Assembly: GCA_015698285.1 (NCBI GenBank)
Contig: CP048685.1
Location: forward strand, 248,001 to 312,000
DNA from: Candidatus Nitronauta litoralis
GTDB lineage: Bacteria; Nitrospinota; Nitrospinia; Nitrospinales; Nitrospinaceae
DNA: 64,000 nucleotides
Direction of reading: 5' to 3'
Shown: one piece after another, positions 1 through 64,000 of the stretch
Numbering within the stretch: position 1 is the first letter of the stretch
Layout of the letters: the number at the start of each line of letters is the position of its first letter
Program-made: the position numbers and the translations under genes
The notes under the pieces: generated by a model
Seen by the model: the letters and a program-made list of their open reading frames with translations, nothing else
Told to the model about the DNA's origin: nothing
The model's database searches: none

Positions 1-578
1 AGCCCGCTCCGGAATTGATTCCTCTGGTCCAGAAAATCACACCGGATGTAGAAGCACGGGCCGGGAAAAGCACCAACCCTCTTTCACGCGGCGGCATGTA
101 CACTAAAGTGGTGGCGGCCAAAAAAACCATGAGCTACGGCGTACCCACTCTGGTAGTGAACGGACTGGACCACCGTGTCCTCGACCGGATTTTCAAGGGG
201 GAAACGGTTGGTACCCTGTTCTGGGGCGGACCCAAGAAAATCAATCACCGCAAACACTGGATCGCCCACACCCTGAAACCCTCCGGCTCTGTCACCGTGG
301 ACGCCGGGGCACGAAAGGCCCTGGTTGAGCGTGGCAAAAGTCTGTTGCCGGCGGGAATCACCAAGGTGGAAGGAAAATTTGAATTTGGTTCGGCGGTTCG
401 TATCTATGATGAAGACAAGGTCGAAATCGCACGCGGACTCGTCAACTACAATTCAATCGACATGAAATCCATCATGGGAATGAAATCCGTGAAAATAAAA
501 TCGATTATGGAAACCGGGTTTTATCAGGAGGCCATTCACCGCGACGATCTGGTAGTCCTGACCGAACCCGATATTTAA
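1..578 (+). CDS. proB: Glutamate 5-kinase, C-terminal part (partial)
   Basis: The reading frame is open at the left edge of the window, so only about 190 C-terminal residues are present. The start contains the end of the amino-acid kinase domain: a K-x-T-N-P-L-S-R-G-G-M-type segment and a following V-A-A-K-K helix, typical of gamma-glutamyl kinases. A PUA domain follows from roughly residue 105, ending with the G-L-V-N-Y-N-S and M-K-S-I-M-G pattern seen in long-form ProB. The family phosphorylates L-glutamate with ATP as the first step of proline synthesis in the cytoplasm. Presence of the PUA domain places it with the longer bacterial form. Its 5' context lies outside the window. Confidence 0.93.
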   Translation, partial: PAPELIPLVQKITPDVEARAGKSTNPLSRGGMYTKVVAAKKTMSYGVPTLVVNGLDHRVLDRIFKGETVGTLFWGGPKKINHRKHWIAHTLKPSGSVTVDAGARKALVERGKSLLPAGITKVEGKFEFGSAVRIYDEDKVEIARGLVNYNSIDMKSIMGMKSVKIKSIMETGFYQEAIHRDDLVVLTEPDI

Positions 579-654
579 TATTCTCCTCAAAAAGCTCAGC
601 AGGCGAAATTTGCGACTTCCTTTTCTAAACACTTCTATTATTACGGAGCTTTTC

Positions 655-756
655 ATGACCCCTTGGTGGGCGGCTGACAGCCGCAGGAAACCGTTTCCCC
701 CTCGATCAGGAAATGAATTTCGGGGTCTGTATTCTGAAGGAGTGAGTGCAGAATGA
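655..756 (+). CDS. Possible 33-residue leader or small protein upstream of the Cys-cluster gene
   Basis: An ATG at 655 has a GGAG Shine-Dalgarno element at 645-648. Its frame runs 33 codons and stops with TGA at 754-756, overlapping the ATG of the next gene (753) in an ATGA arrangement. The peptide begins M-T-P-W-W, resembling the M-T-H-W-W start of the next protein, and has no recognisable domain. It could be a translationally coupled small protein, a leader peptide, or the remnant of a partial duplication of the next gene's start. Support is only the ribosome-binding site and the stop/start overlap. Confidence 0.35.
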   Translation: MTPWWAADSRRKPFPPRSGNEFRGLYSEGVSAE

Positions 757-1166
757 CCCATTGGTGGGAGGTCGAACCGGTGCGTTTCGAATGCCAGAAA
801 GGTTGCATCAAATGTTGCGCCAAACCTGGATGGGTTTATTTTGATAAAGAGGACATAGAGAACGCGGCATCTTTTTTAAACCTGCGGCCGGGAAAGTTTA
901 AGAAAAAATTCCGGTTAACTCCGATAGACCCCGTCCATTGGGAAATGGGGGTCACAGAAAACGATCCCTGCCCCTTCCTGGGTCAGGAAGGATGCAAGAT
1001 TCATCCGGTAAAACCGAAACAATGCCGCGCCTTTCCCTTCTGGGAGGAAAACCTGCGCACCCGGGATTCCTGGAATAAGGTCGGTGAGGATTGTCCGGGA
1101 ATTGGGGAAGGTCCGGGCGTGGCGGCTGAACTGGTAAGGCAAAATAAAGACAGTATCTGGCCTTAG
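753..1166 (+). CDS. YkgJ-type cysteine cluster protein (zinc/iron-chelating domain)
   Basis: This 137-residue protein carries the CxCx-type cluster of the YkgJ/CxxCxxCC family: an N-terminal C-x3-C-x2-C-C motif (about residues 15-22), then D-P-C-P-F-L near 72, G-C-K-I-H near 80 and K-Q-C-R-A-F-P-F near 90. These cysteines are thought to bind a metal ion; the biochemical role of the family is unknown. A GAAGGAG Shine-Dalgarno precedes the ATG. A membrane protein gene follows 22 bases downstream, so the two may be cotranscribed. Confidence 0.85.
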   Translation: MTHWWEVEPVRFECQKGCIKCCAKPGWVYFDKEDIENAASFLNLRPGKFKKKFRLTPIDPVHWEMGVTENDPCPFLGQEGCKIHPVKPKQCRAFPFWEENLRTRDSWNKVGEDCPGIGEGPGVAAELVRQNKDSIWP

Positions 1167-1188
1167 GCCCCATAGGAGGTTTATCAAA

Positions 1189-1554
1189 ATGAAACCTCAA
1201 TTCAGCACCCTTCTGGGTTACACCCTGCTGGGATCACTCACCTTTGGTTACACCTGCACAATCCGCTTGGGGTTGGGCATTTTCGATATCTTGCACGACC
1301 CCAAATCAGGTGAATTGTCTGCATTTACCCAATTCACAGCTGGTTTTGCCATGATCGATGTCTGGCAATATTTTGCCTGGGGATCCCTCATAGTCTGCGC
1401 TGGTTGGGGAAACATCCGCTCCCGGCACGGTCAGTTCCCCGAACCCCATTTAACGCCCTGGGTGGTTCATTTAGCCGTTATCCTGTCCCTTTTCTTCCTG
1501 AACGTCACGGGTGCCCTGTCCCACTTCGTAATGCCTGCTTACGTAATTGAGTGA
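1189..1554 (+). CDS. Small integral membrane protein of unknown function
   Basis: This encodes 121 residues with three hydrophobic stretches, at about 8-28, 46-68 and 92-115, separated by short polar loops with charged residues (R-S-R-H-G near 77). No domain was recognised. The start is supported by a perfect AGGAGGT at 1174-1180, eight bases before the ATG. It lies 22 bases after the cysteine-cluster gene and upstream of purA. A function cannot be given. Confidence 0.7.
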   Translation: MKPQFSTLLGYTLLGSLTFGYTCTIRLGLGIFDILHDPKSGELSAFTQFTAGFAMIDVWQYFAWGSLIVCAGWGNIRSRHGQFPEPHLTPWVVHLAVILSLFFLNVTGALSHFVMPAYVIE

Positions 1555-1633
1555 TTTAAGGCCCAAATTTCGCTGTTTTTGCCTTCTTGCCTTTTACTAC
1601 CGTTTCAAAGATAATAACTCATCGGTTACATGA

Positions 1634-2989
<1,356 letters not shown>

Positions 2990-3085
2990 GTCCTCCGCGG
3001 ACGGCGAACGGGTAACAGTTTTGGGTGAATCCAATATTCCCCGTTTGAAAAGAGAGCTTTGCCTAAGTCAAGATGCAAGGTCCAG

Positions 3086-3224
3086 GGCGAGATTCTTCAG
3101 CCCTTGGGGCTTCAGAATGACAAGCTTTGATTTTGCAGGTTATTAGAATGCTGCATATCAACGCCGTCGGTCAAAACCAAACAACTTTATTCTGTCATTC
3201 TGAGCGATAGCGAAGAATCTCGCC
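3086..3224. repeat. Inverted repeat of the GTCATTCTGAGCG type
   Basis: The left arm (3086-3122) begins GGCGAGATTCTTC and ends TCAGAATGACA. The right arm (3193-3224) reads TGTCATTCTGAGCGATAGCG and then AAGAATCTCGCC. The arms are inverted copies with a variable middle, and weaker similarity continues outward by about 20 bases on each side. From memory, close relatives of this sequence occur as dispersed intergenic repeats in many environmental bacteria. Confidence 0.75.
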
Positions 3225-3252
3225 TTTGCTTTTGAATCTTGGATTTTTAATA

Positions 3253-3290
3253 TTCCCCCTTCTCCGAAGGGGGAAGCGAAGCAGGGGGCT
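3253..3290. repeat. C-rich hairpin repeat unit, copy 1
   Basis: The perfect stem is TTCCCCCTTC (3253-3262) and GAAGGGGGAA (3266-3275) with loop TCC, followed by a tail ending AGGGGGCT. The stem core and tail recur in inverted orientation near 3350-3385, and a variant is found at 62051-62080. Confidence 0.7.
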
Positions 3291-3349
3291 TTTGGAATTC
3301 GGCGGTTACCTTTTGACGCCCGAACAATCATAAAATTTAAATTTTGGGA

Positions 3350-3385
3350 AGAAATCCCCCCAGCCCCCTTCTGGGAAGGGGGAGT
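3350..3385. repeat. C-rich hairpin repeat unit, copy 2 (inverted)
   Basis: The stem is CCCCCTTC (3364-3371) and GAAGGGGG (3375-3382) with loop TGG, preceded by AATCCCCCCAG. Its reverse complement aligns with copy 1 including the G-rich tail. It ends about 30 bases before the start of the small CC-motif gene, so it lies in that gene's leader region. Confidence 0.65.
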
Positions 3386-3412
3386 AAATCTGGTATTCCC
3401 TTAGAGGAACAA

Positions 3413-3712
3413 ATGAAATTCGAACTCGACGATAAAGTCGTTCAGTTTCTTGCCCAAAAAGGGTCAACCAATGTCACACTCGACGTGGAAGACCTCGACA
3501 CCACCTGTTGCCTGGGCCGCGTGCCGGAAATGAAAATCACGTTAGTCCCTCCATCCGAAGCCCATCAGAGCAAATACCGCCACTTCAACCATGCCGGTAT
3601 AAACCTGTACCTTTCAAAACTCATTCGGTCACAGGAAACCCTGACCCTGCATCTGAGCGGTTTCGGACCTTTCAAAAAACTGGAAGCTTCGGGGATCAAC
3701 CTTGTACTTTAA
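3413..3712 (+). CDS. CC-motif small protein (HesB-like/selenoprotein-family homologue)
   Basis: This encodes 99 residues with a T-C-C-L-G motif at about 31-35, followed by a segment resembling HesB-like small proteins. From memory it fits the family annotated as CC/Se motif (seleno)protein, in which one cysteine of the pair can be selenocysteine; here both are ordinary cysteine codons. No catalytic function is established. The ATG at 3413 is chosen because GAGGA lies five bases upstream and the protein begins there; the longer frame runs into the hairpin repeat. Two decayed copies of its last 16-24 codons lie downstream at 4976-5056 and 5889-5936. Confidence 0.7.
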   Translation: MKFELDDKVVQFLAQKGSTNVTLDVEDLDTTCCLGRVPEMKITLVPPSEAHQSKYRHFNHAGINLYLSKLIRSQETLTLHLSGFGPFKKLEASGINLVL

Positions 3713-3781
3713 AGTTTTTTTAGAGCCCTCCAGAAAGCCACATAGAAAATGGCAATCCAAATCAAATCACTCGAGAAAAAT

Positions 3782-4675
3782 ATGCGCCGTACAAGGAACC
3801 TCTTAACGTTACTATCAATTGCAATGGCAGGAACGGTAAGCGCCTGCTCAACCCTGCAGGTAGAAACCGACAACACCGCGTCCCGGTCAGCAAGTGATTC
3901 AGGCACAAAGGTTATCCTGACGTCTGAAGTCAAGTGGGAGAAACTGAATCCCGCCCGTGGCGACAAAAGCCCGATGGCCGCCACCCTTTGGGGCGATCGC
4001 AATGGAAAGGGGCCGACAGGTTTTCTGTTTAAGGCAGTGGACGGCTTCAAATCGCCTCCTCATATACACAACGTTTCCTACCGTGGAATTGTTATCGATG
4101 GCCTGATTCATAACGATGATCCTGGTGCGGCGAATATGTGGCTCCCCAAAGGTTCTTTCTGGACTCAACCAAAAGGAGAGGGACACCTTACCGCGGTCAA
4201 AGGATCAAACACGCTTGCCTACATAGAGATTGAGGAGGGACCTTACCTCGTCCTTCCGACAGATAAAGCTTTTGATAGTGGGGAAAGACCCGTCAACGTG
4301 GATGCATCGAACATCGTCTGGGTCGATCAACCGGGATCTCCTGCCTCTTTGAATGGACCCAAAGTGGCCTATCTTTGGGGGAGCCCGCAGGACGGTCAAT
4401 TAAATGGGACCCTGATCAAACTACCGGCAGGGTACTCTGGAAAAATACGCAACCACGGATCAACCTTCACCGCCGTAGTAATCCAGGGCAATCCAAAATA
4501 TCAGATGCCCGGCAAAAATAATGTTGAGACTCTGGAACCAGGCAGTTATTTCAGCTCGAAGGGTGAATCCGTGCATCGGTTGTCGTCCAATGCGAAAGAG
4601 GAGAGCATCCTCTACATGCGCATGGAAGGCAAGTTCGACGTCATCCCAGTCCAACTCATCCAAAAGCCGAAATAG
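3782..4675 (+). CDS. DUF4437 cupin-fold lipoprotein
   Basis: This 297-residue protein begins with a basic M-R-R-T-R-N and a hydrophobic segment ending in a V-S-A-C lipobox (Cys near residue 22), so it is probably a lipoprotein. Two related cupin-like halves follow: P-P-H-I-H-N near 94 with N-D-D-P and G-S-F-W-T-Q-P in the first, then [12 protein letters not shown] and G-S-Y-F-S-S-K-G-E in the second. This is the signature of DUF4437, whose biochemical function is unknown. The ATG at 3782 fits the signal peptide better than one 33 bases upstream; neither has a strong ribosome-binding site. Immediately after its stop lies a cytochrome c remnant. Confidence 0.8.
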
Positions 4676-4677
4676 GT

Positions 4678-4932
4678 GAGTGGAAAGACAAGGAGGTTGC
4701 GCGGGCCATTCGCAGTGGCTTTTCACGGGACGGACGTCCGTTACACTGGCAGGGAATGGTGTGGGATCACGCTTCGAATCTGGATGAAAAGGACGTGCGT
4801 TCGGTGATCGCTTATCTTCGCACCGTGCCCCCAGTAGAAAAAGAAGTCACCCCCTTCCACCATCCTGACGGAAATGACTGCAAAAGAGCCACCATCTGGC
4901 TTGTGGGAAATAACGAACCGGGTTGCAAGTGA
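4678..4932 (+). pseudogene. C-terminal remnant of a cytochrome c-type protein
   Basis: Beginning two bases after the DUF4437 stop, an 84-codon open frame without its own start encodes a segment reading R-D-G-R-P-L-H-W-Q-G-M-V-W-D-H, then D-V-R-S-V-I-A-Y-L-R-T-V-P-P-V, ending with TGA at 4930-4932. This pattern is typical of the C-terminal part of class I cytochrome c domains that pair with dehydrogenases, where Met ligates heme. The heme-binding C-x2-C-H is missing, so the 5' part has been lost. It is a fragment, probably left by a recombination event that placed the cupin gene here. Confidence 0.7.
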
Positions 4933-4975
4933 CTCACCAGAGTCAGGTTTTTTAACGACCACCCTCTAGTCCCTG

Positions 4976-5056
4976 GCGGGAAACATTCACGTTGCGGCTG
5001 AGCGGTTTCGGTCCATTCAAAAAACTGGAAGCTTCGGGAGTTAACCTTATACTATA
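4976..5056 (+). pseudogene. Second copy of the 3' end of the CC-motif gene
   Basis: The last 24 codons of the gene at 3413-3712 recur here: both read L-S-G-F-G-P-F-K-K-L-E-A-S-G followed by (I/V)-N-L-(V/I)-L and a stop. The nucleotide match is nearly continuous from AAAC near 4981 to TAA at 5054-5056. The rest of the gene is absent upstream, where the cytochrome remnant lies instead. Confidence 0.8.
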
Positions 5057-5158
5057 AATAATCAGGAGAGCTACGTAGCATTAAAATTCCTTCAATTTGG
5101 TGGGACCGGAAAACTGATTAAAACAAAGATTCGTTAAAATCAAGGAGTCAGATACAAA

Positions 5159-5824
5159 GTGATATTAAAAGATATTTATCTTTTTCCAGACAGAGCTGAT
5201 TTCGACAATAAAAAAGTTTCTTATCCATTTAAACTACAAGCGAGAAGTTTGTGCGTTTATTTGGAACGACAATTAAAAACAATTAAATTTAAAACCAACG
5301 ATTTCAACCGCGTTTGTTTTGTAGGCTGCAAAACCCCTAACCCTAAAGGTTTTGTTAATTCCTGTAATGTATTGGGTATTGAGATAGATTTTGACGAAAA
5401 AAAATACAACTCCTTAAACGATGAGGAGCTAAACCCGTTTTTTATAGATATGCTAACTAAGGGAATTGAAAAATGTGAGAAACAATACGATTTTCCCGGT
5501 AGGGAATTAAAAGGTTGGATGGAAGATTTTCGAAAAGAAGGCTTTGTTAATAACTGGGTTTTCAAGACCCGTTTGTTCAGATCCATTGGCCTAAAATGTT
5601 CTTTAATTTGCGACCTCACTCTTTATGCATTTCAAATGAAATTAATTATAAAAAGAGGAAAAATTGTAATATTTGATCAAGAAATAAAAAAAACCGAACC
5701 GGATGATGTAATATTTAAATACCTTTTAAAAGATATTAAGTTGATCGAAAACTACATTGTCGTAATTGACAAGCTTGATAAGACTATCTTTGAAATTCCA
5801 GTTCAAGAGCTTGCTATTCATTAA
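5159..5824 (+). CDS. AT-rich orphan protein, function unknown
   Basis: A GTG at 5159 with AAGGAG at 5142-5147 starts a 221-residue frame. The gene is clearly richer in A and T than its neighbours, with many Lys, Asn, Ile and Phe codons ending in A or T, which suggests horizontal acquisition. It has no signal peptide or membrane segment, and no domain was recognised. It sits between two decayed copies of the 3' end of the CC-motif gene, so it may be an insertion at a duplicated site. I cannot assign a function; an accessory or immunity-type role is only a guess from composition and location. Confidence 0.6.
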   Translation: MILKDIYLFPDRADFDNKKVSYPFKLQARSLCVYLERQLKTIKFKTNDFNRVCFVGCKTPNPKGFVNSCNVLGIEIDFDEKKYNSLNDEELNPFFIDMLTKGIEKCEKQYDFPGRELKGWMEDFRKEGFVNNWVFKTRLFRSIGLKCSLICDLTLYAFQMKLIIKRGKIVIFDQEIKKTEPDDVIFKYLLKDIKLIENYIVVIDKLDKTIFEIPVQELAIH

Positions 5825-5888
5825 GCGCATTCAAGTAAATGGGTGAAGTGGATACCTTTAAATAGACTTTACCTCTTCATTCTACTTT

Positions 5889-5936
5889 AGCTCCCCTCAA
5901 AAAACTTGAGGCCTTGAGAGCCCACCTCATACTATA
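5889..5936 (+). pseudogene. Third, more decayed copy of the CC-motif gene 3' end
   Basis: The sequence CTCAAAAAACTTGAGGCCTT and the following bases up to ATACTATAA align with the tails of the gene at 3413-3712 and of the copy at 4976-5056. The coding frame is no longer intact. It is the most diverged of the three copies. Confidence 0.55.
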
Positions 5937-5985
5937 ATAGGGACAGTCTTTTTTCTGATTAATTCGTCCCAGTGAGGCGACCTAC

Positions 5986-7692
5986 ATGGTCACGCTGTTT
6001 ATCCTGACATTTTCGTGTCTGTTCTTCTATTTCCTCGGCTACCGGTATTACGCCGGGCGGTTGGACCGTGAAGTGATCCGGCCCGACAGCGCGCAATCCA
6101 CGCCGGCGGTGGACCAGAAAGACGGGGTCGATTACGTGCCCAGCAAACCGATGGTGCTGTTCGGTCACAACTTTGCCTCTATCGCAGGGGCCGGACCGGT
6201 CATCGGCCCGATCGTCGCCATGCAGCATTTCGGCTGGGCACTCACCATCGTCTGGATTCTCATCGGCAACGTGTTCATCGGTGCGGTGCACGATTACCTG
6301 ACGCTGATGGTCTCGGTGCGCAACCGCGGTGGATCAATCGCCGACATCGCCGAGACGACCATGGGCAGTCGCGCCAAAACGGTATTCGCCATTTTCCTGA
6401 TTCTGGCCATGCTGCTGGTGATCGCGGTATTCGGTGTGGTCGCCGCCAAGACCCTCATTGCGCAACCGGAGATGGTGTTCCCGACGTTCGCCATCATCCC
6501 GATCTCCATGCTCCTCGGCTGGGCCATCTATAAAAAAGGATTGCCGCTTGGACTGGTGACAAGCCTGGCGCTGATGGCGGTGATCGGCAATATTTACATC
6601 GGGTTTGAATTCCCTATGCCTTTGCCTTCAGAGGGGCTGCTTGGGTTGTCGCCCCTGATGTTCTGGTTTGTGGTGTTGATGCTGTATGCGGGCATCGCTT
6701 CGGTCATGCCAGTCGGCATGCTGTTGCAGCCACGCGACTACCTTTCCACCTACATCCTGTTTGGCAGCATGGCGCTTGGCCTGATGGCTCTGATCTGGGT
6801 GCACCCCGGACTCAACACGCCCGCCTATTTGGGAGCGGTTTCTGAAGGACAGGGTCCGGTCTGGCCAATGCTGTTCGTGCTGGTGGCGTGTGGGGCTGTA
6901 TCCGGTTTTCATTCGCTGGTAGCGGGCGGCACCGTATCCAAACAACTCGAGAATGAAAAACAAGGCCGGCTCATCAGTTACGGCGGCATGTTAACGGAAG
7001 GTGTCGTCGCTGTGGCAACGGTTCTGCTGGTGGGTGGAGGTTTGTACTGGGTCGCGCCTGCCGGTGGCGGCGTCGACATGGCGCAACTCGGGTTTCGTGA
7101 AACATTGAAAGCTGGCGGATGGATCCATGCGTTTGGTTCCGGTTTCGGCAACGTGGTCCAGCAGATGATCCCGGCTCTGGGTTTCACAGCGGCCTCGATG
7201 GTTGCCGTGCTCGCGCTCAACACTTTCGTGCTGACCACCCTCGATACTGCCGTGCGCATCACACGATTCATCGTGCAGGAGCTGGGCGCTTCCAAAATGC
7301 CGATGCTGCGCAACAAGTACAATGTCACCACCGGAGTGGTGGTCGTCGCCTTCGCCATTGGTGCCACCGGAGGCTGGCAGAAAATCTGGCCCATCTTTGG
7401 AGCCACCAACCAACTCATTGCAGCGGTCGCCCTGTTTGTAATCTCTGCTTATCTGGTCGGGGTGAAAAAACCGACCCATTTCACCCTGGTGCCGGCCCTG
7501 TTCATGGTGGTGACCACCATCGGGGCATTGTTATGGCAATCTTTCCGGTTCTTCACCGCCCCGGAACCCAACCTGTTCCTCGGAATTTCCGCCCTGGTGC
7601 TGACGGGACTTGCAATATTTGTGGGACTTGAAGGGTGGGAAGCGATCCGCGGCAAAAGACGATATGAAGGCACGGCAGTCAGTGAGGCATAA
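5986..7692 (+). CDS. cstA: Carbon starvation protein CstA family transporter
   Basis: This 568-residue polytopic membrane protein has about 15 hydrophobic segments. It shows CstA family hallmarks: Y-R-Y-Y-A-G-R-L near residue 20, then V-P-S-K-P-M-V-L-F-G-H-N-F-A-S-I-A-G-A-G-P near 55-75, and L-D-T-A-V-R-I-T-R near 420. Characterised relatives (E. coli CstA and BtsT) import peptides or pyruvate at the inner membrane. This is the shorter form; E. coli CstA is about 700 residues. The substrate cannot be decided from sequence. A GTGAGG element precedes the ATG. GC content returns to normal here after the AT-rich orphan. Confidence 0.9.
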   Translation: MVTLFILTFSCLFFYFLGYRYYAGRLDREVIRPDSAQSTPAVDQKDGVDYVPSKPMVLFGHNFASIAGAGPVIGPIVAMQHFGWALTIVWILIGNVFIGAVHDYLTLMVSVRNRGGSIADIAETTMGSRAKTVFAIFLILAMLLVIAVFGVVAAKTLIAQPEMVFPTFAIIPISMLLGWAIYKKGLPLGLVTSLALMAVIGNIYIGFEFPMPLPSEGLLGLSPLMFWFVVLMLYAGIASVMPVGMLLQPRDYLSTYILFGSMALGLMALIWVHPGLNTPAYLGAVSEGQGPVWPMLFVLVACGAVSGFHSLVAGGTVSKQLENEKQGRLISYGGMLTEGVVAVATVLLVGGGLYWVAPAGGGVDMAQLGFRETLKAGGWIHAFGSGFGNVVQQMIPALGFTAASMVAVLALNTFVLTTLDTAVRITRFIVQELGASKMPMLRNKYNVTTGVVVVAFAIGATGGWQKIWPIFGATNQLIAAVALFVISAYLVGVKKPTHFTLVPALFMVVTTIGALLWQSFRFFTAPEPNLFLGISALVLTGLAIFVGLEGWEAIRGKRRYEGTAVSEA

Positions 7693-7794
7693 TCCCTTTT
7701 CAAAATTCATCGCCAATTCAACATCCGCATTGATTTCAGGTGCAATTCTCTTTTATGATGGGCATAACTTCCATCCAGAACACGGGTCCGTTTA

Positions 7795-8457
7795 ATGAAA
7801 ATCAGCGAAATCCTGGCAGCGCGCGAAAAGAAAACAACCACCCCCACCAGCGGTAACACAGGCACCTCCACGCCACCCGCAGGTACGGGAAAGAAACCCA
7901 TCAAAGTTGTTCGCACACGGGAGACACCGAATCCCAACGCCAAACAGTATGTATTGAACACACAAGTTCTTTCCTATGGCAAACGTTCCTATTCAGGTAT
8001 TGATGAATGCGGTGACGACGCCATGGCCAAGTCCATTTTTGATTTCGATGGAATCAAAAACGTCTACATCATGAACAACTTTGTCACGGTCACCAAAGCG
8101 GATGCGGTCGGATGGAACCCGCTTGAGAAACAAGTGTGGAAGGTGATCGATGACAAGGTCACCATCTATCCGGCAGAAGAAACAGAAAAGATCGAAGTCG
8201 AGGTAAAAGATTTTTTGAACATGGCCCGCGAGAAGCAAATGCAGGCGGTGGAGATGGTATTGAACCGGTCGATCCGGCATTCACTCGCGCAGGATGGCGG
8301 GGGCGTCGAACTCAAGGATGTTGAGGGCACGGAGGTCAAGATTCACTATCAGGGAGCCTGCGGCGATTGCCCGTCATCTACAACCGGGACTCTGCAGCAC
8401 ATTGAACGCCTCATCAAACAGCAATTGCATCCGGACTTAGTTGTAAAACCTGTATAG
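7795..8457 (+). CDS. NifU/NfuA-type iron-sulfur scaffold protein
   Basis: The 220-residue protein has a low-complexity Thr/Pro/Gly linker (about 10-32), an Nfu N-terminal domain (about 38-125: R-E-T-P-N-P-N-A-K-Q-Y), and a C-terminal NifU domain holding the cluster-binding C-x2-C in G-A-C-G-D-C-P-S-S (Cys 189 and 192). Such proteins assemble or carry Fe-S clusters to apo-proteins in the cytoplasm. This domain order differs from E. coli NfuA, where the N-terminal part is a degenerate A-type domain. The gene lies 100 bases after cstA and converges on the AsmA-like gene. Confidence 0.88.
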   Translation: MKISEILAAREKKTTTPTSGNTGTSTPPAGTGKKPIKVVRTRETPNPNAKQYVLNTQVLSYGKRSYSGIDECGDDAMAKSIFDFDGIKNVYIMNNFVTVTKADAVGWNPLEKQVWKVIDDKVTIYPAEETEKIEVEVKDFLNMAREKQMQAVEMVLNRSIRHSLAQDGGGVELKDVEGTEVKIHYQGACGDCPSSTTGTLQHIERLIKQQLHPDLVVKPV

Positions 8458-8467
8458 CTTCTGCCCA

Positions 8468-10546
8468 CTACCTTGCCAGTTTACCCGGCAAGCGACCCAG
8501 CTCTCTCAAAATATCGCCACCTTTTCCCGCCAAGGTACCTTTTGCATCCAGAGTGACTCTTGGACGTTTCAGCGGCCCGGAAACTTTAAAACGGGTTTCA
8601 AGAACACCTCCCTTTTTCCCACCGGTGAGAATCTCGCCGAGAAGCGGTACTGCCTTGACGGCTTTATCAAGCGTCTGCGAAGGTTGAAACCGACCCTGCA
8701 TTTCAACATGGTTGATGATGCGATCCAGCCACCCCACCATATAGATTTTCATTTCCGGGGATAGCAAAGCCAGGTTGCGGGTAGTCGCTTTCCCTCTGGC
8801 GATCTTGAAGTCACCGCCAAGCGAATCATAACTCAAACCTTTCTGGTTGAGTTTTGTCACGGACAAAGGATTGAGCGCGGTGAGTAAAGCCCGGAGCGGC
8901 TCGAGCTGGTGGAACCTTCCCGAGGTTGCCGCAAAGGTAATATCACCGGAAACAGCGTTCAACGGCGAGCCCCTTTCCGGTATTCTGCCCGAGACAACAC
9001 CTTTAGTTGCAAGATCGCCGTCTACATTCTGCTGGTAAAAATCCTCGACCCGCAATCCCTCTCCTTGATAGCTCAATTGATAAGTTCGGTCAGAAACCTG
9101 GTACTGCCCTTTGGATTTGATAGTGCCATTGGGAGGTGCTATTTCCAGGGAAGGAATGGTTAGTGTTTCATTCTTGAAATTCCAGCCACCCTTGATACGT
9201 GTCATTGGAATTTTCAGGTGAGTATCGCGTTTGAAACCGACAACCCATCTCTCTCCTTCTACCACTCCGTCCAACTGAAATGCTTCCGGCTGGTCCAAGG
9301 GTCCGCGAATATTGACACGATGCGACATGGCTCCCTGTTCGATTTCCCAGTCACGTGGCAGCCATTCATTCAACAGGTCTGCACGAGCCCTCGGGATTCG
9401 GATTACTGTTTGCAGGTGGGGAGCCTTCGAAAAATCCAGATTTCCTTTCGCAGTGAAAGCCAGGTCCCGGACTTCACCCTCGAGCTCATGAACAAGTTTT
9501 CTATTGTTCCAGTTCACGGTTCCTTTGAGAAAGGTAAAACCCTGCCTTAATTCTGGACGATCTGCCGGAGGCTGCAACACCAAGTTTTTCACATCAAACG
9601 TCAACCCTGCATTCACTTTTTCCCCTTTCAGGGAGGACTCATCGAACAGGTTAATCCCCTCAGCATTGGCTTTCAGACTCCAGGTCTTGATCTCTCCTGA
9701 TGGATCAAACTGGTTCCAGACTTCTTTAACATGGGGCGGCAGGAAATCGACAAATTCCGAAAGCGTCTCCAGTTCGAGAGGTTTGCCTTTTAAGTTGGCC
9801 TTAAAATGGCCTTGCGGACTCAATGCATTATGGGCAGCAATTTCACCTGTAATTTTAAAACCTTCTGAAGAAAAATCCAGTTCGCGAACATCCAGATCCA
9901 GCCTTTTCTCATCGGGCCGGTTAACCTTAAGAACCAGTGAAGCGTGGAACTGCAGGGGTTCCGCATTAGAATCACTAGTTGGGAACCATAATATTTTTGC
10001 ATTTTTAACCCGGACCGTCTCGGCATTCAGATGCAGCCCCATCAGCAGGCGCTTCATGGGGCCAAGGCCAACGTGGCGGGGGGTGAGCGCGCTGACTTGG
10101 TTTAACCTGGATGAAGAATCTTCCGGTTTAACAGAGGAAACTTGTGGTTGGATGAGAAACACTGGCTTTTGAATGACCGCCTCTTCCACTTCGACCTGCT
10201 TGTCCAGCAGTGGAGCCCACTTTACCCGCAGGAACAGGGCTTCAGAGGAAAACAGGGTGCGCTTTCCCTTTTGTGAATAGACAGAAACCTCGCCCGCGCG
10301 CAAACCCATTCCACCAGACCAGTCAAGATCCAGGGACCCAATATTCACATCAAGTCCGGAAGCGTCTGAAAGGGCTTTAGTGATGGGCTCCCGCAGTGTG
10401 TTTACGTCTACTGTCTGGATGAGGACAAAAATCAATACAACCAGAACCACGAAAAAAATAAAAATGACTTTAACAAACCGCTTGAAAAAACCAGGGGAGT
10501 TGTCGGGTTCAGGGGTATCGGTCGGGGCAGGAAGGTCAAGTTTCAT
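8468..10546 (-). CDS. AsmA-family envelope protein
   Basis: This 692-residue protein has one N-terminal membrane helix (about residues 25-47: F-V-K-V-I-F-I-F-F-V-V-L-V-V-L) and a long beta-rich periplasmic region. It contains V-N-T-L-R-E-P-I-T-K-A-L-S-D-A-S-G near the start and an AsmA C-terminal-like stretch (about 540-660). AsmA-like proteins span the envelope and are implicated in phospholipid transport to the outer membrane. The ATG at 10546 is preferred over a TTG three codons earlier. The gene converges on the NifU-type gene with ten bases between stops. Confidence 0.8.
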   Translation of the reverse strand: MKLDLPAPTDTPEPDNSPGFFKRFVKVIFIFFVVLVVLIFVLIQTVDVNTLREPITKALSDASGLDVNIGSLDLDWSGGMGLRAGEVSVYSQKGKRTLFSSEALFLRVKWAPLLDKQVEVEEAVIQKPVFLIQPQVSSVKPEDSSSRLNQVSALTPRHVGLGPMKRLLMGLHLNAETVRVKNAKILWFPTSDSNAEPLQFHASLVLKVNRPDEKRLDLDVRELDFSSEGFKITGEIAAHNALSPQGHFKANLKGKPLELETLSEFVDFLPPHVKEVWNQFDPSGEIKTWSLKANAEGINLFDESSLKGEKVNAGLTFDVKNLVLQPPADRPELRQGFTFLKGTVNWNNRKLVHELEGEVRDLAFTAKGNLDFSKAPHLQTVIRIPRARADLLNEWLPRDWEIEQGAMSHRVNIRGPLDQPEAFQLDGVVEGERWVVGFKRDTHLKIPMTRIKGGWNFKNETLTIPSLEIAPPNGTIKSKGQYQVSDRTYQLSYQGEGLRVEDFYQQNVDGDLATKGVVSGRIPERGSPLNAVSGDITFAATSGRFHQLEPLRALLTALNPLSVTKLNQKGLSYDSLGGDFKIARGKATTRNLALLSPEMKIYMVGWLDRIINHVEMQGRFQPSQTLDKAVKAVPLLGEILTGGKKGGVLETRFKVSGPLKRPRVTLDAKGTLAGKGGDILRELGRLPGKLAR

Positions 10547-10617
10547 ACTCTTCAATTATACAATTAAAACAATACGTTATGTATACCCCTTTTTTTATGC
10601 TCAAAAACCCATTAAAC

Positions 10618-10652
10618 AAAAAAAAACGGCCGCGGAAAAATCCGCGACCGTT
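10618..10652 (-). terminator. Rho-independent terminator after the PuuD-like gene
   Basis: A stem AACGGCCGCGGA / TCCGCGACCGTT (10625-10652, one mismatch, AAAA loop) is followed on the minus strand by nine T residues (A-tract at 10618-10626). It lies about 58 bases past the stop of the PuuD-like gene. Confidence 0.9.
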
Positions 10653-10709
10653 AAAACAGGAAATAATTCCTGGAAAATACCTGTCAGCCTAAATTTTTTG
10701 AGTCAAACC

Positions 10710-11159
10710 CTAGAAATTAAAGCCACCATGGCCGGACGCGACCATACAAGCCAACATGGGAAGGGAGAGCCAGGCATTGGTCCGGCTGGCCAGGAATGCG
10801 GTCCGCTTGGCTTTTGCCAGTGCGTCACCTTCCAGTTCTCCCGCGATGATCTTTTTCTGGTTGGGCCAGATAATGAACCATACGTTGAACCACATGATAA
10901 CTCCCAAAAACATACCGATGTGGATTATTCCTTTTACTCCGCCACCCATGATGTAGTAGATGATGCCGAAGACCAAGGTTCCCATGGCAGCCCATCGGAA
11001 AAGAAAGAGAGCCTTGGGTACAATGATTTGTGTGTAAGGCTTCGCGGCTCCCGCTTCGGTCATCTGAGGCATGGATTGTACCTGCACCAGATTAAAGAAA
11101 TACAGAAGGCCGATCCACAGGATGCCAAAAAGTACGTGAAAAAATTCAATGAGCCACAT
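10710..11159 (-). CDS. PuuD-like integral membrane protein, cytochrome domain absent
   Basis: This is a 149-residue, four-helix membrane protein that resembles the N-terminal membrane domain of urate hydroxylase PuuD: F-H-V-L-F-G-I-L-W-I-G-L-L-Y-F near the start, I-M-W-F-N-V-W-F-I-I-W-P near 85, and A-S-R-T-N-A-W-L-S-L-P-M near 130. Full-length PuuD also carries a C-terminal cytochrome c domain, which is absent here. Urate oxidation is therefore doubtful. The ATG at 11159 is chosen because GGAGG lies just upstream; a longer frame to 11270 adds residues unlike the family. Confidence 0.75.
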   Translation of the reverse strand: MWLIEFFHVLFGILWIGLLYFFNLVQVQSMPQMTEAGAAKPYTQIIVPKALFLFRWAAMGTLVFGIIYYIMGGGVKGIIHIGMFLGVIMWFNVWFIIWPNQKKIIAGELEGDALAKAKRTAFLASRTNAWLSLPMLACMVASGHGGFNF

Positions 11160-11318
11160 GAGGACCCTCCCCTTTCGTTCAAAAAAATCAGAAATTGTTT
11201 GGTTTATCCGGCAGGGAGCCGGTTGCTGAACCTTGCGATTTAGATGGGCAATTGAGGTGCAAGGATTCAATTTTTCGAAGAATTAATTGCCGGAAAATGA
11301 TTTCGGTGAAGAAGGTGC

Positions 11319-11666
11319 TCATCCCAGGAACCAACGTACCGCTAAAAGTACTGATGCAATCAATAATATAGCCATTCCGCCCAGAATCCAGTTATTCGCG
11401 AGTCCCGTACCACAGGTTTGTTCTTTTGAGGCTTCCTCTATTTTAGTTTGAGGTGAGTGTATTGCCTGTTCCGCCAGTTTTCGGGCCATTTCCGAGTTTT
11501 CACGGTCAAGAGCCTCAACTTTCTCCTCCAGTCTGGATATTCGATCGCGGAGTTGCAGCCTTTCCACTTTAAGAGATTTGGATTTAGCGATCTCACGCTC
11601 CAGCCGCTCTTCCGGTCCCATAGTGATTCCGCCGGGTTCATAGTCCCCGTCCATCTCATTTGACAT
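11319..11666 (-). CDS. Tail-anchored coiled-coil protein, function unknown
   Basis: This 115-residue protein has a charged heptad-rich central part (about residues 20-68: E-R-L-E-R-E-I-A and D-R-I-S-R-L-E-E-K-V) and one C-terminal hydrophobic helix (about 92-113: I-L-G-G-M-A-I-L-L-I-A-S-V-L-L), giving a tail-anchored topology. No family was recognised. It lies 27 bases downstream of an aldo/keto reductase gene and may be cotranscribed with it. Confidence 0.6.
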   Translation of the reverse strand: MSNEMDGDYEPGGITMGPEERLEREIAKSKSLKVERLQLRDRISRLEEKVEALDRENSEMARKLAEQAIHSPQTKIEEASKEQTCGTGLANNWILGGMAILLIASVLLAVRWFLG

Positions 11667-11693
11667 CGTTATAGCCTCTGCTGAATGCGGAGG

Positions 11694-12635
11694 TCATCCA
11701 GTCTCCTTCTGAAACTGATCACTGACAGCATTCAGGCGTTCCAGTTGTTCTACACTCAAAGTCAGATCTCCGGCGGGGCAAACTTCTTCAATCTGTTGCC
11801 ATTTTCGAGATCCAACGACGGCCGTGGTCAAATTGCTCTGGGCGATGACCCAGGCTACCGCTACATTAATGGGAGAAGTGTTCAACTCCAGTGCGATTTC
11901 GGCCAGCAGGTCTATTGCGGGCTTCGTCCTGGAGAAATAAGGCTCCTGATATAGAAAATATTGCTGTCGAGTCGGAGGTCGACGGGCTTCAGCATCGACA
12001 CGACCGCCAAACAGGCCGCGCGCTGTGGGGGAGTAGGCCATGTAACCCACTCCCGCCTTTTGGCATATTTCTATCGTTTCCCCTTCGTATTCCCTTTGCA
12101 ACAGGTTGTACGGCACCTGGTTGACTGTAAATTCTGATAGCCCATTGCCGAGGCGTTTCAAATCCTCAGCCCTGAAATTGGACAGGCCGATGGCACGAGT
12201 TTTCCCTGAATCGCGTAGCGCTACCATCAGCTCCACCATTTTTTGCGCATTGGCCGGATTGCTGAAATCATCACTCGGCCAATGCATCAGGTAAACATCC
12301 ACGTAGTCCCGATCCAGAGCTTTCAGGGTATTGTCCAGTCGCTCCGTGTAAGCAGGCAAGGTAAAAGGCGCATCCGGCCACATTTTGGAAATGATAAGGA
12401 CTTCATCCTTATTAGTTCCCAAAGCCTTCGCCAGACGGCGTTCGGATTCTCCATCGCCGTAACCTTCAGCCGTATCGAAAGCCCGGATCCCTCCATCGTA
12501 AGCTGCCTTGACAACCCGGTCCGCTTCTTCAGCGGTACACAGATCTCCCCAACCACCGCTTGGAGCAATCTGCCAACATCCAAACGTTATCCGGGTCCAG
12601 GGCTTACCCAGCCCTTCAACACTCAATGATCGCAT
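11694..12635 (-). CDS. Aldo/keto reductase
   Basis: The 313-residue protein has the AKR tetrad: Asp and Tyr in F-D-T-A-E-G-Y-G (near 54-61), Lys in I-I-S-K-M-W-P (near 84), and His in Y-L-M-H-W-P (near 117). The family reduces aldehydes or ketones with NADPH in a TIM-barrel fold in the cytoplasm. Substrate specificity cannot be read from the sequence. Its ATG is one base from the stop of the upstream membrane protein gene, so translation is probably coupled. A second AKR lies at 54184-55137. Confidence 0.88.
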   Translation of the reverse strand: MRSLSVEGLGKPWTRITFGCWQIAPSGGWGDLCTAEEADRVVKAAYDGGIRAFDTAEGYGDGESERRLAKALGTNKDEVLIISKMWPDAPFTLPAYTERLDNTLKALDRDYVDVYLMHWPSDDFSNPANAQKMVELMVALRDSGKTRAIGLSNFRAEDLKRLGNGLSEFTVNQVPYNLLQREYEGETIEICQKAGVGYMAYSPTARGLFGGRVDAEARRPPTRQQYFLYQEPYFSRTKPAIDLLAEIALELNTSPINVAVAWVIAQSNLTTAVVGSRKWQQIEEVCPAGDLTLSVEQLERLNAVSDQFQKETG

Positions 12636-12636
12636 T

Positions 12637-12951
12637 TCACCTCACAATCCAGGTCACCCGTCGAAAAGTATACGGGCGGCGTTTGATTTCCTCAAATTCC
12701 GGTTGTGTCATCCATTCGTCCTGTACGGCTTTCACTTCACGTTTAACCTGCCAAACCTTCCAGGCTCCGTAAAGGACTGCACCGCCTGCAAACAGGATAA
12801 AGGCCGCAACCAGGAACCCGATCAATTGCGGAAATACAAAAATAAGAACACCCAATGCGAGCAAGGAAAGTCCCATCAACAGAGACGCAGTGAACAGGGT
12901 CCCGAAAGCATCGGATACAAAGTTTTTATTGTTACGATTAACATGGATCAT
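12637..12951 (-). CDS. Two-helix membrane protein, function unknown
   Basis: The frame encodes about 104 residues with two adjacent hydrophobic helices (about 18-40 and 44-66) and a charged C-terminal tail. I chose the ATG at 12951 because GGAGGTGA lies six bases upstream; an ATG five codons earlier lacks this. Its stop is one base from the start of the downstream aldo/keto reductase. No domain was recognised. Confidence 0.6.
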   Translation of the reverse strand: MIHVNRNNKNFVSDAFGTLFTASLLMGLSLLALGVLIFVFPQLIGFLVAAFILFAGGAVLYGAWKVWQVKREVKAVQDEWMTQPEFEEIKRRPYTFRRVTWIVR

Positions 12952-13020
12952 GATTCTCACCTCCATTCATGATAAACCACTATCCTTTCATTAATCCTAT
13001 AAGATGCGACCAGACACCGG

Positions 13021-13809
13021 TCAAGCTGACACCTTTAAAGCCTTTAAAATCAACCGAAAATCTTTTTTTTGTTGTTGGAGAGGCCGACGCCAGTTGGCCA
13101 CCCGGGGACTGGGGTGATAAAGAGGAAGCAGTTGAAATTTTTCCAGTGTAACCAGCCGGGCAGCATGGTCATTGAGTTTATAGCGTGTCCCCAGCAGACG
13201 GTTGATCGCTTCCAGCCCCACTCCCCCAAGCGTCACAACCAGCTTTGGCTGAATCAGGTCCAAGGTCGACTTTAAAAATCCCGAACAGTTTTTAATCTCT
13301 TTTGCCGTGGGCCGGCTGTTCACGCCCTCTGAGATGGGATTGCACAATACAGCGTTGGTGATGAAGATATCTTCACGAGTGAGACCAACATGGTCGATTA
13401 GTTCCTGAAAGTTTTCGCCTGACTTGTCACCATAGAAGGGAATTCCGGTGCGACCACTGCCGAACCTGCCCGGTGCTTCGGCAATGAACACCACACTGGA
13501 ATGCAATGATCCGTTATTTTTTCCAAGCACCGCACATTCACTGGCCATTCGTGGGCAAAGGGTACAATCTGCGGCTTCCTGAAACAGGGCTTTTGATTTT
13601 TTCAGTCTATTTTTCTTAGAAGAGTGCTTGCTTTGGTCAGGAATGGGGGGGGTGTCGGTTTCTTTTTTTGCGATGGTACCGGCGGGACTTTCTTGTTCCT
13701 CCTCTTCATCGTCATAGTATTCATCTTCCTCCTCTGCGCTGGTCCGGCAAATAACGAGGAAGCCAACCAGCATCAAGGCGCTGGCTATGATGGTGAAGAT
13801 AATATCCAT
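13021..13809 (-). CDS. Uracil-DNA glycosylase (Fe-S, family 4/5 type) with an N-terminal membrane anchor
   Basis: This 262-residue protein starts with a hydrophobic helix (residues 3-21), then an acidic stretch (about 26-40, mostly Glu and Asp) and a basic linker (62-73) before the glycosylase domain. That domain has E-A-P-G (111-114), G-I-P-F-Y-G (122-127), T-N-A-V-L-C-N-P (151-158) and H-P-S-P-R (232-236). Four Cys (82, 85, 156, 175) fit the 4Fe-4S cluster of family 4/5 enzymes, which remove uracil from DNA. A membrane anchor and acidic tail are unusual for this family. It is the last gene of a minus-strand run starting at the squalene synthase gene. Confidence 0.85.
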   Translation of the reverse strand: MDIIFTIIASALMLVGFLVICRTSAEEEDEYYDDEEEEQESPAGTIAKKETDTPPIPDQSKHSSKKNRLKKSKALFQEAADCTLCPRMASECAVLGKNNGSLHSSVVFIAEAPGRFGSGRTGIPFYGDKSGENFQELIDHVGLTREDIFITNAVLCNPISEGVNSRPTAKEIKNCSGFLKSTLDLIQPKLVVTLGGVGLEAINRLLGTRYKLNDHAARLVTLEKFQLLPLYHPSPRVANWRRPLQQQKKDFRLILKALKVSA

Positions 13810-13826
13810 AAGGCATTAAGTATAAA

Positions 13827-14234
13827 TTAAATGGGTTTGACAGTCGCGTAGTAAATCATCCACGCTCCAATGATGAAAATAGCGATATGCACCATCATCG
13901 CATACTTTTTCGGCATGAGATCTTTTTTAATCTGCACCCCGTTCAAGATACCGAGCCCAATCAATATGACCAGCAAACCCAATTTAGGATAAATCCAGTG
14001 CCCGTTTTTAAATACCTCCGTTTTTACGGCAAGAAAGGTACCAGAAAAAATGGTGACTAACAGGATGGGATAATAAATAAACTTATGAATGCGCACCTGA
14101 GTTGCGCGCAGCCCCGCACGCTCTTCGGGGGTTTTTAAACGCAACCGAAAAACCACAGTTAGAGACTGCAGGAATAATGTGCCAATAACCAGACACATGG
14201 AAACCATGTGCAGCGAAAGAAAAAAGTTTTTCAC
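13827..14234 (-). CDS. Four-helix membrane protein, CopD/DUF2269-like
   Basis: The 135-residue protein has four hydrophobic helices (about 5-26, 52-70, 84-102 and 113-131) and a His in the first (S-L-H-M) and third loop region (V-R-I-H-K-F). The pattern resembles CopD-like or DUF2269 integral membrane proteins, but the match is weak. It starts with GTG at 14234, six bases after GGAG. It lies between another membrane gene (21-base gap) and the uracil-DNA glycosylase (17-base gap), so the three are probably cotranscribed. Function is unknown. Confidence 0.55.
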   Translation of the reverse strand: MKNFFLSLHMVSMCLVIGTLFLQSLTVVFRLRLKTPEERAGLRATQVRIHKFIYYPILLVTIFSGTFLAVKTEVFKNGHWIYPKLGLLVILIGLGILNGVQIKKDLMPKKYAMMVHIAIFIIGAWMIYYATVKPI

Positions 14235-14255
14235 AAAATCTCCAGTGAAAATTAA

Positions 14256-14702
14256 TCAGGATTCTGGATGAACCACCGTTCCGGGCTGCGGCTTCCAGTA
14301 ATAAAAGCTGGAAACAGCCAATGCCAATCCGACACCAACGTAAATGGCTCCTACGACCACATACCCGCCAATCAACTCATTGTAAGAACGCAGGGAAAAA
14401 CCGAACGCCATCATTCCAATTATAAAGAGGTAAAATTTGGGTGAATACACCTGATGCACCTTTAACGGGGTTGAAAGAGCCGAAATGCGCTCCTTGTTTT
14501 TTCTTGCTGTTTTGGAAAAAACAAACTTTCCCTTTGCCCCACCGATGACAAGGCTTGTCGCGATAGCAATTATCAGCACATTGTCGGAAACCTGCTGTTG
14601 CTCCACAGCGAGCTTGAACATATCGGCGCCTCGCAGGATCATCATCACACCGACCAGTCCCCAGACACCGCCTGCGATATTGAATAATTGATTGTGATTC
14701 AT
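14256..14702 (-). CDS. Membrane protein of unknown function
   Basis: The 148-residue protein has four hydrophobic helices (about 8-25, 43-57, 90-104 and 114-133). No recognised motif is present. It follows the DUF1566 gene by nine bases and precedes the CopD-like gene by 21. It is part of the minus-strand operon that begins with the squalene/phytoene synthase gene. Confidence 0.55.
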   Translation of the reverse strand: MNHNQLFNIAGGVWGLVGVMMILRGADMFKLAVEQQQVSDNVLIIAIATSLVIGGAKGKFVFSKTARKNKERISALSTPLKVHQVYSPKFYLFIIGMMAFGFSLRSYNELIGGYVVVGAIYVGVGLALAVSSFYYWKPQPGTVVHPES

Positions 14703-14711
14703 TATTTACCC

Positions 14712-15164
14712 TCAATCCCCCAGGCCAACAGGAGTACCCCGCACCAAACGTGCCGCCATTCGACCGCTTTTGCTTTTATAGAGCAGACTTTTTTTCCCTG
14801 TATTTAAATTGACTATGTAACCGTCTTGCCCCACTCCGTCCTCGCACCAGAAAGTTGCCAGACAACCTTCAGGAAAAACGGGGTCCAGAAAAATGGGTTT
14901 TTCATACTTGTCTTTATTATTACTTTCGGGAGCGACCAGACTGAGTGCCTCTTCCAATGTTGGAAGTCGCCAGTCATTATATCCAGCATGTTTGGTTTGA
15001 CCCATTAAAAGTTGAAAGTCTCGAGCCTCATCCCAGGTGACCCAGCGCGTTTCCATTTGCCAGGTATCCTGCTCCATCCACATCAGCGTTGTTTCATTAT
15101 CCGTCACAATGCCTTTGCCATTATTCACATATTTTGGTTCATCGACATTTGACTCATCATCCAT
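14712..15164 (-). CDS. DUF1566 (Lcl-type C-terminal domain) protein
   Basis: This 150-residue protein shows the DUF1566 pattern: N-E-T-T-L-M-W near 22-28, T-W-D-E-A-R-D-F near 42-50, G-Y-N-D-W-R-L-P-T-L-E-E near 60-72, and R-L-V-R-G near the end. The fold is carbohydrate-recognition-like in some exported proteins, but here there is no signal peptide. Its ATG overlaps the end of the squalene synthase gene by 8 bases, implying coupled translation. Function is unknown. Confidence 0.72.
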   Translation of the reverse strand: MDDESNVDEPKYVNNGKGIVTDNETTLMWMEQDTWQMETRWVTWDEARDFQLLMGQTKHAGYNDWRLPTLEEALSLVAPESNNKDKYEKPIFLDPVFPEGCLATFWCEDGVGQDGYIVNLNTGKKSLLYKSKSGRMAARLVRGTPVGLGD

Positions 15165-16278
15165 ATTGGGCTTCCTTGTCAGCTGACTGCGGCGATCCCA
15201 ACCCCAGAATTTTCAGGCGCGATTTCAGGGCATTGAGATCAAATCGCGGCGGGTTTTCCAATTGCGCTCTTTTTTGTATACCGCCAAAAGACCATTTCAG
15301 CAGTAAGTCTGAAAAACAAATCAACCGGGTTCGCCGGAGAATACGTCTCACAGTCTTGCGTGTGATTTTAACCGGGTCATCTGACTTTAATAGTGCCTTG
15401 TTGTTATGAAGTACAGCCACCGTTTCCATCGCCATCCACAACGGCCAGATACAGAACAATCGAATTCTGGTTGCGCTGGATGGGATTGCCAGAGTGAACC
15501 GCAACGCGTCTTCAAGGTGGCCCATGGTCTTATTCAAAATCCGGCTCAGTACCTTGAGGCTTTTGTCTTCTTCTCCCCCATCACTGAACGCTTCAACCGT
15601 TAGTCCGGCCTCCGAAATATAAGCTCGGGGAATATAGGACCAGCCGCGAGAACGATCGACAATCATGTCCTTACTGATATTGGTCATCTGCAGCCCCAGA
15701 CCAAAGGAGACCGCAGTCTCTCGCATGGTTTTTTTTGAGGCAGGAGGCAGATTGGGAAGTGCCTGAAAAAAAAGGTTACACAACATTTCACCCACCAGAC
15801 CGGCAACAAAAAAGCAATACTCTTCCAACTCTTCCTGGGATTCAAGAAGAGTCAAACCGGATGAATCAAATTTTTGTTGGAAATAGGCCATTCCCAGGGC
15901 CATTTCGGACACAGAAGGGATGATTTGTTCCTGATGATTTTTTGGCAAAGTATCAAAGGCCCGGAACACCGCTTCCGTATTAGATAGAAGGTCGAGATCG
16001 TTTTCTGTTCCATCTACCGCACAACAGTCTCCAACCCATTTTGAAAGCGAAGACGCACGAACCTCGGGGTCCTGTATGATTCGGGAAAATTCTTCCAGCA
16101 AACGAACTTTGATATTTGCATCAAGGTCAGCTGCGTCCTCCACTGTGTCCACAATTCTGCAAAACAAATAGGCGACCAGAATACTGTTTTTCAGATCACC
16201 TTCCAGAACGCAAATGTTGAGCGCAAAGGTACGGCTGACTTTCGGCAGCGCCTGTTCACAATATTCCCAATCGTTCAT
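15157..16278 (-). CDS. Squalene/phytoene synthase family protein
   Basis: The roughly 373-residue protein carries the aspartate-rich motifs of head-to-head prenyl synthases: Y-L-F-C-R-I-V-D-T-V-E-D-A (about 37-49) and L-Q-M-T-N-I-S-K-D-M-I-V-D (about 194-206), plus R-G-W-S-Y-I-P. The family condenses two farnesyl or geranylgeranyl diphosphates. Neighbouring ispH supplies the C5 precursors, supporting an isoprenoid role. Whether it makes squalene, presqualene or phytoene cannot be decided. The start is probably the ATG at 16278; a TTG lies two codons earlier, and neither has a well-spaced ribosome-binding site. Confidence 0.82.
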   Translation of the reverse strand: MNDWEYCEQALPKVSRTFALNICVLEGDLKNSILVAYLFCRIVDTVEDAADLDANIKVRLLEEFSRIIQDPEVRASSLSKWVGDCCAVDGTENDLDLLSNTEAVFRAFDTLPKNHQEQIIPSVSEMALGMAYFQQKFDSSGLTLLESQEELEEYCFFVAGLVGEMLCNLFFQALPNLPPASKKTMRETAVSFGLGLQMTNISKDMIVDRSRGWSYIPRAYISEAGLTVEAFSDGGEEDKSLKVLSRILNKTMGHLEDALRFTLAIPSSATRIRLFCIWPLWMAMETVAVLHNNKALLKSDDPVKITRKTVRRILRRTRLICFSDLLLKWSFGGIQKRAQLENPPRFDLNALKSRLKILGLGSPQSADKEAQYG

Positions 16279-16372
16279 GGACAAAACAATTCCGGAACTC
16301 CGCCTTTAAAAAAAGCCGGGGCTCACTCTAGCAAAGTTGTAGCTCGTTTTTGGGGTTCGGCTATTGTGTTTT

Positions 16373-17260
16373 TCAGGAGGCAGTGACGGGTTGCTCCAGC
16401 GAATCCATTTCCTGGGCAATTTTCAGAATGGCCGTGTGCACTTCGTTGATGACCCACTCTGGTGTGCTGGTACCTGCGGTGATACCCACATGCTGCTTAC
16501 CCTGAAACCATTGTCGATCAAGCTGCGAAGAATCTTCAATATGATGCGCTTCGACATTCTTTTCTTCGCACACAGCAACCAGCTTTTTTGTGTTGGAGGA
16601 ATTATATCCACCAATCACAATCATCAGGTCAACCTGGTCAGCCAGTTCCCGGACGGCTACCTGCCGGTCCCGCGTAGGCTGGCAGACAGTGTTCACAAAT
16701 GCCACCTCGTCAACACAATCCATTTCCCTGATTTTCTTAACCAGTGTCTCTACTTTTTCCACCTGTTGCGTGGTCTGGCTGACAATACCGAGTTTCCGCT
16801 TGCCGGTAGCCCGCAGTTTTTCGAAATCACCCTCATCACCAATCACTATATATTCTTTCAGATCCCCAACGATCCCTTTTACCTCAACATGCGCTTCCTG
16901 ACCGATGACCACAGGAAAGTAATCTTTATCCACCATGGATTTTATCTGGCTGTGTACACGCATCACAAGAGGGCAGCTTGCATCGAACACAACAAACCCG
17001 GCATCGGTAAGCTGGGTTTTCATTTTTTCCGCAGCACCGTGGGCCGTGATCATCACTTTCTTGGTTTCAACACCCTCGAGCCCATCCACACCATTCACGA
17101 GGGAGATCCCATTCTTTTTCAAAGCTTCATTAACCTGCCGATTATGAACCAGTTGCCCGACAATAGTCAGATCGTCCTTGAACTGGGGTTCCAGAGCCAT
17201 ATTGATAGCGTCTTTTACTCCAAAACAGGTGCCAAGCGCACTTGCCAGCGATACTTTCAT
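16373..17260 (-). CDS. ispH: 4-hydroxy-3-methylbut-2-enyl diphosphate reductase
   Basis: IspH makes isopentenyl and dimethylallyl diphosphate in the last step of the methylerythritol phosphate pathway. The 295-residue protein has the three cluster-binding cysteines (Cys12, Cys96 in D-A-S-C-P, Cys193 in T-V-C-Q-P-T), H-G-A near 74, the H-V-E catalytic segment (His124, Glu126), S-Q-T-T near 164-167 and the T-S-T-P-E motif near the C-terminus. It ends 94 bases before the squalene/phytoene synthase start, so the two probably share a transcript. Confidence 0.95.
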   Translation of the reverse strand: MKVSLASALGTCFGVKDAINMALEPQFKDDLTIVGQLVHNRQVNEALKKNGISLVNGVDGLEGVETKKVMITAHGAAEKMKTQLTDAGFVVFDASCPLVMRVHSQIKSMVDKDYFPVVIGQEAHVEVKGIVGDLKEYIVIGDEGDFEKLRATGKRKLGIVSQTTQQVEKVETLVKKIREMDCVDEVAFVNTVCQPTRDRQVAVRELADQVDLMIVIGGYNSSNTKKLVAVCEEKNVEAHHIEDSSQLDRQWFQGKQHVGITAGTSTPEWVINEVHTAILKIAQEMDSLEQPVTAS

Positions 17261-17363
17261 AAGGATGTCCTTATTTTTCCGGTTTCTAGAAGTATTTTTC
17301 CGGTAAAATCATAGCAAATCCTACCGGGGTTGGGAATAAAAATCCCGGATCTGGAACACTTGA

Positions 17364-18113
17364 TTATTTGAATAACAGGTTTTTTATGATCTGAAGGGTC
17401 GTCTGCCCCCCAATTTCCGCGATACTTTCTGTTAAAGGAATGTGTTTAGGACACACTTCGACGCAAACCTGAGCGTTACCGCAATCTGCGATTCCCCCCT
17501 CACCCATCACCGCTTCCAGCCTTTCCTCTTGATTATATTTGCCGGTTGGGTGGGCATTAAATAGCCGAACCTGACTAAAAGTGGCTGCTCCGAGGAAGTT
17601 GTTGTCTTTCGAAAACTGGGGACACGCTTCGAGACAACACCCGCAGGTCATACACTCCGACAAGACATAACGTTTGGCCCGTTCATTTTCCGGGAGCACC
17701 GGTCCTTCCCCAATATCGTGAGTACCATCAATATTGATCCAGGCCTTTACTTTTTTGAGGTTTTCAAACATGCGACTGCGGTCAACATGCAAATCCCTGA
17801 CAACGGGAAATTTCGACATTGGTTCCAATGTTATCGGATGAGACAGTTTATCGACCAGAGCGGTACACGCTTGCCTCACCCGACCATTAATAACCATGGT
17901 ACAAGCCCCGCAAACTTCCTCGAGGCAATTACATTCCCATACAACAGGATTGATGGAAACGCCGTTACTGGTTTCCGGACTTCGCTGAATATCCTGAAGG
18001 CAGGAAATAATATTGGAATGATCCTTGAAAGGGACATTAAATTCCTGCCAGTAGGGTTTTGAATCCGGGGCATCCTGCCGTTTTATTTTAATGGTAATAT
18101 TTTTTGTTGTCAT
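17364..18113 (-). CDS. sdhB: Succinate dehydrogenase/fumarate reductase iron-sulfur subunit
   Basis: SdhB carries electrons between the flavoprotein and the quinone site. The protein has the 2Fe-2S cysteines (C-N-C-L-E-E-V-C-G-A-C near 55-66), then C-M-T-C-G-C-C-L-E-A-C-P and C-V-E-V-C-P-K near the C-terminus for the 4Fe-4S and 3Fe-4S clusters. The ATG at 18113 lies four bases after the sdhA stop; an earlier in-frame codon at 18149 would overlap sdhA by 32 bases and adds an unlikely start. It is the last gene of sdhCAB. Confidence 0.95.
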   Translation of the reverse strand: MTTKNITIKIKRQDAPDSKPYWQEFNVPFKDHSNIISCLQDIQRSPETSNGVSINPVVWECNCLEEVCGACTMVINGRVRQACTALVDKLSHPITLEPMSKFPVVRDLHVDRSRMFENLKKVKAWINIDGTHDIGEGPVLPENERAKRYVLSECMTCGCCLEACPQFSKDNNFLGAATFSQVRLFNAHPTGKYNQEERLEAVMGEGGIADCGNAQVCVEVCPKHIPLTESIAEIGGQTTLQIIKNLLFK

Positions 18114-18117
18114 GGTA

Positions 18118-20058
18118 TCAATCGTATTTTCTGGGACGTGGTGGCACAATCGAGGTGTCTACCGGTTCGTAACTGATATTGGGTTTTCCTTCATCGTAAT
18201 GGGCGATGGTGGTTTTCAACCACCTCTCATTATTCGCCTCAAACCGTTTCATGTAAGCCAAGTGCCCATCCGGGAATGATTCTTCCGGCACTTCACCGTA
18301 ATTCTTTTGCTCCATGTAATCAACATACTCGTGTGGATCAAAATCCGAGGGCTGTTTGAGATCGAACTCTGGTTTGTAGTGGGCTCCCCGAAATTCGTTT
18401 CGCATCAGGGCACCCATAGCGATGATCCGTGAAAGGTGGATCATGCAATTCAATTGATTGATAAAACTCGGTGTCGGATTGGCCCAGTGAGTGGTGTCAA
18501 GACAGCGAATATCATGAGAGCGTGTTTCGATATCGTCGATCATTGAAAGAGCTTTATTCAGTTTAGTGTTGTCCCGAACAATCAATACATTTTCCATCAT
18601 CGTATCGCCCAACTCTCTGTGCAAGTCATAAGGGTTTTCACTGCCCTGCATGGACTTGATCTTACTGAACCTGTCCTTCCACTTGTGCGCTGCTTTTTCA
18701 AACACCTGCGGCTCTACGTTTTCAAATACCTTTTTCTGGTTTTTGGCATACTGGATTAAACCAGGCCCCATCATCAATCCCGTATAGATACAACTGAGCA
18801 GGGAATTGGCACCAAGCCTGTTCGCGCCGTGATATTGAAAGTCTGCTTCACCCGCAGCGTATAACCCTGGAATAGAAGTCATCTGATTGCGCGGAGACTG
18901 ATGGTCAATCAGTCCATGACCGTCGTCCTTGAAATCGGTCCAAAGCCCCCCCATGGAATAATGCACGGCCGGAAAAATTTTCATCGGCACATTCCGTGGG
19001 TCGTCGCCCGTAAATTTTTCATAAATATCAATGATACCGCCCAGCCGATTGTCGAGGTATTCTTTTGGATGATGCGTCAAATCGAGGTAAACCATAGGTT
19101 CACCCACAATACCCATCTTCTTATTGAAAACCACATCGTAAATTTCCCGGCTTGCCACATCACGCGGCACCAGATTGCCAAACAGGGGGTAGTTTTCTTC
19201 CAGGAAATAATAGCGTTCGTTTTCTGGCACCTCTCGCGGGGGTCGGGAATCGCCTGGTTTTTTGGGAACCCAGATGCGCCCGCCTTCTCCCCGTGCAGAT
19301 TCACTCATCAAACGCAACTTGTCATGCCCCGGTATTGCTGTCGGGTGAATCTGAATAAATTCCGGGTTGCCGTATTTCGCTCCCTGCAAATAGGCCGAAG
19401 TTGCAGCCGCTCCTGTGCAGACCGTTGATCCTGTCGATCGACCGTAAACCTGCGATGGACCTCCAGTAGCCAGGACAACGGCATCGCCGCCAACGGTAAA
19501 AATTTCTCCCGTTCGCAAATCGTGCAGGACCGCTCCCTTGCATACTCCATCGTGGTCAATCACTGCTTCAAGGTACTCGTGCCATTCAAGTTTTGTCACC
19601 TGGCCATCGTGCTCATAACGACGCACTTGCTCATCGAGCGCATACAGGAGTTGTTGTCCCGTAGTTGCACCGGCAAATGCGGTACGTGAATACAAGGTTC
19701 CCCCAAATCGACGGAATTCCAGATGTCCTTCCGGTGAACGGTTGAAAGCAACACCGAGGCGGTCCATCAGATGAATAATCGCTGGAGCTTGATAGCACAT
19801 GTCCCGAACCAGGGGTTGATTGGCGAGAAAGTCACCGCCTTTGACCGTGTCGTAAAAATGAATTTCGGGAGAGTCGCCTTCACCCTTGGAGTTGATGGCC
19901 GCATTGATCCCCCCCTGGGCACAAACCGAATGCGACCGTTTGACTGCCTGGTAAGAAACGAGCGTTACCTTTGCCTTGGCTTCACAAAGTTTCATGGTGC
20001 AGGCCAGCCCGGCAAGGCCTCCACCGATCACAACAAAACTGTTTGGACGTTTTTCCAT
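18118..20058 (-). CDS. sdhA: Succinate dehydrogenase/fumarate reductase flavoprotein subunit
   Basis: The 646-residue flavoprotein oxidises succinate or reduces fumarate at the cytoplasmic face of the membrane complex. It has the FAD-binding I-G-G-G-L-A-G-L (11-18), S-H-S-V-C-A-Q-G-G with the flavin-attaching His43, I-H-P-T-A-I-P near 240 and S-E-S-A-R-G-E-G-G near 255-263. Its length and the single sdhC upstream match B-type complexes. Its ATG overlaps the sdhC stop by one base (TGATG). Confidence 0.97.
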   Translation of the reverse strand: MEKRPNSFVVIGGGLAGLACTMKLCEAKAKVTLVSYQAVKRSHSVCAQGGINAAINSKGEGDSPEIHFYDTVKGGDFLANQPLVRDMCYQAPAIIHLMDRLGVAFNRSPEGHLEFRRFGGTLYSRTAFAGATTGQQLLYALDEQVRRYEHDGQVTKLEWHEYLEAVIDHDGVCKGAVLHDLRTGEIFTVGGDAVVLATGGPSQVYGRSTGSTVCTGAAATSAYLQGAKYGNPEFIQIHPTAIPGHDKLRLMSESARGEGGRIWVPKKPGDSRPPREVPENERYYFLEENYPLFGNLVPRDVASREIYDVVFNKKMGIVGEPMVYLDLTHHPKEYLDNRLGGIIDIYEKFTGDDPRNVPMKIFPAVHYSMGGLWTDFKDDGHGLIDHQSPRNQMTSIPGLYAAGEADFQYHGANRLGANSLLSCIYTGLMMGPGLIQYAKNQKKVFENVEPQVFEKAAHKWKDRFSKIKSMQGSENPYDLHRELGDTMMENVLIVRDNTKLNKALSMIDDIETRSHDIRCLDTTHWANPTPSFINQLNCMIHLSRIIAMGALMRNEFRGAHYKPEFDLKQPSDFDPHEYVDYMEQKNYGEVPEESFPDGHLAYMKRFEANNERWLKTTIAHYDEGKPNISYEPVDTSIVPPRPRKYD

Positions 20059-20759
20059 CAGGAAGCCTCACCCGGATGTGAAGCATCCAGAATGGTTGGC
20101 ACAGTTGATTCAGGATGCATTGAAAATTCAAAAACGGTGGCTAACCCCATGACGGTGAGCGCCAACCCAACCAGTGAGAAAGCCAGAGCTGCATTACGTT
20201 GAGCCTTTTTACCAACGACCAACCCCCAGGAAATACAAAACCCCCAGAGACCATTGGCAAAATGGAAGGTTGCGCTGGTAATCCCAATCAAATAGAGAAT
20301 ACGCCCCGTCCAGGTACCGAATTGATTATTGAGTATATCGATTAAAAAAGGAGCCGCCTCAAACAAGTGCTTGTCATTAGTCCATTTGGGCACAACGGTA
20401 GTACCCACATGGTATATCAGGAACACAAACACAATGGCACCGGTTATTCGCTGCAGTGTGTAGAGACCGTTCCGGGGATAACGATAACGAGACAGGTTAT
20501 ATTTTGCCGACTTCGAAATGTAAAACCCCATGAAAGAATGAAATAACAGGGGGATGTAAATGAAAATAGTTTCAATCCAAATGAGGAAAGGGAGATTGTT
20601 TATTGCGTCGATGCTGAGTTGATAGGGAAGGACACCAACTGTTCTCAGGGAATTCACCGAAAGATGAACAACGAGGTAAGCTCCGATCGGAACTAGCCCA
20701 GTGAGGGAATGTATTTTAAGCAGAAGGAAATGTATTTGATCCTTGGAAAGTCGATCCAT
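20058..20759 (-). CDS. sdhC: Succinate dehydrogenase/fumarate reductase cytochrome b subunit
   Basis: This 233-residue membrane anchor has about five helices and conserved His residues for heme: H-S-L-T-G near 16, Y-L-V-V-H-L near 30, L-F-H-S-F-M near 79, Y-H-V near 120 and F-H-F-A-N-G near 170. Five helices and one gene indicate a B-type dihaem subunit, as in Bacillus or Wolinella complexes. The ATG at 20759 fits GGAG nine bases upstream better than a TTG at 20765. It opens the sdhCAB operon. Confidence 0.92.
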   Translation of the reverse strand: MDRLSKDQIHFLLLKIHSLTGLVPIGAYLVVHLSVNSLRTVGVLPYQLSIDAINNLPFLIWIETIFIYIPLLFHSFMGFYISKSAKYNLSRYRYPRNGLYTLQRITGAIVFVFLIYHVGTTVVPKWTNDKHLFEAAPFLIDILNNQFGTWTGRILYLIGITSATFHFANGLWGFCISWGLVVGKKAQRNAALAFSLVGLALTVMGLATVFEFSMHPESTVPTILDASHPGEAS

Positions 20760-20934
20760 CCGCAATCACTCCAGCCCGGAAATAAACGTTTTTCCGCGAA
20801 CATGAGATTCAACTCTACTAAGCGTACCTGGAAACAAAAAGAGGCCACTTAACGACAACCCTCTTCTACAACATTGTCACGTAAAGGTTTGCCTAACTCA
20901 AGTGTTTTGAACGAATAGGGGAAATTACTGAAAT

Positions 20935-21207
20935 TTAGAAATCGTGCTCAAGGAGGGGGCGGTTTTTATAATCCGGATTTACTGGTTTGTCTTCTGAGGT
21001 TATTTTCAAAGATTGTGGTTCGTTAACAAATAAATCGACAAATCCGCATTTGCCACACACGCGGGGCTGGAGGGGTATTTTTTTTTCGATACCATGATCC
21101 TTTCGGACCACCATGATCAATTCAAGGTCACGACTGGTCCTTAAACCTATATCGCCCTTTAGAATTGCCTGGCTACCGCACCGACCGCAGGTATTAGGAT
21201 CGCTCAT
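20935..21207 (-). CDS. Small zinc-ribbon protein
   Basis: The 90-residue protein has two Cys pairs, C-G-R-C-G near 7-11 and C-G-K-C-G near 51-55, spaced as in a zinc ribbon. The remaining part is polar with no further domain. It is a stand-alone gene between sdhC and the HU/IHF gene. The role is unknown; nucleic acid or protein binding is possible. Confidence 0.65.
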   Translation of the reverse strand: MSDPNTCGRCGSQAILKGDIGLRTSRDLELIMVVRKDHGIEKKIPLQPRVCGKCGFVDLFVNEPQSLKITSEDKPVNPDYKNRPLLEHDF

Positions 21208-21325
21208 GGTAAACCTCCATCAGGTCCAGTTACCAATTATCAGAGGGGCTCGAATATCAAAAATTATGGCCCTCGGAAAGGCAGTATAACAGGAGCCCCG
21301 GGCGGGGTCCAGCTTCCAATTCTAA

Positions 21326-21661
21326 CTAAAAGGAGGCTGAAATACCCGGGGATTCCTTTACCTGAGTGATAACCCGCGGTTCCCGCTCTGTATTAATTAA
21401 TTGGAGTAAATCCTTACTGGGACGAAAAGCCGGTTTCTTGCGTGCCGGAATCTCAATCTCCTCACCAGAAACGGGTTTTTTGCCCACACGTGGCCTGTAT
21501 TCCTTCAACACAAACGACCCAAATCCCTGAATGGCAACTTTGCCATCAATTTTCAGGTTGGCTTCGACTGCATCGCAGAAAGCCAAAATAAGGCGGTCTG
21601 CTTCCAATTTTGAAATGTTCATTCTAATGGCTAGCTTCTCTGCCAGGTCTGATCTAATCAT
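21326..21661 (-). CDS. HU/IHF-family DNA-binding protein
   Basis: The 111-residue protein has the HU/IHF fold: M-I-R-S-D-L-A-E-K at the N-terminus, G-F-G-S-F-V-L-K-E-Y-R-P-R near 47-60, and P-A-R-K-K-P-A-F-R-P-S-K-D-L near the DNA-binding arm end. Dimers bend DNA. An extension of about 15 residues beyond the usual 95 is at the C-terminus. The ATG at 21661 (GAGG upstream) is chosen over one nine codons earlier. The strand and location suggest an independent transcript. Confidence 0.87.
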   Translation of the reverse strand: MIRSDLAEKLAIRMNISKLEADRLILAFCDAVEANLKIDGKVAIQGFGSFVLKEYRPRVGKKPVSGEEIEIPARKKPAFRPSKDLLQLINTEREPRVITQVKESPGISASF

Positions 21662-21847
21662 GGTTCGCCTCGAGCATTTAGTTAACAACGCCCTCTTACT
21701 TACAAAGAACGTGCCATTTCAAGAGATCAGCGATAAGCCCTTTACTTAAAATAAGTTATAAAACCGCACCTTAGAGGCAGCCACGTTATTCATTTATGGT
21801 ATATTTCAACATTGTATGATTTTGTTAACATATTTTTGGAACTCCGC

Positions 21848-22804
21848 ATGAAACAGCAAATTCACATCTACCTCACACATCCCCATGTATCCTGCTGGAA
21901 TTTTAAGGAAAGGCATCGCGATTTGCTGGAGCAATCCATCCCAGGCTTCAAAGTAAAAACCTTTTTAAATTCAAAGGACTTTTTATCTCAATTGCCAGAT
22001 GCGGGTGCGGTAATCGTCTGGTTTTTCAAGAAAGAATGGCTGGAAAAAGCCTCGCACCTGAAACTGATATCGACCCCTGCTGCAGGAACCGATTGGATTG
22101 CGCTGCCTGAGCCATCAGAATGTAATATTCTCCCCGAGGTCTGGCACGGCGGATTCCATGGCTCTATGATGGCAGAAAGTGTTCTGGGTGCGGCGTTCCA
22201 CTTTCTCAAGGGATTTGAATTCTCGAGAAAAATACAGGGCCAGAAAAAGTGGGCACGCAAAAAGATTTCCGACAGAATAGAATCCCTTTACAAATCCAGG
22301 ATTGTCATACTGGGGTTTGGCCGGATTGGGCAAGCTATTGGAAAAGCGTTTAAACCCTTTGGCTGCCAGATCACAGGAATAAAAAGATCCCTGGGAAATC
22401 AAGCCCCAGACTGGTTTGATGAGAAGGACCGACTGGCAACCTTTGATCAATTACCCGATCTTTTGCCTGAGACTGACCACTTTGTCCTGACTTTACCTGG
22501 TGGAAAGGAAACTGATGGGCTGTTGAAGCCTTCCCATTTTGAAAAACTCAATGGGAAAGTGATTTTTTACAATGTTGGCAGAGGAAACCCCTACAGAGAA
22601 TCCGACCTGCTGCAGGCTTTAAACTCGAAAAAAATCCAACATGCCTACCTGGATGTGTTCGAACCTGAGCCATTGCCCGAGACTTCCCCTTTGTGGGAAC
22701 TCGACAACGTGCTGATACAGCCGCATGTATCAGCCGCTTCTCCACAATATCTGGATTTGTATTTGGAAGAGTTTATCCAACGGTGGGTGAAATCCGATAA
22801 ATAG
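21848..22804 (+). CDS. D-2-hydroxyacid dehydrogenase family protein
   Basis: The 318-residue protein has a Rossmann NAD-binding motif (I-L-G-F-G-R-I-G-Q-A-I-G, about 154-165) and the catalytic Arg in N-V-G-R-G, Glu in D-V-F-E-P-E-P-L and His in Q-P-H-V-S-A of the family. Members reduce 2-oxoacids to D-2-hydroxyacids in the cytoplasm. The substrate is not clear. The ATG at 21848 is chosen because the family start lies there and the 12 preceding residues are not conserved. Confidence 0.85.
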   Translation: MKQQIHIYLTHPHVSCWNFKERHRDLLEQSIPGFKVKTFLNSKDFLSQLPDAGAVIVWFFKKEWLEKASHLKLISTPAAGTDWIALPEPSECNILPEVWHGGFHGSMMAESVLGAAFHFLKGFEFSRKIQGQKKWARKKISDRIESLYKSRIVILGFGRIGQAIGKAFKPFGCQITGIKRSLGNQAPDWFDEKDRLATFDQLPDLLPETDHFVLTLPGGKETDGLLKPSHFEKLNGKVIFYNVGRGNPYRESDLLQALNSKKIQHAYLDVFEPEPLPETSPLWELDNVLIQPHVSAASPQYLDLYLEEFIQRWVKSDK

Positions 22805-22821
22805 GAAGTATCTCTATTAAC

Positions 22822-23799
22822 TCAAGCTTCCTGGCCCAGAAATTTGACAAACTGGTTGAGTATATTGATATCAAATTCAGGGCCCATTTCATTTATCATT
22901 ATGTCGAGAGCCTTGAAAGGAGTCATTGGGGCCTTATAAGCTCTGCGGGTGGTGAGCGCATCGTAAACATCCATCACCTTGCAAATACGCCCCTCGAAAG
23001 AAATATTTTCGCCGTTCAAACCTTGTGGGTAGCCGTTCCCGCTGAATTTTTCATGATGTTCGTAGGCCATTTGGGAAATTCTACCGCCGAAACAACCCAT
23101 ACCATTAAGCATATCCCGTCCCGCTTCCGGGTGCTTCTTCATTTCAACAAATTCCTGGTCTGTCAATTTACCCACCTTGTTGAGGATCTCCATGGGCACC
23201 TCAACTTTCCCCACATCATGCAGCATACCGCCCATCCCCAGTTCACGGGATTCAATAGAGGGCATGCCAATCTTCGTGGCATACGTCATGCAATACAAAC
23301 CGACGTTCACGCTGTGAGTGTAGGTATAATAATCCTTGTTTAGTATTTCACCAAGCCCGGCGAACCCCACAGTTTTCTGGGACAAAACCTGGTCCATCAT
23401 TTCCATTACAGGGTCGGCCATTTTGAGCAGGTTTGTTGGTACCTGATATTGGAAAAACTGATTCATGATGTCTTTTGACAAATCATAAACCTGCCCGGTC
23501 TTCTCCTCGAAACTGATATTCGTATCAACAATATATTCTCGTAGCACCTCCGTGGCCTGCTGGTAATAACCCATCATGTCCATTTCACGGACAAACAACT
23601 CTTCTTCAAGATCACCCGAATCTATCAGACTTTGGATCTTGTTCTTATGCTGATCAGTCTGGTCGGCAAACTTCAGAAATTTCACCTGCCCATCAACATG
23701 GGTTTTGTAGTAAAGGTTGAAATTGAACTTGAAGCCATTACCTAACAACCGGGGGTTGATAGGACGATACTCATTTTCAGCTTTGGTTTCTGTGGTCAT
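22822..23799 (-). CDS. HD-GYP domain phosphodiesterase
   Basis: The 325-residue protein ends with an HD-GYP domain: H-S-V-N-V-G near 168, M-L-H-D-V-G-K near 200, H-P-E-A-G near 225, Y-E-H-H-E-K-F-S-G-N-G-Y-P near 247-260 and D-V-Y-D-A-L-T near 280. These enzymes hydrolyse cyclic di-GMP. The N-terminal 130 residues match no domain I recognise. The start is unclear: AAGGAG lies about 14 bases before the ATG at 23799, and a GTG lies within that gap. Confidence 0.88.
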   Translation of the reverse strand: MTTETKAENEYRPINPRLLGNGFKFNFNLYYKTHVDGQVKFLKFADQTDQHKNKIQSLIDSGDLEEELFVREMDMMGYYQQATEVLREYIVDTNISFEEKTGQVYDLSKDIMNQFFQYQVPTNLLKMADPVMEMMDQVLSQKTVGFAGLGEILNKDYYTYTHSVNVGLYCMTYATKIGMPSIESRELGMGGMLHDVGKVEVPMEILNKVGKLTDQEFVEMKKHPEAGRDMLNGMGCFGGRISQMAYEHHEKFSGNGYPQGLNGENISFEGRICKVMDVYDALTTRRAYKAPMTPFKALDIMINEMGPEFDINILNQFVKFLGQEA

Positions 23800-23893
23800 T
23801 TCAGGTACATACACTCCTTCCCTTATTATTTGAAAGGACGCAGGAAAGAATCCCAAGGGAAATTTTTACTTTTTCCTGAAAAATTACGCAGTT

Positions 23894-25345
23894 TTACAAT
23901 TCAGGATAAGAGATATGGTGGTCTGTAGACTGCTGGAATCCGTGACCAATGGCCAGGAGAGTGGATTCGTCAAATTTTTTACCCAAAAGTTGCAATCCGA
24001 TAGGCAGTTTCCCGGAAGTTAGACCGCAGGGTATCGACAACCCCGGAATTCCAGCAAGGTTTGCGGAAATCGTATAAATATCTGAAAGGTACATCTGCAA
24101 AGGATCTTCCATTTTTTCCCCGATTTTGAATGCTGGAACCGGGGAGACGGGGCCTGCTACCACATCACAGGTTTCAAACGCCCGTTCAAAATCCTGCTTG
24201 ATCAGTGTGCGCACTTTCTGCCCTTTAAGATAATATGCATCATAATACCCGGAACTGAGCACAAAGGTACCCAGAAGAATTCTCCTCTTGACCTCTTCAC
24301 CAAATCCTTCTTCACGGGTATTTGTGTACATATTGTACAGAGAATCGGATTCCCGGGATCGGGTTCCAAACCGGACTCCATCGTAGCGCGAAAGGTTGGT
24401 GCTCGCTTCAGCACAAGCCAGAATATAATAGGTCGCTACGGCATGCTCCGTGTGGGGTAATGAAACATCGACCGTTTCCATCCCAAGTGCCTGCAGTTGT
24501 TCGATACCTCTGCGGACCGCCTCTTCGACCTCAGAATCCAGGCCTTCAGCAAAATATTCTTTTGGAATCCCTACTTTTAAACCTTTGAGGTCCCGATCAA
24601 GTCCAGCAACAAAGTCCGGTACATCAACGTCGGCACTAGTGGAATCCATTGGGTCGTGACCGCTGATGACTTTGAGGAGCAAGGCCGCATCCTCAACCGT
24701 TCGGGTCATGGGCCCAATCTGGTCCAGGGATGAGGCAAAGGCAACGAGCCCGAAACGTGACACCCGGCCATAGGTCGGCTTCAAACCCGTGATCCCGCAA
24801 AAGGAGGCGGGTTGACGAATAGACCCTCCGGTATCCGAACCAAGAGCAGCAAGGCATTCCTGAGCTGCCACAGCAGCAGCCGACCCACCACTGGACCCGC
24901 CAGCAACGCAGTCAAAGTCCCAGGGATTGCGTGCCATATGAAAAGCCGAGTTTTCGTTGGACGACCCCATCGCAAACTCATCCATATTGACTTTGCCAAG
25001 AAAGACGGCTCCTGCCTCTTTCAGCTTCTTTATTACGGTGGCGTCATAGGGAGCTACAAAGTTTTCAAGGATCCGGGAAGCGCAGGTCGTCTTGACCCCT
25101 TGCATACAGATGAGGTCTTTGATTGCCAGTGGGATTCCCAGCAAAGGCGCATCCTCACCAGCTTTTATTTTCCGGTCGGCTTCTTTTGCCTGCTCCAAAG
25201 CCTGATCCTGTGTCAAATGCAGGTAGGCACCCACATTGGAATCGACCGATTTTATGCGTTCGAAAAACGCTTCAGTCAATTTGACAGAGGAGATTTCTTT
25301 TTTCTTTAGTTTTTCCCGGGCCTGGGTGATGGTGTTTCGGTACAT
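23894..25345 (-). CDS. gatA: Aspartyl/glutamyl-tRNA amidotransferase subunit A
   Basis: GatA releases ammonia from glutamine for the GatCAB amidation of Glu-tRNA(Gln) or Asp-tRNA(Asn). The 483-residue amidase-signature enzyme shows the Ser-cis-Ser-Lys triad region: I-P-L-A-I-K-D near 72-78 and [10 protein letters not shown] near 150-160, with D-T-G-G-S-I-R near 170-176. Its ATG overlaps the gatC stop by one base. No gatB is in this window. Confidence 0.96.
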
Positions 25346-25632
25346 CAGCCTATGATCTGCGGAACTTCGTAATGTCCCTTGTGTTTCGCTGGAGATAGTG
25401 AAAGGTAATCTTCATCTGGAAACCGGATTTCGACCTTATCCTCCCGAAACACATTTTGGAGGGGAATTGCGTGAGAAGTTGGCTCAACATCTGAAGTGTC
25501 CAGAGTATTGAGCTGATCGATGTGGGCCAGAATCTGTTCGAATTGCCGACCGAGACGGTCTTCTTCCTCCAGGCTCAATTCAAGCCGAGCCAGACGGGCA
25601 ACTGTCTGCACATCAAATCCTGAGGCACTCAT
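25345..25632 (-). CDS. gatC: Aspartyl/glutamyl-tRNA amidotransferase subunit C
   Basis: The 95-residue GatC wraps around GatA to stabilise the complex. Family features include V-A-R-L-A-R-L-E-L near 11-19, a central [12 protein letters not shown] near 43-54 and the D-K-V-E-I-R-F-P segment. It starts the gatCA pair, overlapping gatA by one base. The Lys-rich small gene precedes it. Confidence 0.93.
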
Positions 25633-25668
25633 TAGGCTGACCTTAAGGTAGGAATAACAGGAACGGGA

Positions 25669-25878
25669 CTACTCGCCGCCCTTCTTTTTCTTTTTCTTCT
25701 CTTCTTTCATTTTTTCAACATATACGAATTTTGCCGCCTTGCGTGAAAGACGCTTTTCTTTTTTCCTTGCGGCTCTTAAGTCACTATCGTATTTGTTACT
25801 TCCGGCTTTTTTCTCTGCAGCAGCCGTTTTTTCCTTAGCGGTAGAAATATGAGTTTTTAATTGTTCAAGCGTTGCCAT
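25669..25878 (-). CDS. Small lysine-rich protein, function unknown
   Basis: The frame encodes 69 residues, about one third Lys or Arg and helical in character (L-E-Q-L-K-T-H-I-S-T-A-K-E-K-T), ending E-E-K-K-K-K-K-K-G-G-E. It is 36 bases upstream of gatC and in the same direction. No domain was recognised. A basic composition suggests nucleic-acid or ribosome contact, which is a guess. A tandem terminator lies just upstream, so transcription probably starts between 25878 and 25924. Confidence 0.6.
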   Translation of the reverse strand: MATLEQLKTHISTAKEKTAAAEKKAGSNKYDSDLRAARKKEKRLSRKAAKFVYVEKMKEEKKKKKKGGE

Positions 25879-25923
25879 GGATCTCTCTTTATATAGTTGG
25901 TGAGTGTGGCGTTGATTTATATC

Positions 25924-25950
25924 AAAAAATCAACAGGTTCTCAACCTGTT
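25924..25950 (-). terminator. Second terminator hairpin of a tandem pair
   Basis: A perfect 8-bp stem AACAGGTT / AACCTGTT (25932-25950, loop CTC) is followed on the minus strand by a run of six T residues (25924-25929). It is the second of two hairpins that close any minus-strand transcript coming from above 25995. Confidence 0.7.
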
Positions 25951-25957
25951 GGGACAT

Positions 25958-25993
25958 AAAAAAGCCCCTCCTGACAAATCAGAAGGGGCTTTT
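25958..25993 (-). terminator. Rho-independent terminator (first of tandem pair, possibly bidirectional)
   Basis: The stem AAGCCCCTCCTGA / TCAGAAGGGGCTT (about 25962-25991, one mismatch, loop CAAA) has a T-tract on the minus strand (A-tract 25958-25963) and a shorter T-tract on the plus strand. No coding gene ends nearby on either strand, so it probably closes the candidate RNA at 25994-26240. Confidence 0.85.
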
Positions 25994-26240
25994 CCTTTGA
26001 GTCCTGCGAAAATCAGCTACCTTCAGGATTTGGAACACCCTTCTCCCTCTATTAAACAAGGGGGGGGGTATGTCCACCGGAAAGTCTTTTCACAGGAACT
26101 CTTTTTTTCCACGGAGCCTCATGACACCCGTGCGTTATCGGGTCTCCGTAGAGGCTCCTTTTATACTGTGACTAGACAAAGGATCACCTCCTTTCATCCA
26201 GGGGATAAGCATTTGCGTCCGGGACTCCCCTGGCGTCCAC
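25958..26240 (-). ncRNA. Candidate structured non-coding RNA upstream of the gatC region
   Basis: On the minus strand this stretch has no plausible gene but several hairpins in order. The first is CCAGGGG / CCCCTGG (26198-26233). The second is AAAGGA / TCCTTT with loop GGTGA (26178-26194). The third is GGAGCCTC / GAGGCTCC with an inner ACCCG / CGGGT (26114-26158). It ends at the terminator at 25958-25993. The promoter was not located, so the 5' end is approximate. It could instead be a leader of the downstream small gene. No RNA family was matched. Confidence 0.45.
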
Positions 26241-26531
26241 AACCGCACGCCTACTCTTTTATGGTGTCAAAACCGTAAAAAAAAGTCAAAACCCTTTTGA
26301 AGAGAATTTTCATAGGATTTTCAAGGTTTCCCCAATTCCCAACAGATTCTTCTCCCTGGAAAACATATCCATAAAAAACAATGCCCCATGACACCAAAAG
26401 ACACCCCGGAAAAAATTGCAAATATCACCACAGATTTAAAGCTAAACTGTTTCTATTGTTTAATACTCTTCAACTCTTTTTAGTTTGAAAAAACTTTTAT
26501 TAAACAAACTTTTTTAAATCCAGACGACATC
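26241..26531. promoter_or_regulatory. AT-rich divergent intergenic region before the kinase operon
   Basis: About 290 bases contain A/T-rich tracts and no gene. It must carry the promoter of the kinase operon on the plus strand and any promoter of the candidate minus-strand RNA. A short inverted pair AGTTTG / CAAACT followed by T6 (26482-26515) lies just before the kinase gene and could be an attenuator-like element. I could not identify clear -35/-10 boxes. Confidence 0.4.
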
Positions 26532-27260
26532 ATGACCCAACACAATATCACTTCGTTTGATTTACCCGAGGGGAAATCCATCGCTGGAAAATACCGTGTG
26601 GTGTCCATGCTCGGTTCCGGTTATGAAGGGGAAGTTTATAAAGTTAAAGAAATTCATACGGGGATTGAAAGGGCCGCCAAGCTGTTTTTCCCCCAAAGGA
26701 ACTTCAAGGGCAAAACATCCCAAAGATATGCACAGAAACTACACAAGCTAAATCAATGCTCTCTGTTGATTCAATACCATACCCAGGAAGAAATCATTTT
26801 AAAAAAAACCAAAGTAATTGCGTTGATATCAGAGTATATTGAGGGTGTTCTTTTGTCAGATTTTTTAAAAAATTCCCGAAATAAAAAGCTGGACCCCTTC
26901 AAAGCTCTCCACCTGTTATATTCGTTAACAAAAGGGATAGAAGAAATTCACTTAAGGAACGAGTATCATGGGGATCTCCACACAGATAACATTATCGTAA
27001 ATAAATTCGGACTCCATTTTGAACTGAAGCTTCTGGATTTGTACCACCATGGAAATTCCCGCTCTGAATTTCTTAAGGATGATCTATTAGGTTTAATAAA
27101 AATTTTCCATGAAATTCTGGGCGGAAAAGCAGCATACCGTGATCACCCTCAGGAAATTAAAAATATCTGCTCCGGACTGAAAAGAAATTTGATTTTAAAA
27201 AAATTCAAAACGACCTCTAAACTTAGGGAACATCTTGAAATAATGGAATGGCCATTGTAA
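26532..27260 (+). CDS. Protein kinase-like protein
   Basis: The 242-residue protein has a compact kinase fold with all key residues: Gly-rich loop G-S-G-Y-E-G-E-V (28-35), A-A-K-L-F with Lys50, catalytic H-G-D-L-H-T-D-N (146-153; Asp148, Asn153) and the metal Asp169 in L-L-D-L, where the usual D-F-G has become D-L-Y. No membrane helix or sensor domain follows, unlike typical bacterial Ser/Thr kinases. The start has no strong ribosome-binding site. Only 37 bases separate it from the ATP-grasp fusion gene, so it probably heads the four-gene operon. Substrate unknown. Confidence 0.78.
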   Translation: MTQHNITSFDLPEGKSIAGKYRVVSMLGSGYEGEVYKVKEIHTGIERAAKLFFPQRNFKGKTSQRYAQKLHKLNQCSLLIQYHTQEEIILKKTKVIALISEYIEGVLLSDFLKNSRNKKLDPFKALHLLYSLTKGIEEIHLRNEYHGDLHTDNIIVNKFGLHFELKLLDLYHHGNSRSEFLKDDLLGLIKIFHEILGGKAAYRDHPQEIKNICSGLKRNLILKKFKTTSKLREHLEIMEWPL

Positions 27261-27297
27261 TTTTTAAAAAAGTCGTTCGCATTGGGGGAATATACAT

Positions 27298-29490
27298 ATG
27301 AAAGTAGCGGTCATCTACAATAAGCAGCAGGATTTTGAAGGTGTTCTCAATGTTTTTGGTATGCAAAACCAGGAAAAATACAATCCCAAAACCGTTGAAA
27401 AGGTCGCGTCGGCACTGGAAAAAGGAGGCCACAACGTCCGGGTGATTGATGGCAACATAAATGTCATTGAACAACTGCAAGGGTTCATGCCCCGGGTCGT
27501 CCAGGGGGAGCAACCGGGAATGGTATTCAATATGGCTTACGGCCTTCAGGGTGTCAGCCGGTACACTCATATCCCTTCACTACTTGAAATGATTGGTGTC
27601 CCGTATGTCGGGTCCAGTCCGGCTGGTCATGGTGTGGCTTTGGACAAAGTCACGACCAAAGTAATGGTCCATGCAGCGGGGCTTCCCACTGCACCTTACT
27701 GGGTCTTTTTTAATGAAGACCAGGTCCCTGATGACATCCCCTTCCCCGTAATCACGAAACCAAAAATGGAAGCGGTCTCCATGGGAATCCAGGTCATCCA
27801 TGACCTGCCCTCACTGAAAACCGCAGTTGTGGATCTGGTCGAGCAATTCAAGCAGCCAATTTTAGTTGAAAAGTTTATTCCTGGAAGGGAATTTGCCGTC
27901 GGGTTATTGGGCAATCAGGATCCCGAAATATTTCCCATTCTGGAAATTGATCTGGAAGGGAATCCTGATGCGATTCAGAGCATTGATGACAAGCTTAAGA
28001 AACCCAAAGGGAAAATTTGTCCGGCCAACGTGGACGAAAAAACCGCCGAAGAAATTCGTCGCCTCACCAGAGATACATTCCGGGTATTGGGCATTTACGA
28101 CTTTTGCCGGGTGGATTTCCGGATGGACGCAGAGGGCAATCTTTATATCCTGGAATTGAATTCGATGGCCAGCCTCGGTGGAACAGGTTCCTATGTGCAT
28201 GCAGCGCAAGTTGCTGGCTACACCTATGAAACCATGGTCAATCGCATGCTCGATGTGGCGGTCGAACGTTATTTTGGCACCCAGCAAAGGGACCAGTTGT
28301 CGGTTGAAGAGCCTGAATCGAAAACCCAAAAAGACCCACTTCGAATTCGCCTGAGAAGTCATTTAAGAGGGAATCTCCGGACAATGGAAGATGACCTCGA
28401 AAAAATGGTGGACATCAACTCTTATGTTCAAAATATTGAAGGAGTGAATTCCCTTGGAAGATGGGTATCCAACAAGCTGGGAACCCTCGGATTCCAGCGC
28501 CATGTCTATTCACGGGCAGAGTATGGAAATATTTTATATCTGACCAATCACATGGAAGAAACAAACGACATCCTATTAATTTGCAATCTGGACAACCCGG
28601 TTGATTACGAAGACTTCAATGCATTCTATGAGGAAAAAGGACGGCTCCATGGAACAGGCGTGGCGCGTGGAAAAGGCGGGCTTGCTGTCATGCTTGGAGC
28701 TCTTAAAGCATTGCGATACACGCGCTCGCTGAAAAGGGTCAGATGCGGCATCCTGCTGATTACAGACGAATCTTTAGGAGAACGGTCCTCGAAGCCCGTA
28801 ATTGAAGAAGTGTCTGGAAAATCCAATTTCGTTGTTGGGTTAAATGGGGCGGGCTTGAGTGGAGAAATCATGACCTCTTGTTCCGGTACTATGAGATTCG
28901 AGATTGAAATCAATCGGGTACAAAACAAGCAGGGATTAAAAGCTTCTTCTGAAGTCAGCGATCCTATTTTATTTGTCTCACAAAAATTGACCGCATTAAG
29001 AAAATTAAACTCAGAGGAAGAAGGTATCTTCATCACAATCACCGGACTACAAACCAAAGGAATGGAAGACCAGCCTGCGTACCACGCAGCGTTATCCTTT
29101 TTGGCGCGTTACCGGACAGTTGACCAACGGAAAAAGCTGGAAGAGCGAATCCGGGGTATTTTCGAGACCAAGTCACAGAGCAATATTAAAGTGTATGTGA
29201 CCAAAGGCCCTCAACGAAAACCGTTTGTGGAAACGGAAAGGTCGCTGGCATTTTTTGAAAAAGTGGAAAAGATCGCTAAAACTCTCGAGGTCCGCGTCAA
29301 AAAAGCAGAAAACGCAATGGTTTCCTGCATGGAAAACTCTGCTCACGGTGTACCGGCCCTTGATGGGTTTGGCCCGGTAACCGGAGGGTATGGTTCAAAT
29401 AATGAGTATGTTGTCCGGGACAGCCTGATCGACCGAGCCGTTTTACTTGCATATCTGATTTATCGATCCTCTAAAAATTTCGGCTCATGA
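27298..29490 (+). CDS. Ddl-like ATP-grasp ligase fused to a metal-site-less M20 peptidase domain
   Basis: The 730-residue protein has two parts. Residues 1-330 are a D-Ala-D-Ala ligase-like ATP-grasp domain: H-G-V-A-L-D-K (111-117), I-T-K-P-K (152-156), V-E-K-F-I-P-G-R-E-F (190-199) and metal ligands in R-V-D-F (Asp273) and L-E-L-N (Glu286, Asn288). Residues 365-728 resemble M20 peptidases, but the metal ligands are lost: H-x-D is N-L-D (430-432), the bridging Asp of the G-x-G-x-x-D-x-K-G-G motif is Arg457, D-E-E is D-E-S (490-492), and the C-terminal His is missing near 699. It is therefore probably an ATP-dependent ligase with a binding domain. GGGGGAA lies eight bases before the start. Confidence 0.82.
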   Translation: MKVAVIYNKQQDFEGVLNVFGMQNQEKYNPKTVEKVASALEKGGHNVRVIDGNINVIEQLQGFMPRVVQGEQPGMVFNMAYGLQGVSRYTHIPSLLEMIGVPYVGSSPAGHGVALDKVTTKVMVHAAGLPTAPYWVFFNEDQVPDDIPFPVITKPKMEAVSMGIQVIHDLPSLKTAVVDLVEQFKQPILVEKFIPGREFAVGLLGNQDPEIFPILEIDLEGNPDAIQSIDDKLKKPKGKICPANVDEKTAEEIRRLTRDTFRVLGIYDFCRVDFRMDAEGNLYILELNSMASLGGTGSYVHAAQVAGYTYETMVNRMLDVAVERYFGTQQRDQLSVEEPESKTQKDPLRIRLRSHLRGNLRTMEDDLEKMVDINSYVQNIEGVNSLGRWVSNKLGTLGFQRHVYSRAEYGNILYLTNHMEETNDILLICNLDNPVDYEDFNAFYEEKGRLHGTGVARGKGGLAVMLGALKALRYTRSLKRVRCGILLITDESLGERSSKPVIEEVSGKSNFVVGLNGAGLSGEIMTSCSGTMRFEIEINRVQNKQGLKASSEVSDPILFVSQKLTALRKLNSEEEGIFITITGLQTKGMEDQPAYHAALSFLARYRTVDQRKKLEERIRGIFETKSQSNIKVYVTKGPQRKPFVETERSLAFFEKVEKIAKTLEVRVKKAENAMVSCMENSAHGVPALDGFGPVTGGYGSNNEYVVRDSLIDRAVLLAYLIYRSSKNFGS

Positions 29491-31118
29491 AACTTGAAAA
29501 AATTGAAAACAGCTTTTCACCCTCTGAAGATGGAAAGTGTGCCGCTTCCTCAGAAGGTATGGTGTCCACTGCTTTTCCCAATGCCACAGAGGCGGGAGTG
29601 GAAATGCTCAAACAAGGCGGGAATGCTATTGATGCCGCCTGCGCATCTGCTTTTGCTTTAGGAGTTTGTGAACCCCAGGCCAGTGGGATTGGCGGTCAGT
29701 CCATGGCCATTCTCCATTTCCGGGGAAAGACCATAGCGCTCGATGGATCCAGTCGCGTTCCCTCTCTTGCTCATTTGGACCGCATTGATAAAAAAAAACA
29801 GCGGTTTCGAGGATACAAAGCCACCACCATTCCGAGTACACCGGCCGTTCTGGGCTATTTACATTTCCACTATGGCAAACTTGAATGGTCAAAAATCCTG
29901 GAACCGGCGATACGCATTGCCCGTGAAGGATATGCAATCACCCAGCTTCAACATGACTTGCAAAAAAGGGAAACAGAAAACTTCCTGAAAGAAGATTCAT
30001 TATCAGGAGCAAAATATTTTCTAAAAAATGGGACCACCCCCTATCCAGTTGGTGACAATTTCAAACAGGACGATTTGAAACAAATGCTGGAGCACATGGC
30101 CCAGCATGGCGTCAAGTCATTTTACACGGGAGAAATCGCGAAACAGATTGACGAAGACATGCGGTACCACGAGGGTTTTTTGCGTGGAGACGATCTGGCT
30201 CTGATTCCCTGGCCAGTTGAGCGAAAGCCCATCAGCAGAAGTTACCGCAAGGTTAAAGTCTTCACGACACCGCCACCGGGTGCAGGCAGAACTCTTCTTC
30301 TGGTTCTACAAATACTGAAAAACCTACCATCAAAAATTCTAAAAAGTGGAAGTGCACAGGCTTGCCATTTTATTGCCGAGGCATTTAGAAAAGGTTTGCT
30401 GAATCATAAAGAGCGTCCCTTTGACCCAAACATCTATCCGCAATTGCCTGATGACAGGAAAATCCTAAGCCGGGATTTTGCAAGAAATCTTTCTTCTTCC
30501 ATTCGAGATGGGATTGACCCCTCTCTGCCTCTAACCGAATTGTTCTCCCTGTCAAATGACACAACCCATCTTTCAGTCATGGACAAGGAAGGAAACGCCA
30601 TCGGCATTACACAGTCGATTGAGTTGGTGTACGGGGCAAAAGTGGCGGCACGGGGGCTGGGCTTTCTCTATAACAATTACATGAGCTCGCTGGATATTAC
30701 TGACCCTTCCCATCCTTACTATTTGAGACCCAATGCGATTCCCTGGAGCTCGGTCGCACCCATCATCGCTTTCTATAAAGATAAACCCTGGCTGGTTGCA
30801 GGAAGTCCCGGCAGTGAGCGTATTTTTTCTGCCATGAGCCAGTTTCTATCGCATATTGTGGACTCAGGGCTTCCCATAAGTGAGGCTATGCTGAAGCCAC
30901 GTTTTCATTGCACGGTTGGCGGAAAGCTGAGCATCGAAGAGGAGCGGTTTGATCCAGAGATTATTAAATATTTAAAACAGGCAGGTTATAAAATTGATTC
31001 CAGAGAAGCTTACTCATTCTATCTGGGAGCGGTTCACGCTGTTCTTAAATGCAATACCAAAGATGAGTTCCAAGGAGTTGCTGAAATCAGGCGTGACGGA
31101 ACGGCAGCCGGTCCTTAA
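29487..31118 (+). CDS. Gamma-glutamyltransferase family protein (cytoplasmic type)
   Basis: The 543-residue Ntn-hydrolase has the GGT nucleophile in N-D-T-T-H-L-S-V (Thr359 expected), G-I-G-G near 67 and a G-S-P-G-S-E-R segment where GGTs usually have G-S-P-G-G-S. Classical GGTs transfer or hydrolyse gamma-glutamyl groups outside the cytoplasmic membrane; this one has no signal peptide (starts M-K-L-E-K-I-E-N), so it is predicted cytoplasmic. It should self-cleave before Thr359. Its ATG overlaps the ATP-grasp gene stop (ATGA), and the amidohydrolase gene begins three bases after it. Confidence 0.85.
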   Translation: MKLEKIENSFSPSEDGKCAASSEGMVSTAFPNATEAGVEMLKQGGNAIDAACASAFALGVCEPQASGIGGQSMAILHFRGKTIALDGSSRVPSLAHLDRIDKKKQRFRGYKATTIPSTPAVLGYLHFHYGKLEWSKILEPAIRIAREGYAITQLQHDLQKRETENFLKEDSLSGAKYFLKNGTTPYPVGDNFKQDDLKQMLEHMAQHGVKSFYTGEIAKQIDEDMRYHEGFLRGDDLALIPWPVERKPISRSYRKVKVFTTPPPGAGRTLLLVLQILKNLPSKILKSGSAQACHFIAEAFRKGLLNHKERPFDPNIYPQLPDDRKILSRDFARNLSSSIRDGIDPSLPLTELFSLSNDTTHLSVMDKEGNAIGITQSIELVYGAKVAARGLGFLYNNYMSSLDITDPSHPYYLRPNAIPWSSVAPIIAFYKDKPWLVAGSPGSERIFSAMSQFLSHIVDSGLPISEAMLKPRFHCTVGGKLSIEEERFDPEIIKYLKQAGYKIDSREAYSFYLGAVHAVLKCNTKDEFQGVAEIRRDGTAAGP

Positions 31119-31121
31119 ACT

Positions 31122-31883
31122 ATGAAACTACCCCTGTTGATATCTATTCCCCATGGCGGGACAAAAATCCCTGAAGAGGTATCCCGTCAGGTACACCTTT
31201 CACCAAAAGACTTATTTGAGGATAGCGACTCATTTACCCGCGAAATTTACGGAATTAAAGAGGATGTTTTGACCCTGGTGGAAACAGACATTGCCAGAGC
31301 TTTTATTGATTTGAGTCGCGATATTACTGACCGTCCCCCTGAAAATCCCGACGGCATTGTAAAAACAAAAACCTGCCATGGCCATTCCATTTATTCCTCT
31401 GCCGCTTTTCCCGACGAAGCCACATTAAAAATTCTGGTTCAAAAATATTACGACCCCTACCACAAAATGATCGAGGACACTTTTAAGGGTGCAACTGAAA
31501 TTCAACTGGCTTTGGATTGTCACACGATGGAGCCCATAGGCCCTGCCATTTCTCCTGATACAGGAAAAGAAAGGCCCTCCATCTGCCTTGGAAATAATTT
31601 TGGAAAAAGCTGCCCCGATAAATGGGTGCAAAATCTGTCCAAATGTTTTCAAAAAAGTTTCAACCTGGATGAAGGGGAGATAACGATAAACGAACCTTTC
31701 GCAGGCGGATACATCACCAGAAAATACGGGAACAACCCCCTTCCCTGGGTTCAAATTGAAATGAACCGCAAAATGTATCTATCCTCCCCATGGTTTGATA
31801 AAAACAACCGGTCGGTGGCTCCAGACCGCCTGAAAGATTTAAGAGAATCATTCAGGGAAGGGTTGGAGCTATTCTTTTCCTGA
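31122..31883 (+). CDS. N-formylglutamate amidohydrolase family protein
   Basis: The 253-residue protein has the family signature: S-I-P-H-G-G (8-13), D-L-S-R-D (63-67), L-D-C-H-T-M (131-136), F-A-G-G-Y-I (193-198) and Q-I-E-M-N-R (211-216). Characterised members hydrolyse N-formyl-L-glutamate in histidine degradation, but no hut gene is nearby. In this operon it may act on an N-acylated or gamma-linked glutamate product; that is inference. A hairpin at 31887-31954 follows the stop. Confidence 0.85.
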   Translation: MKLPLLISIPHGGTKIPEEVSRQVHLSPKDLFEDSDSFTREIYGIKEDVLTLVETDIARAFIDLSRDITDRPPENPDGIVKTKTCHGHSIYSSAAFPDEATLKILVQKYYDPYHKMIEDTFKGATEIQLALDCHTMEPIGPAISPDTGKERPSICLGNNFGKSCPDKWVQNLSKCFQKSFNLDEGEITINEPFAGGYITRKYGNNPLPWVQIEMNRKMYLSSPWFDKNNRSVAPDRLKDLRESFREGLELFFS

Positions 31884-31886
31884 ACC

Positions 31887-31956
31887 AACCTGAAGCTATA
31901 ATCACTGGGGAGACTGAAAAACGAACAATGGTTTCTTTTCAGCAGCTTCAGGTTTT
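31887..31956 (+). terminator. Candidate terminator of the kinase/ATP-grasp operon
   Basis: A perfect 10-bp stem AACCTGAAGC / GCTTCAGGTT (31887-31896 and 31945-31954) with an inner 7-bp stem CTGAAAA / TTTTCAG (31914-31920 and 31936-31942) ends in TTTT. The loop is longer than in a classical terminator. It starts four bases after the amidohydrolase stop. Confidence 0.55.
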
Positions 31957-32002
31957 AAACGCACTCAATACTGGAAACGCTCTTACCCTTGGCCGAGGCA
32001 AT

Positions 32003-34555
32003 TTACCAATGAGATAAATGCTCATGTGTTTCAATTTTGTAGTTCTGACCATCAGTAGATAAATGCAAAGCCCCCCTCTGAGCCGTATTCCATACCCTGG
32101 CTCCTGCCTGCCGATAACGCTTCAACACCCTTTTATGCGGATGGTGAAAATAGTTTGCAAAACCGGAGGAAATCAAAACATCCTGCGCTGCGACTTCCTG
32201 TAAAAATTCTGATGAACTCGAGGTTTTGCTACCATGATGGGGAGACTTCAACACCTGCGCACGAAGATCCGTACCCTGCCCCATCAGCCATTGCTCGGCC
32301 TTTTCTGTAATATCGCCTGTAAGCAATATTCTAAACTGCCTGTACTCCAACATCACCACCCAGGATTGATCATTATTGAGCCGATCTTTTTTTACCCTGC
32401 TTTCGTTCCGGTAATAAGCCTCAGTGGGGTGCAGGTTTTTGATCACCACTTCGCCAATTTTCAGTGGGTGCTCCGGCCCGAATTCTACCAGGGGGATTCC
32501 CCGGACCACCACCTCGGAAACCAAAGCCGAAAACCGCCGGTCACTCATTCCGTCACGCCGATTGAGGAAATGCTCAACCTTCATTTTTTCTACAAGTGAT
32601 TCCACTCCATCAATGTGATCCTGATCACTGTGTGTAGCTCCGAGATAGTCAATTTCTCCTATTCCCCGACTCCAGAGGAAAGAACCCACCACCCGGGCAC
32701 CTACATCCAAGGCTCCCTTAAAAAAACCACCGCCATCGAGAAGCATATTTTTTCCATTGGGAAACTCGATGAAAATCGACTCACCCTGTCCGACATCCAG
32801 AAGCCAGACATGAAGCTGGGGGGTTTTGGAATGAAGTAAACGTGGAGCCACCAACCCGGCTAACAATAACAGACCGAGCAACCCAAGCCCTAATGGAGCG
32901 TAAAGCGCACCGAAAACCGACAACTTTTTTCCCCTGGCTTCACGGCGCTTCAGGAAAAACCGGTAGCCCATTCCCGCGAAAAAAATCACGTAGCCAAAGA
33001 GCCATGGCCAGGGGGGAGAAGGAAGATACACCGACATCTCCGGGAGTTTCGCCACCCAGACCGGAACCTGAATGAACAATCCTGCCAGCCACCCTAATGG
33101 TGTGAGCAAGGCAATAGAAAGAGCAGGAACTAAAATCCCCAAAAATAAAACCATCAGGCAAGCGGGAATCACAATCGATGCAAGCGGAACGAGCAGGATA
33201 TTTATTAAAGGTGAAACAAGACTGATATGATGAAATTGACACAACATTACAGGAAAAGTTCCGATATAAGCAGCTAAAGAAATAAAAGCTGAGGCAGCAA
33301 TGATATCTACCAGTTTATTGCCCCATCCCTTTGTCGGAACATCGTTTACTGTCCATCGTTTGTACCAGGCAATTTCTCCAATCCTTTCCAATGGATCATC
33401 GGTAGGCTCCGCTACCCATTTGAGCGCGAGTACAATCGAGAGAACAGCAGAAAACGACAATTGAAAGCTCAATTGGTAAACCGCTCCGGGGTTCCAGATT
33501 AAAATCAGAAAAGCCGCCAGCAGGAGGGTGTTTAATATTTGTCTTTCTCGGTTAATCCATAAAACAATCAAAATTGCCATCACCAGAATACCAGCCCGAA
33601 TGGACGATACTTTGGGACCAACCAGCACCATATAAAACAACACCGCAAGCAAGGCTCCGCCAGCCGCGCCCTTTTGGGAATACCCTAGTTGAGCCCACTC
33701 TCTTTTGAACCGCCACATCAGGGAGAAAAGAACCTTGTTAGTGACCCACAGGAAAATCAGGGCAACAAAACCGATATGTAACCCTGACACTGCAAGCAAA
33801 TGCCCCATGCCGGTTACCTTATAGGCTTCCAGCACTTCATCAGACATACCCGACTTTTCCCCGAACAACAAACCATTGATCATGGCTCGATTATCAGACG
33901 ACAGACTCTGCTTAAGGAGGTCAGACATGTGGTCTCTCAACGTCAAGAGGGCTGCATCCATCCGTGAAAGCGGTTCCTGGCCCAGAACCTGAAGACTTTT
34001 CCTTTGCGAGGTGCCCCCCATAACATCAACCCCTTCAGATTCCATGAATTTTTCAAAGTCGAAACGTCCGGGATTACGAAAATTAAGTGGCCGCTTTAAA
34101 CGAATCGGAGGAAACCGCACGCGATCACCCCACTTTAAATCTACAGGGTCACCATATAAGTTGATCTGCCCCGTACCTGAAATCGGAAACCATCCATCTC
34201 CATAATTTATTTTTCGAATGGAAACCAGAAGGCGGGTTTTGTCAGGAAATTGTTTGGGACGATCAACTATTACACCTTCAACCCGTGCACGCTTATCATG
34301 TTGCAGGTAGTTCCAGATGTGGTCGGCAGGAAGGGACGAGTTGCGGGACTGAACATTAACCCATCCCAAAGTGAACAAAAGCGCCAAAAGAAACAGGTGT
34401 AAAACACGAAAACGGGATCGATGAAGTTTTACCCAGACAGCCACCACCAGGGCGCAAGCTGCCAGGGCGTAGGGGAAAAGACTTTCCTCCTGGGGGTTGG
34501 AAAGCAAAACACCTGCAAAATATGCCAGAAACCAGGGTAACAGGGGAAGCGACAC
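32003..34555 (-). CDS. comEC: ComEC/Rec2-family DNA uptake protein
   Basis: This 850-residue protein has an N-terminal DUF4131-like soluble/membrane part, a polytopic competence domain (about 200-500: V-S-G-L-H-I-G-F-V near 255) and a C-terminal metallo-beta-lactamase domain with T-H-S-D-Q-D-H-I-D-G near 640 and K-S-P-H-H-G-S near 770. ComEC is the channel for single-stranded DNA entry in natural transformation. It starts with GTG at 34555, preceded by GGGAGAG. No other competence gene is adjacent, though a prepilin peptidase lies at 55864-56658. Confidence 0.92.
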   Translation of the reverse strand: MSLPLLPWFLAYFAGVLLSNPQEESLFPYALAACALVVAVWVKLHRSRFRVLHLFLLALLFTLGWVNVQSRNSSLPADHIWNYLQHDKRARVEGVIVDRPKQFPDKTRLLVSIRKINYGDGWFPISGTGQINLYGDPVDLKWGDRVRFPPIRLKRPLNFRNPGRFDFEKFMESEGVDVMGGTSQRKSLQVLGQEPLSRMDAALLTLRDHMSDLLKQSLSSDNRAMINGLLFGEKSGMSDEVLEAYKVTGMGHLLAVSGLHIGFVALIFLWVTNKVLFSLMWRFKREWAQLGYSQKGAAGGALLAVLFYMVLVGPKVSSIRAGILVMAILIVLWINRERQILNTLLLAAFLILIWNPGAVYQLSFQLSFSAVLSIVLALKWVAEPTDDPLERIGEIAWYKRWTVNDVPTKGWGNKLVDIIAASAFISLAAYIGTFPVMLCQFHHISLVSPLINILLVPLASIVIPACLMVLFLGILVPALSIALLTPLGWLAGLFIQVPVWVAKLPEMSVYLPSPPWPWLFGYVIFFAGMGYRFFLKRREARGKKLSVFGALYAPLGLGLLGLLLLAGLVAPRLLHSKTPQLHVWLLDVGQGESIFIEFPNGKNMLLDGGGFFKGALDVGARVVGSFLWSRGIGEIDYLGATHSDQDHIDGVESLVEKMKVEHFLNRRDGMSDRRFSALVSEVVVRGIPLVEFGPEHPLKIGEVVIKNLHPTEAYYRNESRVKKDRLNNDQSWVVMLEYRQFRILLTGDITEKAEQWLMGQGTDLRAQVLKSPHHGSKTSSSSEFLQEVAAQDVLISSGFANYFHHPHKRVLKRYRQAGARVWNTAQRGALHLSTDGQNYKIETHEHLSHW

Positions 34556-34588
34556 GGACTCTCCCGTAAAATATATATCAAAGGAATT

Positions 34589-36703
34589 TTAATTTAACGC
34601 CAGCATAAGATCGATGCGCCGACGCGGTAAATCAACCTCAGCCACCCGAACCCGGACTTCATCGCCAATTCGAAAAATGCGCCCGCGATGTTGCCCCTTC
34701 AGTTTGTATTCGTGTTCGTAAAATAAATAATAATCATCCTGAAGGTTTGACACCCGGACAAGCCCTTCTACAAAAATACCCTTTAGTTCCACAAAAAAAC
34801 CGAAAGCCTGCACGCCGGATATTATCCCGTCATAAATATGGCCCACTTTATCCAACATAAACTGGGCGCGTCTCAGGTCGTTCACTTCACGTTCAATACC
34901 CTGTGCCTTGAGCTCCCGGTCAGTTGACTGGGCACCCACCTCTGCCGCGATCTGACGGAGCCGACTGCATTCTTTACGAGTGAGCTTTTTCTTTTTGAGG
35001 ACATACTTAAGCAGACGATGTATAGCGAGGTCCGGATATCGGCGGATAGGAGAGGTGAAATGTGTGTAATGTTCAAAACCCAGAGCAAAATGTCCGACCG
35101 GTTCTTCGGAGTAAATCGCCTTTTTCATGGCCCGTAACATCAGGGTATTGATAGCCCTTGCTTCCGGTTTTTCACTCACATTTTGTAGCAGATTGTGCAA
35201 ATGTTTTGACGACAGCTTTTTTATTGAAGGCAACCGGTATCCCAGGCTTTCCAGAAACTCCTGAAAGGTTATTAATTTATCCGGGTCCGGTGTTTCATGG
35301 ATACGGTGCACGGCTGGGATTTTCCGCCCTGTCAAATAACTCGCTACAACTCGATTAGCCGCCAGCATGAATTCTTCAATCAGTTGGTGCGCCGGATTAC
35401 GGTCTGCAATGACGATGGCCTCAACACTGTGGTCCGGATTCATCCTCACCTCCGGTTCCGGAATTTCAAATTCCACACTGCCTTGTTCAAAACGGCGCTT
35501 TCGAAGCGAACGACTGAGTCGATGCATGGCCGTCAGTACTGGCATCGCCTCGGTGTATTCTTTTTCCGGGTCACCGTTTTGCAACAGGTCCCATACCTTT
35601 GTGTAGGTAAACCGGTACCGGCTTTTAATCACCGAGGGGAATATTTCAAAATGAGTCAATTCCCCTCCCTTGGTGAATTCCATCAATGCGGTAATAGTCA
35701 AACGCTTTTCCAAAGGCTTCAGACTGCACACCTCGTTGGACAACTCAACTGGCAGCATCGGAATGACCCCGTCGGGGTAATATATGCTGGTGCCCCGGTC
35801 AAAGGCCTCTTTATCCAGCGCACTGTCTTCTGTCACGTAATTACTGACATCCGCAATGTGGACGCCCAACCGCCACACGGGTCCCTCCACCTCCAACGAA
35901 ACGGCGTCATCAAAGTCCTTGGCCCGCTCTCCATCAATCGTGAAGGTCAACCAACTGGTAAGATCCCGCCGGCTGTCTCCCTCGTCGCCTACAGGTTCAG
36001 GACTGAACCGCCTGGCTTCCTCGAGCGCTTGAGGCGGGAAATCCTGATGGACCCCAAACTTGTGGAAAATGGAACGCAACTCCACGCGCGGGTCATCCGC
36101 TTTCCCCAGCACCTCAAGCACCTTACCTGCAGGAGGCTGATGACGTGTTGGATAGTCGGTGATTTCCACCACCACGATCTGCCCAGGCTTGGCACCATTT
36201 TTCAGTTTGCCCGGAATAAAAATATCGTGAAAAACATTTTCATCGGAAGGAATCACCCAACCGTCCCGGCCAAGAGGCTCAAACACACCAACGAGCGTAG
36301 TATGAGCCCTTTGTAGAATCCTGATTACTCGTCCTTCAGGTTTCCCCCAATTGCTTTTTCCAGACTCCACCCTGACCAGCACCTTGTCCTGATGCATGGC
36401 TCCGTTCATCTGTTTCCGTCCGACATAAAGGTCCGCTTCCCTCGCATCGGTCAGTAAAAAACCATATCCATCCGGATGCCCTTTAAGCATTCCGGAAACC
36501 AGACTCATCTCGTCGGGCAAGCCATAACGCCCTCCCTTCAATTTAACAAGGGCACCCTCTTCCACCATTTCCTTAATTTGCCCTCGAAATTCCCGACGTT
36601 GAGGCTCAGGAACATTCAAGGTTCGCATTAATTCAGAAAATTTTAGCGGTCGATTGGTCTTCTTCTGGATGAGACGAATTAAATTTTCGCTACTTAGATC
36701 CAT
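34589..36703 (-). CDS. rnr: Ribonuclease R
   Basis: RNase R is a processive 3'-5' exoribonuclease that degrades structured RNA. The 704-residue protein has an N-terminal winged-helix and cold-shock domains (about 1-230), an RNB domain with T-I-D-G-E-R-A-K-D-F-D-D-A (near 270-282) and G-V-H-I-A-D-V-S, and an S1 domain at the end (Y-D-G-I-I-S-G-V-Q-A-F-G-F-F-V). The ATG at 36703 is chosen because a longer frame to 36859 would add 52 residues unlike the family and reach into the upstream SBBP gene. It follows the ComEC gene on the same strand. Confidence 0.94.
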   Translation of the reverse strand: MDLSSENLIRLIQKKTNRPLKFSELMRTLNVPEPQRREFRGQIKEMVEEGALVKLKGGRYGLPDEMSLVSGMLKGHPDGYGFLLTDAREADLYVGRKQMNGAMHQDKVLVRVESGKSNWGKPEGRVIRILQRAHTTLVGVFEPLGRDGWVIPSDENVFHDIFIPGKLKNGAKPGQIVVVEITDYPTRHQPPAGKVLEVLGKADDPRVELRSIFHKFGVHQDFPPQALEEARRFSPEPVGDEGDSRRDLTSWLTFTIDGERAKDFDDAVSLEVEGPVWRLGVHIADVSNYVTEDSALDKEAFDRGTSIYYPDGVIPMLPVELSNEVCSLKPLEKRLTITALMEFTKGGELTHFEIFPSVIKSRYRFTYTKVWDLLQNGDPEKEYTEAMPVLTAMHRLSRSLRKRRFEQGSVEFEIPEPEVRMNPDHSVEAIVIADRNPAHQLIEEFMLAANRVVASYLTGRKIPAVHRIHETPDPDKLITFQEFLESLGYRLPSIKKLSSKHLHNLLQNVSEKPEARAINTLMLRAMKKAIYSEEPVGHFALGFEHYTHFTSPIRRYPDLAIHRLLKYVLKKKKLTRKECSRLRQIAAEVGAQSTDRELKAQGIEREVNDLRRAQFMLDKVGHIYDGIISGVQAFGFFVELKGIFVEGLVRVSNLQDDYYLFYEHEYKLKGQHRGRIFRIGDEVRVRVAEVDLPRRRIDLMLALN

Positions 36704-36806
36704 ATCTTTCAAATAGTTATAATTTACCCAGACGAACAACCCAGGGTCAATTTTCAGGTAATCCCATTCAATTTTCCTACCGATAAGACGTACCAAGGAG
36801 ACGCTC

Positions 36807-39539
36807 GTGCTTGCAGCTATAAAAAATCCTAAAATTCGATCATCTATCAGGTTCCTCACGGTGGCAACTCTTTTCGTTGCCTTTAGTTTGGTCTGGTTTG
36901 GTTATAGCACGACTAACGGGAAGAAAGCAGGTAAGTTCAAGAAACCGGAAGTCACCAGAACAGGAGGACAAACCTCAGACCGAATGTCTACCCGCATTCA
37001 ACATTTGCCCCTCTATTTTGAACGAAATGTCGGGCAGGCTCCGGAAGAGGTGCATTATCTAACCCGTGGGTCTGGGTATGGAGTATTATTTAATGACACC
37101 AGCGCCACCATACTTTTTTCAAACCAAGCCAAAGAAAAAAAAGTTTCGCTGAAAAATGAAACGGGAAAAACTTCACTTTTAAAACTCCATTGGGAAAATG
37201 CCAGACCCTCCTTTCCAGTAGGTGAATCTCTACAAAAAACGCGGTTCCACTATTTTTCAGGTAATCAACAGGATCAGTGGCACACGGATATAGAAACCTA
37301 CCTAGCCGTACGTTACCCGGGGGTTTATCCCGGCATAGATCTCGTTTTTTATGGTAACCGACAGCAACCTGAATACGATTTTATCGTAGCCCCTGGAGCA
37401 AACTTTCAAAATATTCGCCTTAATTTTGAGGGTGCACAATCTCTCAACATTGGATCCAATGGAAGACTGAATATCCGGACCTCCAATGGAACCCTGTCTC
37501 AAGATGCTCCCCGAATTTATCAGGTCATCGACGGAAAAAAAATATCTCGTGAAGGAGGCTACACACTCGACAGCCAAAACCGGGTGGGGTTTCATATTGC
37601 CCATTATGATCCTGACCACCCACTGATCATCGACCCGGTCCTTTTACTGAGAACTTATTCAACTTACCTTGGAGGCTCAGGTGCCGAGGTTGGGTTCGAT
37701 ATTGCCCTGGATTCTTCAGGCAATGCCTATATAGCAGGAAGAACGACCTCCTCTGATTTTCCCACTCAGGGAGCTTTTCAGGGAAGCCTTTCCGGAGGTA
37801 GTGGCTCAGATGCTTTTGTGGCCAAACTGAGTGCCGATGGTACCTCTCTGGTTTATGGAACCTATCTTGGTGGAATTGGTTTCGATGAAGCCCTTAGCGT
37901 TGCCGTAAACAGCAGCGGACAAGCCCATATAACCGGGCGTACCACATCGACCGGTTTCCCCACTCAAAACCCCTTGCAGGGCAGCCTGAGTGGCGGAGCG
38001 GGTGAGGATGCTTTTGTTACCAAACTTTCCGCTGACGGCGCTTCGCTAGTATTTTCAACTTATCTGGGAGGGGGCAACACGGATCAAGGACACGGCATTA
38101 CAGTTGATTCCTCTGGAAATGTCTACGTTACAGGCCAAACAAACTCAACCAACTTCCCCACCAGCCTGGCTTTTCAGGGGGCACTTGCAGGAGGGGCTGG
38201 AAACGATGTGTTCCTAACTAAAATCGCTCCATCTGGATTGTCTTTTATTTTCTCTACCTACCTGGGAGGCACCGGGGAAGATTTGGGACGAGGGGTGGCC
38301 TTGGATTCAGACCAGAACGCATATCTTACAGGCAGTACAAAATCCACCAACTTTCCAACCCAAAGCCCATTCCAGGGAAATATCGGTGATGGCACCGGAA
38401 CGGCCAACGATGCCTTCTTCACAAAATTTAACAGCAATGGCGCCTCCCTTGCCTTTTCCTCTTATTTTGGAGGAACCGGGGAAGACGTGGGAAACGACAT
38501 TGCCGTGGACAACGCCGACCGACTCGTGATCACCGGGCGCACAGCCTCAACCAATTTTCCAACAGCGATACCGTTTCAGGGTGCCTTGAGTGGAGGGTCA
38601 GGGACCGATGCCTTTGTCTCACGCATATTGGTTGACGGCAATGGGCTCCAGTTCTCGACCTACCTTGGCGGCGACGCTTTCGATGAAGGAATGTCCGTAA
38701 CTGTAGATTCCGCTTTCAGCGTTCTGGTTGCCGGGCGAACTGACTCTACAGACTTTCCCGTCAGGAATGCCCTGCAGGGCGACCTTAACGGAGGTTCCGG
38801 ATCCGATGGTTTTGCCACTCGCTTTAACAGCTTTGGCAACCTGCAATCCTGGTCAACTTATATTGGCGGCACCGGAACGGAGCAAGCTACAGGAATTGCG
38901 GTCGACTCGGCCTTAGACGCTTATGTCGTTGGCTTCACCGGGTCAACGGATTTTCAAACGGAAACCCCGTTCCAGGGCACACTGGGCGGTGGAGGGTTGG
39001 ATGCCTTCCTTACCAAGCTCAGGTTGATTGATGTTAACCCTGAACTGGCCTCCAGTTCTTCAGTCATGTCTCCGTATTACCAGGTTTCTGACGACGTGTA
39101 TTCTTTTATCGCTATAACCCATCCCTCACTTGCCGGCATGAATTCAAGGATAGGAGTACGTGCTGTTGCATTTAATAACGACGGCTTCCAGTTCGGGACA
39201 ACCCAGGAATTTACGGTTGATGCAGGGCAAACCGCAAAAATATTTTTTGCCCAGCCGACCAATGCCAACATTAATCCCGGAAATATTCCTGGCGCAAACT
39301 TTATAATCGGAACACTTGGCAGCGGACGCGTCCGTTTCGGCCCCATCGCAAGCGAACCAACCGAAGTCATTCCCGGCCCTGGCGGAGGGTTGCCGGATGT
39401 CACCATGCTCAGCTACTGGGGAGCAGTGGTCATCGAGGGTTTTTTGAGCGGATTTGCCGTTTCCTTTGTTGGTGATATTAACGACACTGGGTCACACCCG
39501 GATATGGCACCCGGTCACATGCCTACTGGTGTAAACTAG
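36807..39539 (+). CDS. SBBP-repeat exported protein (DUF7948 plus beta-propeller)
   Basis: The 910-residue protein starts with GTG at 36807, six bases after AAGGAG, and has a hydrophobic export segment (about 16-34). An N-terminal domain of DUF7948 type (F-E-R-N-V-G-Q-A-P near 72) follows. From about 290 to 740 there are seven SBBP repeats of roughly 60 residues with Y-L-G-G-x-G-x-D and D-S-S-G-N-A-Y-I-x-G-x-T and F-P-T-Q motifs, enough for one seven-bladed propeller. A Pro/Gly-rich C-terminal region ends without a clear anchor. Such proteins are secreted or cell-surface; function unknown. Confidence 0.82.
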   Translation: MLAAIKNPKIRSSIRFLTVATLFVAFSLVWFGYSTTNGKKAGKFKKPEVTRTGGQTSDRMSTRIQHLPLYFERNVGQAPEEVHYLTRGSGYGVLFNDTSATILFSNQAKEKKVSLKNETGKTSLLKLHWENARPSFPVGESLQKTRFHYFSGNQQDQWHTDIETYLAVRYPGVYPGIDLVFYGNRQQPEYDFIVAPGANFQNIRLNFEGAQSLNIGSNGRLNIRTSNGTLSQDAPRIYQVIDGKKISREGGYTLDSQNRVGFHIAHYDPDHPLIIDPVLLLRTYSTYLGGSGAEVGFDIALDSSGNAYIAGRTTSSDFPTQGAFQGSLSGGSGSDAFVAKLSADGTSLVYGTYLGGIGFDEALSVAVNSSGQAHITGRTTSTGFPTQNPLQGSLSGGAGEDAFVTKLSADGASLVFSTYLGGGNTDQGHGITVDSSGNVYVTGQTNSTNFPTSLAFQGALAGGAGNDVFLTKIAPSGLSFIFSTYLGGTGEDLGRGVALDSDQNAYLTGSTKSTNFPTQSPFQGNIGDGTGTANDAFFTKFNSNGASLAFSSYFGGTGEDVGNDIAVDNADRLVITGRTASTNFPTAIPFQGALSGGSGTDAFVSRILVDGNGLQFSTYLGGDAFDEGMSVTVDSAFSVLVAGRTDSTDFPVRNALQGDLNGGSGSDGFATRFNSFGNLQSWSTYIGGTGTEQATGIAVDSALDAYVVGFTGSTDFQTETPFQGTLGGGGLDAFLTKLRLIDVNPELASSSSVMSPYYQVSDDVYSFIAITHPSLAGMNSRIGVRAVAFNNDGFQFGTTQEFTVDAGQTAKIFFAQPTNANINPGNIPGANFIIGTLGSGRVRFGPIASEPTEVIPGPGGGLPDVTMLSYWGAVVIEGFLSGFAVSFVGDINDTGSHPDMAPGHMPTGVN

Positions 39540-39637
39540 GGGCAAGTTTTTTCCTTCTCCTGCAATAAGCTCCACCCTTCTATTTCTACTGCTTAACGAC
39601 TTTCATTTTAAAAATGCATCCCCTATAATCGCCAACT

Positions 39638-41725
39638 ATGAAAATACAAAAGGACTGGCTCCAGCAATACGTCGATTGTTCCCTTCCCACACCTGATTTA
39701 GGGCACCTGTTAACCATGGCGGGGCTTGAAATCGAGGCCTTTGAAGAAATCCAGTTGGATGGCGGTGAATTAACAGACGTTCTCGAACTCAATGTCACAC
39801 CAAATCGGGGATATTGTCTTAGCCACATCGGCGTGGCACGTGAAGTGGCTGCACTGACAAAAAGCACTCTTTCCCTTTCAAACCCTGAAGCGGATCTCAA
39901 AAAAGCTAATCGGGGACCAGCCATCAAGGACAAATTATCCGTCCGCCTGGATGATCCGGAACTGTGTCCACGTTATGCTGCCCTTGTTATTGAAAACGTT
40001 CAGGTAAAGCCATCACCGCCATGGTTGCAAAACCGTTTAACCGCGGTCGGGTTACGCCCAATCAATAACGTGGTCGACATCACCAATTTTGTTTTAATGG
40101 AATATGGCCAGCCCTTACACGCTTTCGACCTCAGCCTTCTCAAAAAAAACCAAATCATTGTCCGTCGAGCAAAAGACAAAGAAGTCATCGAAACCCTGGA
40201 TGGCAGTCAATTGACACTCGAGCCGGACACACTGGTAATAGCTGATGGTGTACGACCGGTAGCCCTCGCCGGTGTTATGGGAGGCGCCAATAGCCAGGTC
40301 ACCGAAACCACCACGGATATCGTTCTGGAAAGTGCATGTTTCCATCCATCCTCCATTAGAAAAACATCGAAGAAATACGGCCTGCGCTCAGACTCTTCAT
40401 ATCGTTTTGAACGAGGCATTGATATTGATTCCATTGTTTCAGCTCAAGCAAGGGCCGCGCTGTTGATAGAAGAACTTGCCGGAGGAACCATCGCCCAGGG
40501 CGAAATTGACCTTTATCCCTCACCACGCCAGCCAGCAAACCTGGTCTTCCGTACAGATCGTTGTAACGCCATCCTTGGAACCAGCCTGGATCCAAATACT
40601 GTCAGGAAATACCTGGAAGCTCTGGATATGAAGATAGAGCAAGCAGATGAGGCTCGGTTCGATTTAACTGTTCCTGCCTCGCGGCCGATGATTGAACGGG
40701 AAATTGATTTGATAGAAGAAGTCGCCCGGTTACATGGCTACGATAAAATCGAAATCACCGATCCCTCGGGACAACTCACTCCTTTAAAGCCCACGGATCT
40801 CCAAACGACAAGTCGCGCTCTTAATCAGTTGATGTGTAACCTGGGTTTTACGGAAACCATAAATTACAGCTTTCTGGAAAAAGACATCACTGAACATTTT
40901 ATTGAAGCCTTTGCAAATAACGAGGCCACTACCATTTCACTCGATAATCCAATAAGCGTGGACCTCGGCACCATGCGCACCAGCCTGATTCCCGGACTTG
41001 CTAAATCAAGTATTCGCAACATTCGGCACGGAGCAAAATCATTGCGTCTTTTTGAGATAGGCTCTGCCTTTTTCCAAAAGGACGACCAGGTTGTTGAACG
41101 GCCCTGCCTCGCTGCGATCGTCACCGGCCCCTATCCTCCAGATGTTTGGACGGGGATCGGGAAGGGGTATGATTTTTATGATATTAAGGGAACCCTGGAG
41201 TCCCTGCTTTCCAATTTCAGAATTAAAGGCGATTATCGTTCCACAGCGAAACCCTACCTGGCACAAGGCACCTCTATAGATTGTTTTGTAGGAAAAATTT
41301 CCATTGCCTCTCTTGGCGAGTTGTCTCCCACACTCGCTAAAAAGTTCGAAATTGATCAACCCTTGTTTGCATTGGAAATTGACCTTGAAGGCTGGGTCAA
41401 CGCCTTGCCACCGACAGTTCGATTTGAACCCTTGCCCAAGTTCCCTGGAATCTATCGGGACATCTCTTTGTTGGTAGATAAATCAGTAAAGGCCGACGAA
41501 ATCTGCCAGGTCATCGAACAAGCAGGCACCCACCTCTTGAAAAAGACCGAACTGTATGATCATTTTGAGGGAAAAAAACTGGAACCCGGCAAAAAAAGCC
41601 TTACATTCGCGCTCACATTTCAATCTCCTGACCGAACACTGACCGATGAAGAGATAAACCCGATTTTCGAAGAAATCGTTAAACAGTTGGTCGAAAAAGT
41701 CCAGGCCCATCTACGTGACGCCTGA
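39638..41725 (+). CDS. pheT: Phenylalanyl-tRNA synthetase beta subunit lacking the N-terminal OB domain
   Basis: The 695-residue protein begins like PheT (M-K-I-Q-K-D-W-L-Q-Q-Y-V and L-T-M-A-G-L-E) but then runs straight from F-E-E-I-Q-L-D-G into V-L-E-L-N-V-T-P-N-R (the B3/4 domain). The EMAP/tRNA-binding OB domain, about 100 residues in the typical 800-residue enzyme, is missing. The remaining B5 and catalytic-like modules and the C-terminal FDX-ACB anticodon domain are present. It charges tRNA(Phe) with PheS, whose gene is not in this window. The gene lies upstream of the zap genes and 6S RNA. Confidence 0.92.
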   Translation: MKIQKDWLQQYVDCSLPTPDLGHLLTMAGLEIEAFEEIQLDGGELTDVLELNVTPNRGYCLSHIGVAREVAALTKSTLSLSNPEADLKKANRGPAIKDKLSVRLDDPELCPRYAALVIENVQVKPSPPWLQNRLTAVGLRPINNVVDITNFVLMEYGQPLHAFDLSLLKKNQIIVRRAKDKEVIETLDGSQLTLEPDTLVIADGVRPVALAGVMGGANSQVTETTTDIVLESACFHPSSIRKTSKKYGLRSDSSYRFERGIDIDSIVSAQARAALLIEELAGGTIAQGEIDLYPSPRQPANLVFRTDRCNAILGTSLDPNTVRKYLEALDMKIEQADEARFDLTVPASRPMIEREIDLIEEVARLHGYDKIEITDPSGQLTPLKPTDLQTTSRALNQLMCNLGFTETINYSFLEKDITEHFIEAFANNEATTISLDNPISVDLGTMRTSLIPGLAKSSIRNIRHGAKSLRLFEIGSAFFQKDDQVVERPCLAAIVTGPYPPDVWTGIGKGYDFYDIKGTLESLLSNFRIKGDYRSTAKPYLAQGTSIDCFVGKISIASLGELSPTLAKKFEIDQPLFALEIDLEGWVNALPPTVRFEPLPKFPGIYRDISLLVDKSVKADEICQVIEQAGTHLLKKTELYDHFEGKKLEPGKKSLTFALTFQSPDRTLTDEEINPIFEEIVKQLVEKVQAHLRDA

Positions 41726-41883
41726 TTTTTTCAGTTGAATTCACTTTCAAAACCCGAAAAAACTCTGTCGTAAAACAAAAAAATATGGGACTAATGGGAA
41801 ACGCATTATTAATTGAAAAATATGCTGCGGGCAGTTGCTAATGCTGGCGTTGACTCGAAAAATGTGTGGTGATAGGATGGTTT

Positions 41884-42162
41884 ATGTCTGATTTTCCCTT
41901 GGAAGAGCTGGAGAATCTGATCCCTGCCCTCGTAGAGGAAACCCGTCAATTACGCGAACAAAACTGCGCACTCAAGGAAGAATGTACGCTCTTAAAATCC
42001 CGGTTGGAAGAACAGGCTGAACAATCTGAACAACTGGGGGGAGCAGTCCAACGGGTCAAGGATCTTGAATCCAGACAAAAAAAGCTTGAACAGGAAAGAG
42101 GTGAGTTACGGTCACGCGTGAAACGCCTTCTTGAGTCTATGGAGAAAATTGATTTTCTTTAG
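41884..42162 (+). CDS. Short coiled-coil protein upstream of zapA (ZapB-like)
   Basis: The 92-residue protein is almost entirely a heptad-repeat coiled coil (E-E-L-E-N-L-I-P-A-L-V to L-L-E-S-M-E-K-I), like ZapB-type division proteins, but such similarity is generic. The ATG at 41884 follows AGGATGG. Its stop overlaps the zapA GTG start by one base. A division role is inferred from this location only. Confidence 0.6.
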   Translation: MSDFPLEELENLIPALVEETRQLREQNCALKEECTLLKSRLEEQAEQSEQLGGAVQRVKDLESRQKKLEQERGELRSRVKRLLESMEKIDFL

Positions 42163-42503
42163 TGAGTTCTCTATCTATTTCCCTTCCAGCCCCTCAATTC
42201 ATGTCACAAAGTTCAAAAATAAAAATCTTCGGAAAAACCTACACAGTCAAAACCCCCTCGGGAGATATTGATCCGCAGGAATTGGCAGAATATGTTGACA
42301 ACAAAATGCAGGAGCTATCCACTGGCTCGGCAAAATTGTCCACACTGGATCTGGGGGTTCTCACTGCACTGAATCTGGCCCATGAACTGGCCCTGGTCAG
42401 GCAGGAACTGGCCACCCTTAAAGAAGACCAGGAATCCCGCCAGGAAGAAATAAACCAAAGAGTTTCATCCCTTGTTTCCCAGGTAAAAACAGGTCTGGCC
42501 TGA
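42162..42503 (+). CDS. zapA: Cell division protein ZapA
   Basis: ZapA promotes FtsZ bundling. The protein has the family core I-K-I-F-G-K-T-Y-T-V-K (about 19-29), E-L-A-E-Y-V-D-N-K-M (40-50) and a C-terminal coiled coil (L-A-L-V-R-Q-E-L-A-T-L). The start could be the GTG at 42162, overlapping the previous stop, or an ATG at 42201 that begins closer to the family core. The 6S RNA gene follows, a widespread arrangement. Confidence 0.85.
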   Translation: MSSLSISLPAPQFMSQSSKIKIFGKTYTVKTPSGDIDPQELAEYVDNKMQELSTGSAKLSTLDLGVLTALNLAHELALVRQELATLKEDQESRQEEINQRVSSLVSQVKTGLA

Positions 42504-42540
42504 GCTTTTAAATCTGCATTTCTCGCCGCGAGTTCAAACC

Positions 42541-42569
42541 TTGTGGTGATTTGTGCGTTGTGCTAGGAT
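42541..42569 (+). promoter_or_regulatory. Candidate promoter of 6S RNA
   Basis: TTGTGG at 42541-42546 and TAGGAT at 42564-42569 are separated by 17 bases. Transcription would start near 42576-42581, just before the 5' hairpin of the RNA. Confidence 0.6.
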
Positions 42570-42575
42570 GACTTC

Positions 42576-42777
42576 AATCAGGGAACGTGGTTTCCCTGCC
42601 GTGCTCGAGTAACAAGTCAATTCTTGAGCCAACTCGTAAAAAACGGGATTGAAACTCATCTGTGGTGTGCATACCTCCATGCGAGGGAGCCTGAAGCAGA
42701 AACGGAGATCCCACCTGTCCTTGGCAGGTTCAATAATTGTTTTTTACACGGCACAGCGGGGAAGCCTTCCCCTTTTT
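42576..42777 (+). ncRNA. ssrS: 6S RNA (regulator of RNA polymerase)
   Basis: Between zapA and the 5-formyl-THF cyclo-ligase gene, the conserved position of ssrS, lies a roughly 200-base structured stretch. It has a 5' hairpin (GGGAA / TTCCC), a perfect 7-bp closing stem TGCCGTG / CACGGCA (42597-42603 and 42747-42753) enclosing about 143 bases with partly paired arms, and a terminator. 6S RNA mimics open promoter DNA and binds the housekeeping polymerase. The assignment rests on gene order and structure, not on a covariance search. Confidence 0.72.
42758..42777 (+). terminator. Terminator of 6S RNA
   Basis: Stem GGGGAA / TTCCCC (42758-42763 and 42767-42772, loop GCC) followed by TTTTT (42773-42777). 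Confidence 0.85.
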
Positions 42778-43201
42778 GTTTAAAGGTGGGGGAAGGCGCA
42801 ATTTCAAGATTGCCGCCCCGGTCAGGAACTCATTAATTAGAAAATAGTAACGGACACGATTCAAGTGGCGTTTTTAATCATACAATTTATAGTAATGGGA
42901 ACTTTATTGATGGTGATGTCGTCCGGATTCTCGGGACGAAATCGCTTAACACCATCTCCCGCCAAATATTCAAGCCGCTTCTTCGCCCGTAGTTCCCAGG
43001 CCAGGTTCTAGCTACTCTGAAACCGCTGAAGGTGACTAATAAGCCTTAAAAAAGGCATCGTTACTCTATCTTTAAAAATTGGTTTCACACCAAGAGCACA
43101 GCAAAAGTCATTGCAACCCCCGATTCCTGTTTTACACAGTTTAAGGAACAGTACATTTGCCGTGATCGGTTGCTTTTTATCTGGCGAATGGAGAGCTGAC
43201 A
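42778..43201 (+). promoter_or_regulatory. Long leader region before the folate cyclo-ligase gene
   Basis: This 424-base region has no gene. It contains a nested hairpin with outer stem GATGGTG / CACCATC (42909-42915 and 42950-42956) and inner stem TCGTCC / GGACGA (42919-42924 and 42934-42939). A further GCCTT / AAGGC pair occurs near 43042-43056. It may be a structured 5' leader or a second small RNA. No known riboswitch class was recognised. Confidence 0.4.
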
Positions 43202-43789
43202 ATGGATAAAAGCTCCCAGGACTCAAAAGCCAAAATACGGCAACAAATGAGCTGCCTCAGGAAAGGATTGCTGCCTGAGGATATTGAAAAAAAAAGCGGG
43301 GAAATTGCCCGGAAGACAGTTCAATTGAATATGTTCCGGGCGGCTAAAACCGTCATGGTTTACCGGGCTCTTCCTGATGAAGTACAGACAGAGGAAATAA
43401 TTGCACTGGCCCGGCGAATAGGAAAACAAGTTTGCATCCCATATGTACTGAAAGGCCATAATAAACTGGGAGTTGCTCGATGGCCAAATGAAACAGAGGG
43501 TTGGGTAGCAGGTCCTTTTGGTATCCAGCAGCCCGAGCCCGCCCGGTTTATTTCGCCAGATGTGTTGGATCTGGTTCTGGCACCAGGCCTCGCTTTCGAT
43601 TGTAATGGGGGCCGCCTAGGCTATGGAAAAGGATATTTCGATCAACTGTTTACAAGCACACGGCCCGATTGCTTGCGGCTGGGGCTGGCTTTTGATTTTC
43701 AGGTGATTGACGATGTTCCAATGGACACAAATGACCAGGCTCTTAATGGGGTCATCACTGACAAACGTACTTTACTCCGCGCTTCCTGA
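43202..43789 (+). CDS. fau: 5-formyltetrahydrofolate cyclo-ligase
   Basis: This 195-residue enzyme converts 5-formyl-THF to 5,10-methenyl-THF using ATP. Motifs include R-Q-Q-M-S near 13, V-M-V-Y-R-A-L-P-D-E-V near 50-60, V-L-A-P-G-L-A-F-D near 125 and G-R-L-G-Y-G-K-G-Y-F-D near 136-146. GGAG lies upstream of the ATG. It is in the conserved zapA, 6S RNA, cyclo-ligase order. Confidence 0.93.
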   Translation: MDKSSQDSKAKIRQQMSCLRKGLLPEDIEKKSGEIARKTVQLNMFRAAKTVMVYRALPDEVQTEEIIALARRIGKQVCIPYVLKGHNKLGVARWPNETEGWVAGPFGIQQPEPARFISPDVLDLVLAPGLAFDCNGGRLGYGKGYFDQLFTSTRPDCLRLGLAFDFQVIDDVPMDTNDQALNGVITDKRTLLRAS

Positions 43790-43831
43790 CAAAGAAGCGT
43801 TTTGAACCAATATAGATGAGGTCCTAAGCTC

Positions 43832-45418
43832 ATGGGCATTTTTTCACAAATTCATGTCACTTCTGTCACACTGATTCTTGCGATGGTTGTGTGTCTGATT
43901 GGCGGGTTCGGGGTGGGATATATCCTCCGAAAAAAGTTCAGCGAATATCAAATTAAAGAGTCCGAAGCACTGGGACAGAAAATTATTGAGGAAGCCGAGC
44001 GGGAAGCGGAAACGCGGAAAAAAGCAGTTGAAGTCGAGATGAAAGAGCATCGGATCTCCCTGCTCGCCGAAATTGAAAGTGAAAAGGAAGCCTACCACAA
44101 GGAACTCCACAAGCAGGAACGTGTTCTGGCCAACAAGGAGTCCGAACTGAAACAATCTGTTGAAAAAAGTAAGGTCGCGGAGCGCAAATTTGAGGAAAAA
44201 GCCAAAGAAGCCGAAGCCCGGAGCCGGGAGCTCGAAGAGAAGAAGAGAGAGTGCCAGGATTTGATTGAAGAACAAATCAAAAAGCTTGAGGTCGTTAGCA
44301 ACTATAGCGCCGAAGAAGCCAAGGAAGCCATCCGCAATGAAGTCCTTGATGAGGCACGCCTCTCCGCTGGCAAAGAAATCAAGCGGATTGAAGAAAAGGC
44401 ACACGAAACGGCGGAAAGCGAAGCCAGACGAATCATCTCCTACGCCATCCAGCGGCTGGCCTCCGACCATGTGGCGGAATCCACCGTATCGGTTGTTGAA
44501 CTGCCTAACGATGATATAAAAGGACGCATTATCGGCCGTGAAGGTCGCAACATTCGTGCACTCGAACAGTGCACCGGAATTGACCTGATTATCGATGACA
44601 CTCCTGGCGCTGTGGTGCTCTCCGGATTCGATCCGATCCGTCGGGAAATTGCAAAACGAGCCCTCGATAAATTGACCCTCGATGGTCGCATCCACCCCGG
44701 TCGCATTGAGGAGGTCGTCAACAAATGCAAGAAAGAAGTTGAGGCCGGAATCGTAAAAGCAGGGGAGCAGGCTATCATCGATGTCGGAATCGACGGCATG
44801 CCGGGAGAAATGGTCAAACTGCTGGGCCGCCTTCAGTACCGCACCAGCTATACCCAGAACGTTCTCGACCATTCAAAAGAAGTGGCATGGGTCTGTGGTG
44901 CCATGGCAGCAGAATTAGGCCTCGATGTAAAAATTGCTAAACGCGCAGGGTTGCTGCACGATATCGGCAAGGCCATTGACCGTCACACAGATGGCACACA
45001 CACCCAACTCGGCGTTGACATCGCACGTCGCTATAACGAACACAAATACGTCATCAACTCCATTGCAGCGCACCATGAAGACGTCGAAGCTGAATCCCTG
45101 TATGCTGTATTGGTCGCGACGGGAGATACTATCTCCGCTTCACGGCCGGGTGCCCGCAGAGAGATGCTGGAAACCTACACACAGCGAATGTCCCAGCTTG
45201 AAGAAATTGGAGACTCTTATAAAGGTGTCGAAAAGACCTACGCCATCCAGGCAGGTCGCGAAGTCCGCATCATCGTACTACCCGAAACCATGAACGACGA
45301 AGAAGCATCTCTTCTGGCCAAAGACATTGGGAAACGTATCGAAAAGGAAGTCACCTACCCCGGCGAAATCAAAATCACGGTGGTGCGGGAATCCCGGTTC
45401 GTCTCGACTGCCCGCTGA
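43832..45418 (+). CDS. rny: Ribonuclease Y
   Basis: RNase Y is a membrane-anchored endonuclease that initiates mRNA decay. The 528-residue protein has an N-terminal transmembrane helix (about 10-31), a long coiled coil (about 35-200), a KH domain with I-I-G-R-E-G-R-N-I-R near 231-240 and an HD domain with L-L-H-D-I-G-K-A-I near 374-382. GAGG precedes the ATG at 43832. It is complete and typical. Confidence 0.96.
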   Translation: MGIFSQIHVTSVTLILAMVVCLIGGFGVGYILRKKFSEYQIKESEALGQKIIEEAEREAETRKKAVEVEMKEHRISLLAEIESEKEAYHKELHKQERVLANKESELKQSVEKSKVAERKFEEKAKEAEARSRELEEKKRECQDLIEEQIKKLEVVSNYSAEEAKEAIRNEVLDEARLSAGKEIKRIEEKAHETAESEARRIISYAIQRLASDHVAESTVSVVELPNDDIKGRIIGREGRNIRALEQCTGIDLIIDDTPGAVVLSGFDPIRREIAKRALDKLTLDGRIHPGRIEEVVNKCKKEVEAGIVKAGEQAIIDVGIDGMPGEMVKLLGRLQYRTSYTQNVLDHSKEVAWVCGAMAAELGLDVKIAKRAGLLHDIGKAIDRHTDGTHTQLGVDIARRYNEHKYVINSIAAHHEDVEAESLYAVLVATGDTISASRPGARREMLETYTQRMSQLEEIGDSYKGVEKTYAIQAGREVRIIVLPETMNDEEASLLAKDIGKRIEKEVTYPGEIKITVVRESRFVSTAR

Positions 45419-45508
45419 CCGTTCGCCAGTAGAAAAAATTCTGATCTCGAGATTCTTCGGGCACCTGGTTTCATTTAACCCCCATTCAATCTTTTTTTCC
45501 TTACCCTC

Positions 45509-47014
45509 ATGGACGATACAAACGAACTGATCAAAATCCGGTATGAAAAGCTGGATGAATTTCGCAAATCTGGCATCAACCCCTACATCAATCGATTCAA
45601 GGTCACACACCAGTTGGGACCGGTTTTTGAAGAAAACCAGGACCTCGACCGCGAGGCACTGGATGAAAAAAAACAACACGTGACCGTCGCCGGCAGAATG
45701 GTCAGTAAACGCAAACACGGTAAAACTTCCTTCTGTCACATACAGGATGGCTCCGGAAAACTTCAGGTATTTGTCCGCCAGAACGATATCGGGGAAGAAG
45801 CCTATGACCTGTTCGCAAAATTTGACATTGGAGATTTTATTGGTGTCGAAGGGACGGTTTCCCGCACTAAAACAGGTGAGGTCACCATCTTTTCAAAGAA
45901 AATCACCTTGCTGACCAAATCTCTCCTTCCACTTCCTGAAAAATGGCATGGGTTGAAAGATGTCGAATTGCGCTACCGCCAGCGGTATGTCGACCTCATC
46001 ATGAATCAGGAGGCACGTGAAGTCTTTGTTTACAGAAGCGGTATCATCCGTTCCATCCGTGATTTTTTGAATGCGCGTGGTTACCTCGAAGTGGAAACCC
46101 CGATGATGCAATCCATAGCAGGCGGTGCCACTGCGAGACCATTCAAAACACATCACAATGCACTGGACATGGAACTGTATCTGCGTGTTGCCCCGGAACT
46201 TTTTTTAAAGCGCCTGGTTGTGGGTGGACTTGACCGGGTCTATGAAATCAATCGAAACTTTCGCAACGAGGGTATCTCCACCCAGCACAACCCCGAGTTC
46301 ACCATGCTGGAGTTTTATACCGCTTACGCAAATTACGAAGACCTGATGGACCTTACTGAAAACTTGTTTCGCTACATTGGCCAGGAAGTGTTCGACAGTC
46401 TGGTTTTCCCCTGTACCTTTGATGAAGGCGGAGAAACTCAGGAGGCGTCAATCGATCTCTCACAACCCTTTGCCCGCCTTCCCTTCAGAAAATCCCTTGT
46501 AGATATCGGCGGGGTTCCGGATGATATCCTGGATGATATCGAACAGACCACGGCCTTCGCAAAGCAGCACCACATTCCACTGGAAAAAAGTGATAATCTG
46601 GGGAAGCTGTGGGGCAAACTGTTTGACCAATTTGTTGAAAGCAAACTGGTGCAACCCACCTTTATCATCGATTATCCATTGGAGTTGTCCCCTCTATCAA
46701 AAAAGAAAGAAGACGATCCATCTCTTGTGGAACGGTTTGAATTGTTTGTCGGACGCAAGGAACTGGCCAATGCATACACCGAGCTCAACGACCCCATTGA
46801 CCAGAAACAACGATTTGAGGACCAGGTCCAACAAAAAGAAGCCGGTGATGAAGAAGCACACGGCATGGATTCCGATTTTATTCGAGCCCTGGAATACGGT
46901 TTGCCTCCGACTGCGGGAGAAGGAATCGGGATTGACCGTCTGGTGATGATGTTCACCAATTCGCAATCCATCCGCGACGTCATATTTTTTCCCCAACTTA
47001 AAAAAGAAGGATGA
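45509..47014 (+). CDS. lysS: Lysyl-tRNA synthetase (class II)
   Basis: LysS attaches lysine to tRNA(Lys). The 501-residue protein has an N-terminal OB anticodon-binding domain (V-A-G-R-M-V-S-K-R near 60), motif 2 ([13 protein letters not shown] near 250-263) and motif 3 (G-E-G-I-G-I-D-R-L near 470). No Shine-Dalgarno is evident before the ATG. It heads the plus-strand envelope block. Confidence 0.96.
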
Positions 47015-47069
47015 GTCGGAAGACATTTAATTATTTTTCGACCGGCTTTCTCTCACCTCCAGAACTTGC

Positions 47070-48350
47070 ATGAGCTACGAATTGCAAATAAGCTGGCGCC
47101 ACCTGCTCTCACGTAAATCGCAAAAGTTTATTTCCCTCATCACCTTCATCTCAATGGGAGGAGTTGCACTGGGGGTGATGGCACTCATCGTGGTGATTGC
47201 CGTCATGTCAGGTTTTGGAAAGGACCTGCGCGATAAAATTCTCGGCACCACCAGCCATGTGGTCGTTACCAATGTGACCCGTGACGGGATCGTAGGGTAC
47301 GGCGAAGTTATCGAACAAGCTCGATCAGTAAATGGCGTGCAAGCCGCCGCCCCCTTTGTGCTCAAGCAGGTGATGCTGACACATAAAGACAACACTGTTG
47401 GAGTGGTGTTGCGCGGTGTCGATCCAGTCCTTGAAAAAGAAACCTCTGACCTCGACAACAATATCATTGATGGACAACTGTCATTCCTGACTACCGGTCT
47501 GCCGAAGGAGGACCCCTCTGCCCAAGCTTCCACGCGTCGCGGTATCATTCTTGGCAACGAACTGGCACGTTCGCTTGGGGTTTTTACGGGAGACGTCATC
47601 GGTATGGTTTCGCCAGCTGCCCGCATGACACCACTTGGCCTCATCCCCAACCTGCAACTGGTGCAAGTAGTAGGTTTGTTTGAATCGGGAATGTATGAAT
47701 ATGATTCAAGCCTCGCTTTCATATCCCTGAAAACTTCCCAGAAAATATTTCGTCTAAAAGACCGGGTCACAGGCGTTGAGATCAAGGTCGACGACCTGGA
47801 ACGGGCGGGTGATATCGCGCAGGAACTTCAGGAAAAATTAGGCTTCCCCTACCATGTGCGCGATTGGATGCAGATGAACCGCAATCTTTTCGCAGCACTC
47901 AAACTGGAAAAAACGGTGATGTTCATCATCCTGATCCTGATCATCCTCGTCGCCGCGTTTAACATCATCAGCACCCTGTTCATGGTGGTGATGGACAAAG
48001 CAAAAGACATTGCGATTTTAAAATCAATGGGAGCTTCCCGCAGCAGCATCATGAAAATATTCAGCCTGCAGGGCTTGATAATCGGATTGACGGGTACCGG
48101 TATAGGAGTTATTGCAGGATTCAGCATCGTACCCAACATCAATGAAATTGTCGGGCTTCTAGAGGCCACCTTTAACTTCAAGGCATTCCCGAGCGATATT
48201 TATTACCTGAACAAGCTTCCCTCGGAAATCCAATACATGGACTCGCTAAAAATCATTCTCTTTTCCATTGGAATCTGCTTCCTTGCCTCGCTTTACCCGG
48301 CATGGCGTGCATCACGTCTGGACCCCATAGACGGTCTGCGTTATGAGTGA
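47070..48350 (+). CDS. lolC: Lipoprotein-releasing system permease (LolC/LolE family)
   Basis: The 426-residue membrane protein has one helix near 20-45, a large periplasmic domain (about 46-275) and three C-terminal helices, the MacB/LolCE topology. It ends with A-W-R-A-S-R-L-D-P-I-D-G-L-R-Y-E, a LolC/E hallmark. With LolD it extracts lipoproteins from the inner membrane. Only one permease gene is here, so it may form a homodimer as proposed for LolF-type systems, or a second may lie elsewhere. It overlaps lolD by eight bases. Confidence 0.9.
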   Translation: MSYELQISWRHLLSRKSQKFISLITFISMGGVALGVMALIVVIAVMSGFGKDLRDKILGTTSHVVVTNVTRDGIVGYGEVIEQARSVNGVQAAAPFVLKQVMLTHKDNTVGVVLRGVDPVLEKETSDLDNNIIDGQLSFLTTGLPKEDPSAQASTRRGIILGNELARSLGVFTGDVIGMVSPAARMTPLGLIPNLQLVQVVGLFESGMYEYDSSLAFISLKTSQKIFRLKDRVTGVEIKVDDLERAGDIAQELQEKLGFPYHVRDWMQMNRNLFAALKLEKTVMFIILILIILVAAFNIISTLFMVVMDKAKDIAILKSMGASRSSIMKIFSLQGLIIGLTGTGIGVIAGFSIVPNINEIVGLLEATFNFKAFPSDIYYLNKLPSEIQYMDSLKIILFSIGICFLASLYPAWRASRLDPIDGLRYE

Positions 48351-49059
48351 TTCATCACCCCCTGTGGCACCCCTTCTTGAAGCCCGGGATATCCAGAAAG
48401 CCTACCAGACTGAAGAAAAAAAACTGGAGGTGCTTTCCGCTGCCAGCCTGAAAATCCAGAAGGGTGACCTGCTGGGTATTATCGGCGCCTCCGGCAGTGG
48501 CAAGAGTACTTTTCTCCATATCCTGGGGGGGCTTGATCGTCCACAGTCCGGGAAGGTATTCTTTAAAGAACAGGATATCTTTGTTCAATCCAATGGTTTT
48601 CTTGAGCGGTTCCGTAACCATAATGTCGGGTTTGTTTTCCAGTTCTTTAACCTGTTATCGGATTTCACGGCAATCGAAAATGTCACCATGCCTGCATTGA
48701 TCGGGAACCGCGAACCTAAAAAAGCTCGGCAGGAAGCAGAACATCTGCTCGAACGGGTTGGACTCAAAGAACGCCTGAACCATAAACCAGGGGCCTTGTC
48801 CGGCGGCGAGTGCCAACGTGTGGCTTTAGCGCGCAGTCTGATCAATAAACCGGATATCCTCCTGGCGGACGAGCCAACCGGCAATCTGGATGCAAATGCC
48901 AGTGAGTCCTTCATGGATCTGGTGCGGGAATTAAATAGAGATGCCAGACAGACTTTTGTTATCGTCACTCACAGCCAGAAACTGGCGCAGAGCCTGGATC
49001 GCACAGTCCTCCTGAAAAATGGAAAAATCAGCAACATTGAGCGGGACATAATTTTGTAA
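48343..49059 (+). CDS. lolD: Lipoprotein-releasing system ATP-binding protein
   Basis: The 238-residue ABC ATPase has Walker A G-A-S-G-S-G-K-S-T (about 44-52), the signature L-S-G-G-E-C-Q near 150, Walker B I-L-L-A-D-E-P near 171-177 and the switch His in V-T-H-S. It drives the LolC/E permease encoded just before. The ATG at 48343 overlaps the lolC end. Confidence 0.93.
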   Translation: MSDSSPPVAPLLEARDIQKAYQTEEKKLEVLSAASLKIQKGDLLGIIGASGSGKSTFLHILGGLDRPQSGKVFFKEQDIFVQSNGFLERFRNHNVGFVFQFFNLLSDFTAIENVTMPALIGNREPKKARQEAEHLLERVGLKERLNHKPGALSGGECQRVALARSLINKPDILLADEPTGNLDANASESFMDLVRELNRDARQTFVIVTHSQKLAQSLDRTVLLKNGKISNIERDIIL

Positions 49060-49074
49060 CCGAAAAGAGGATGT

Positions 49075-50091
49075 ATGAAACTTAAAGAAATTATTGACCT
49101 CGTAGGGGGATCGATTGCCGGGGATGAGGAGTTCGAAATTGAAGGAGCGTCTGGGCTTGAGTTCGCTGGTTCCACAGATATCACTTTTGTTTCAGAAGCA
49201 AAACATCTACCGGAGCTTTCCAAATCCCGGGCCGGAGCGGTTTTCGTTAAGGAACAGACAGACACCGGAAAAATACAGATCGTCCACCCTAATCCCGGAC
49301 TGGCCTTCGCTCAGATACTGACTCATTTCAACCCGACTGAAACACCGGCCCCCGGCGTTCACCCAAACGCCAACCTTGATGACAAAGTAACTCTCGGAAC
49401 CGATGTCACCTTGTGCGCCAATGTGTCTGTCGGGAAAGATTCGATCATCGGAGACCGGACGGTACTCTATCCTGGAGTTGTCCTTGGTGAAAGGTGTCAG
49501 ATCGGAAGCGATACCATCATTTACCCTAATACCGTGCTTTACAGGGAAACAGAAATCGGAAATCACGTCATCCTGCACGCCGGGTCTGTCATTGGTGCCG
49601 ATGGTTTCAGCTATACCCAGGATGAAAAAGGGCGGCATGTCAAAATTCAGCAGATTGGCAAAGTCGTGATCGAAGACCATGTCGAAATTGGAGCCAACAC
49701 CTGCATCGACCGGGCCGCATTTTGCGAGACCATCATCCGGGAAGGTGTTAAAATCGACAACCTCGTGCAAATCGGCCACAACTGTGAAGTCGGGAGCCAC
49801 TCGGTCATCGTATCTCAGACAGGCCTTTCGGGAAGTTGCCGACTCGGTAAACACAACATCGTCGCCGGGCAATCCGGGATCTCAGACCATGTGACTCTCG
49901 GGGACCAGGTCACCCTTATGGCGCGGACCGGTGTGTTCCGCGATATCCCCGAAAGCGGAACCTATGGCTGGGCACCGGCCATGAAAATCGTTGAGTTAAT
50001 GCGTTTCATGCCCACGCTACTCCGACTTCCGCAACTTGCATCTCAGGTCAAAGAAATGGAACGCCGACTGGATGCAATTGAAAAGCCCTGA
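49075..50091 (+). CDS. lpxD: UDP-3-O-acylglucosamine N-acyltransferase
   Basis: LpxD adds the second acyl chain to UDP-glucosamine in lipid A synthesis. The 338-residue protein has an N-terminal uridine-binding domain and a left-handed beta-helix of hexapeptide repeats, with H-A-G-S-V-I-G-A-D-G-F-S near 168-180 and the catalytic I-G-H-N-C-E-V near 236-243. GAGG lies before the start. No lpxA, fabZ or bamA is adjacent, unlike in enterobacteria. Confidence 0.95.
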   Translation: MKLKEIIDLVGGSIAGDEEFEIEGASGLEFAGSTDITFVSEAKHLPELSKSRAGAVFVKEQTDTGKIQIVHPNPGLAFAQILTHFNPTETPAPGVHPNANLDDKVTLGTDVTLCANVSVGKDSIIGDRTVLYPGVVLGERCQIGSDTIIYPNTVLYRETEIGNHVILHAGSVIGADGFSYTQDEKGRHVKIQQIGKVVIEDHVEIGANTCIDRAAFCETIIREGVKIDNLVQIGHNCEVGSHSVIVSQTGLSGSCRLGKHNIVAGQSGISDHVTLGDQVTLMARTGVFRDIPESGTYGWAPAMKIVELMRFMPTLLRLPQLASQVKEMERRLDAIEKP

Positions 50092-50173
50092 TAGAGCCTG
50101 ATACAATAAAAGCTTTAAACATTAAGAAAAGGGTGTCAAAAAATCAACCCTGCTCTTATTTTGGAACCCACTC

Positions 50174-51238
50174 ATGAATTCACGCTCAATAACTGCTTTA
50201 GGGCTTTGCCTTTTCTGGATATTGAATCTCGGCGCAATCCGGGTATTGTCTCCAGAACAACTGGGCGTATATATCCAGAAAAAACTGCGTTTCAATTCAA
50301 ACACTTTACGCCTGAACGAGAAACAAATTGGCCCGGAAGGTGCCCGGTTTCTGGCTAATTCCCCATTACTAAAAAATGTAAAGCGGCTGCTAATATACAA
50401 AGGTGCTATCGGTGATGAAGGTGTGCAATATCTCGCTCAGTCCGAAAACCTGGGTAATTTAAAGGAACTTTTCATCGAAACGGATCACCTCACCGACAAT
50501 GGAGCCATTGCACTTGCCCAGTCCAAAGGCTTCACACACCTTGAAGTTCTGAACCTCTATAACAACAAGATTGGAGATGAGGGGGCAGAAGCACTGGCCC
50601 GTTCAAAAAACCTGCCCAACCTTTTGGACCTGAATCTGAACTATAACCAGGTGGGTGACCGGGGAGCGCGCCTTCTGGCACAGTCGGTGCCTCTTGCGGG
50701 ATTGCAAACCCTCGAACTCACTTACAATAAACTGGGCCCGCAAGGACTACTGGACCTTGAGGTTTTCCGGTTTAAGAGAAGACTGGAAACATGGCACCAG
50801 GAAGGTCGTCTGTCAAATCTCGACAAATACTACATAGGAGACCTGGGAGTTAAACTTTTGTTGCAGTCACCCTACATAAAAAATATTGAAGAATTGAACC
50901 TGAGCCACAACCAGTTAACCGACGTCTCTGCTGAGGCGATCGCCAACTCACCCAACGTGTCGCACATCAAGACTCTGAACCTTTCAGGTAACCGGATTGG
51001 TGACCGGGGAGCTAAAGCATTAGCTAAATCTCCAACATTAAAGGGCCTAAAAATTCTCGACCTCAATTATAACGAAATTGGAAATGATGGAGCTTTTGCT
51101 CTGGCCCAATCTACAGTGGTGCAACCTTTGGAAACACTCAAACTTGGACAAAACAAAATTGGGGACGATGGTGCACGAGCGCTGGAAGAATCCCCCAATC
51201 TTAAAAACCTGATCTACCCCATTTTTGGTTATTACTAG
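50174..51238 (+). CDS. Leucine-rich repeat exported protein
   Basis: This 354-residue protein has an N-terminal hydrophobic export segment (about 7-22) followed by ten or so leucine-rich repeats of ribonuclease-inhibitor type: L-N-L-x-x-N-x-I-G-D-E-G-A-x-A-L-A-x-S with 24-30 residue spacing. The repeats make a curved solenoid for protein binding. It stands between lpxD and accA, which is unusual. Function unknown; an envelope scaffold is a guess. Confidence 0.75.
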   Translation: MNSRSITALGLCLFWILNLGAIRVLSPEQLGVYIQKKLRFNSNTLRLNEKQIGPEGARFLANSPLLKNVKRLLIYKGAIGDEGVQYLAQSENLGNLKELFIETDHLTDNGAIALAQSKGFTHLEVLNLYNNKIGDEGAEALARSKNLPNLLDLNLNYNQVGDRGARLLAQSVPLAGLQTLELTYNKLGPQGLLDLEVFRFKRRLETWHQEGRLSNLDKYYIGDLGVKLLLQSPYIKNIEELNLSHNQLTDVSAEAIANSPNVSHIKTLNLSGNRIGDRGAKALAKSPTLKGLKILDLNYNEIGNDGAFALAQSTVVQPLETLKLGQNKIGDDGARALEESPNLKNLIYPIFGYY

Positions 51239-51268
51239 ATCACCCGCTTCAACTAAATCAAGGTCACT

Positions 51269-52237
51269 ATGCAGCAAATCCTGGAATTCGAACGTGAAAT
51301 TTACGCCGTGGAAAACCAGATCAGGGAACTGGTTTCTTTGTCCCACATGTATGAAGGTGTGGGCGACATCACACATGAAATTGCCAAACTGAAAAAAAAG
51401 CTACGCCATAAAAAACGCGATGTGTTCAATAGTCTTAACGGCTGGCAAAAAACACAAGTAGCGCGTCACCCGGGTCGACCCTACACTCTGGACTATATCG
51501 GATACCTGTTCAGGGAATTCATCGAACTTCATGGCGACCGCCATGGCGGGTATGGTCCATCGGTCATCGGCGGATTTGCAAAATTTGATCAGCGCTCCAT
51601 CATGGTCATCGGTCATCAAAAAGGACGGGACATGCAGGAGAAAATCAAACGTAACTTTGGGATGTCCCAACCGGCGGGTTACCGCAAGGCCATGCGGCTC
51701 ATGTTGCTCGCTGAAAAATTCAATATCCCCATCGTCACCTTTATCGACACACCGGGAGCCTACCCTGGTATTGATGCAGAGGAAAAAGGGCAATCCGAGG
51801 CCATTGCACGTAATCTGCAGGTCATGGCGGGTTTAAAGGTCCCGTTAATTACGATTGTAATTGGCGAAGGTGGCAGCGGAGGGGCACTGGCCATTGGTAT
51901 GGGTAACCGGGTTATGATGCTGGAACATGCGATCTATTCTGTCATTTCACCTGAGGGCTGCGCTTCTATTCTCTGGGATAACCAGGAAAAAGTCACAACC
52001 GCTGCAGAGGCCCTTTGCATGACGGCTCAAAATCTTCTCCATCACAAAGTCATCGACAGCATCATTCCCGAACCACTGGGTGGCGCACACCGCAACCACA
52101 AACGCGCTTCAATTCTTTTGAAAAAAGCCCTGCGGCCCCAACTGAACGAACTCGTTACCAAAAAACCGAACGAACTCATCGAAGAACGTCAGGAAAAATT
52201 TCGCAGCCTGGGTGTCTTCCTGGAAGAAGAAGCATAA
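51269..52237 (+). CDS. accA: Acetyl-CoA carboxylase carboxyltransferase subunit alpha
   Basis: AccA transfers carboxyl to acetyl-CoA to give malonyl-CoA with AccD. The 322-residue protein has an N-terminal helix region and the crotonase-like core with F-G-M-S-Q-P-A-G-Y-R-K-A-M-R (about 129-142), D-T-P-G-A-Y-P-G near 160 and G-E-G-G-S-G-G-A near 200. It starts at 51269 with AAGG upstream. It converges on the minus-strand exporter gene. Confidence 0.95.
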   Translation: MQQILEFEREIYAVENQIRELVSLSHMYEGVGDITHEIAKLKKKLRHKKRDVFNSLNGWQKTQVARHPGRPYTLDYIGYLFREFIELHGDRHGGYGPSVIGGFAKFDQRSIMVIGHQKGRDMQEKIKRNFGMSQPAGYRKAMRLMLLAEKFNIPIVTFIDTPGAYPGIDAEEKGQSEAIARNLQVMAGLKVPLITIVIGEGGSGGALAIGMGNRVMMLEHAIYSVISPEGCASILWDNQEKVTTAAEALCMTAQNLLHHKVIDSIIPEPLGGAHRNHKRASILLKKALRPQLNELVTKKPNELIEERQEKFRSLGVFLEEEA

Positions 52238-52272
52238 CTCCCTCCTCTCTAACTAAAACAAAAGCACACAGA

Positions 52273-53997
52273 CTAAAATTGAAGTTGGGTTTTAAACAGG
52301 CGGGAATAGATCGAATCCTGCTCAAGCAATTCCTGATGGGTTCCGGTTTCGGCCAGCACGCCTTTTTTTAATACCAGCACCCGGTCCGCCCCCTCAAGTG
52401 TGGACAGGCGATGCGCAATTATGAGTGTCGTGCGGTGTTTCATCAGTCGAGTGAGCGCTTCTTTTATTTTCGACTCGGTTTCCGTATCCACAGAAGCGGT
52501 TGCCTCGTCGAGAACAAGAATGGGAGGGTCTTTCAAGAATACCCTGGCCAACGCAAGCCGCGTCCTCTCTCCTCCAGAAAGCTTGACTCCCCGTTCGCCG
52601 ATCAAAGTATTGAATCCTTCCGGCAGTCCATCAATAAATTCTGCCGCATTTGCCGCTTCCGCGGCTCGACGAATGGCCTGACTGTCTGCGCCAAGGTTTC
52701 CGTAAAGTATGTTCTCTTCCACAGTTCCATTGAACAAAAAGGGATCCTGAGACACCAGGCCAATCTGCTCCCTTAAATAAACCAGACTGAGTGATTTCGT
52801 ATCTTTCCCATCTAATCTGATATGACCCCTCTCTGGATCGAAGAACCTCATCAATAATTTAACCACGGTGGACTTGCCCGACCCCGTGTGCCCGACCAGA
52901 GCGATCTGTTCACCTGGCTCAATTTTAAATGAAATCTCATGCAAAACTGTCCGTTCCGGTACGTAAGCGAATTTGACCCGATCGAATTCTATGCCACCCT
53001 GTACGTTGGTCTCGGGCAAAACCGGATTGTCTTGTTCCACAACTTCCGGCTCCGAATCCAGAACTTCAAACAGGCGTTCACTCGAAGCAAGTGCGTGCTG
53101 CAGCATGTGATTCAAACTATGAAGCTGGTTGATGGGAGTGTAGAACAATCCCAGATAGCCGATGAAGGCGACCAGTGTACCGACACTGATCTCGCCACCC
53201 CGTACCAACCCAACACCGTAAAGAATGATGAGCACGGTTCCCATGGACCCCAGAAACATCATCGTAGGTGAGTAAATGGCCCAAAGGCGCATCACGTTCA
53301 ATGTGCCCTTGCAATAAGCATCGCTTCTTTCTTCAAATCGTTTGATCTCATGAGATTGCCGATTGAACGCAAGCGTTTCTTTCATACCGGAGATCGTGTC
53401 CTGAAGGATGCCGTTCATTTTGGCGGCACGTTCACGAACGTTGTGGTAAAGATTATGCGCGCGTTTTGTATAAGCCCAGGCACCATAAACAAGAAATGGA
53501 ATGGGCAACAGGGAAGCCAGCGCCAGTTTCCAATGCCAGATAAGCAATATGACCATGATTCCGACCAACGTTAGAACGGCTGTAACAAGCTGCTCCATCC
53601 CGTCGACAAAAATTCGTTCCACATAGGTCACGTCGTCATTTACACGGGACATGATCTCACCGGTAGAACGCTGCTCGAAATAGTTGAGTGACATGCGCTG
53701 CAGTGCCCTATACACATCGGAACGAATATCGAACACCACCTTCTGTTCGAGGGTGTTGTTAATCACAATCCGTTTGTAGTTGGCATAATTTCTGCCAAAG
53801 TACGCTGCCACCAGTCCCACGACCAACAGATAGATCAGGTTGCCGCCTCCACCGTCTACAAGATGATCGACAATTTGCCGAATCAACCAGAGAGGTATGA
53901 GGTCCACCAGTGTGGTCAACACAGCAAACCCCAACGTGAAGATGGCTAGTTTCTTATAGGGCTTCAGGTAGGCCAGAATTCGCAACAAAGATTTCAT
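52273..53997 (-). CDS. ABC exporter, MsbA-like (fused membrane and ATPase domains)
   Basis: The 574-residue half-transporter has six transmembrane helices (about 15-300) and a C-terminal ATPase with Walker A G-H-T-G-S-G-K-S-T (near 366), signature L-S-G-G-E-R-T near 473 and Walker B I-L-V-L-D-E-A near 495. Homologues flip lipid A or drugs. With LpxD close by, lipid A export is plausible but not proven. Confidence 0.88.
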   Translation of the reverse strand: MKSLLRILAYLKPYKKLAIFTLGFAVLTTLVDLIPLWLIRQIVDHLVDGGGGNLIYLLVVGLVAAYFGRNYANYKRIVINNTLEQKVVFDIRSDVYRALQRMSLNYFEQRSTGEIMSRVNDDVTYVERIFVDGMEQLVTAVLTLVGIMVILLIWHWKLALASLLPIPFLVYGAWAYTKRAHNLYHNVRERAAKMNGILQDTISGMKETLAFNRQSHEIKRFEERSDAYCKGTLNVMRLWAIYSPTMMFLGSMGTVLIILYGVGLVRGGEISVGTLVAFIGYLGLFYTPINQLHSLNHMLQHALASSERLFEVLDSEPEVVEQDNPVLPETNVQGGIEFDRVKFAYVPERTVLHEISFKIEPGEQIALVGHTGSGKSTVVKLLMRFFDPERGHIRLDGKDTKSLSLVYLREQIGLVSQDPFLFNGTVEENILYGNLGADSQAIRRAAEAANAAEFIDGLPEGFNTLIGERGVKLSGGERTRLALARVFLKDPPILVLDEATASVDTETESKIKEALTRLMKHRTTLIIAHRLSTLEGADRVLVLKKGVLAETGTHQELLEQDSIYSRLFKTQLQF

Positions 53998-54183
53998 AAA
54001 TTCAACGACTTTCTCACTGACAAATATTCAATAAGCATGTTATTTTTAGATGGTCAAACCCGCAAAACGACTCAAAAACTCCCCTGATATTCTGTTCTGG
54101 CAGTTTTATGCTCCTGTACCAGCATGAACCTCCCATTACAATTTTCAGGGCTCTCTTAATTTTTTTTCTAAAGGCTGGTTGTT

Positions 54184-55137
54184 ATGGAATACCGCAAACT
54201 CGGTTCAAGTGATTTAAAGGTATCGGTCATCGGCTATGGGGCCTGGGGCATTGGCGGTGCCCCCTTCTGGAGCACCGAAGGTGATCATGCGTCCCTGTCT
54301 TCGATTAAAAAAGCCTTCGATCTAGGAGTTAATTTTTTTGATACCGCTCCGGTTTACGGTTTTGGTCATTCAGAACGGTTGATCGGACAGGCCCTGAAAC
54401 CGGTGCGAGACAAGGTCATCATCGCAACCAAATGCGGGCTTCTCTGGGATAAAGAACAACTTGGCTCCATTAAGAAAGTAGCGAAAGCTGACTCGATTTT
54501 TAAAGAAATCGACCAGAGTCTGGAACGCCTTGGCACTGACTATATCGACCTCTACCAGGTGCACTGGCCGGATGTCGACACTCCACAGGAAGAAACGATG
54601 CAGGCCTTATTAAAAATTCAGGAACAGGGTAAAATCCGGCATATCGGAGTCAGCAATTACAGTGTCCAACAGATGGAAGAGTGCCTGAAGGTAGGCCCCA
54701 TTGTTTCACTCCAGCCTGAGTACAGTCTTCTTCAACGAAAAATTGAAAACGAAACGGTGCCGTTTTGCCTGGAAAACGATATTGGGATCATTGCTTACAG
54801 CCCACTGGCTTCCGGTGTGTTGACAGGAAAATACGACAAATCCACTCGATTCAAAGACTGGCGCGGTAAAGGCATCCTGGGTGAATTCACAGGAGAAGCG
54901 TTTGTGCGCAACATACAAAAAGTTGATCGGTTAAAAGAAATTGCCGGGGACCTGGGAAAAACCTGTGGGCAAACCGCGATCAACTGGGTGTTGCAACAGC
55001 CCGGGTTGGCTACGGCTTTGGTTGGCGTGAAGAACCCCAGGCAAATGGAAGATAATATCGAAGCAGTTGGCTGGACGGCCCCGGAAAATACTTCAAGCGA
55101 AATCGATCAACTGTTTACTCAAACGACAAACAGTTAG
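54184..55137 (+). CDS. Aldo/keto reductase
   Basis: The 317-residue protein has the tetrad Asp and Tyr in F-D-T-A-P-V-Y-G (near 52-59), Lys in A-T-K-C-G near 82 and His in Q-V-H-W-P near 122. It is a second paralogue of AKR in this window. It has no obvious operon partner: a 186-base gap precedes it and a convergent gene follows. Substrate unknown. Confidence 0.88.
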   Translation: MEYRKLGSSDLKVSVIGYGAWGIGGAPFWSTEGDHASLSSIKKAFDLGVNFFDTAPVYGFGHSERLIGQALKPVRDKVIIATKCGLLWDKEQLGSIKKVAKADSIFKEIDQSLERLGTDYIDLYQVHWPDVDTPQEETMQALLKIQEQGKIRHIGVSNYSVQQMEECLKVGPIVSLQPEYSLLQRKIENETVPFCLENDIGIIAYSPLASGVLTGKYDKSTRFKDWRGKGILGEFTGEAFVRNIQKVDRLKEIAGDLGKTCGQTAINWVLQQPGLATALVGVKNPRQMEDNIEAVGWTAPENTSSEIDQLFTQTTNS

Positions 55138-55169
55138 AAATTTAATCAGCCAACCTTTATTTATTTTAC

Positions 55170-55835
55170 TCAGGGCTTGATCAAAAGGCCTGGCCCGTGG
55201 GGAATATTCTCATTTCCGGTCCAGTGCTGTTTCTGACGCTGATAGGCCAGACTCAGTTCTTCGGCATTATACTTCAGGTTTTCCAGCTGACCGACTAGTT
55301 CAGGATTTTTGTCTGCAAGGGGGATCACCGCTTCATCCAGGGTTCGCAGGACTTCAGATAATTTTTGCTCTTTCAAATAAAAGGTCGTCTGTTCCCGTTC
55401 CAGTTTGCCCATTTGTTTTTTCAAATCCCCTATATCACCTTTAAGGCTCCTTTCCATCGCATCAATATTGGCCTGGGTGAGGTTTTGAAGGTGGTTCAGG
55501 TTATTCTGAAAACTTTCCAACTGGGCCTTGTAAAGCGCATTACTGGAGTAAAAGAACGCCACCATCAACACCACCATCCCGGTGTACAGCATGATTTTCA
55601 ATACAGTCGTTTCCCGTTTCCGGGCTTCCAGGTTTAACGAGACCGACCGTAATTCATCGCCGAAGCTTTGGAGATGAGATTGTAATTCCAGAGCACGCTG
55701 TTCCAGCAGTCTGGCTGACTCGTTTACCTCAGGAGGCTTTACAGACTTCGGTTCTGGTTCAGGGGCCGGTTTTTTTTCCGGAGATTCTTTGGGTTTTTCT
55801 TCAGGGGCTGGTTCAGTAGATTCAGTTTCACTCAT
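55170..55835 (-). CDS. Single-pass membrane protein with Pro/Glu/Lys-rich and coiled-coil regions
   Basis: The 221-residue protein has a Pro/Glu/Lys-rich N-terminus (1-38), one transmembrane helix (about 79-100) and a coiled-coil C-terminal part (about 105-170). No named family was recognised. It lies 28 bases downstream of the prepilin peptidase gene and may share its transcript. Confidence 0.6.
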   Translation of the reverse strand: MSETESTEPAPEEKPKESPEKKPAPEPEPKSVKPPEVNESARLLEQRALELQSHLQSFGDELRSVSLNLEARKRETTVLKIMLYTGMVVLMVAFFYSSNALYKAQLESFQNNLNHLQNLTQANIDAMERSLKGDIGDLKKQMGKLEREQTTFYLKEQKLSEVLRTLDEAVIPLADKNPELVGQLENLKYNAEELSLAYQRQKQHWTGNENIPHGPGLLIKP

Positions 55836-55863
55836 GATCTTTTCTCCAGATGGAGGCGATGCG

Positions 55864-56658
55864 CTATTGTTTCATACCCGCGTACTCAAGGTAAAGGTCG
55901 ATCAACTCATTTCCGAAAAAAATCGACAACAGGGTTGCCAGCACTAAAAAGGGCCCGAAGGGAATCCGGGTAAGAAATTTTATACGTTTTACAGACATTC
56001 CCAGTGCGCCAAACAACGCGCCAAGAAGAGAGCCTCCAAAGATGACCACCATCACCTGTTGCCAACCCAAAAAAGCTCCTGCAGCCGCAATGTATTTTAT
56101 ATCTCCGCCACCCATGCCCTGCACCCCGCGTGTACGCTGATACACTTCAGCAAGTAGGAGAAAGCTGCCTCCGCCAACAAGAAGGCCAATCAGCGAATCG
56201 GCCCATCCATGGAGCCAGCTCCCGGCCGCGAGTCCGTAAACTATCCCAGGTAACGTAATCCTGTCTGGAATGATCTGGTGCTCTATGTCGATCATGGTGA
56301 TGATCACCAATGGCGGCATGATGATCAGGTGCAGTAGACTTTCTATCGTGGCTCCAAATTTCCACACAACTGCAGCCATCAGCAACCCGGTAACCGTCTC
56401 AACAATCGGGTACTGAATCGATATTGGTTCCTTGCACGCCCTGCATTTTCCACCCAGAATCAGGTAACTGAGTACAGGAATGTTGTCGATCGCGGAGATG
56501 GGGCTTTTACACTTGGGGCAGTTGGAAGGTGGGTAGGCCACCGATTCCCTTTTAGGCATGCGGGCGATACACACGTTGGAAAAACTGCCAAACAGCATCC
56601 CCATGATCATTGCTGCAAACACCCACAACCATTGGGGAACCAGTTCAAAAGCCGTCAT
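55864..56658 (-). CDS. pilD: Prepilin peptidase (A24 family)
   Basis: The 264-residue polytopic protein cleaves and N-methylates type IV prepilins or pseudopilins. It has the C-P-K-C and C-R-A-C zinc-binding pairs (about 47-50 and 72-75) and the catalytic aspartates in M-I-D-I-E-H near 123 and G-G-G-D-I-K-Y near 185. No pilin genes are adjacent. Confidence 0.93.
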   Translation of the reverse strand: MTAFELVPQWLWVFAAMIMGMLFGSFSNVCIARMPKRESVAYPPSNCPKCKSPISAIDNIPVLSYLILGGKCRACKEPISIQYPIVETVTGLLMAAVVWKFGATIESLLHLIIMPPLVIITMIDIEHQIIPDRITLPGIVYGLAAGSWLHGWADSLIGLLVGGGSFLLLAEVYQRTRGVQGMGGGDIKYIAAAGAFLGWQQVMVVIFGGSLLGALFGALGMSVKRIKFLTRIPFGPFLVLATLLSIFFGNELIDLYLEYAGMKQ

Positions 56659-56693
56659 ATAAAAAAACTCTCCGGAAAATTCCTGATTCTATT

Positions 56694-57164
56694 TTAAGGC
56701 AATAATTCCTTCACTGTGCGATACACAGTTTCGGCTGCGAATCCTTTACGCCCCAGAAAGCCGGCCAATCGACGTTTTACCGTCTGGGCTGGCAAACCTT
56801 CCCAGGCAGGCAGTTTTTTTTCAGCGCAATCGCGGGCGAGTTGAAACTCATCAAATTCCATGAACAAGGTATCCAGAACCTGATCGATAATGTGCTCATC
56901 CACCCCTTTGTTGACCAGCTCGTATCGCAGGCGAAACCGGCCCATGCCCCTCGATTCGATCCGGCTCCGGGAAAATTGCATCGAAAACCGGGCATCATCC
57001 AGGTAACCCAGACCCGCCAGATATTGAACGGTCTCATCAATTACTTTAACGGAAAAATCTTTCTTCGCAAGGTAAGCACGCATTTCACTGACACTCCGGT
57101 CCCGGTAACCCAGGTAACGCAGAGCCGCTCTTTTTGCATGCTTTCCGATATCATCTCCGGTCAT
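56694..57164 (-). CDS. recX: Regulatory protein RecX
   Basis: RecX inhibits RecA filament growth. The 156-residue protein has tandem three-helix repeats with A-A-L-R-Y-L-G-Y-R-D-R-S near 12-23 and G-M-G-R-F-R-L-R-Y-E-L near 73. Its start lies 12 bases past the recA stop, so the two are cotranscribed. Confidence 0.9.
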   Translation of the reverse strand: MTGDDIGKHAKRAALRYLGYRDRSVSEMRAYLAKKDFSVKVIDETVQYLAGLGYLDDARFSMQFSRSRIESRGMGRFRLRYELVNKGVDEHIIDQVLDTLFMEFDEFQLARDCAEKKLPAWEGLPAQTVKRRLAGFLGRKGFAAETVYRTVKELLP

Positions 57165-57176
57165 ACCCGGGCCTTA

Positions 57177-58274
57177 TCAGGAAGCTCCGGATTGGGTTTT
57201 TTTTCCACGGCGTTTTGGCTCTTCTGCCGGTGATGCCTTATCTTCACCATCACCTCCGGCATCCGCAGAATCATCCTTTATTAACCCTAAACGTTTACGC
57301 AATTCGGTTTCAATCTCCGCAAAGATATCCGGGTTTTCCAGTAGGAAGTTTTTGGAATTTTCCCGACCCTGCCCGATACGCTGGTCCTTATAGGAAAACC
57401 AGGTGCCACTCTTGTTTATGATTTCATGGGTAACGCCCAGATCCAGCAGGTCACCTACCAGGGAAATGCCCTTGCCGTAGATGATATCGAATTCACAATC
57501 CTTGAATGGGGGAGCCAGCTTGTTTTTAACCACCTTCACGCGGGTCCGATTACCGATGACTTTGTCGGCATCCTTCAAAGCCGCAATCCTGCGAATATCA
57601 ATCCGCATCGAAGAATAAAATTTCAGTGCGTTTCCACCGGTGGTAGTTTCCGGGCTGCCAAACATAACCCCGATTTTCATACGGATCTGGTTGATGAAAA
57701 TCAGGGCGGCATTCGATTTATTCACCACACCTGTGAGCTTTCGCATGGCCTGAGACATCAGCCGCGCCTGCAGACCCATGTGGCTGTCTCCCATATCCCC
57801 ATCCAGCTCCGCTTTAGGAACCAACGCTGCTACCGAGTCGACCACGATCACGTCCACCGCCCCCGAACGCACCAGCACCTCTGCAATTTCCAGCGTCTGT
57901 TCGCCCGTATCCGGCTGCGACAACAGCAAGTCATCCAGATTGACTCCAAGTGCTTCTGCATATTTAGGATCGAGCGCATGCTCTGCATCCACAAAGGCCG
58001 CGACACCGCCTGATTTCTGGGCCTCGGCAATAATATGAAGGGTGAGGCTTGTTTTACCTGAGGCTTCCGGTCCATAAATCTCCGTAATGCGGCCTTTGGG
58101 CACACCTCCAATACCAAGTGCGTTGTCAATCGCAATGGATCCGGTGGAGATCACCGGAATACCCTCTTGCGCCTGGGCCTTTCCCAACCGCATGATTGCC
58201 CCCTTGCCAAACTGCTTTTCTATCTGGGAAAACGCAAGTTCCAGGGCTTTATCCCGATTATCATCACCCGCCAT
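57177..58274 (-). CDS. recA: Recombinase RecA
   Basis: RecA forms filaments on single-stranded DNA for recombination and SOS induction. The 365-residue protein has G-P-E-A-S-G-K-T-S near 67-75, V-V-D-S-V-A-A-L near 140-147 and the L1/L2 DNA-binding loops. An acidic and Lys-rich C-terminal tail extends past residue 335. GGAG is seven bases upstream. The order is thpR, recA, recX. Confidence 0.98.
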
Positions 58275-58303
58275 GGTTATCTCCTTTTTTCTAATGATTT
58301 AAT

Positions 58304-58891
58304 TTACTTTATATTTGGCAGCGAATCTCCCAGTGGGAGTGCCTTTAAATTGATGTATCGCGATCCTTCCGGGGTGAGTTCACTCTTATACAAAACGATC
58401 CCGGTCACAGAAACCGTCACCTGCTCAATTGATTCTCCGGATACTACCCTTTCCTTTAAAGCCCTTACATTTTTCCGGGACTTGATTCTGCCAACAGTCA
58501 GATGCGGCGAAAAGGGACGAGCTTCTGGTTCAAATCCGATTCTGCTCAACTCCATCTCTACCTTCTGGTGCAAAAACTTCAGGCGGTTTTCCGCGTCCTT
58601 CAGACCAACCCAAATAACGCGCGGAGCTCCTTTTCCGGGAAACAGTCCGATTTTTCCAAGTGACAGGGAAAAAGGTTTAGAGGATAAAGTTGCCTTAGCC
58701 AAGGCAGAGGACACTTCAGGAACCCGGTCAGGGTCGATGTTTCCAAGAAACTTAAGGGTTAAGTGAACGTTTTCCGGTCGAACCCAGGAGGCTTTCAAGT
58801 CGAGGGGCAGGAAACGGCGTTGCACCGCGGCGATCACCTTTCGGGCCGGGGAAGGTATGTCGATAGCGACAAACGTCCGGATCGCGTGCAC
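58304..58891 (-). CDS. thpR: RNA 2',3'-cyclic phosphodiesterase
   Basis: The 195-residue 2H-superfamily enzyme has two H-x-T-x motifs: H-L-T-L-K-F-L-G near 44-51 and H-L-T-V-G-R near 130-135. Members hydrolyse 2',3'-cyclic phosphates on RNA or ligate 2'-5' ends. It starts with GTG at 58891 and precedes recA by 29 bases, a common arrangement. Confidence 0.9.
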   Translation of the reverse strand: MHAIRTFVAIDIPSPARKVIAAVQRRFLPLDLKASWVRPENVHLTLKFLGNIDPDRVPEVSSALAKATLSSKPFSLSLGKIGLFPGKGAPRVIWVGLKDAENRLKFLHQKVEMELSRIGFEPEARPFSPHLTVGRIKSRKNVRALKERVVSGESIEQVTVSVTGIVLYKSELTPEGSRYINLKALPLGDSLPNIK

Positions 58892-58970
58892 AGTTTACAA
58901 ACGCCCTATGGCCTTGTCAAACCGAATTCCGACAGCCCGGAAGCGCCTGATTTAAAGCGTTTTAAAGGGG

Positions 58971-60077
58971 TCATCCCGGAATGTCCGGTTCCTTGATTTC
59001 CAGCTTCTTGCCTGCTGGAAAGTCGGCAATGTGAAGTGTCGATGTCGGGTAGGCGAACTCGACTCCTTCATTTTGAATTATGTCGATTATTTTTAACAAA
59101 ACATCCTGCTTCACTTCATGAAACCGGATCCAGTTGGTGGTTTTAGTAAACGTGTAGATAAAAAAGTCGAGTGAGGACGGCGCAAAATTATTAAAATTCA
59201 CTATCAGGGTTTTGGTGGTATCGATGTCTTCATGTTCCATCAACATGGTTTTGACGCGATCGATGATCAACCCCATTTTGCCGGCATCCTCATAACGGAT
59301 ACCGATGGTCTCCTTTATACGACGGTTGCTCATGCGCGAGGGGTTTTCAACTGCAATATTATTGAAAACAGAATTGGGCACGTAAAGCGGGCGCTTGTCG
59401 AACGTACGGACCATTGTCAATCGCCAGCCTATTTTTTCAATGGTGCCTTCGATATCCCGGTCAGGGGAACGCACCCAGTCTCCAACGGAAAAGGGCCGAT
59501 CCAGATAAATCATCAGTCCGCCAAAAAAATTGGCCAGCAGGTCCCTGGCCGCAAAACCAACGGCAATACCACCGACACCACCAAAGGCCAGCACACCGGA
59601 AATACTGTAGCCAAGCGTTTGCAACCCTACCAGAATCGTGGTGATAATGACCGAAATCCGTAACAACTTGGAAATCGCATCCACAGTAGTGTGGTCAAAA
59701 TCACTGTCTGAAGCTTTGAGGTTTTCCTCCGCTCCCGCAATGATCCGGATCATGACCCAGGCCATTGCCGCCACCACCGCCACATCGCGAATGGGTTCTA
59801 CCGCAGAGAAAATAACAGCCTTGGTAGCATCCTGGATGATCACCATGGCCATGTACAACCCCCCTACCCAGATCACCAGGGATAGGGGTCGACGGATAGC
59901 CCTGACAAATATATCGTCCCAGGAGTTTTTGGTTTTCTCCAGACGAATCTGTAATTTCCCCAGCAACTTGCGCTGAATAAATTCCAACACCAGAGCTGCC
60001 AGAATTACGATGAACACCTGCAGGACATAACCGTTGTCCTTTTTCAGGTAGACGAGGATTTCTTGAAACTGTTCCAT
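58971..60077 (-). CDS. Mechanosensitive channel, MscS family
   Basis: The 368-residue protein has about five N-terminal membrane segments and the MscS pore helix G-G-V-G-G-I-A-V-G-F-A-A-R-D-L-L-A-N (about 171-188), then the beta domain with F-S-V-G-D-W-V near 205 and V-P-N-S-V-F-N-N near 244. It opens under membrane tension and relieves osmotic stress. Confidence 0.9.
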   Translation of the reverse strand: MEQFQEILVYLKKDNGYVLQVFIVILAALVLEFIQRKLLGKLQIRLEKTKNSWDDIFVRAIRRPLSLVIWVGGLYMAMVIIQDATKAVIFSAVEPIRDVAVVAAMAWVMIRIIAGAEENLKASDSDFDHTTVDAISKLLRISVIITTILVGLQTLGYSISGVLAFGGVGGIAVGFAARDLLANFFGGLMIYLDRPFSVGDWVRSPDRDIEGTIEKIGWRLTMVRTFDKRPLYVPNSVFNNIAVENPSRMSNRRIKETIGIRYEDAGKMGLIIDRVKTMLMEHEDIDTTKTLIVNFNNFAPSSLDFFIYTFTKTTNWIRFHEVKQDVLLKIIDIIQNEGVEFAYPTSTLHIADFPAGKKLEIKEPDIPG

Positions 60078-60310
60078 GGTGAATTTTTACCCTGAAGGGT
60101 GATAAACGTTTAATATTATCAGGGATGGAATTAAAGGGCACCACTAAAAATAGCGTTTCCCTCAAAGCTTTATATCAGGTGTTAACGGCAGGAGGATGTA
60201 TATGAAAGGTTCTTACTTGGAGTGATGTTTTAAGATTTGGAGAATTCTTCTATAAAATGAATGGATTGCAACTGTTTCTAACCAACTCGGAGAATACCGG
60301 GTTCTTTCGG

Positions 60311-60670
60311 TCAGAATTCTTTAACAAATCGCGGCTGTTTGCGTTTCGAAGCCTCTTTTTCCTTTTGCATTTCTTTCAGCTTTTTGGATTTAATCCGTGC
60401 CAGGGTGAATAACTCTTCCATATCCAGAGGACCGGGCAAAAATTCATCAGGAACCTCTACTTCATCCCGTTTCCACAATTTTCTGGCAGAATTGAGAAAA
60501 CCAGACCAGATATTTTCCCCGACCTGTGGACGCGAGCGAAGCGCCTGCTTCACCATCTGGCGCTTGATGACTTCTTTAAAAACCTGAGGGGAAATTTCCC
60601 CGGACATCAGCTTTCGTTTTAATATGCGAAGACCCCTTGGGTCCAGCGCGGCACTCAACCCCTGATTCAT
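60311..60670 (-). CDS. Conserved small hypothetical protein
   Basis: The 119-residue protein is basic and helical (R-I-L-K-R-K-L-M-S-G-E and L-K-E-M-Q-K-E-K-E-A-S-K-R-K) with no recognised domain. The ATG at 60670 is preferred because AAGGAG lies just upstream; a longer frame to 60754 lacks this. It is divergent from the secreted protein gene at 60815. Confidence 0.5.
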   Translation of the reverse strand: MNQGLSAALDPRGLRILKRKLMSGEISPQVFKEVIKRQMVKQALRSRPQVGENIWSGFLNSARKLWKRDEVEVPDEFLPGPLDMEELFTLARIKSKKLKEMQKEKEASKRKQPRFVKEF

Positions 60671-60814
60671 AATCGGCTCCTTGGGATAGCTTTGACAGAC
60701 AATTTTTTGGCGCATTTCGATCGAATACATTAAAATTAGCAAACATTGTGCCAACTGATTCGACTCAAAGACAAATCACCTGAACTCCAATCAAAATAAG
60801 GCTTCCAGCAATCA

Positions 60815-61219
60815 ATGCCCTTTTATAACAACCAAACCCGAAACAATTTTCCGACGATTCCTGCCCTCTTCCTGCTCCTTTTTTTCCTGGTTGCGTTCGG
60901 GCCATCTCCCGCCTTTGGTGGCGACAAGCAATCCCGCAAGCTATGGAAATCGCTGACTTATTTAAAAAGTGTACCGGAAATTTCCTGGATTGAGGTTGAC
61001 GGCAAGAACATCATCCTGGGATGGAATGGTTATCCACCCAATTTTTCCAGAATCAACAGGACCGCAGCCAAAAAGGTCAGCCGGAAAGTACGTGGAGAAA
61101 TTAAAGTCTATAGCGTGAAAGAACACTTGAAGGGCTGGCGCCCTAAAAAAGACGCACTCGCACATCTGTGCCACAGTCTGGGGGAGGGAGGACGGCTGAA
61201 GTTCACCAATTGCAGATGA
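60815..61219 (+). CDS. Small secreted protein, function unknown
   Basis: The 134-residue protein has an N-terminal signal peptide (about 12-35, ending P-A-F-G-G) and a short mature domain with W-I-E-V-D-G-K-N-I near 60 and two Cys near the C-terminus. It resembles no family I recall. It converges on the phosphorylase gene. Confidence 0.6.
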   Translation: MPFYNNQTRNNFPTIPALFLLLFFLVAFGPSPAFGGDKQSRKLWKSLTYLKSVPEISWIEVDGKNIILGWNGYPPNFSRINRTAAKKVSRKVRGEIKVYSVKEHLKGWRPKKDALAHLCHSLGEGGRLKFTNCR

Positions 61220-61230
61220 TGGGATCTAAA

Positions 61231-62007
61231 TTATTTTAATTTTCTTAAAAATTCAGCGAGGAATTCGGTGAGATTTTTGGTGGCGAGTCGGGATTGATTG
61301 CGCAGCGACAAGGCGTGTTTTAAATCTCCGGGATGAGTCAATACATGCCATCCCGCTTTAAGAAAGTCGGGCTCTCCAGATTCTTTGACCAGATGAGTGA
61401 GGTCCACCAGCTCCTGCTGGGCGGTATCGCTGATCGCGCGGATGGATAAAATCGACATCGCCTCGAGCCTCGCATGCTCGACCAGATCAAACGTTTCCAT
61501 ATCGACAGCCAACGCCTGGTGATCGCGCGCCAACGCCTGCTTGTCTTCCGGACGACTGACCACTTCATCAACTGTCATGAGGGCTCCCCGGTGCAATGCC
61601 GTGTCCGGTGGACACGACAACACCATCGCCTGTGAAACCAAGGCGGGATCCAGTGGGATAACCCTAAAAGGCTCCGACTTTTCTTCGCCAGCAGGTTCAG
61701 TCGAGTTTAACCGTAAAACACGGTCGGCGAGAACCAGGTCACCAAGTTTGAGTTCGGGGTCGGTCCCTCCTGCATAACCCACAGACAACACCAGCACCAC
61801 CGGGAACTGGGCCAAAGCCTTTTTCAGAGCATCCAGAGCGCGCCCTGACCCAACACCGGTGCGCACCAGCAACAGGCCATACCCCTCCCACTCTCCTTCA
61901 AATACGGTGACCGATCTCCAGACATGCTTGCGCTCGATTTTCATGCGCTGCTTGATGCCTGCGATCTCATCCGACACCGCGGCTAAAATACAAATGAACG
62001 CTTTCAT
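61231..62007 (-). CDS. Nucleoside phosphorylase-superfamily protein
   Basis: The 258-residue protein has features of the PNP/MTAN fold: V-R-T-G-V-G-S-G-R-A near 50, S-V-G-Y-A-G-G near 76 and D-M-E-T near 168 with R-A-I-S-D near 188-192. Relatives cleave purine nucleosides; a subgroup (HpnG) is linked to hopanoid synthesis. With squalene/phytoene synthase in the window, an HpnG-like role is possible but unproven. Confidence 0.75.
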   Translation of the reverse strand: MKAFICILAAVSDEIAGIKQRMKIERKHVWRSVTVFEGEWEGYGLLLVRTGVGSGRALDALKKALAQFPVVLVLSVGYAGGTDPELKLGDLVLADRVLRLNSTEPAGEEKSEPFRVIPLDPALVSQAMVLSCPPDTALHRGALMTVDEVVSRPEDKQALARDHQALAVDMETFDLVEHARLEAMSILSIRAISDTAQQELVDLTHLVKESGEPDFLKAGWHVLTHPGDLKHALSLRNQSRLATKNLTEFLAEFLRKLK

Positions 62008-62312
62008 GCGGTGATTGTACTGGCTTCCAGGAAAAAATAAAATATCAATTCCCCCTCCTTAACAAAGGAGGGGGTACGGGGGAGATTGTATTAAGCACCC
62101 CTCCCATACCCTCCCCTTAAAAGGGGAGGGAAGCCAGAAAGAACTTTTTTCAAGGAATCTCCAAGTTCCCCGCTTGTACAACTTATGTAACAGCCCCCCT
62201 TCGACAGGCTCAGGGTGACATTTTTTGCCCACTCAAACAAAAAACCATAATAATTTTCACTAAACTGACCTAAACATGATAGGGTCATCCACCCTAAAGA
62301 AAATGGAACAAC
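62008..62312. repeat. Intergenic palindromic-repeat block before rlmD
   Basis: This 305-base gap has two perfect 10-bp C-rich hairpins: CCCCCTCCTT / AAGGAGGGGG (62051-62074, loop AACA) and CCCTCCCCTT / AAGGGGAGGG (62109-62130, loop AA). A half-repeat CCTTCGACAGGCTCAGGG (62199-62216) lies downstream. The rlmD promoter is presumably after 62220. No gene was seen. Confidence 0.75.
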
Positions 62313-63683
62313 ATGCCAAAACCCACGTCAAATATTCCGGTCACCGTCGGCGACCAGCTTGAAGTCGAAGTCGAGACACTCAACTCGTCAGGCGATGGTA
62401 TTGCCCGCGTCGATGGATTCACCGTGTTCGTTCCACAGGGCCTGCCGGGTGACCAGTGTAAGATCGAAATAACCAAAACCGCCAACCGCTACAGCGTGGC
62501 GCGGGTTATTGAAAGAACCGCTCCGGGACCACATCGCATCGACTCTCCCTGCCCTGTTTTTCCCGAGTGTGGCGGTTGCCGTCTGCAGGATCTAAACTAC
62601 GAACAGCAACTATACTTCAAAGCCGGAGTCGTAAAAGACAATCTTAAGCACATTGGAAAGATCGATTGGCCTGAGCCGATCAAAGCCATCCCGGCTATCC
62701 CGGTTTATGGCTATCGCAATAAAGGCAGCTTTGCACTGGAAGGACGAGGCAAAAACCTTGGCATAGGTTTTTTCAAAACAGGCACGCATGAAGTGGTCGA
62801 CTCCGCTACATGCGACACGTTGATGGAACCGGTCAATGCCGTCAAGGAATGGCTGCGCAGTCTGATCTCCTACCATCACGTTTCGATCTACGACGAAACG
62901 AAGCACATGGGATTTTTAAGGAACCTCGTCATCCGGCATTCACCGACAACCGGGCAATCACTGGTCGGGCTGGTCACGACGCGCGGGATATTCAAGAAAC
63001 GGTTTTTACCGGATCTGACCAAGGAGTCGGATTTGAAACGGCTGGGTATTGTTGGCATTCTGCAAAATTTCAATGCACAGAAAAGCAATTTCATCCTGGG
63101 TTCAAAAAGTAAACCGCTTTGGGGACGCGAATACCTCGAAGACAACCTGGTCGGTTTGAAGTTTAAAATTTCACTCGGCTCGTTCTTCCAGGTGAATCCG
63201 AACGAATCGATTAAACTTTACAAGCTGATCGAAGAATGGACCCATCTTGAAAAGGGACTGATCGTCGATGCCTACTGCGGCAATGGCGGCATCGCCCTGT
63301 GGCTGGCGCGCGCCGGCCGGAAAGTGCTTGGCATTGACGAGTTCGCACCTGCCATTGAGGATGCAAAAACAAGCGCCGGCTGGAACAAGTTAAACGAAGT
63401 CCAGTTTGAAGCGGGAACACTGGAAAGTCATTTGGAAGGTTTGAAGGAAAAGAACATCGGCACACTCATTGTCGATCCACCGCGCAAAGGGTTGTCGACC
63501 CATGTGGTCGAGACCATCCCGAAACTGAATCCGCCAAGACTGATCTACGTCTCGTGCAACCCCGCCACACTGGCACGCGATCTCGCCCTGCTGACTGATT
63601 ACAGCATCAAGGACATACGCGTCATCGACATGTTCCCCCAGACACCCCATATAGAGACAGCGGTGTTGCTGGAGAAAGTTTAA
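62313..63683 (+). CDS. rlmD: 23S rRNA (uracil-5-)-methyltransferase RlmD
   Basis: RlmD-type enzymes methylate a uracil (U1939 in E. coli) in 23S rRNA. The 456-residue protein has an N-terminal TRAM domain (to about 70), Fe-S cysteines in C-P-V-F-P-E-C-G-G-C (near 80-90), the SAM motif D-A-Y-C-G-N-G-G near 320 and the catalytic Cys in Y-V-S-C-N-P near 415. Family members RlmC, RlmD and RumA are hard to separate by eye. Confidence 0.88.
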   Translation: MPKPTSNIPVTVGDQLEVEVETLNSSGDGIARVDGFTVFVPQGLPGDQCKIEITKTANRYSVARVIERTAPGPHRIDSPCPVFPECGGCRLQDLNYEQQLYFKAGVVKDNLKHIGKIDWPEPIKAIPAIPVYGYRNKGSFALEGRGKNLGIGFFKTGTHEVVDSATCDTLMEPVNAVKEWLRSLISYHHVSIYDETKHMGFLRNLVIRHSPTTGQSLVGLVTTRGIFKKRFLPDLTKESDLKRLGIVGILQNFNAQKSNFILGSKSKPLWGREYLEDNLVGLKFKISLGSFFQVNPNESIKLYKLIEEWTHLEKGLIVDAYCGNGGIALWLARAGRKVLGIDEFAPAIEDAKTSAGWNKLNEVQFEAGTLESHLEGLKEKNIGTLIVDPPRKGLSTHVVETIPKLNPPRLIYVSCNPATLARDLALLTDYSIKDIRVIDMFPQTPHIETAVLLEKV

Positions 63684-63684
63684 A

Positions 63685-64000
63685 TCAGCTATATTCCCAG
63701 AAATCATCTATGCATTCCGGCTGTTTTATTTTACCAGCCTTTATTTCCCAAGCCATTTTTCTGAACAATTTAAATGACTCCTCTTCCGGAAAAATCTTCA
63801 AAGCTTCTCCTGCTTCCTTAAGAGCTTTATCAATTTGCCCCGTCAGAATTTGAGCGCTCACCTGAAAAATTTTATATTCAACATCACCCTCAAAAATATT
63901 CCCGCTGGCTTCAGAAACTCGCAGAAATTCCTCAAATTTTTCCAAACTCAAACAACTGTCTAAATACAACTTCGCAATACCCTGATGATTAGGGTTTCCA
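63685..64000 (-). CDS. Partial helical-repeat protein, N-terminus beyond the window
   Basis: The minus-strand frame remains open past 63969 to the right edge. The visible about 105 residues contain TPR-like helices (A-K-L-Y-L-D-S-C-L-S-L-E-K-F-E-E-F and I-D-K-A-L-K-E-A-G-E-A-L-K-I-F-P). The full protein and its function cannot be judged from this part. Its stop lies one base past the rlmD stop, convergent. Confidence 0.5.
   Translation of the reverse strand, partial: GNPNHQGIAKLYLDSCLSLEKFEEFLRVSEASGNIFEGDVEYKIFQVSAQILTGQIDKALKEAGEALKIFPEEESFKLFRKMAWEIKAGKIKQPECIDDFWEYS

Follow-up and report, generated by a model that had tools for sequence, protein, structure and literature searches.

Described Systems Related to the Locus

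In the operon for the dipeptide osmolyte NAGGN, a GNAT-ATP-grasp fusion ligase is encoded together with an asparagine-synthetase-like partner and an M42 peptidase. In Pseudomonas, the rlo operon, which encodes an ATP-grasp protein (RloC in P. aeruginosa), an inactive transglutaminase-7TM protein (RloB) and a retropepsin (RloA), controls hypo-osmotic tolerance and affects cell shape (PMC12239564). RimK, a poly-glutamate ligase, and RimB, a retropepsin, constitute a peptide-tagging system (PMC12239564).

The locus described here lies in a window of 64,000 nucleotides from Candidatus Nitronauta litoralis (contig CP048685.1, positions 248,001 to 312,000), and all coordinates below are positions in this window. 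Its core is a three-gene cassette that codes for an ATP-grasp ligase fused to an M20 domain, a cytoplasmic GGT-fold Ntn-hydrolase and an FGase-family deacylase. With the NAGGN operon it has in common the idea of a small amide osmolyte whose production and turnover depend on an ATP-grasp ligase plus a peptidase, whereas the GNAT-ATP-grasp fusion, the asparagine-synthetase-like partner and the M42 peptidase are all absent. As in rlo, for which an osmotic phenotype is known, an ATP-grasp ligase and a peptide-bond hydrolase are combined in one operon; however, the ATP-grasp subfamily differs, and the hydrolase of rlo is a secreted retropepsin, whereas the cassette has a cytoplasmic GGT-fold protein and an FGase. 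The window operon has no adjoining transglutaminase gene, and neither PF14402, as found in rlo, nor the PF05618 retropepsin is encoded in it, although both occur beside some relatives. In the Bradyrhizobium relative, the ligase and GGT genes are paired with an aminomutase gene and a gene for a PF14402 7TM protein of the RloB type. In RimK-RimB, too, an ATP-grasp ligase is opposed by a hydrolase, but RimK belongs to another ATP-grasp subfamily (PF08443), and nothing points to a ribosomal-protein substrate of the cassette.

The sequence-only reading knew of no named pathway with this gene set, and no description of the ligase-GGT-FGase set was found in the literature searched, although parts of it may appear in the amidoligase survey that Iyer and colleagues published in 2009. 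The genome paper on Nitrospina gracilis makes no mention of compatible solutes, osmo- or glutamyl terms. The cassette is a small, previously unnamed enzyme operon.

Organization of the Locus

Four ORFs, all on the + strand, were found at 26532–27260, 27298–29490, 29487–31118 and 31122–31883; they encode a kinase (242 aa), the ligase fusion (730 aa), the GGT (543 aa) and the FGase (253 aa), respectively. The genes are separated by a 37-base gap (kinase/ligase), an ATGA overlap (ligase/GGT) and a 3-base gap (GGT/FGase), in agreement, to the base, with the packing originally proposed. The hairpin reported downstream of the last gene (31887–31954, + strand) likewise holds up (minimum free energy, −22.7 kcal/mol; z = −3.1) and may mark the end of the transcript; its loop is long and its U-tract weak, and the terminator scan missed it. 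Promoter and terminator scans of the locus gave results at chance level only, and no structured RNA was detected at gathering thresholds in the operon and the region upstream, the latter yielding only weak, chance-level matches. An anti-phage defence system was considered and rejected: genes 2–4 have no match to known defence proteins in PADLOC.

The product of the first gene (26532–27260, + strand) has the protein kinase fold and carries a Ser/Thr protein kinase domain (PF00069, Pkinase; 51.6 bits; E-value, 1.2e-13). The catalytic residues K50, D148, N153 and D169, read from the sequence, are all present, in line with the intact kinase core of the sequence-only reading, but the HRD and DFG motifs are absent, HGD (within HGDLHTDN) and DLY being found instead. 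Since K50, D148 and N153 are kept yet the motifs deviate, the target may be either a protein or a small molecule. The gene is present in 16 of the 77 Nitrospinota genomes, and the cassette co-occurs in 13 of these 16, versus 10 of the other 61 (Fisher p = 2e-6). It adjoins the cassette only in three Nitrospinota genomes, and lies within 4 kb of it in one more. This distribution rules out the kinase as a core member: it is an optional Nitrospinota accessory outside the conserved unit. Its membership in the pathway was therefore not borne out despite the co-occurrence, and the suggested phospho-regulation is unsupported speculation.

Distribution, Conservation and Transfer of the Three-Gene Cassette

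The operon originally delimited as four genes thus comprises a conserved unit of three, namely the ligase, GGT and FGase genes, with the kinase gene standing outside it. In total, 51 complete, nearly gapless cassettes were identified across at least eight phyla. The hosts, mostly nitrifiers, include Nitrospinota, marine Nitrosomonas, ammonia-oxidising archaea, ANME-2, Gemmatimonadota and Binatota. The ligase-GGT-FGase order is colinear in nearly all loci with enough sequence, in both Bacteria and Archaea, and, with eight or more phyla sharing it, is far beyond chance. The possibility that the gene order is unique to the window genome, which would have spoken against the original reading, is thereby removed. 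The gap between the ligase and GGT genes is no longer than 30 bp in 44 of the 51 complete cassettes, 29 of which have the identical 4-base overlap, and that between the GGT and FGase genes does not exceed 50 bp in 48. The identity matrices of the cassette proteins are correlated (r = 0.90, 0.74 and 0.78).

The Nitrosomonas sequences, among them those of N. marina and N. aestuarii, both available in culture, fall within the Nitrospinota ones, and only 7 out of 61 Nitrosomonas genomes carry the cassette. The cassette is accordingly horizontally mobile, having moved among marine bacteria and archaea that are unrelated to each other.

The Ligase Fused to an M20 Domain

Pfam analysis of the 730 aa protein revealed Dala_Dala_lig_C (PF07478; E-value, 1.5e-30) and Peptidase_M20 (PF01546; E-value, 1.6e-12) domains. 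The ATP-grasp amide ligase half (residues 1–330; 27298–28287, + strand) is D-Ala-D-Ala-ligase-like, and its AF2 model matches DdlB with a TM of 0.85 on target. Among 70 sequences, K117, K154, R271, D273, E286 and N288 are invariant or nearly so; the ATP-grasp metal residues noticed in the first reading (D273, E286 and N288) are invariant and correspond to the D/E/N metal set of D-Ala-D-Ala ligases. The fold and the ATP/Mg2+ residues are therefore common to Ddl and the cassette ligase. The latter, however, scores below the D-Ala-D-Ala ligase cut-off (132.1 versus 245.65 bits, TIGR01205), is fused to a dead M20 domain, and is also found in archaea without peptidoglycan. In an alignment to P. aeruginosa DdlA, the substrate/catalytic residues S150 and Y216 of Ddl are replaced by V160 and L233.

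The second half (28318–29487, + strand) resembles carboxypeptidase G2 (CPG2), the fold of which is shared by residues ~350–725 of the AF2 model (TM 0.72 on target). In contrast to CPG2 and other M20 peptidases, the metal ligands are missing across the family: H112, D141, E176, E200 and H385 of CPG2 correspond to N, R, S, N and S/G in the window protein, and E176 and H385 are lost in the members displayed. Judged by these residues, the domain, rightly read at first as a pseudo-M20, is catalytically dead and no peptidase.

The GGT-Fold Ntn-Hydrolase and the FGase-Family Protein

The 543 aa protein (29487–31118, + strand) belongs to the G_glu_transpept family (PF01019; E-value, 2e-110), and no signal peptide was recognized by inspection of its sequence. 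Its nucleophile, T359, the N-terminal Thr of the small subunit in gamma-glutamyltransferases and the Ntn-hydrolase Thr of the sequence-only reading, is kept in 62 of 62 family sequences. The Ntn-hydrolase fold and the catalytic Thr with an adjacent Thr are thus shared with gamma-glutamyltranspeptidases of the T3 family, whereas the cytoplasmic location and a distinct conserved acyl pocket set the cassette enzyme apart. With the gamma-glutamyl-binding residues of E. coli GGT (R114, N411, Q430 and D433) as the reference, S88, E379, Y398 and S401 are found in the window protein, and the altered pocket is family-wide (S in 60/62, E in 60/62, Y in 61/62, then mostly S/A). In an S. meliloti GGT, by contrast, R, N and D are retained. 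The TIGR00066 equivalog cut-off was just missed (352.6 versus 357.85 bits).

The last gene (31122–31883, + strand) encodes a putative metal-dependent deacylase or amidohydrolase of the FGase family (PF05013; E-value, 5.9e-47), in which many residues are at least 95% conserved among 47 sequences. PF05013 membership is shared with HutG (N-formylglutamate deformylase), but the protein falls far below the HutG equivalog cut-off (102.4 versus 278.75 bits, TIGR02017), and no histidine-degradation gene is found in the operon. A cytoplasmic operon with one amide-forming ligase and two amide-cleaving enzymes, as first suggested, is supported. Public annotations as D-Ala ligase, M20 peptidase, GGT and N-formylglutamate amidohydrolase are a clear case of misleading names.

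Genomic Neighbourhood and Proposed Function

Genes for Mg2+ transporters (CorA, MgtE and CNNM), K+ channels and MscS are found next to the cassette in other genomes; the CorA, MgtE, CNNM, Ion_trans, Na_H_Exchanger and MscS helix families were confirmed by Pfam. In three Nitrosopumilus loci, CorA is located between the ligase and GGT genes, accompanied by a K+ channel in two of them. Ion-transport genes amount to 11.3 per 100 kb around cassettes versus 0.75 in 40 control regions, a ~15-fold enrichment that is inflated, because the HMMs were seeded from recurring cassette neighbours, and that counts many closely related, non-independent loci. No ion-transport gene occurs near the cassette in the window or at the N. 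marina and N. aestuarii loci.

As genes for magnesium, potassium and pressure-sensitive channels usually adjoin the cassette, a role in salt handling, and possibly a novel strategy for tolerating salt, is suggested. The support for a compatible-solute (osmolyte) pathway likewise comes from genomic context. Our leading proposal, held with not quite even confidence, is that genes 2–4 form a mobile cassette whose products make an amide-linked small molecule or short peptide in the cytoplasm and break it down again, in the service of ionic/osmotic homeostasis, of Mg2+ and K+ above all. Which way each reaction runs, on what substrates and to what physiological end is what we infer; the conservation, the close packing of the genes, the transfer, the folds, the state of the active sites and the recurrent link to ion transporters elsewhere are observed. 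The ATP-grasp half would phosphorylate a carboxylate and couple it to an amine, while the M20 half could hold the substrate or form a dimer. The GGT-fold enzyme would then transfer or remove an acyl group other than gamma-glutamyl, and the FGase-family metalloenzyme would take off an N-acyl group or the last residue, the two hydrolases letting the pool shrink quickly once ionic conditions change. In some Nitrospinota, the kinase may serve as an optional regulator or small-molecule kinase.

More tentatively, the product may represent a hitherto undescribed class of amide or peptide metabolites for Mg2+/K+ and osmotic homeostasis. A Ddl-like ligase carrying a dead-peptidase substrate domain would make it, a re-purposed GGT and an FGase would turn it over, and the system would have spread among nitrifying bacteria of the sea, ammonia-oxidising archaea and ANME archaea. 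The ocean nitrogen cycle is driven by marine nitrifiers, whose handling of salt and magnesium is poorly known; a three-enzyme operon that nitrite-oxidising bacteria share with bacterial and archaeal ammonia oxidisers and with ANME-2, and that recurs next to Mg2+/K+ transporter genes, points to a so far unrecognised and probably measurable metabolite. The question is testable with the culturable, cassette-positive N. marina and cassette-negative Nitrosomonas.

Alternative Explanations

Some Nitrospinota cassettes adjoin RimK, PF05618 (RimB-type) and aspartoacylase genes, and some adjoin CP-ATP-grasp/alpha-E/Anbu/transglutaminase sets; at several loci, the channel genes could in fact belong with these amidoligase systems. 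As they are known or predicted peptide taggers, the cassette might itself tag proteins, with a cellular protein being modified by the ligase, through addition of an amino acid or peptide, and stripped of it by the two hydrolases, as RimK/RimB do on RpsF. This is unlikely, since such neighbours are absent from most cassettes, no common protein-substrate gene accompanies the cassette across phyla, and the characterised members of the Ddl-like fold join free amino acids.

A KamA-family aminomutase is encoded in the ligase gene row or close upstream in Bradyrhizobium and Mesorhizobium, and ~1–2 kb from another Ddl-like ligase in other Nitrospinota families. In the window genome, KamA is full-length and has Arg where LAM has Asp293, and copies 52–61% identical are found in ANME-2 and one Gemmatimonadota. 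A pathway in which the aminomutase supplies a beta-amino acid for coupling by the ligase is nevertheless quite improbable: nearly every Nitrospinota genome of the order that lacks the cassette has KamA as well, and marine Nitrosomonas, ammonia-oxidising archaea and Binatota hold only ~32–37% identical relatives. KamA as an obligatory partner is thereby weakened.

The gamma-glutamyl metabolite pathway first proposed (a glutathione-like cycle or gamma-glutamyl peptide) has in its favour the PF01019 and PF05013 family names and the universal T359, the T3 family often acting on gamma-glutamyl groups; R90, an Arg two positions after S88, could also compensate in part. It is very unlikely, and glutamyl chemistry unsupported, because the gamma-glutamyl-binding residues are replaced in nearly all members, unlike in S. 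meliloti, and the FGase lies far below the HutG cut-off.

A Ddl paralogue recycling peptidoglycan stem peptides with amidases would suit the Ddl-like ligase, the CPG2-like half and the effect of the related rlo on cell shape, but such a role in cell-wall maintenance is hardly credible, being largely refuted by the abundance of the cassette in ammonia-oxidising archaea and ANME-2, which to our knowledge have no peptidoglycan, in addition to the replacement of S150 and Y216.

Distribution and Conservation of the Gene Cassette

The source genome is a single contig of 3.92 Mb. Re-examination of the window agreed exactly with the four ORFs, spacings and hairpin described in the sequence-only reading. 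On the plus strand lie genes of the protein kinase family (26532–27260), a fusion of a Ddl-like ATP-grasp ligase with an M20 domain (27298–29490), a GGT-fold hydrolase (29487–31118) and an FGase-family deacylase (31122–31883). At 25960–25993, in the intergenic stretch that separates the kinase from the minus-strand genes, a 15-bp inverted repeat closes on a 4-nt loop and runs out in TTTT; it looks like a terminator. Elsewhere in the window, ARAGORN called a 92-nt tRNA-Ala (ggc; 54214–54305) within a 317-aa ORF (54184–55137); likely, either the call is false or the ORF is spurious.

Of 77 phylum genomes, about 20, all of one order, encode the fusion at full length, and GGT and FGase follow downstream wherever the sequence extends far enough. 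A ligase scan over 84,980 species yielded 80 loci, and the three-gene group occurs in Nitrospinota, Gemmatimonadota, Dehalococcoidia, Binatia and Chitinivibrionales, as well as in Nitrosomonas marina, N. aestuarii, Nitrosopumilus and relatives, and ANME-2. Two matches labelled Woeseiaceae and Planctomycetota are probably mis-binned contigs, because they are very close to Nitrospinota sequences. In the 51 complete cassettes, the ligase–GGT gap is ≤30 bp in 44 (an identical 4-base overlap is seen in 29) and the GGT–FGase gap is ≤50 bp in 48. The identity matrices of the proteins are correlated, with r = 0.90 for ligase and GGT, and 0.74 and 0.78 for the remaining two pairs. It is near certain that the cassette exists as a conserved unit. 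In the tree, Nitrosomonas sequences fall within Nitrospinota several times; of the 61 Nitrosomonas genomes only 7 encode the fusion, the named ones being N. marina and N. aestuarii.

One Nitrosopumilaceae locus (L131:5824-13844) holds three cassette-type GGT copies, in both orientations, around a single ligase. In a Nitrospinota locus (L043:10947-11148), fragments matching ligase residues 1–72, close to an intact cassette, are probably a decayed second copy.

The ordered set proposed earlier recurs in Bacteria and Archaea as ligase–GGT–FGase, and the kinase, counted as a pathway member, is accessory. Its gene is found in 16 of the 77 phylum genomes, and adjoins the cassette only in the window and two others (G010, G023), lying <4 kb away in a further one (G037). 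Kinase and cassette do co-occur (13/16 vs 10/61; Fisher p = 2e-6, or 2.6e-5 inside the order), with genomes taken as independent and relatedness ignored. The kinase motifs, HGDLHTDN and DLY, are compatible with either protein or small-molecule substrates.

Ligase–M20 Fusion

Modelled with AlphaFold2 (mean pLDDT, 83; pTM, 0.54), the fusion matches DdlB in its first half (TM, 0.85 on target) and carboxypeptidase G2 (CPG2) in its second (TM, 0.72 on target); because of the low pTM, the modelled arrangement of the halves is tentative. The ligase half should be an active ATP-grasp enzyme, since all or almost all of 70 sequences keep K117, K154, R271, D273, E286 and N288. It is no D-Ala-D-Ala ligase, as S150 and Y216 of Ddl are replaced by V160 and L233 in the window protein.

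Judged by its residues, the M20 half is a dead-enzyme domain in both domains of life, as had been proposed: CPG2 metal ligands E176 and H385 are gone in the displayed members, as is E200. Nitrospinota proteins carry R at the D141 position, where other lineages mostly have E or D. Retention of H112 is largely confined to archaeal, Binatota, Gemmatimonadota and Chloroflexota proteins. The rhizobial ligase relative has no M20 domain, and the M20 half is therefore dispensable for ligation as such.

GGT Acyl Pocket

The catalytic T391 (E. coli numbering; T359 in the window) is present in all 62 cassette-type GGTs. The acyl pocket is altered: R114 is replaced by S and N411 by E (60/62 each), Q430 by Y and G484 by S (61/62 each), and D433 mostly by S or A. 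Glutamyl chemistry had been over-read from family names. The replacements suggest that the acyl group lacks the alpha-amino and alpha-carboxylate arrangement of a glutamyl group, and the conserved acidic residue could be a contact for an amine; this falls short of proof because an Arg two residues beyond the R114 position may compensate. The Bradyrhizobium relative has most of this signature; five other plasmid GGT-family proteins lack it, as does a second Nitrospinota GGT (L065:8193-9779), which is canonical at R114 and N411 and lies immediately upstream of a cassette.

Genomic Neighbourhood and Proposed Role

Outside the window, recurring cassette neighbours include CorA, MgtE, CNNM/CorC, a voltage-gated-type ion channel, Kef/NhaP-type antiporters and MscS-like channels. 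In three Nitrosopumilus loci (L109, L122, L130) CorA lies between ligase and GGT, joined in two by a channel; CorA genes number only 1–3 per genome in ammonia-oxidising archaea. FGase is followed by CorA in two Gemmatimonadota, by MscS-MgtE_N-MgtE-CNNM in Binatota, and by MgtE_N-MgtE in Nitrospinota loci L062 and L066. Ion-transport families reach 11.3 per 100 kb of cassette flank vs 0.75 in 40 control regions from seven of the cassette genomes, a contrast inflated because the models came from recurring neighbours. Three unrelated Mg2+ transporter families across several phyla are nevertheless hard to explain otherwise. The main weakness of the ionic reading is that no such neighbours were found at the cassette in the window, N. 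marina or N. aestuarii. On the best reading, which is moderately supported, the cassette makes and turns over an amide-linked metabolite or peptide that is linked to ionic/osmotic homeostasis. The operon noted earlier is real and interesting, and its pathway had rightly been called unnamed.

The best plasmid matches of ligase and GGT lie near each other in Bradyrhizobium barranii, whose symbiont plasmid carries a KamA aminomutase–GGT–PF14402 7TM–ATP-grasp ligase row (L032:6282-11047). The 7TM domain PF14402 usually occurs in fusion with an inactive transglutaminase. No study of the function of this operon in rhizobia seems to exist in the literature searched. In Pseudomonas aeruginosa, hypo-osmotic tolerance is under the control of the rlo operon, with its ATP-grasp protein, 7TM inactive transglutaminase and secreted retropepsins (PMC12239564). 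RloB has the PF14402 7TM/inactive transglutaminase architecture, and the B. barranii row likewise has a PF14402 7TM. Several Nitrospinota cassettes have RimK, PF05618, aspartoacylase or CP-ATP-grasp/alpha-E sets next to them. A KamA-supplied beta-amino acid as ligase substrate is a lead only. In a sister family (L025–L030, the same contigs of G071–G076), KamA lies no more than ~1 kb from a Ddl-like ATP-grasp ligase, and one contig (G073:C94) has a second Ddl-like ligase on the opposite side.
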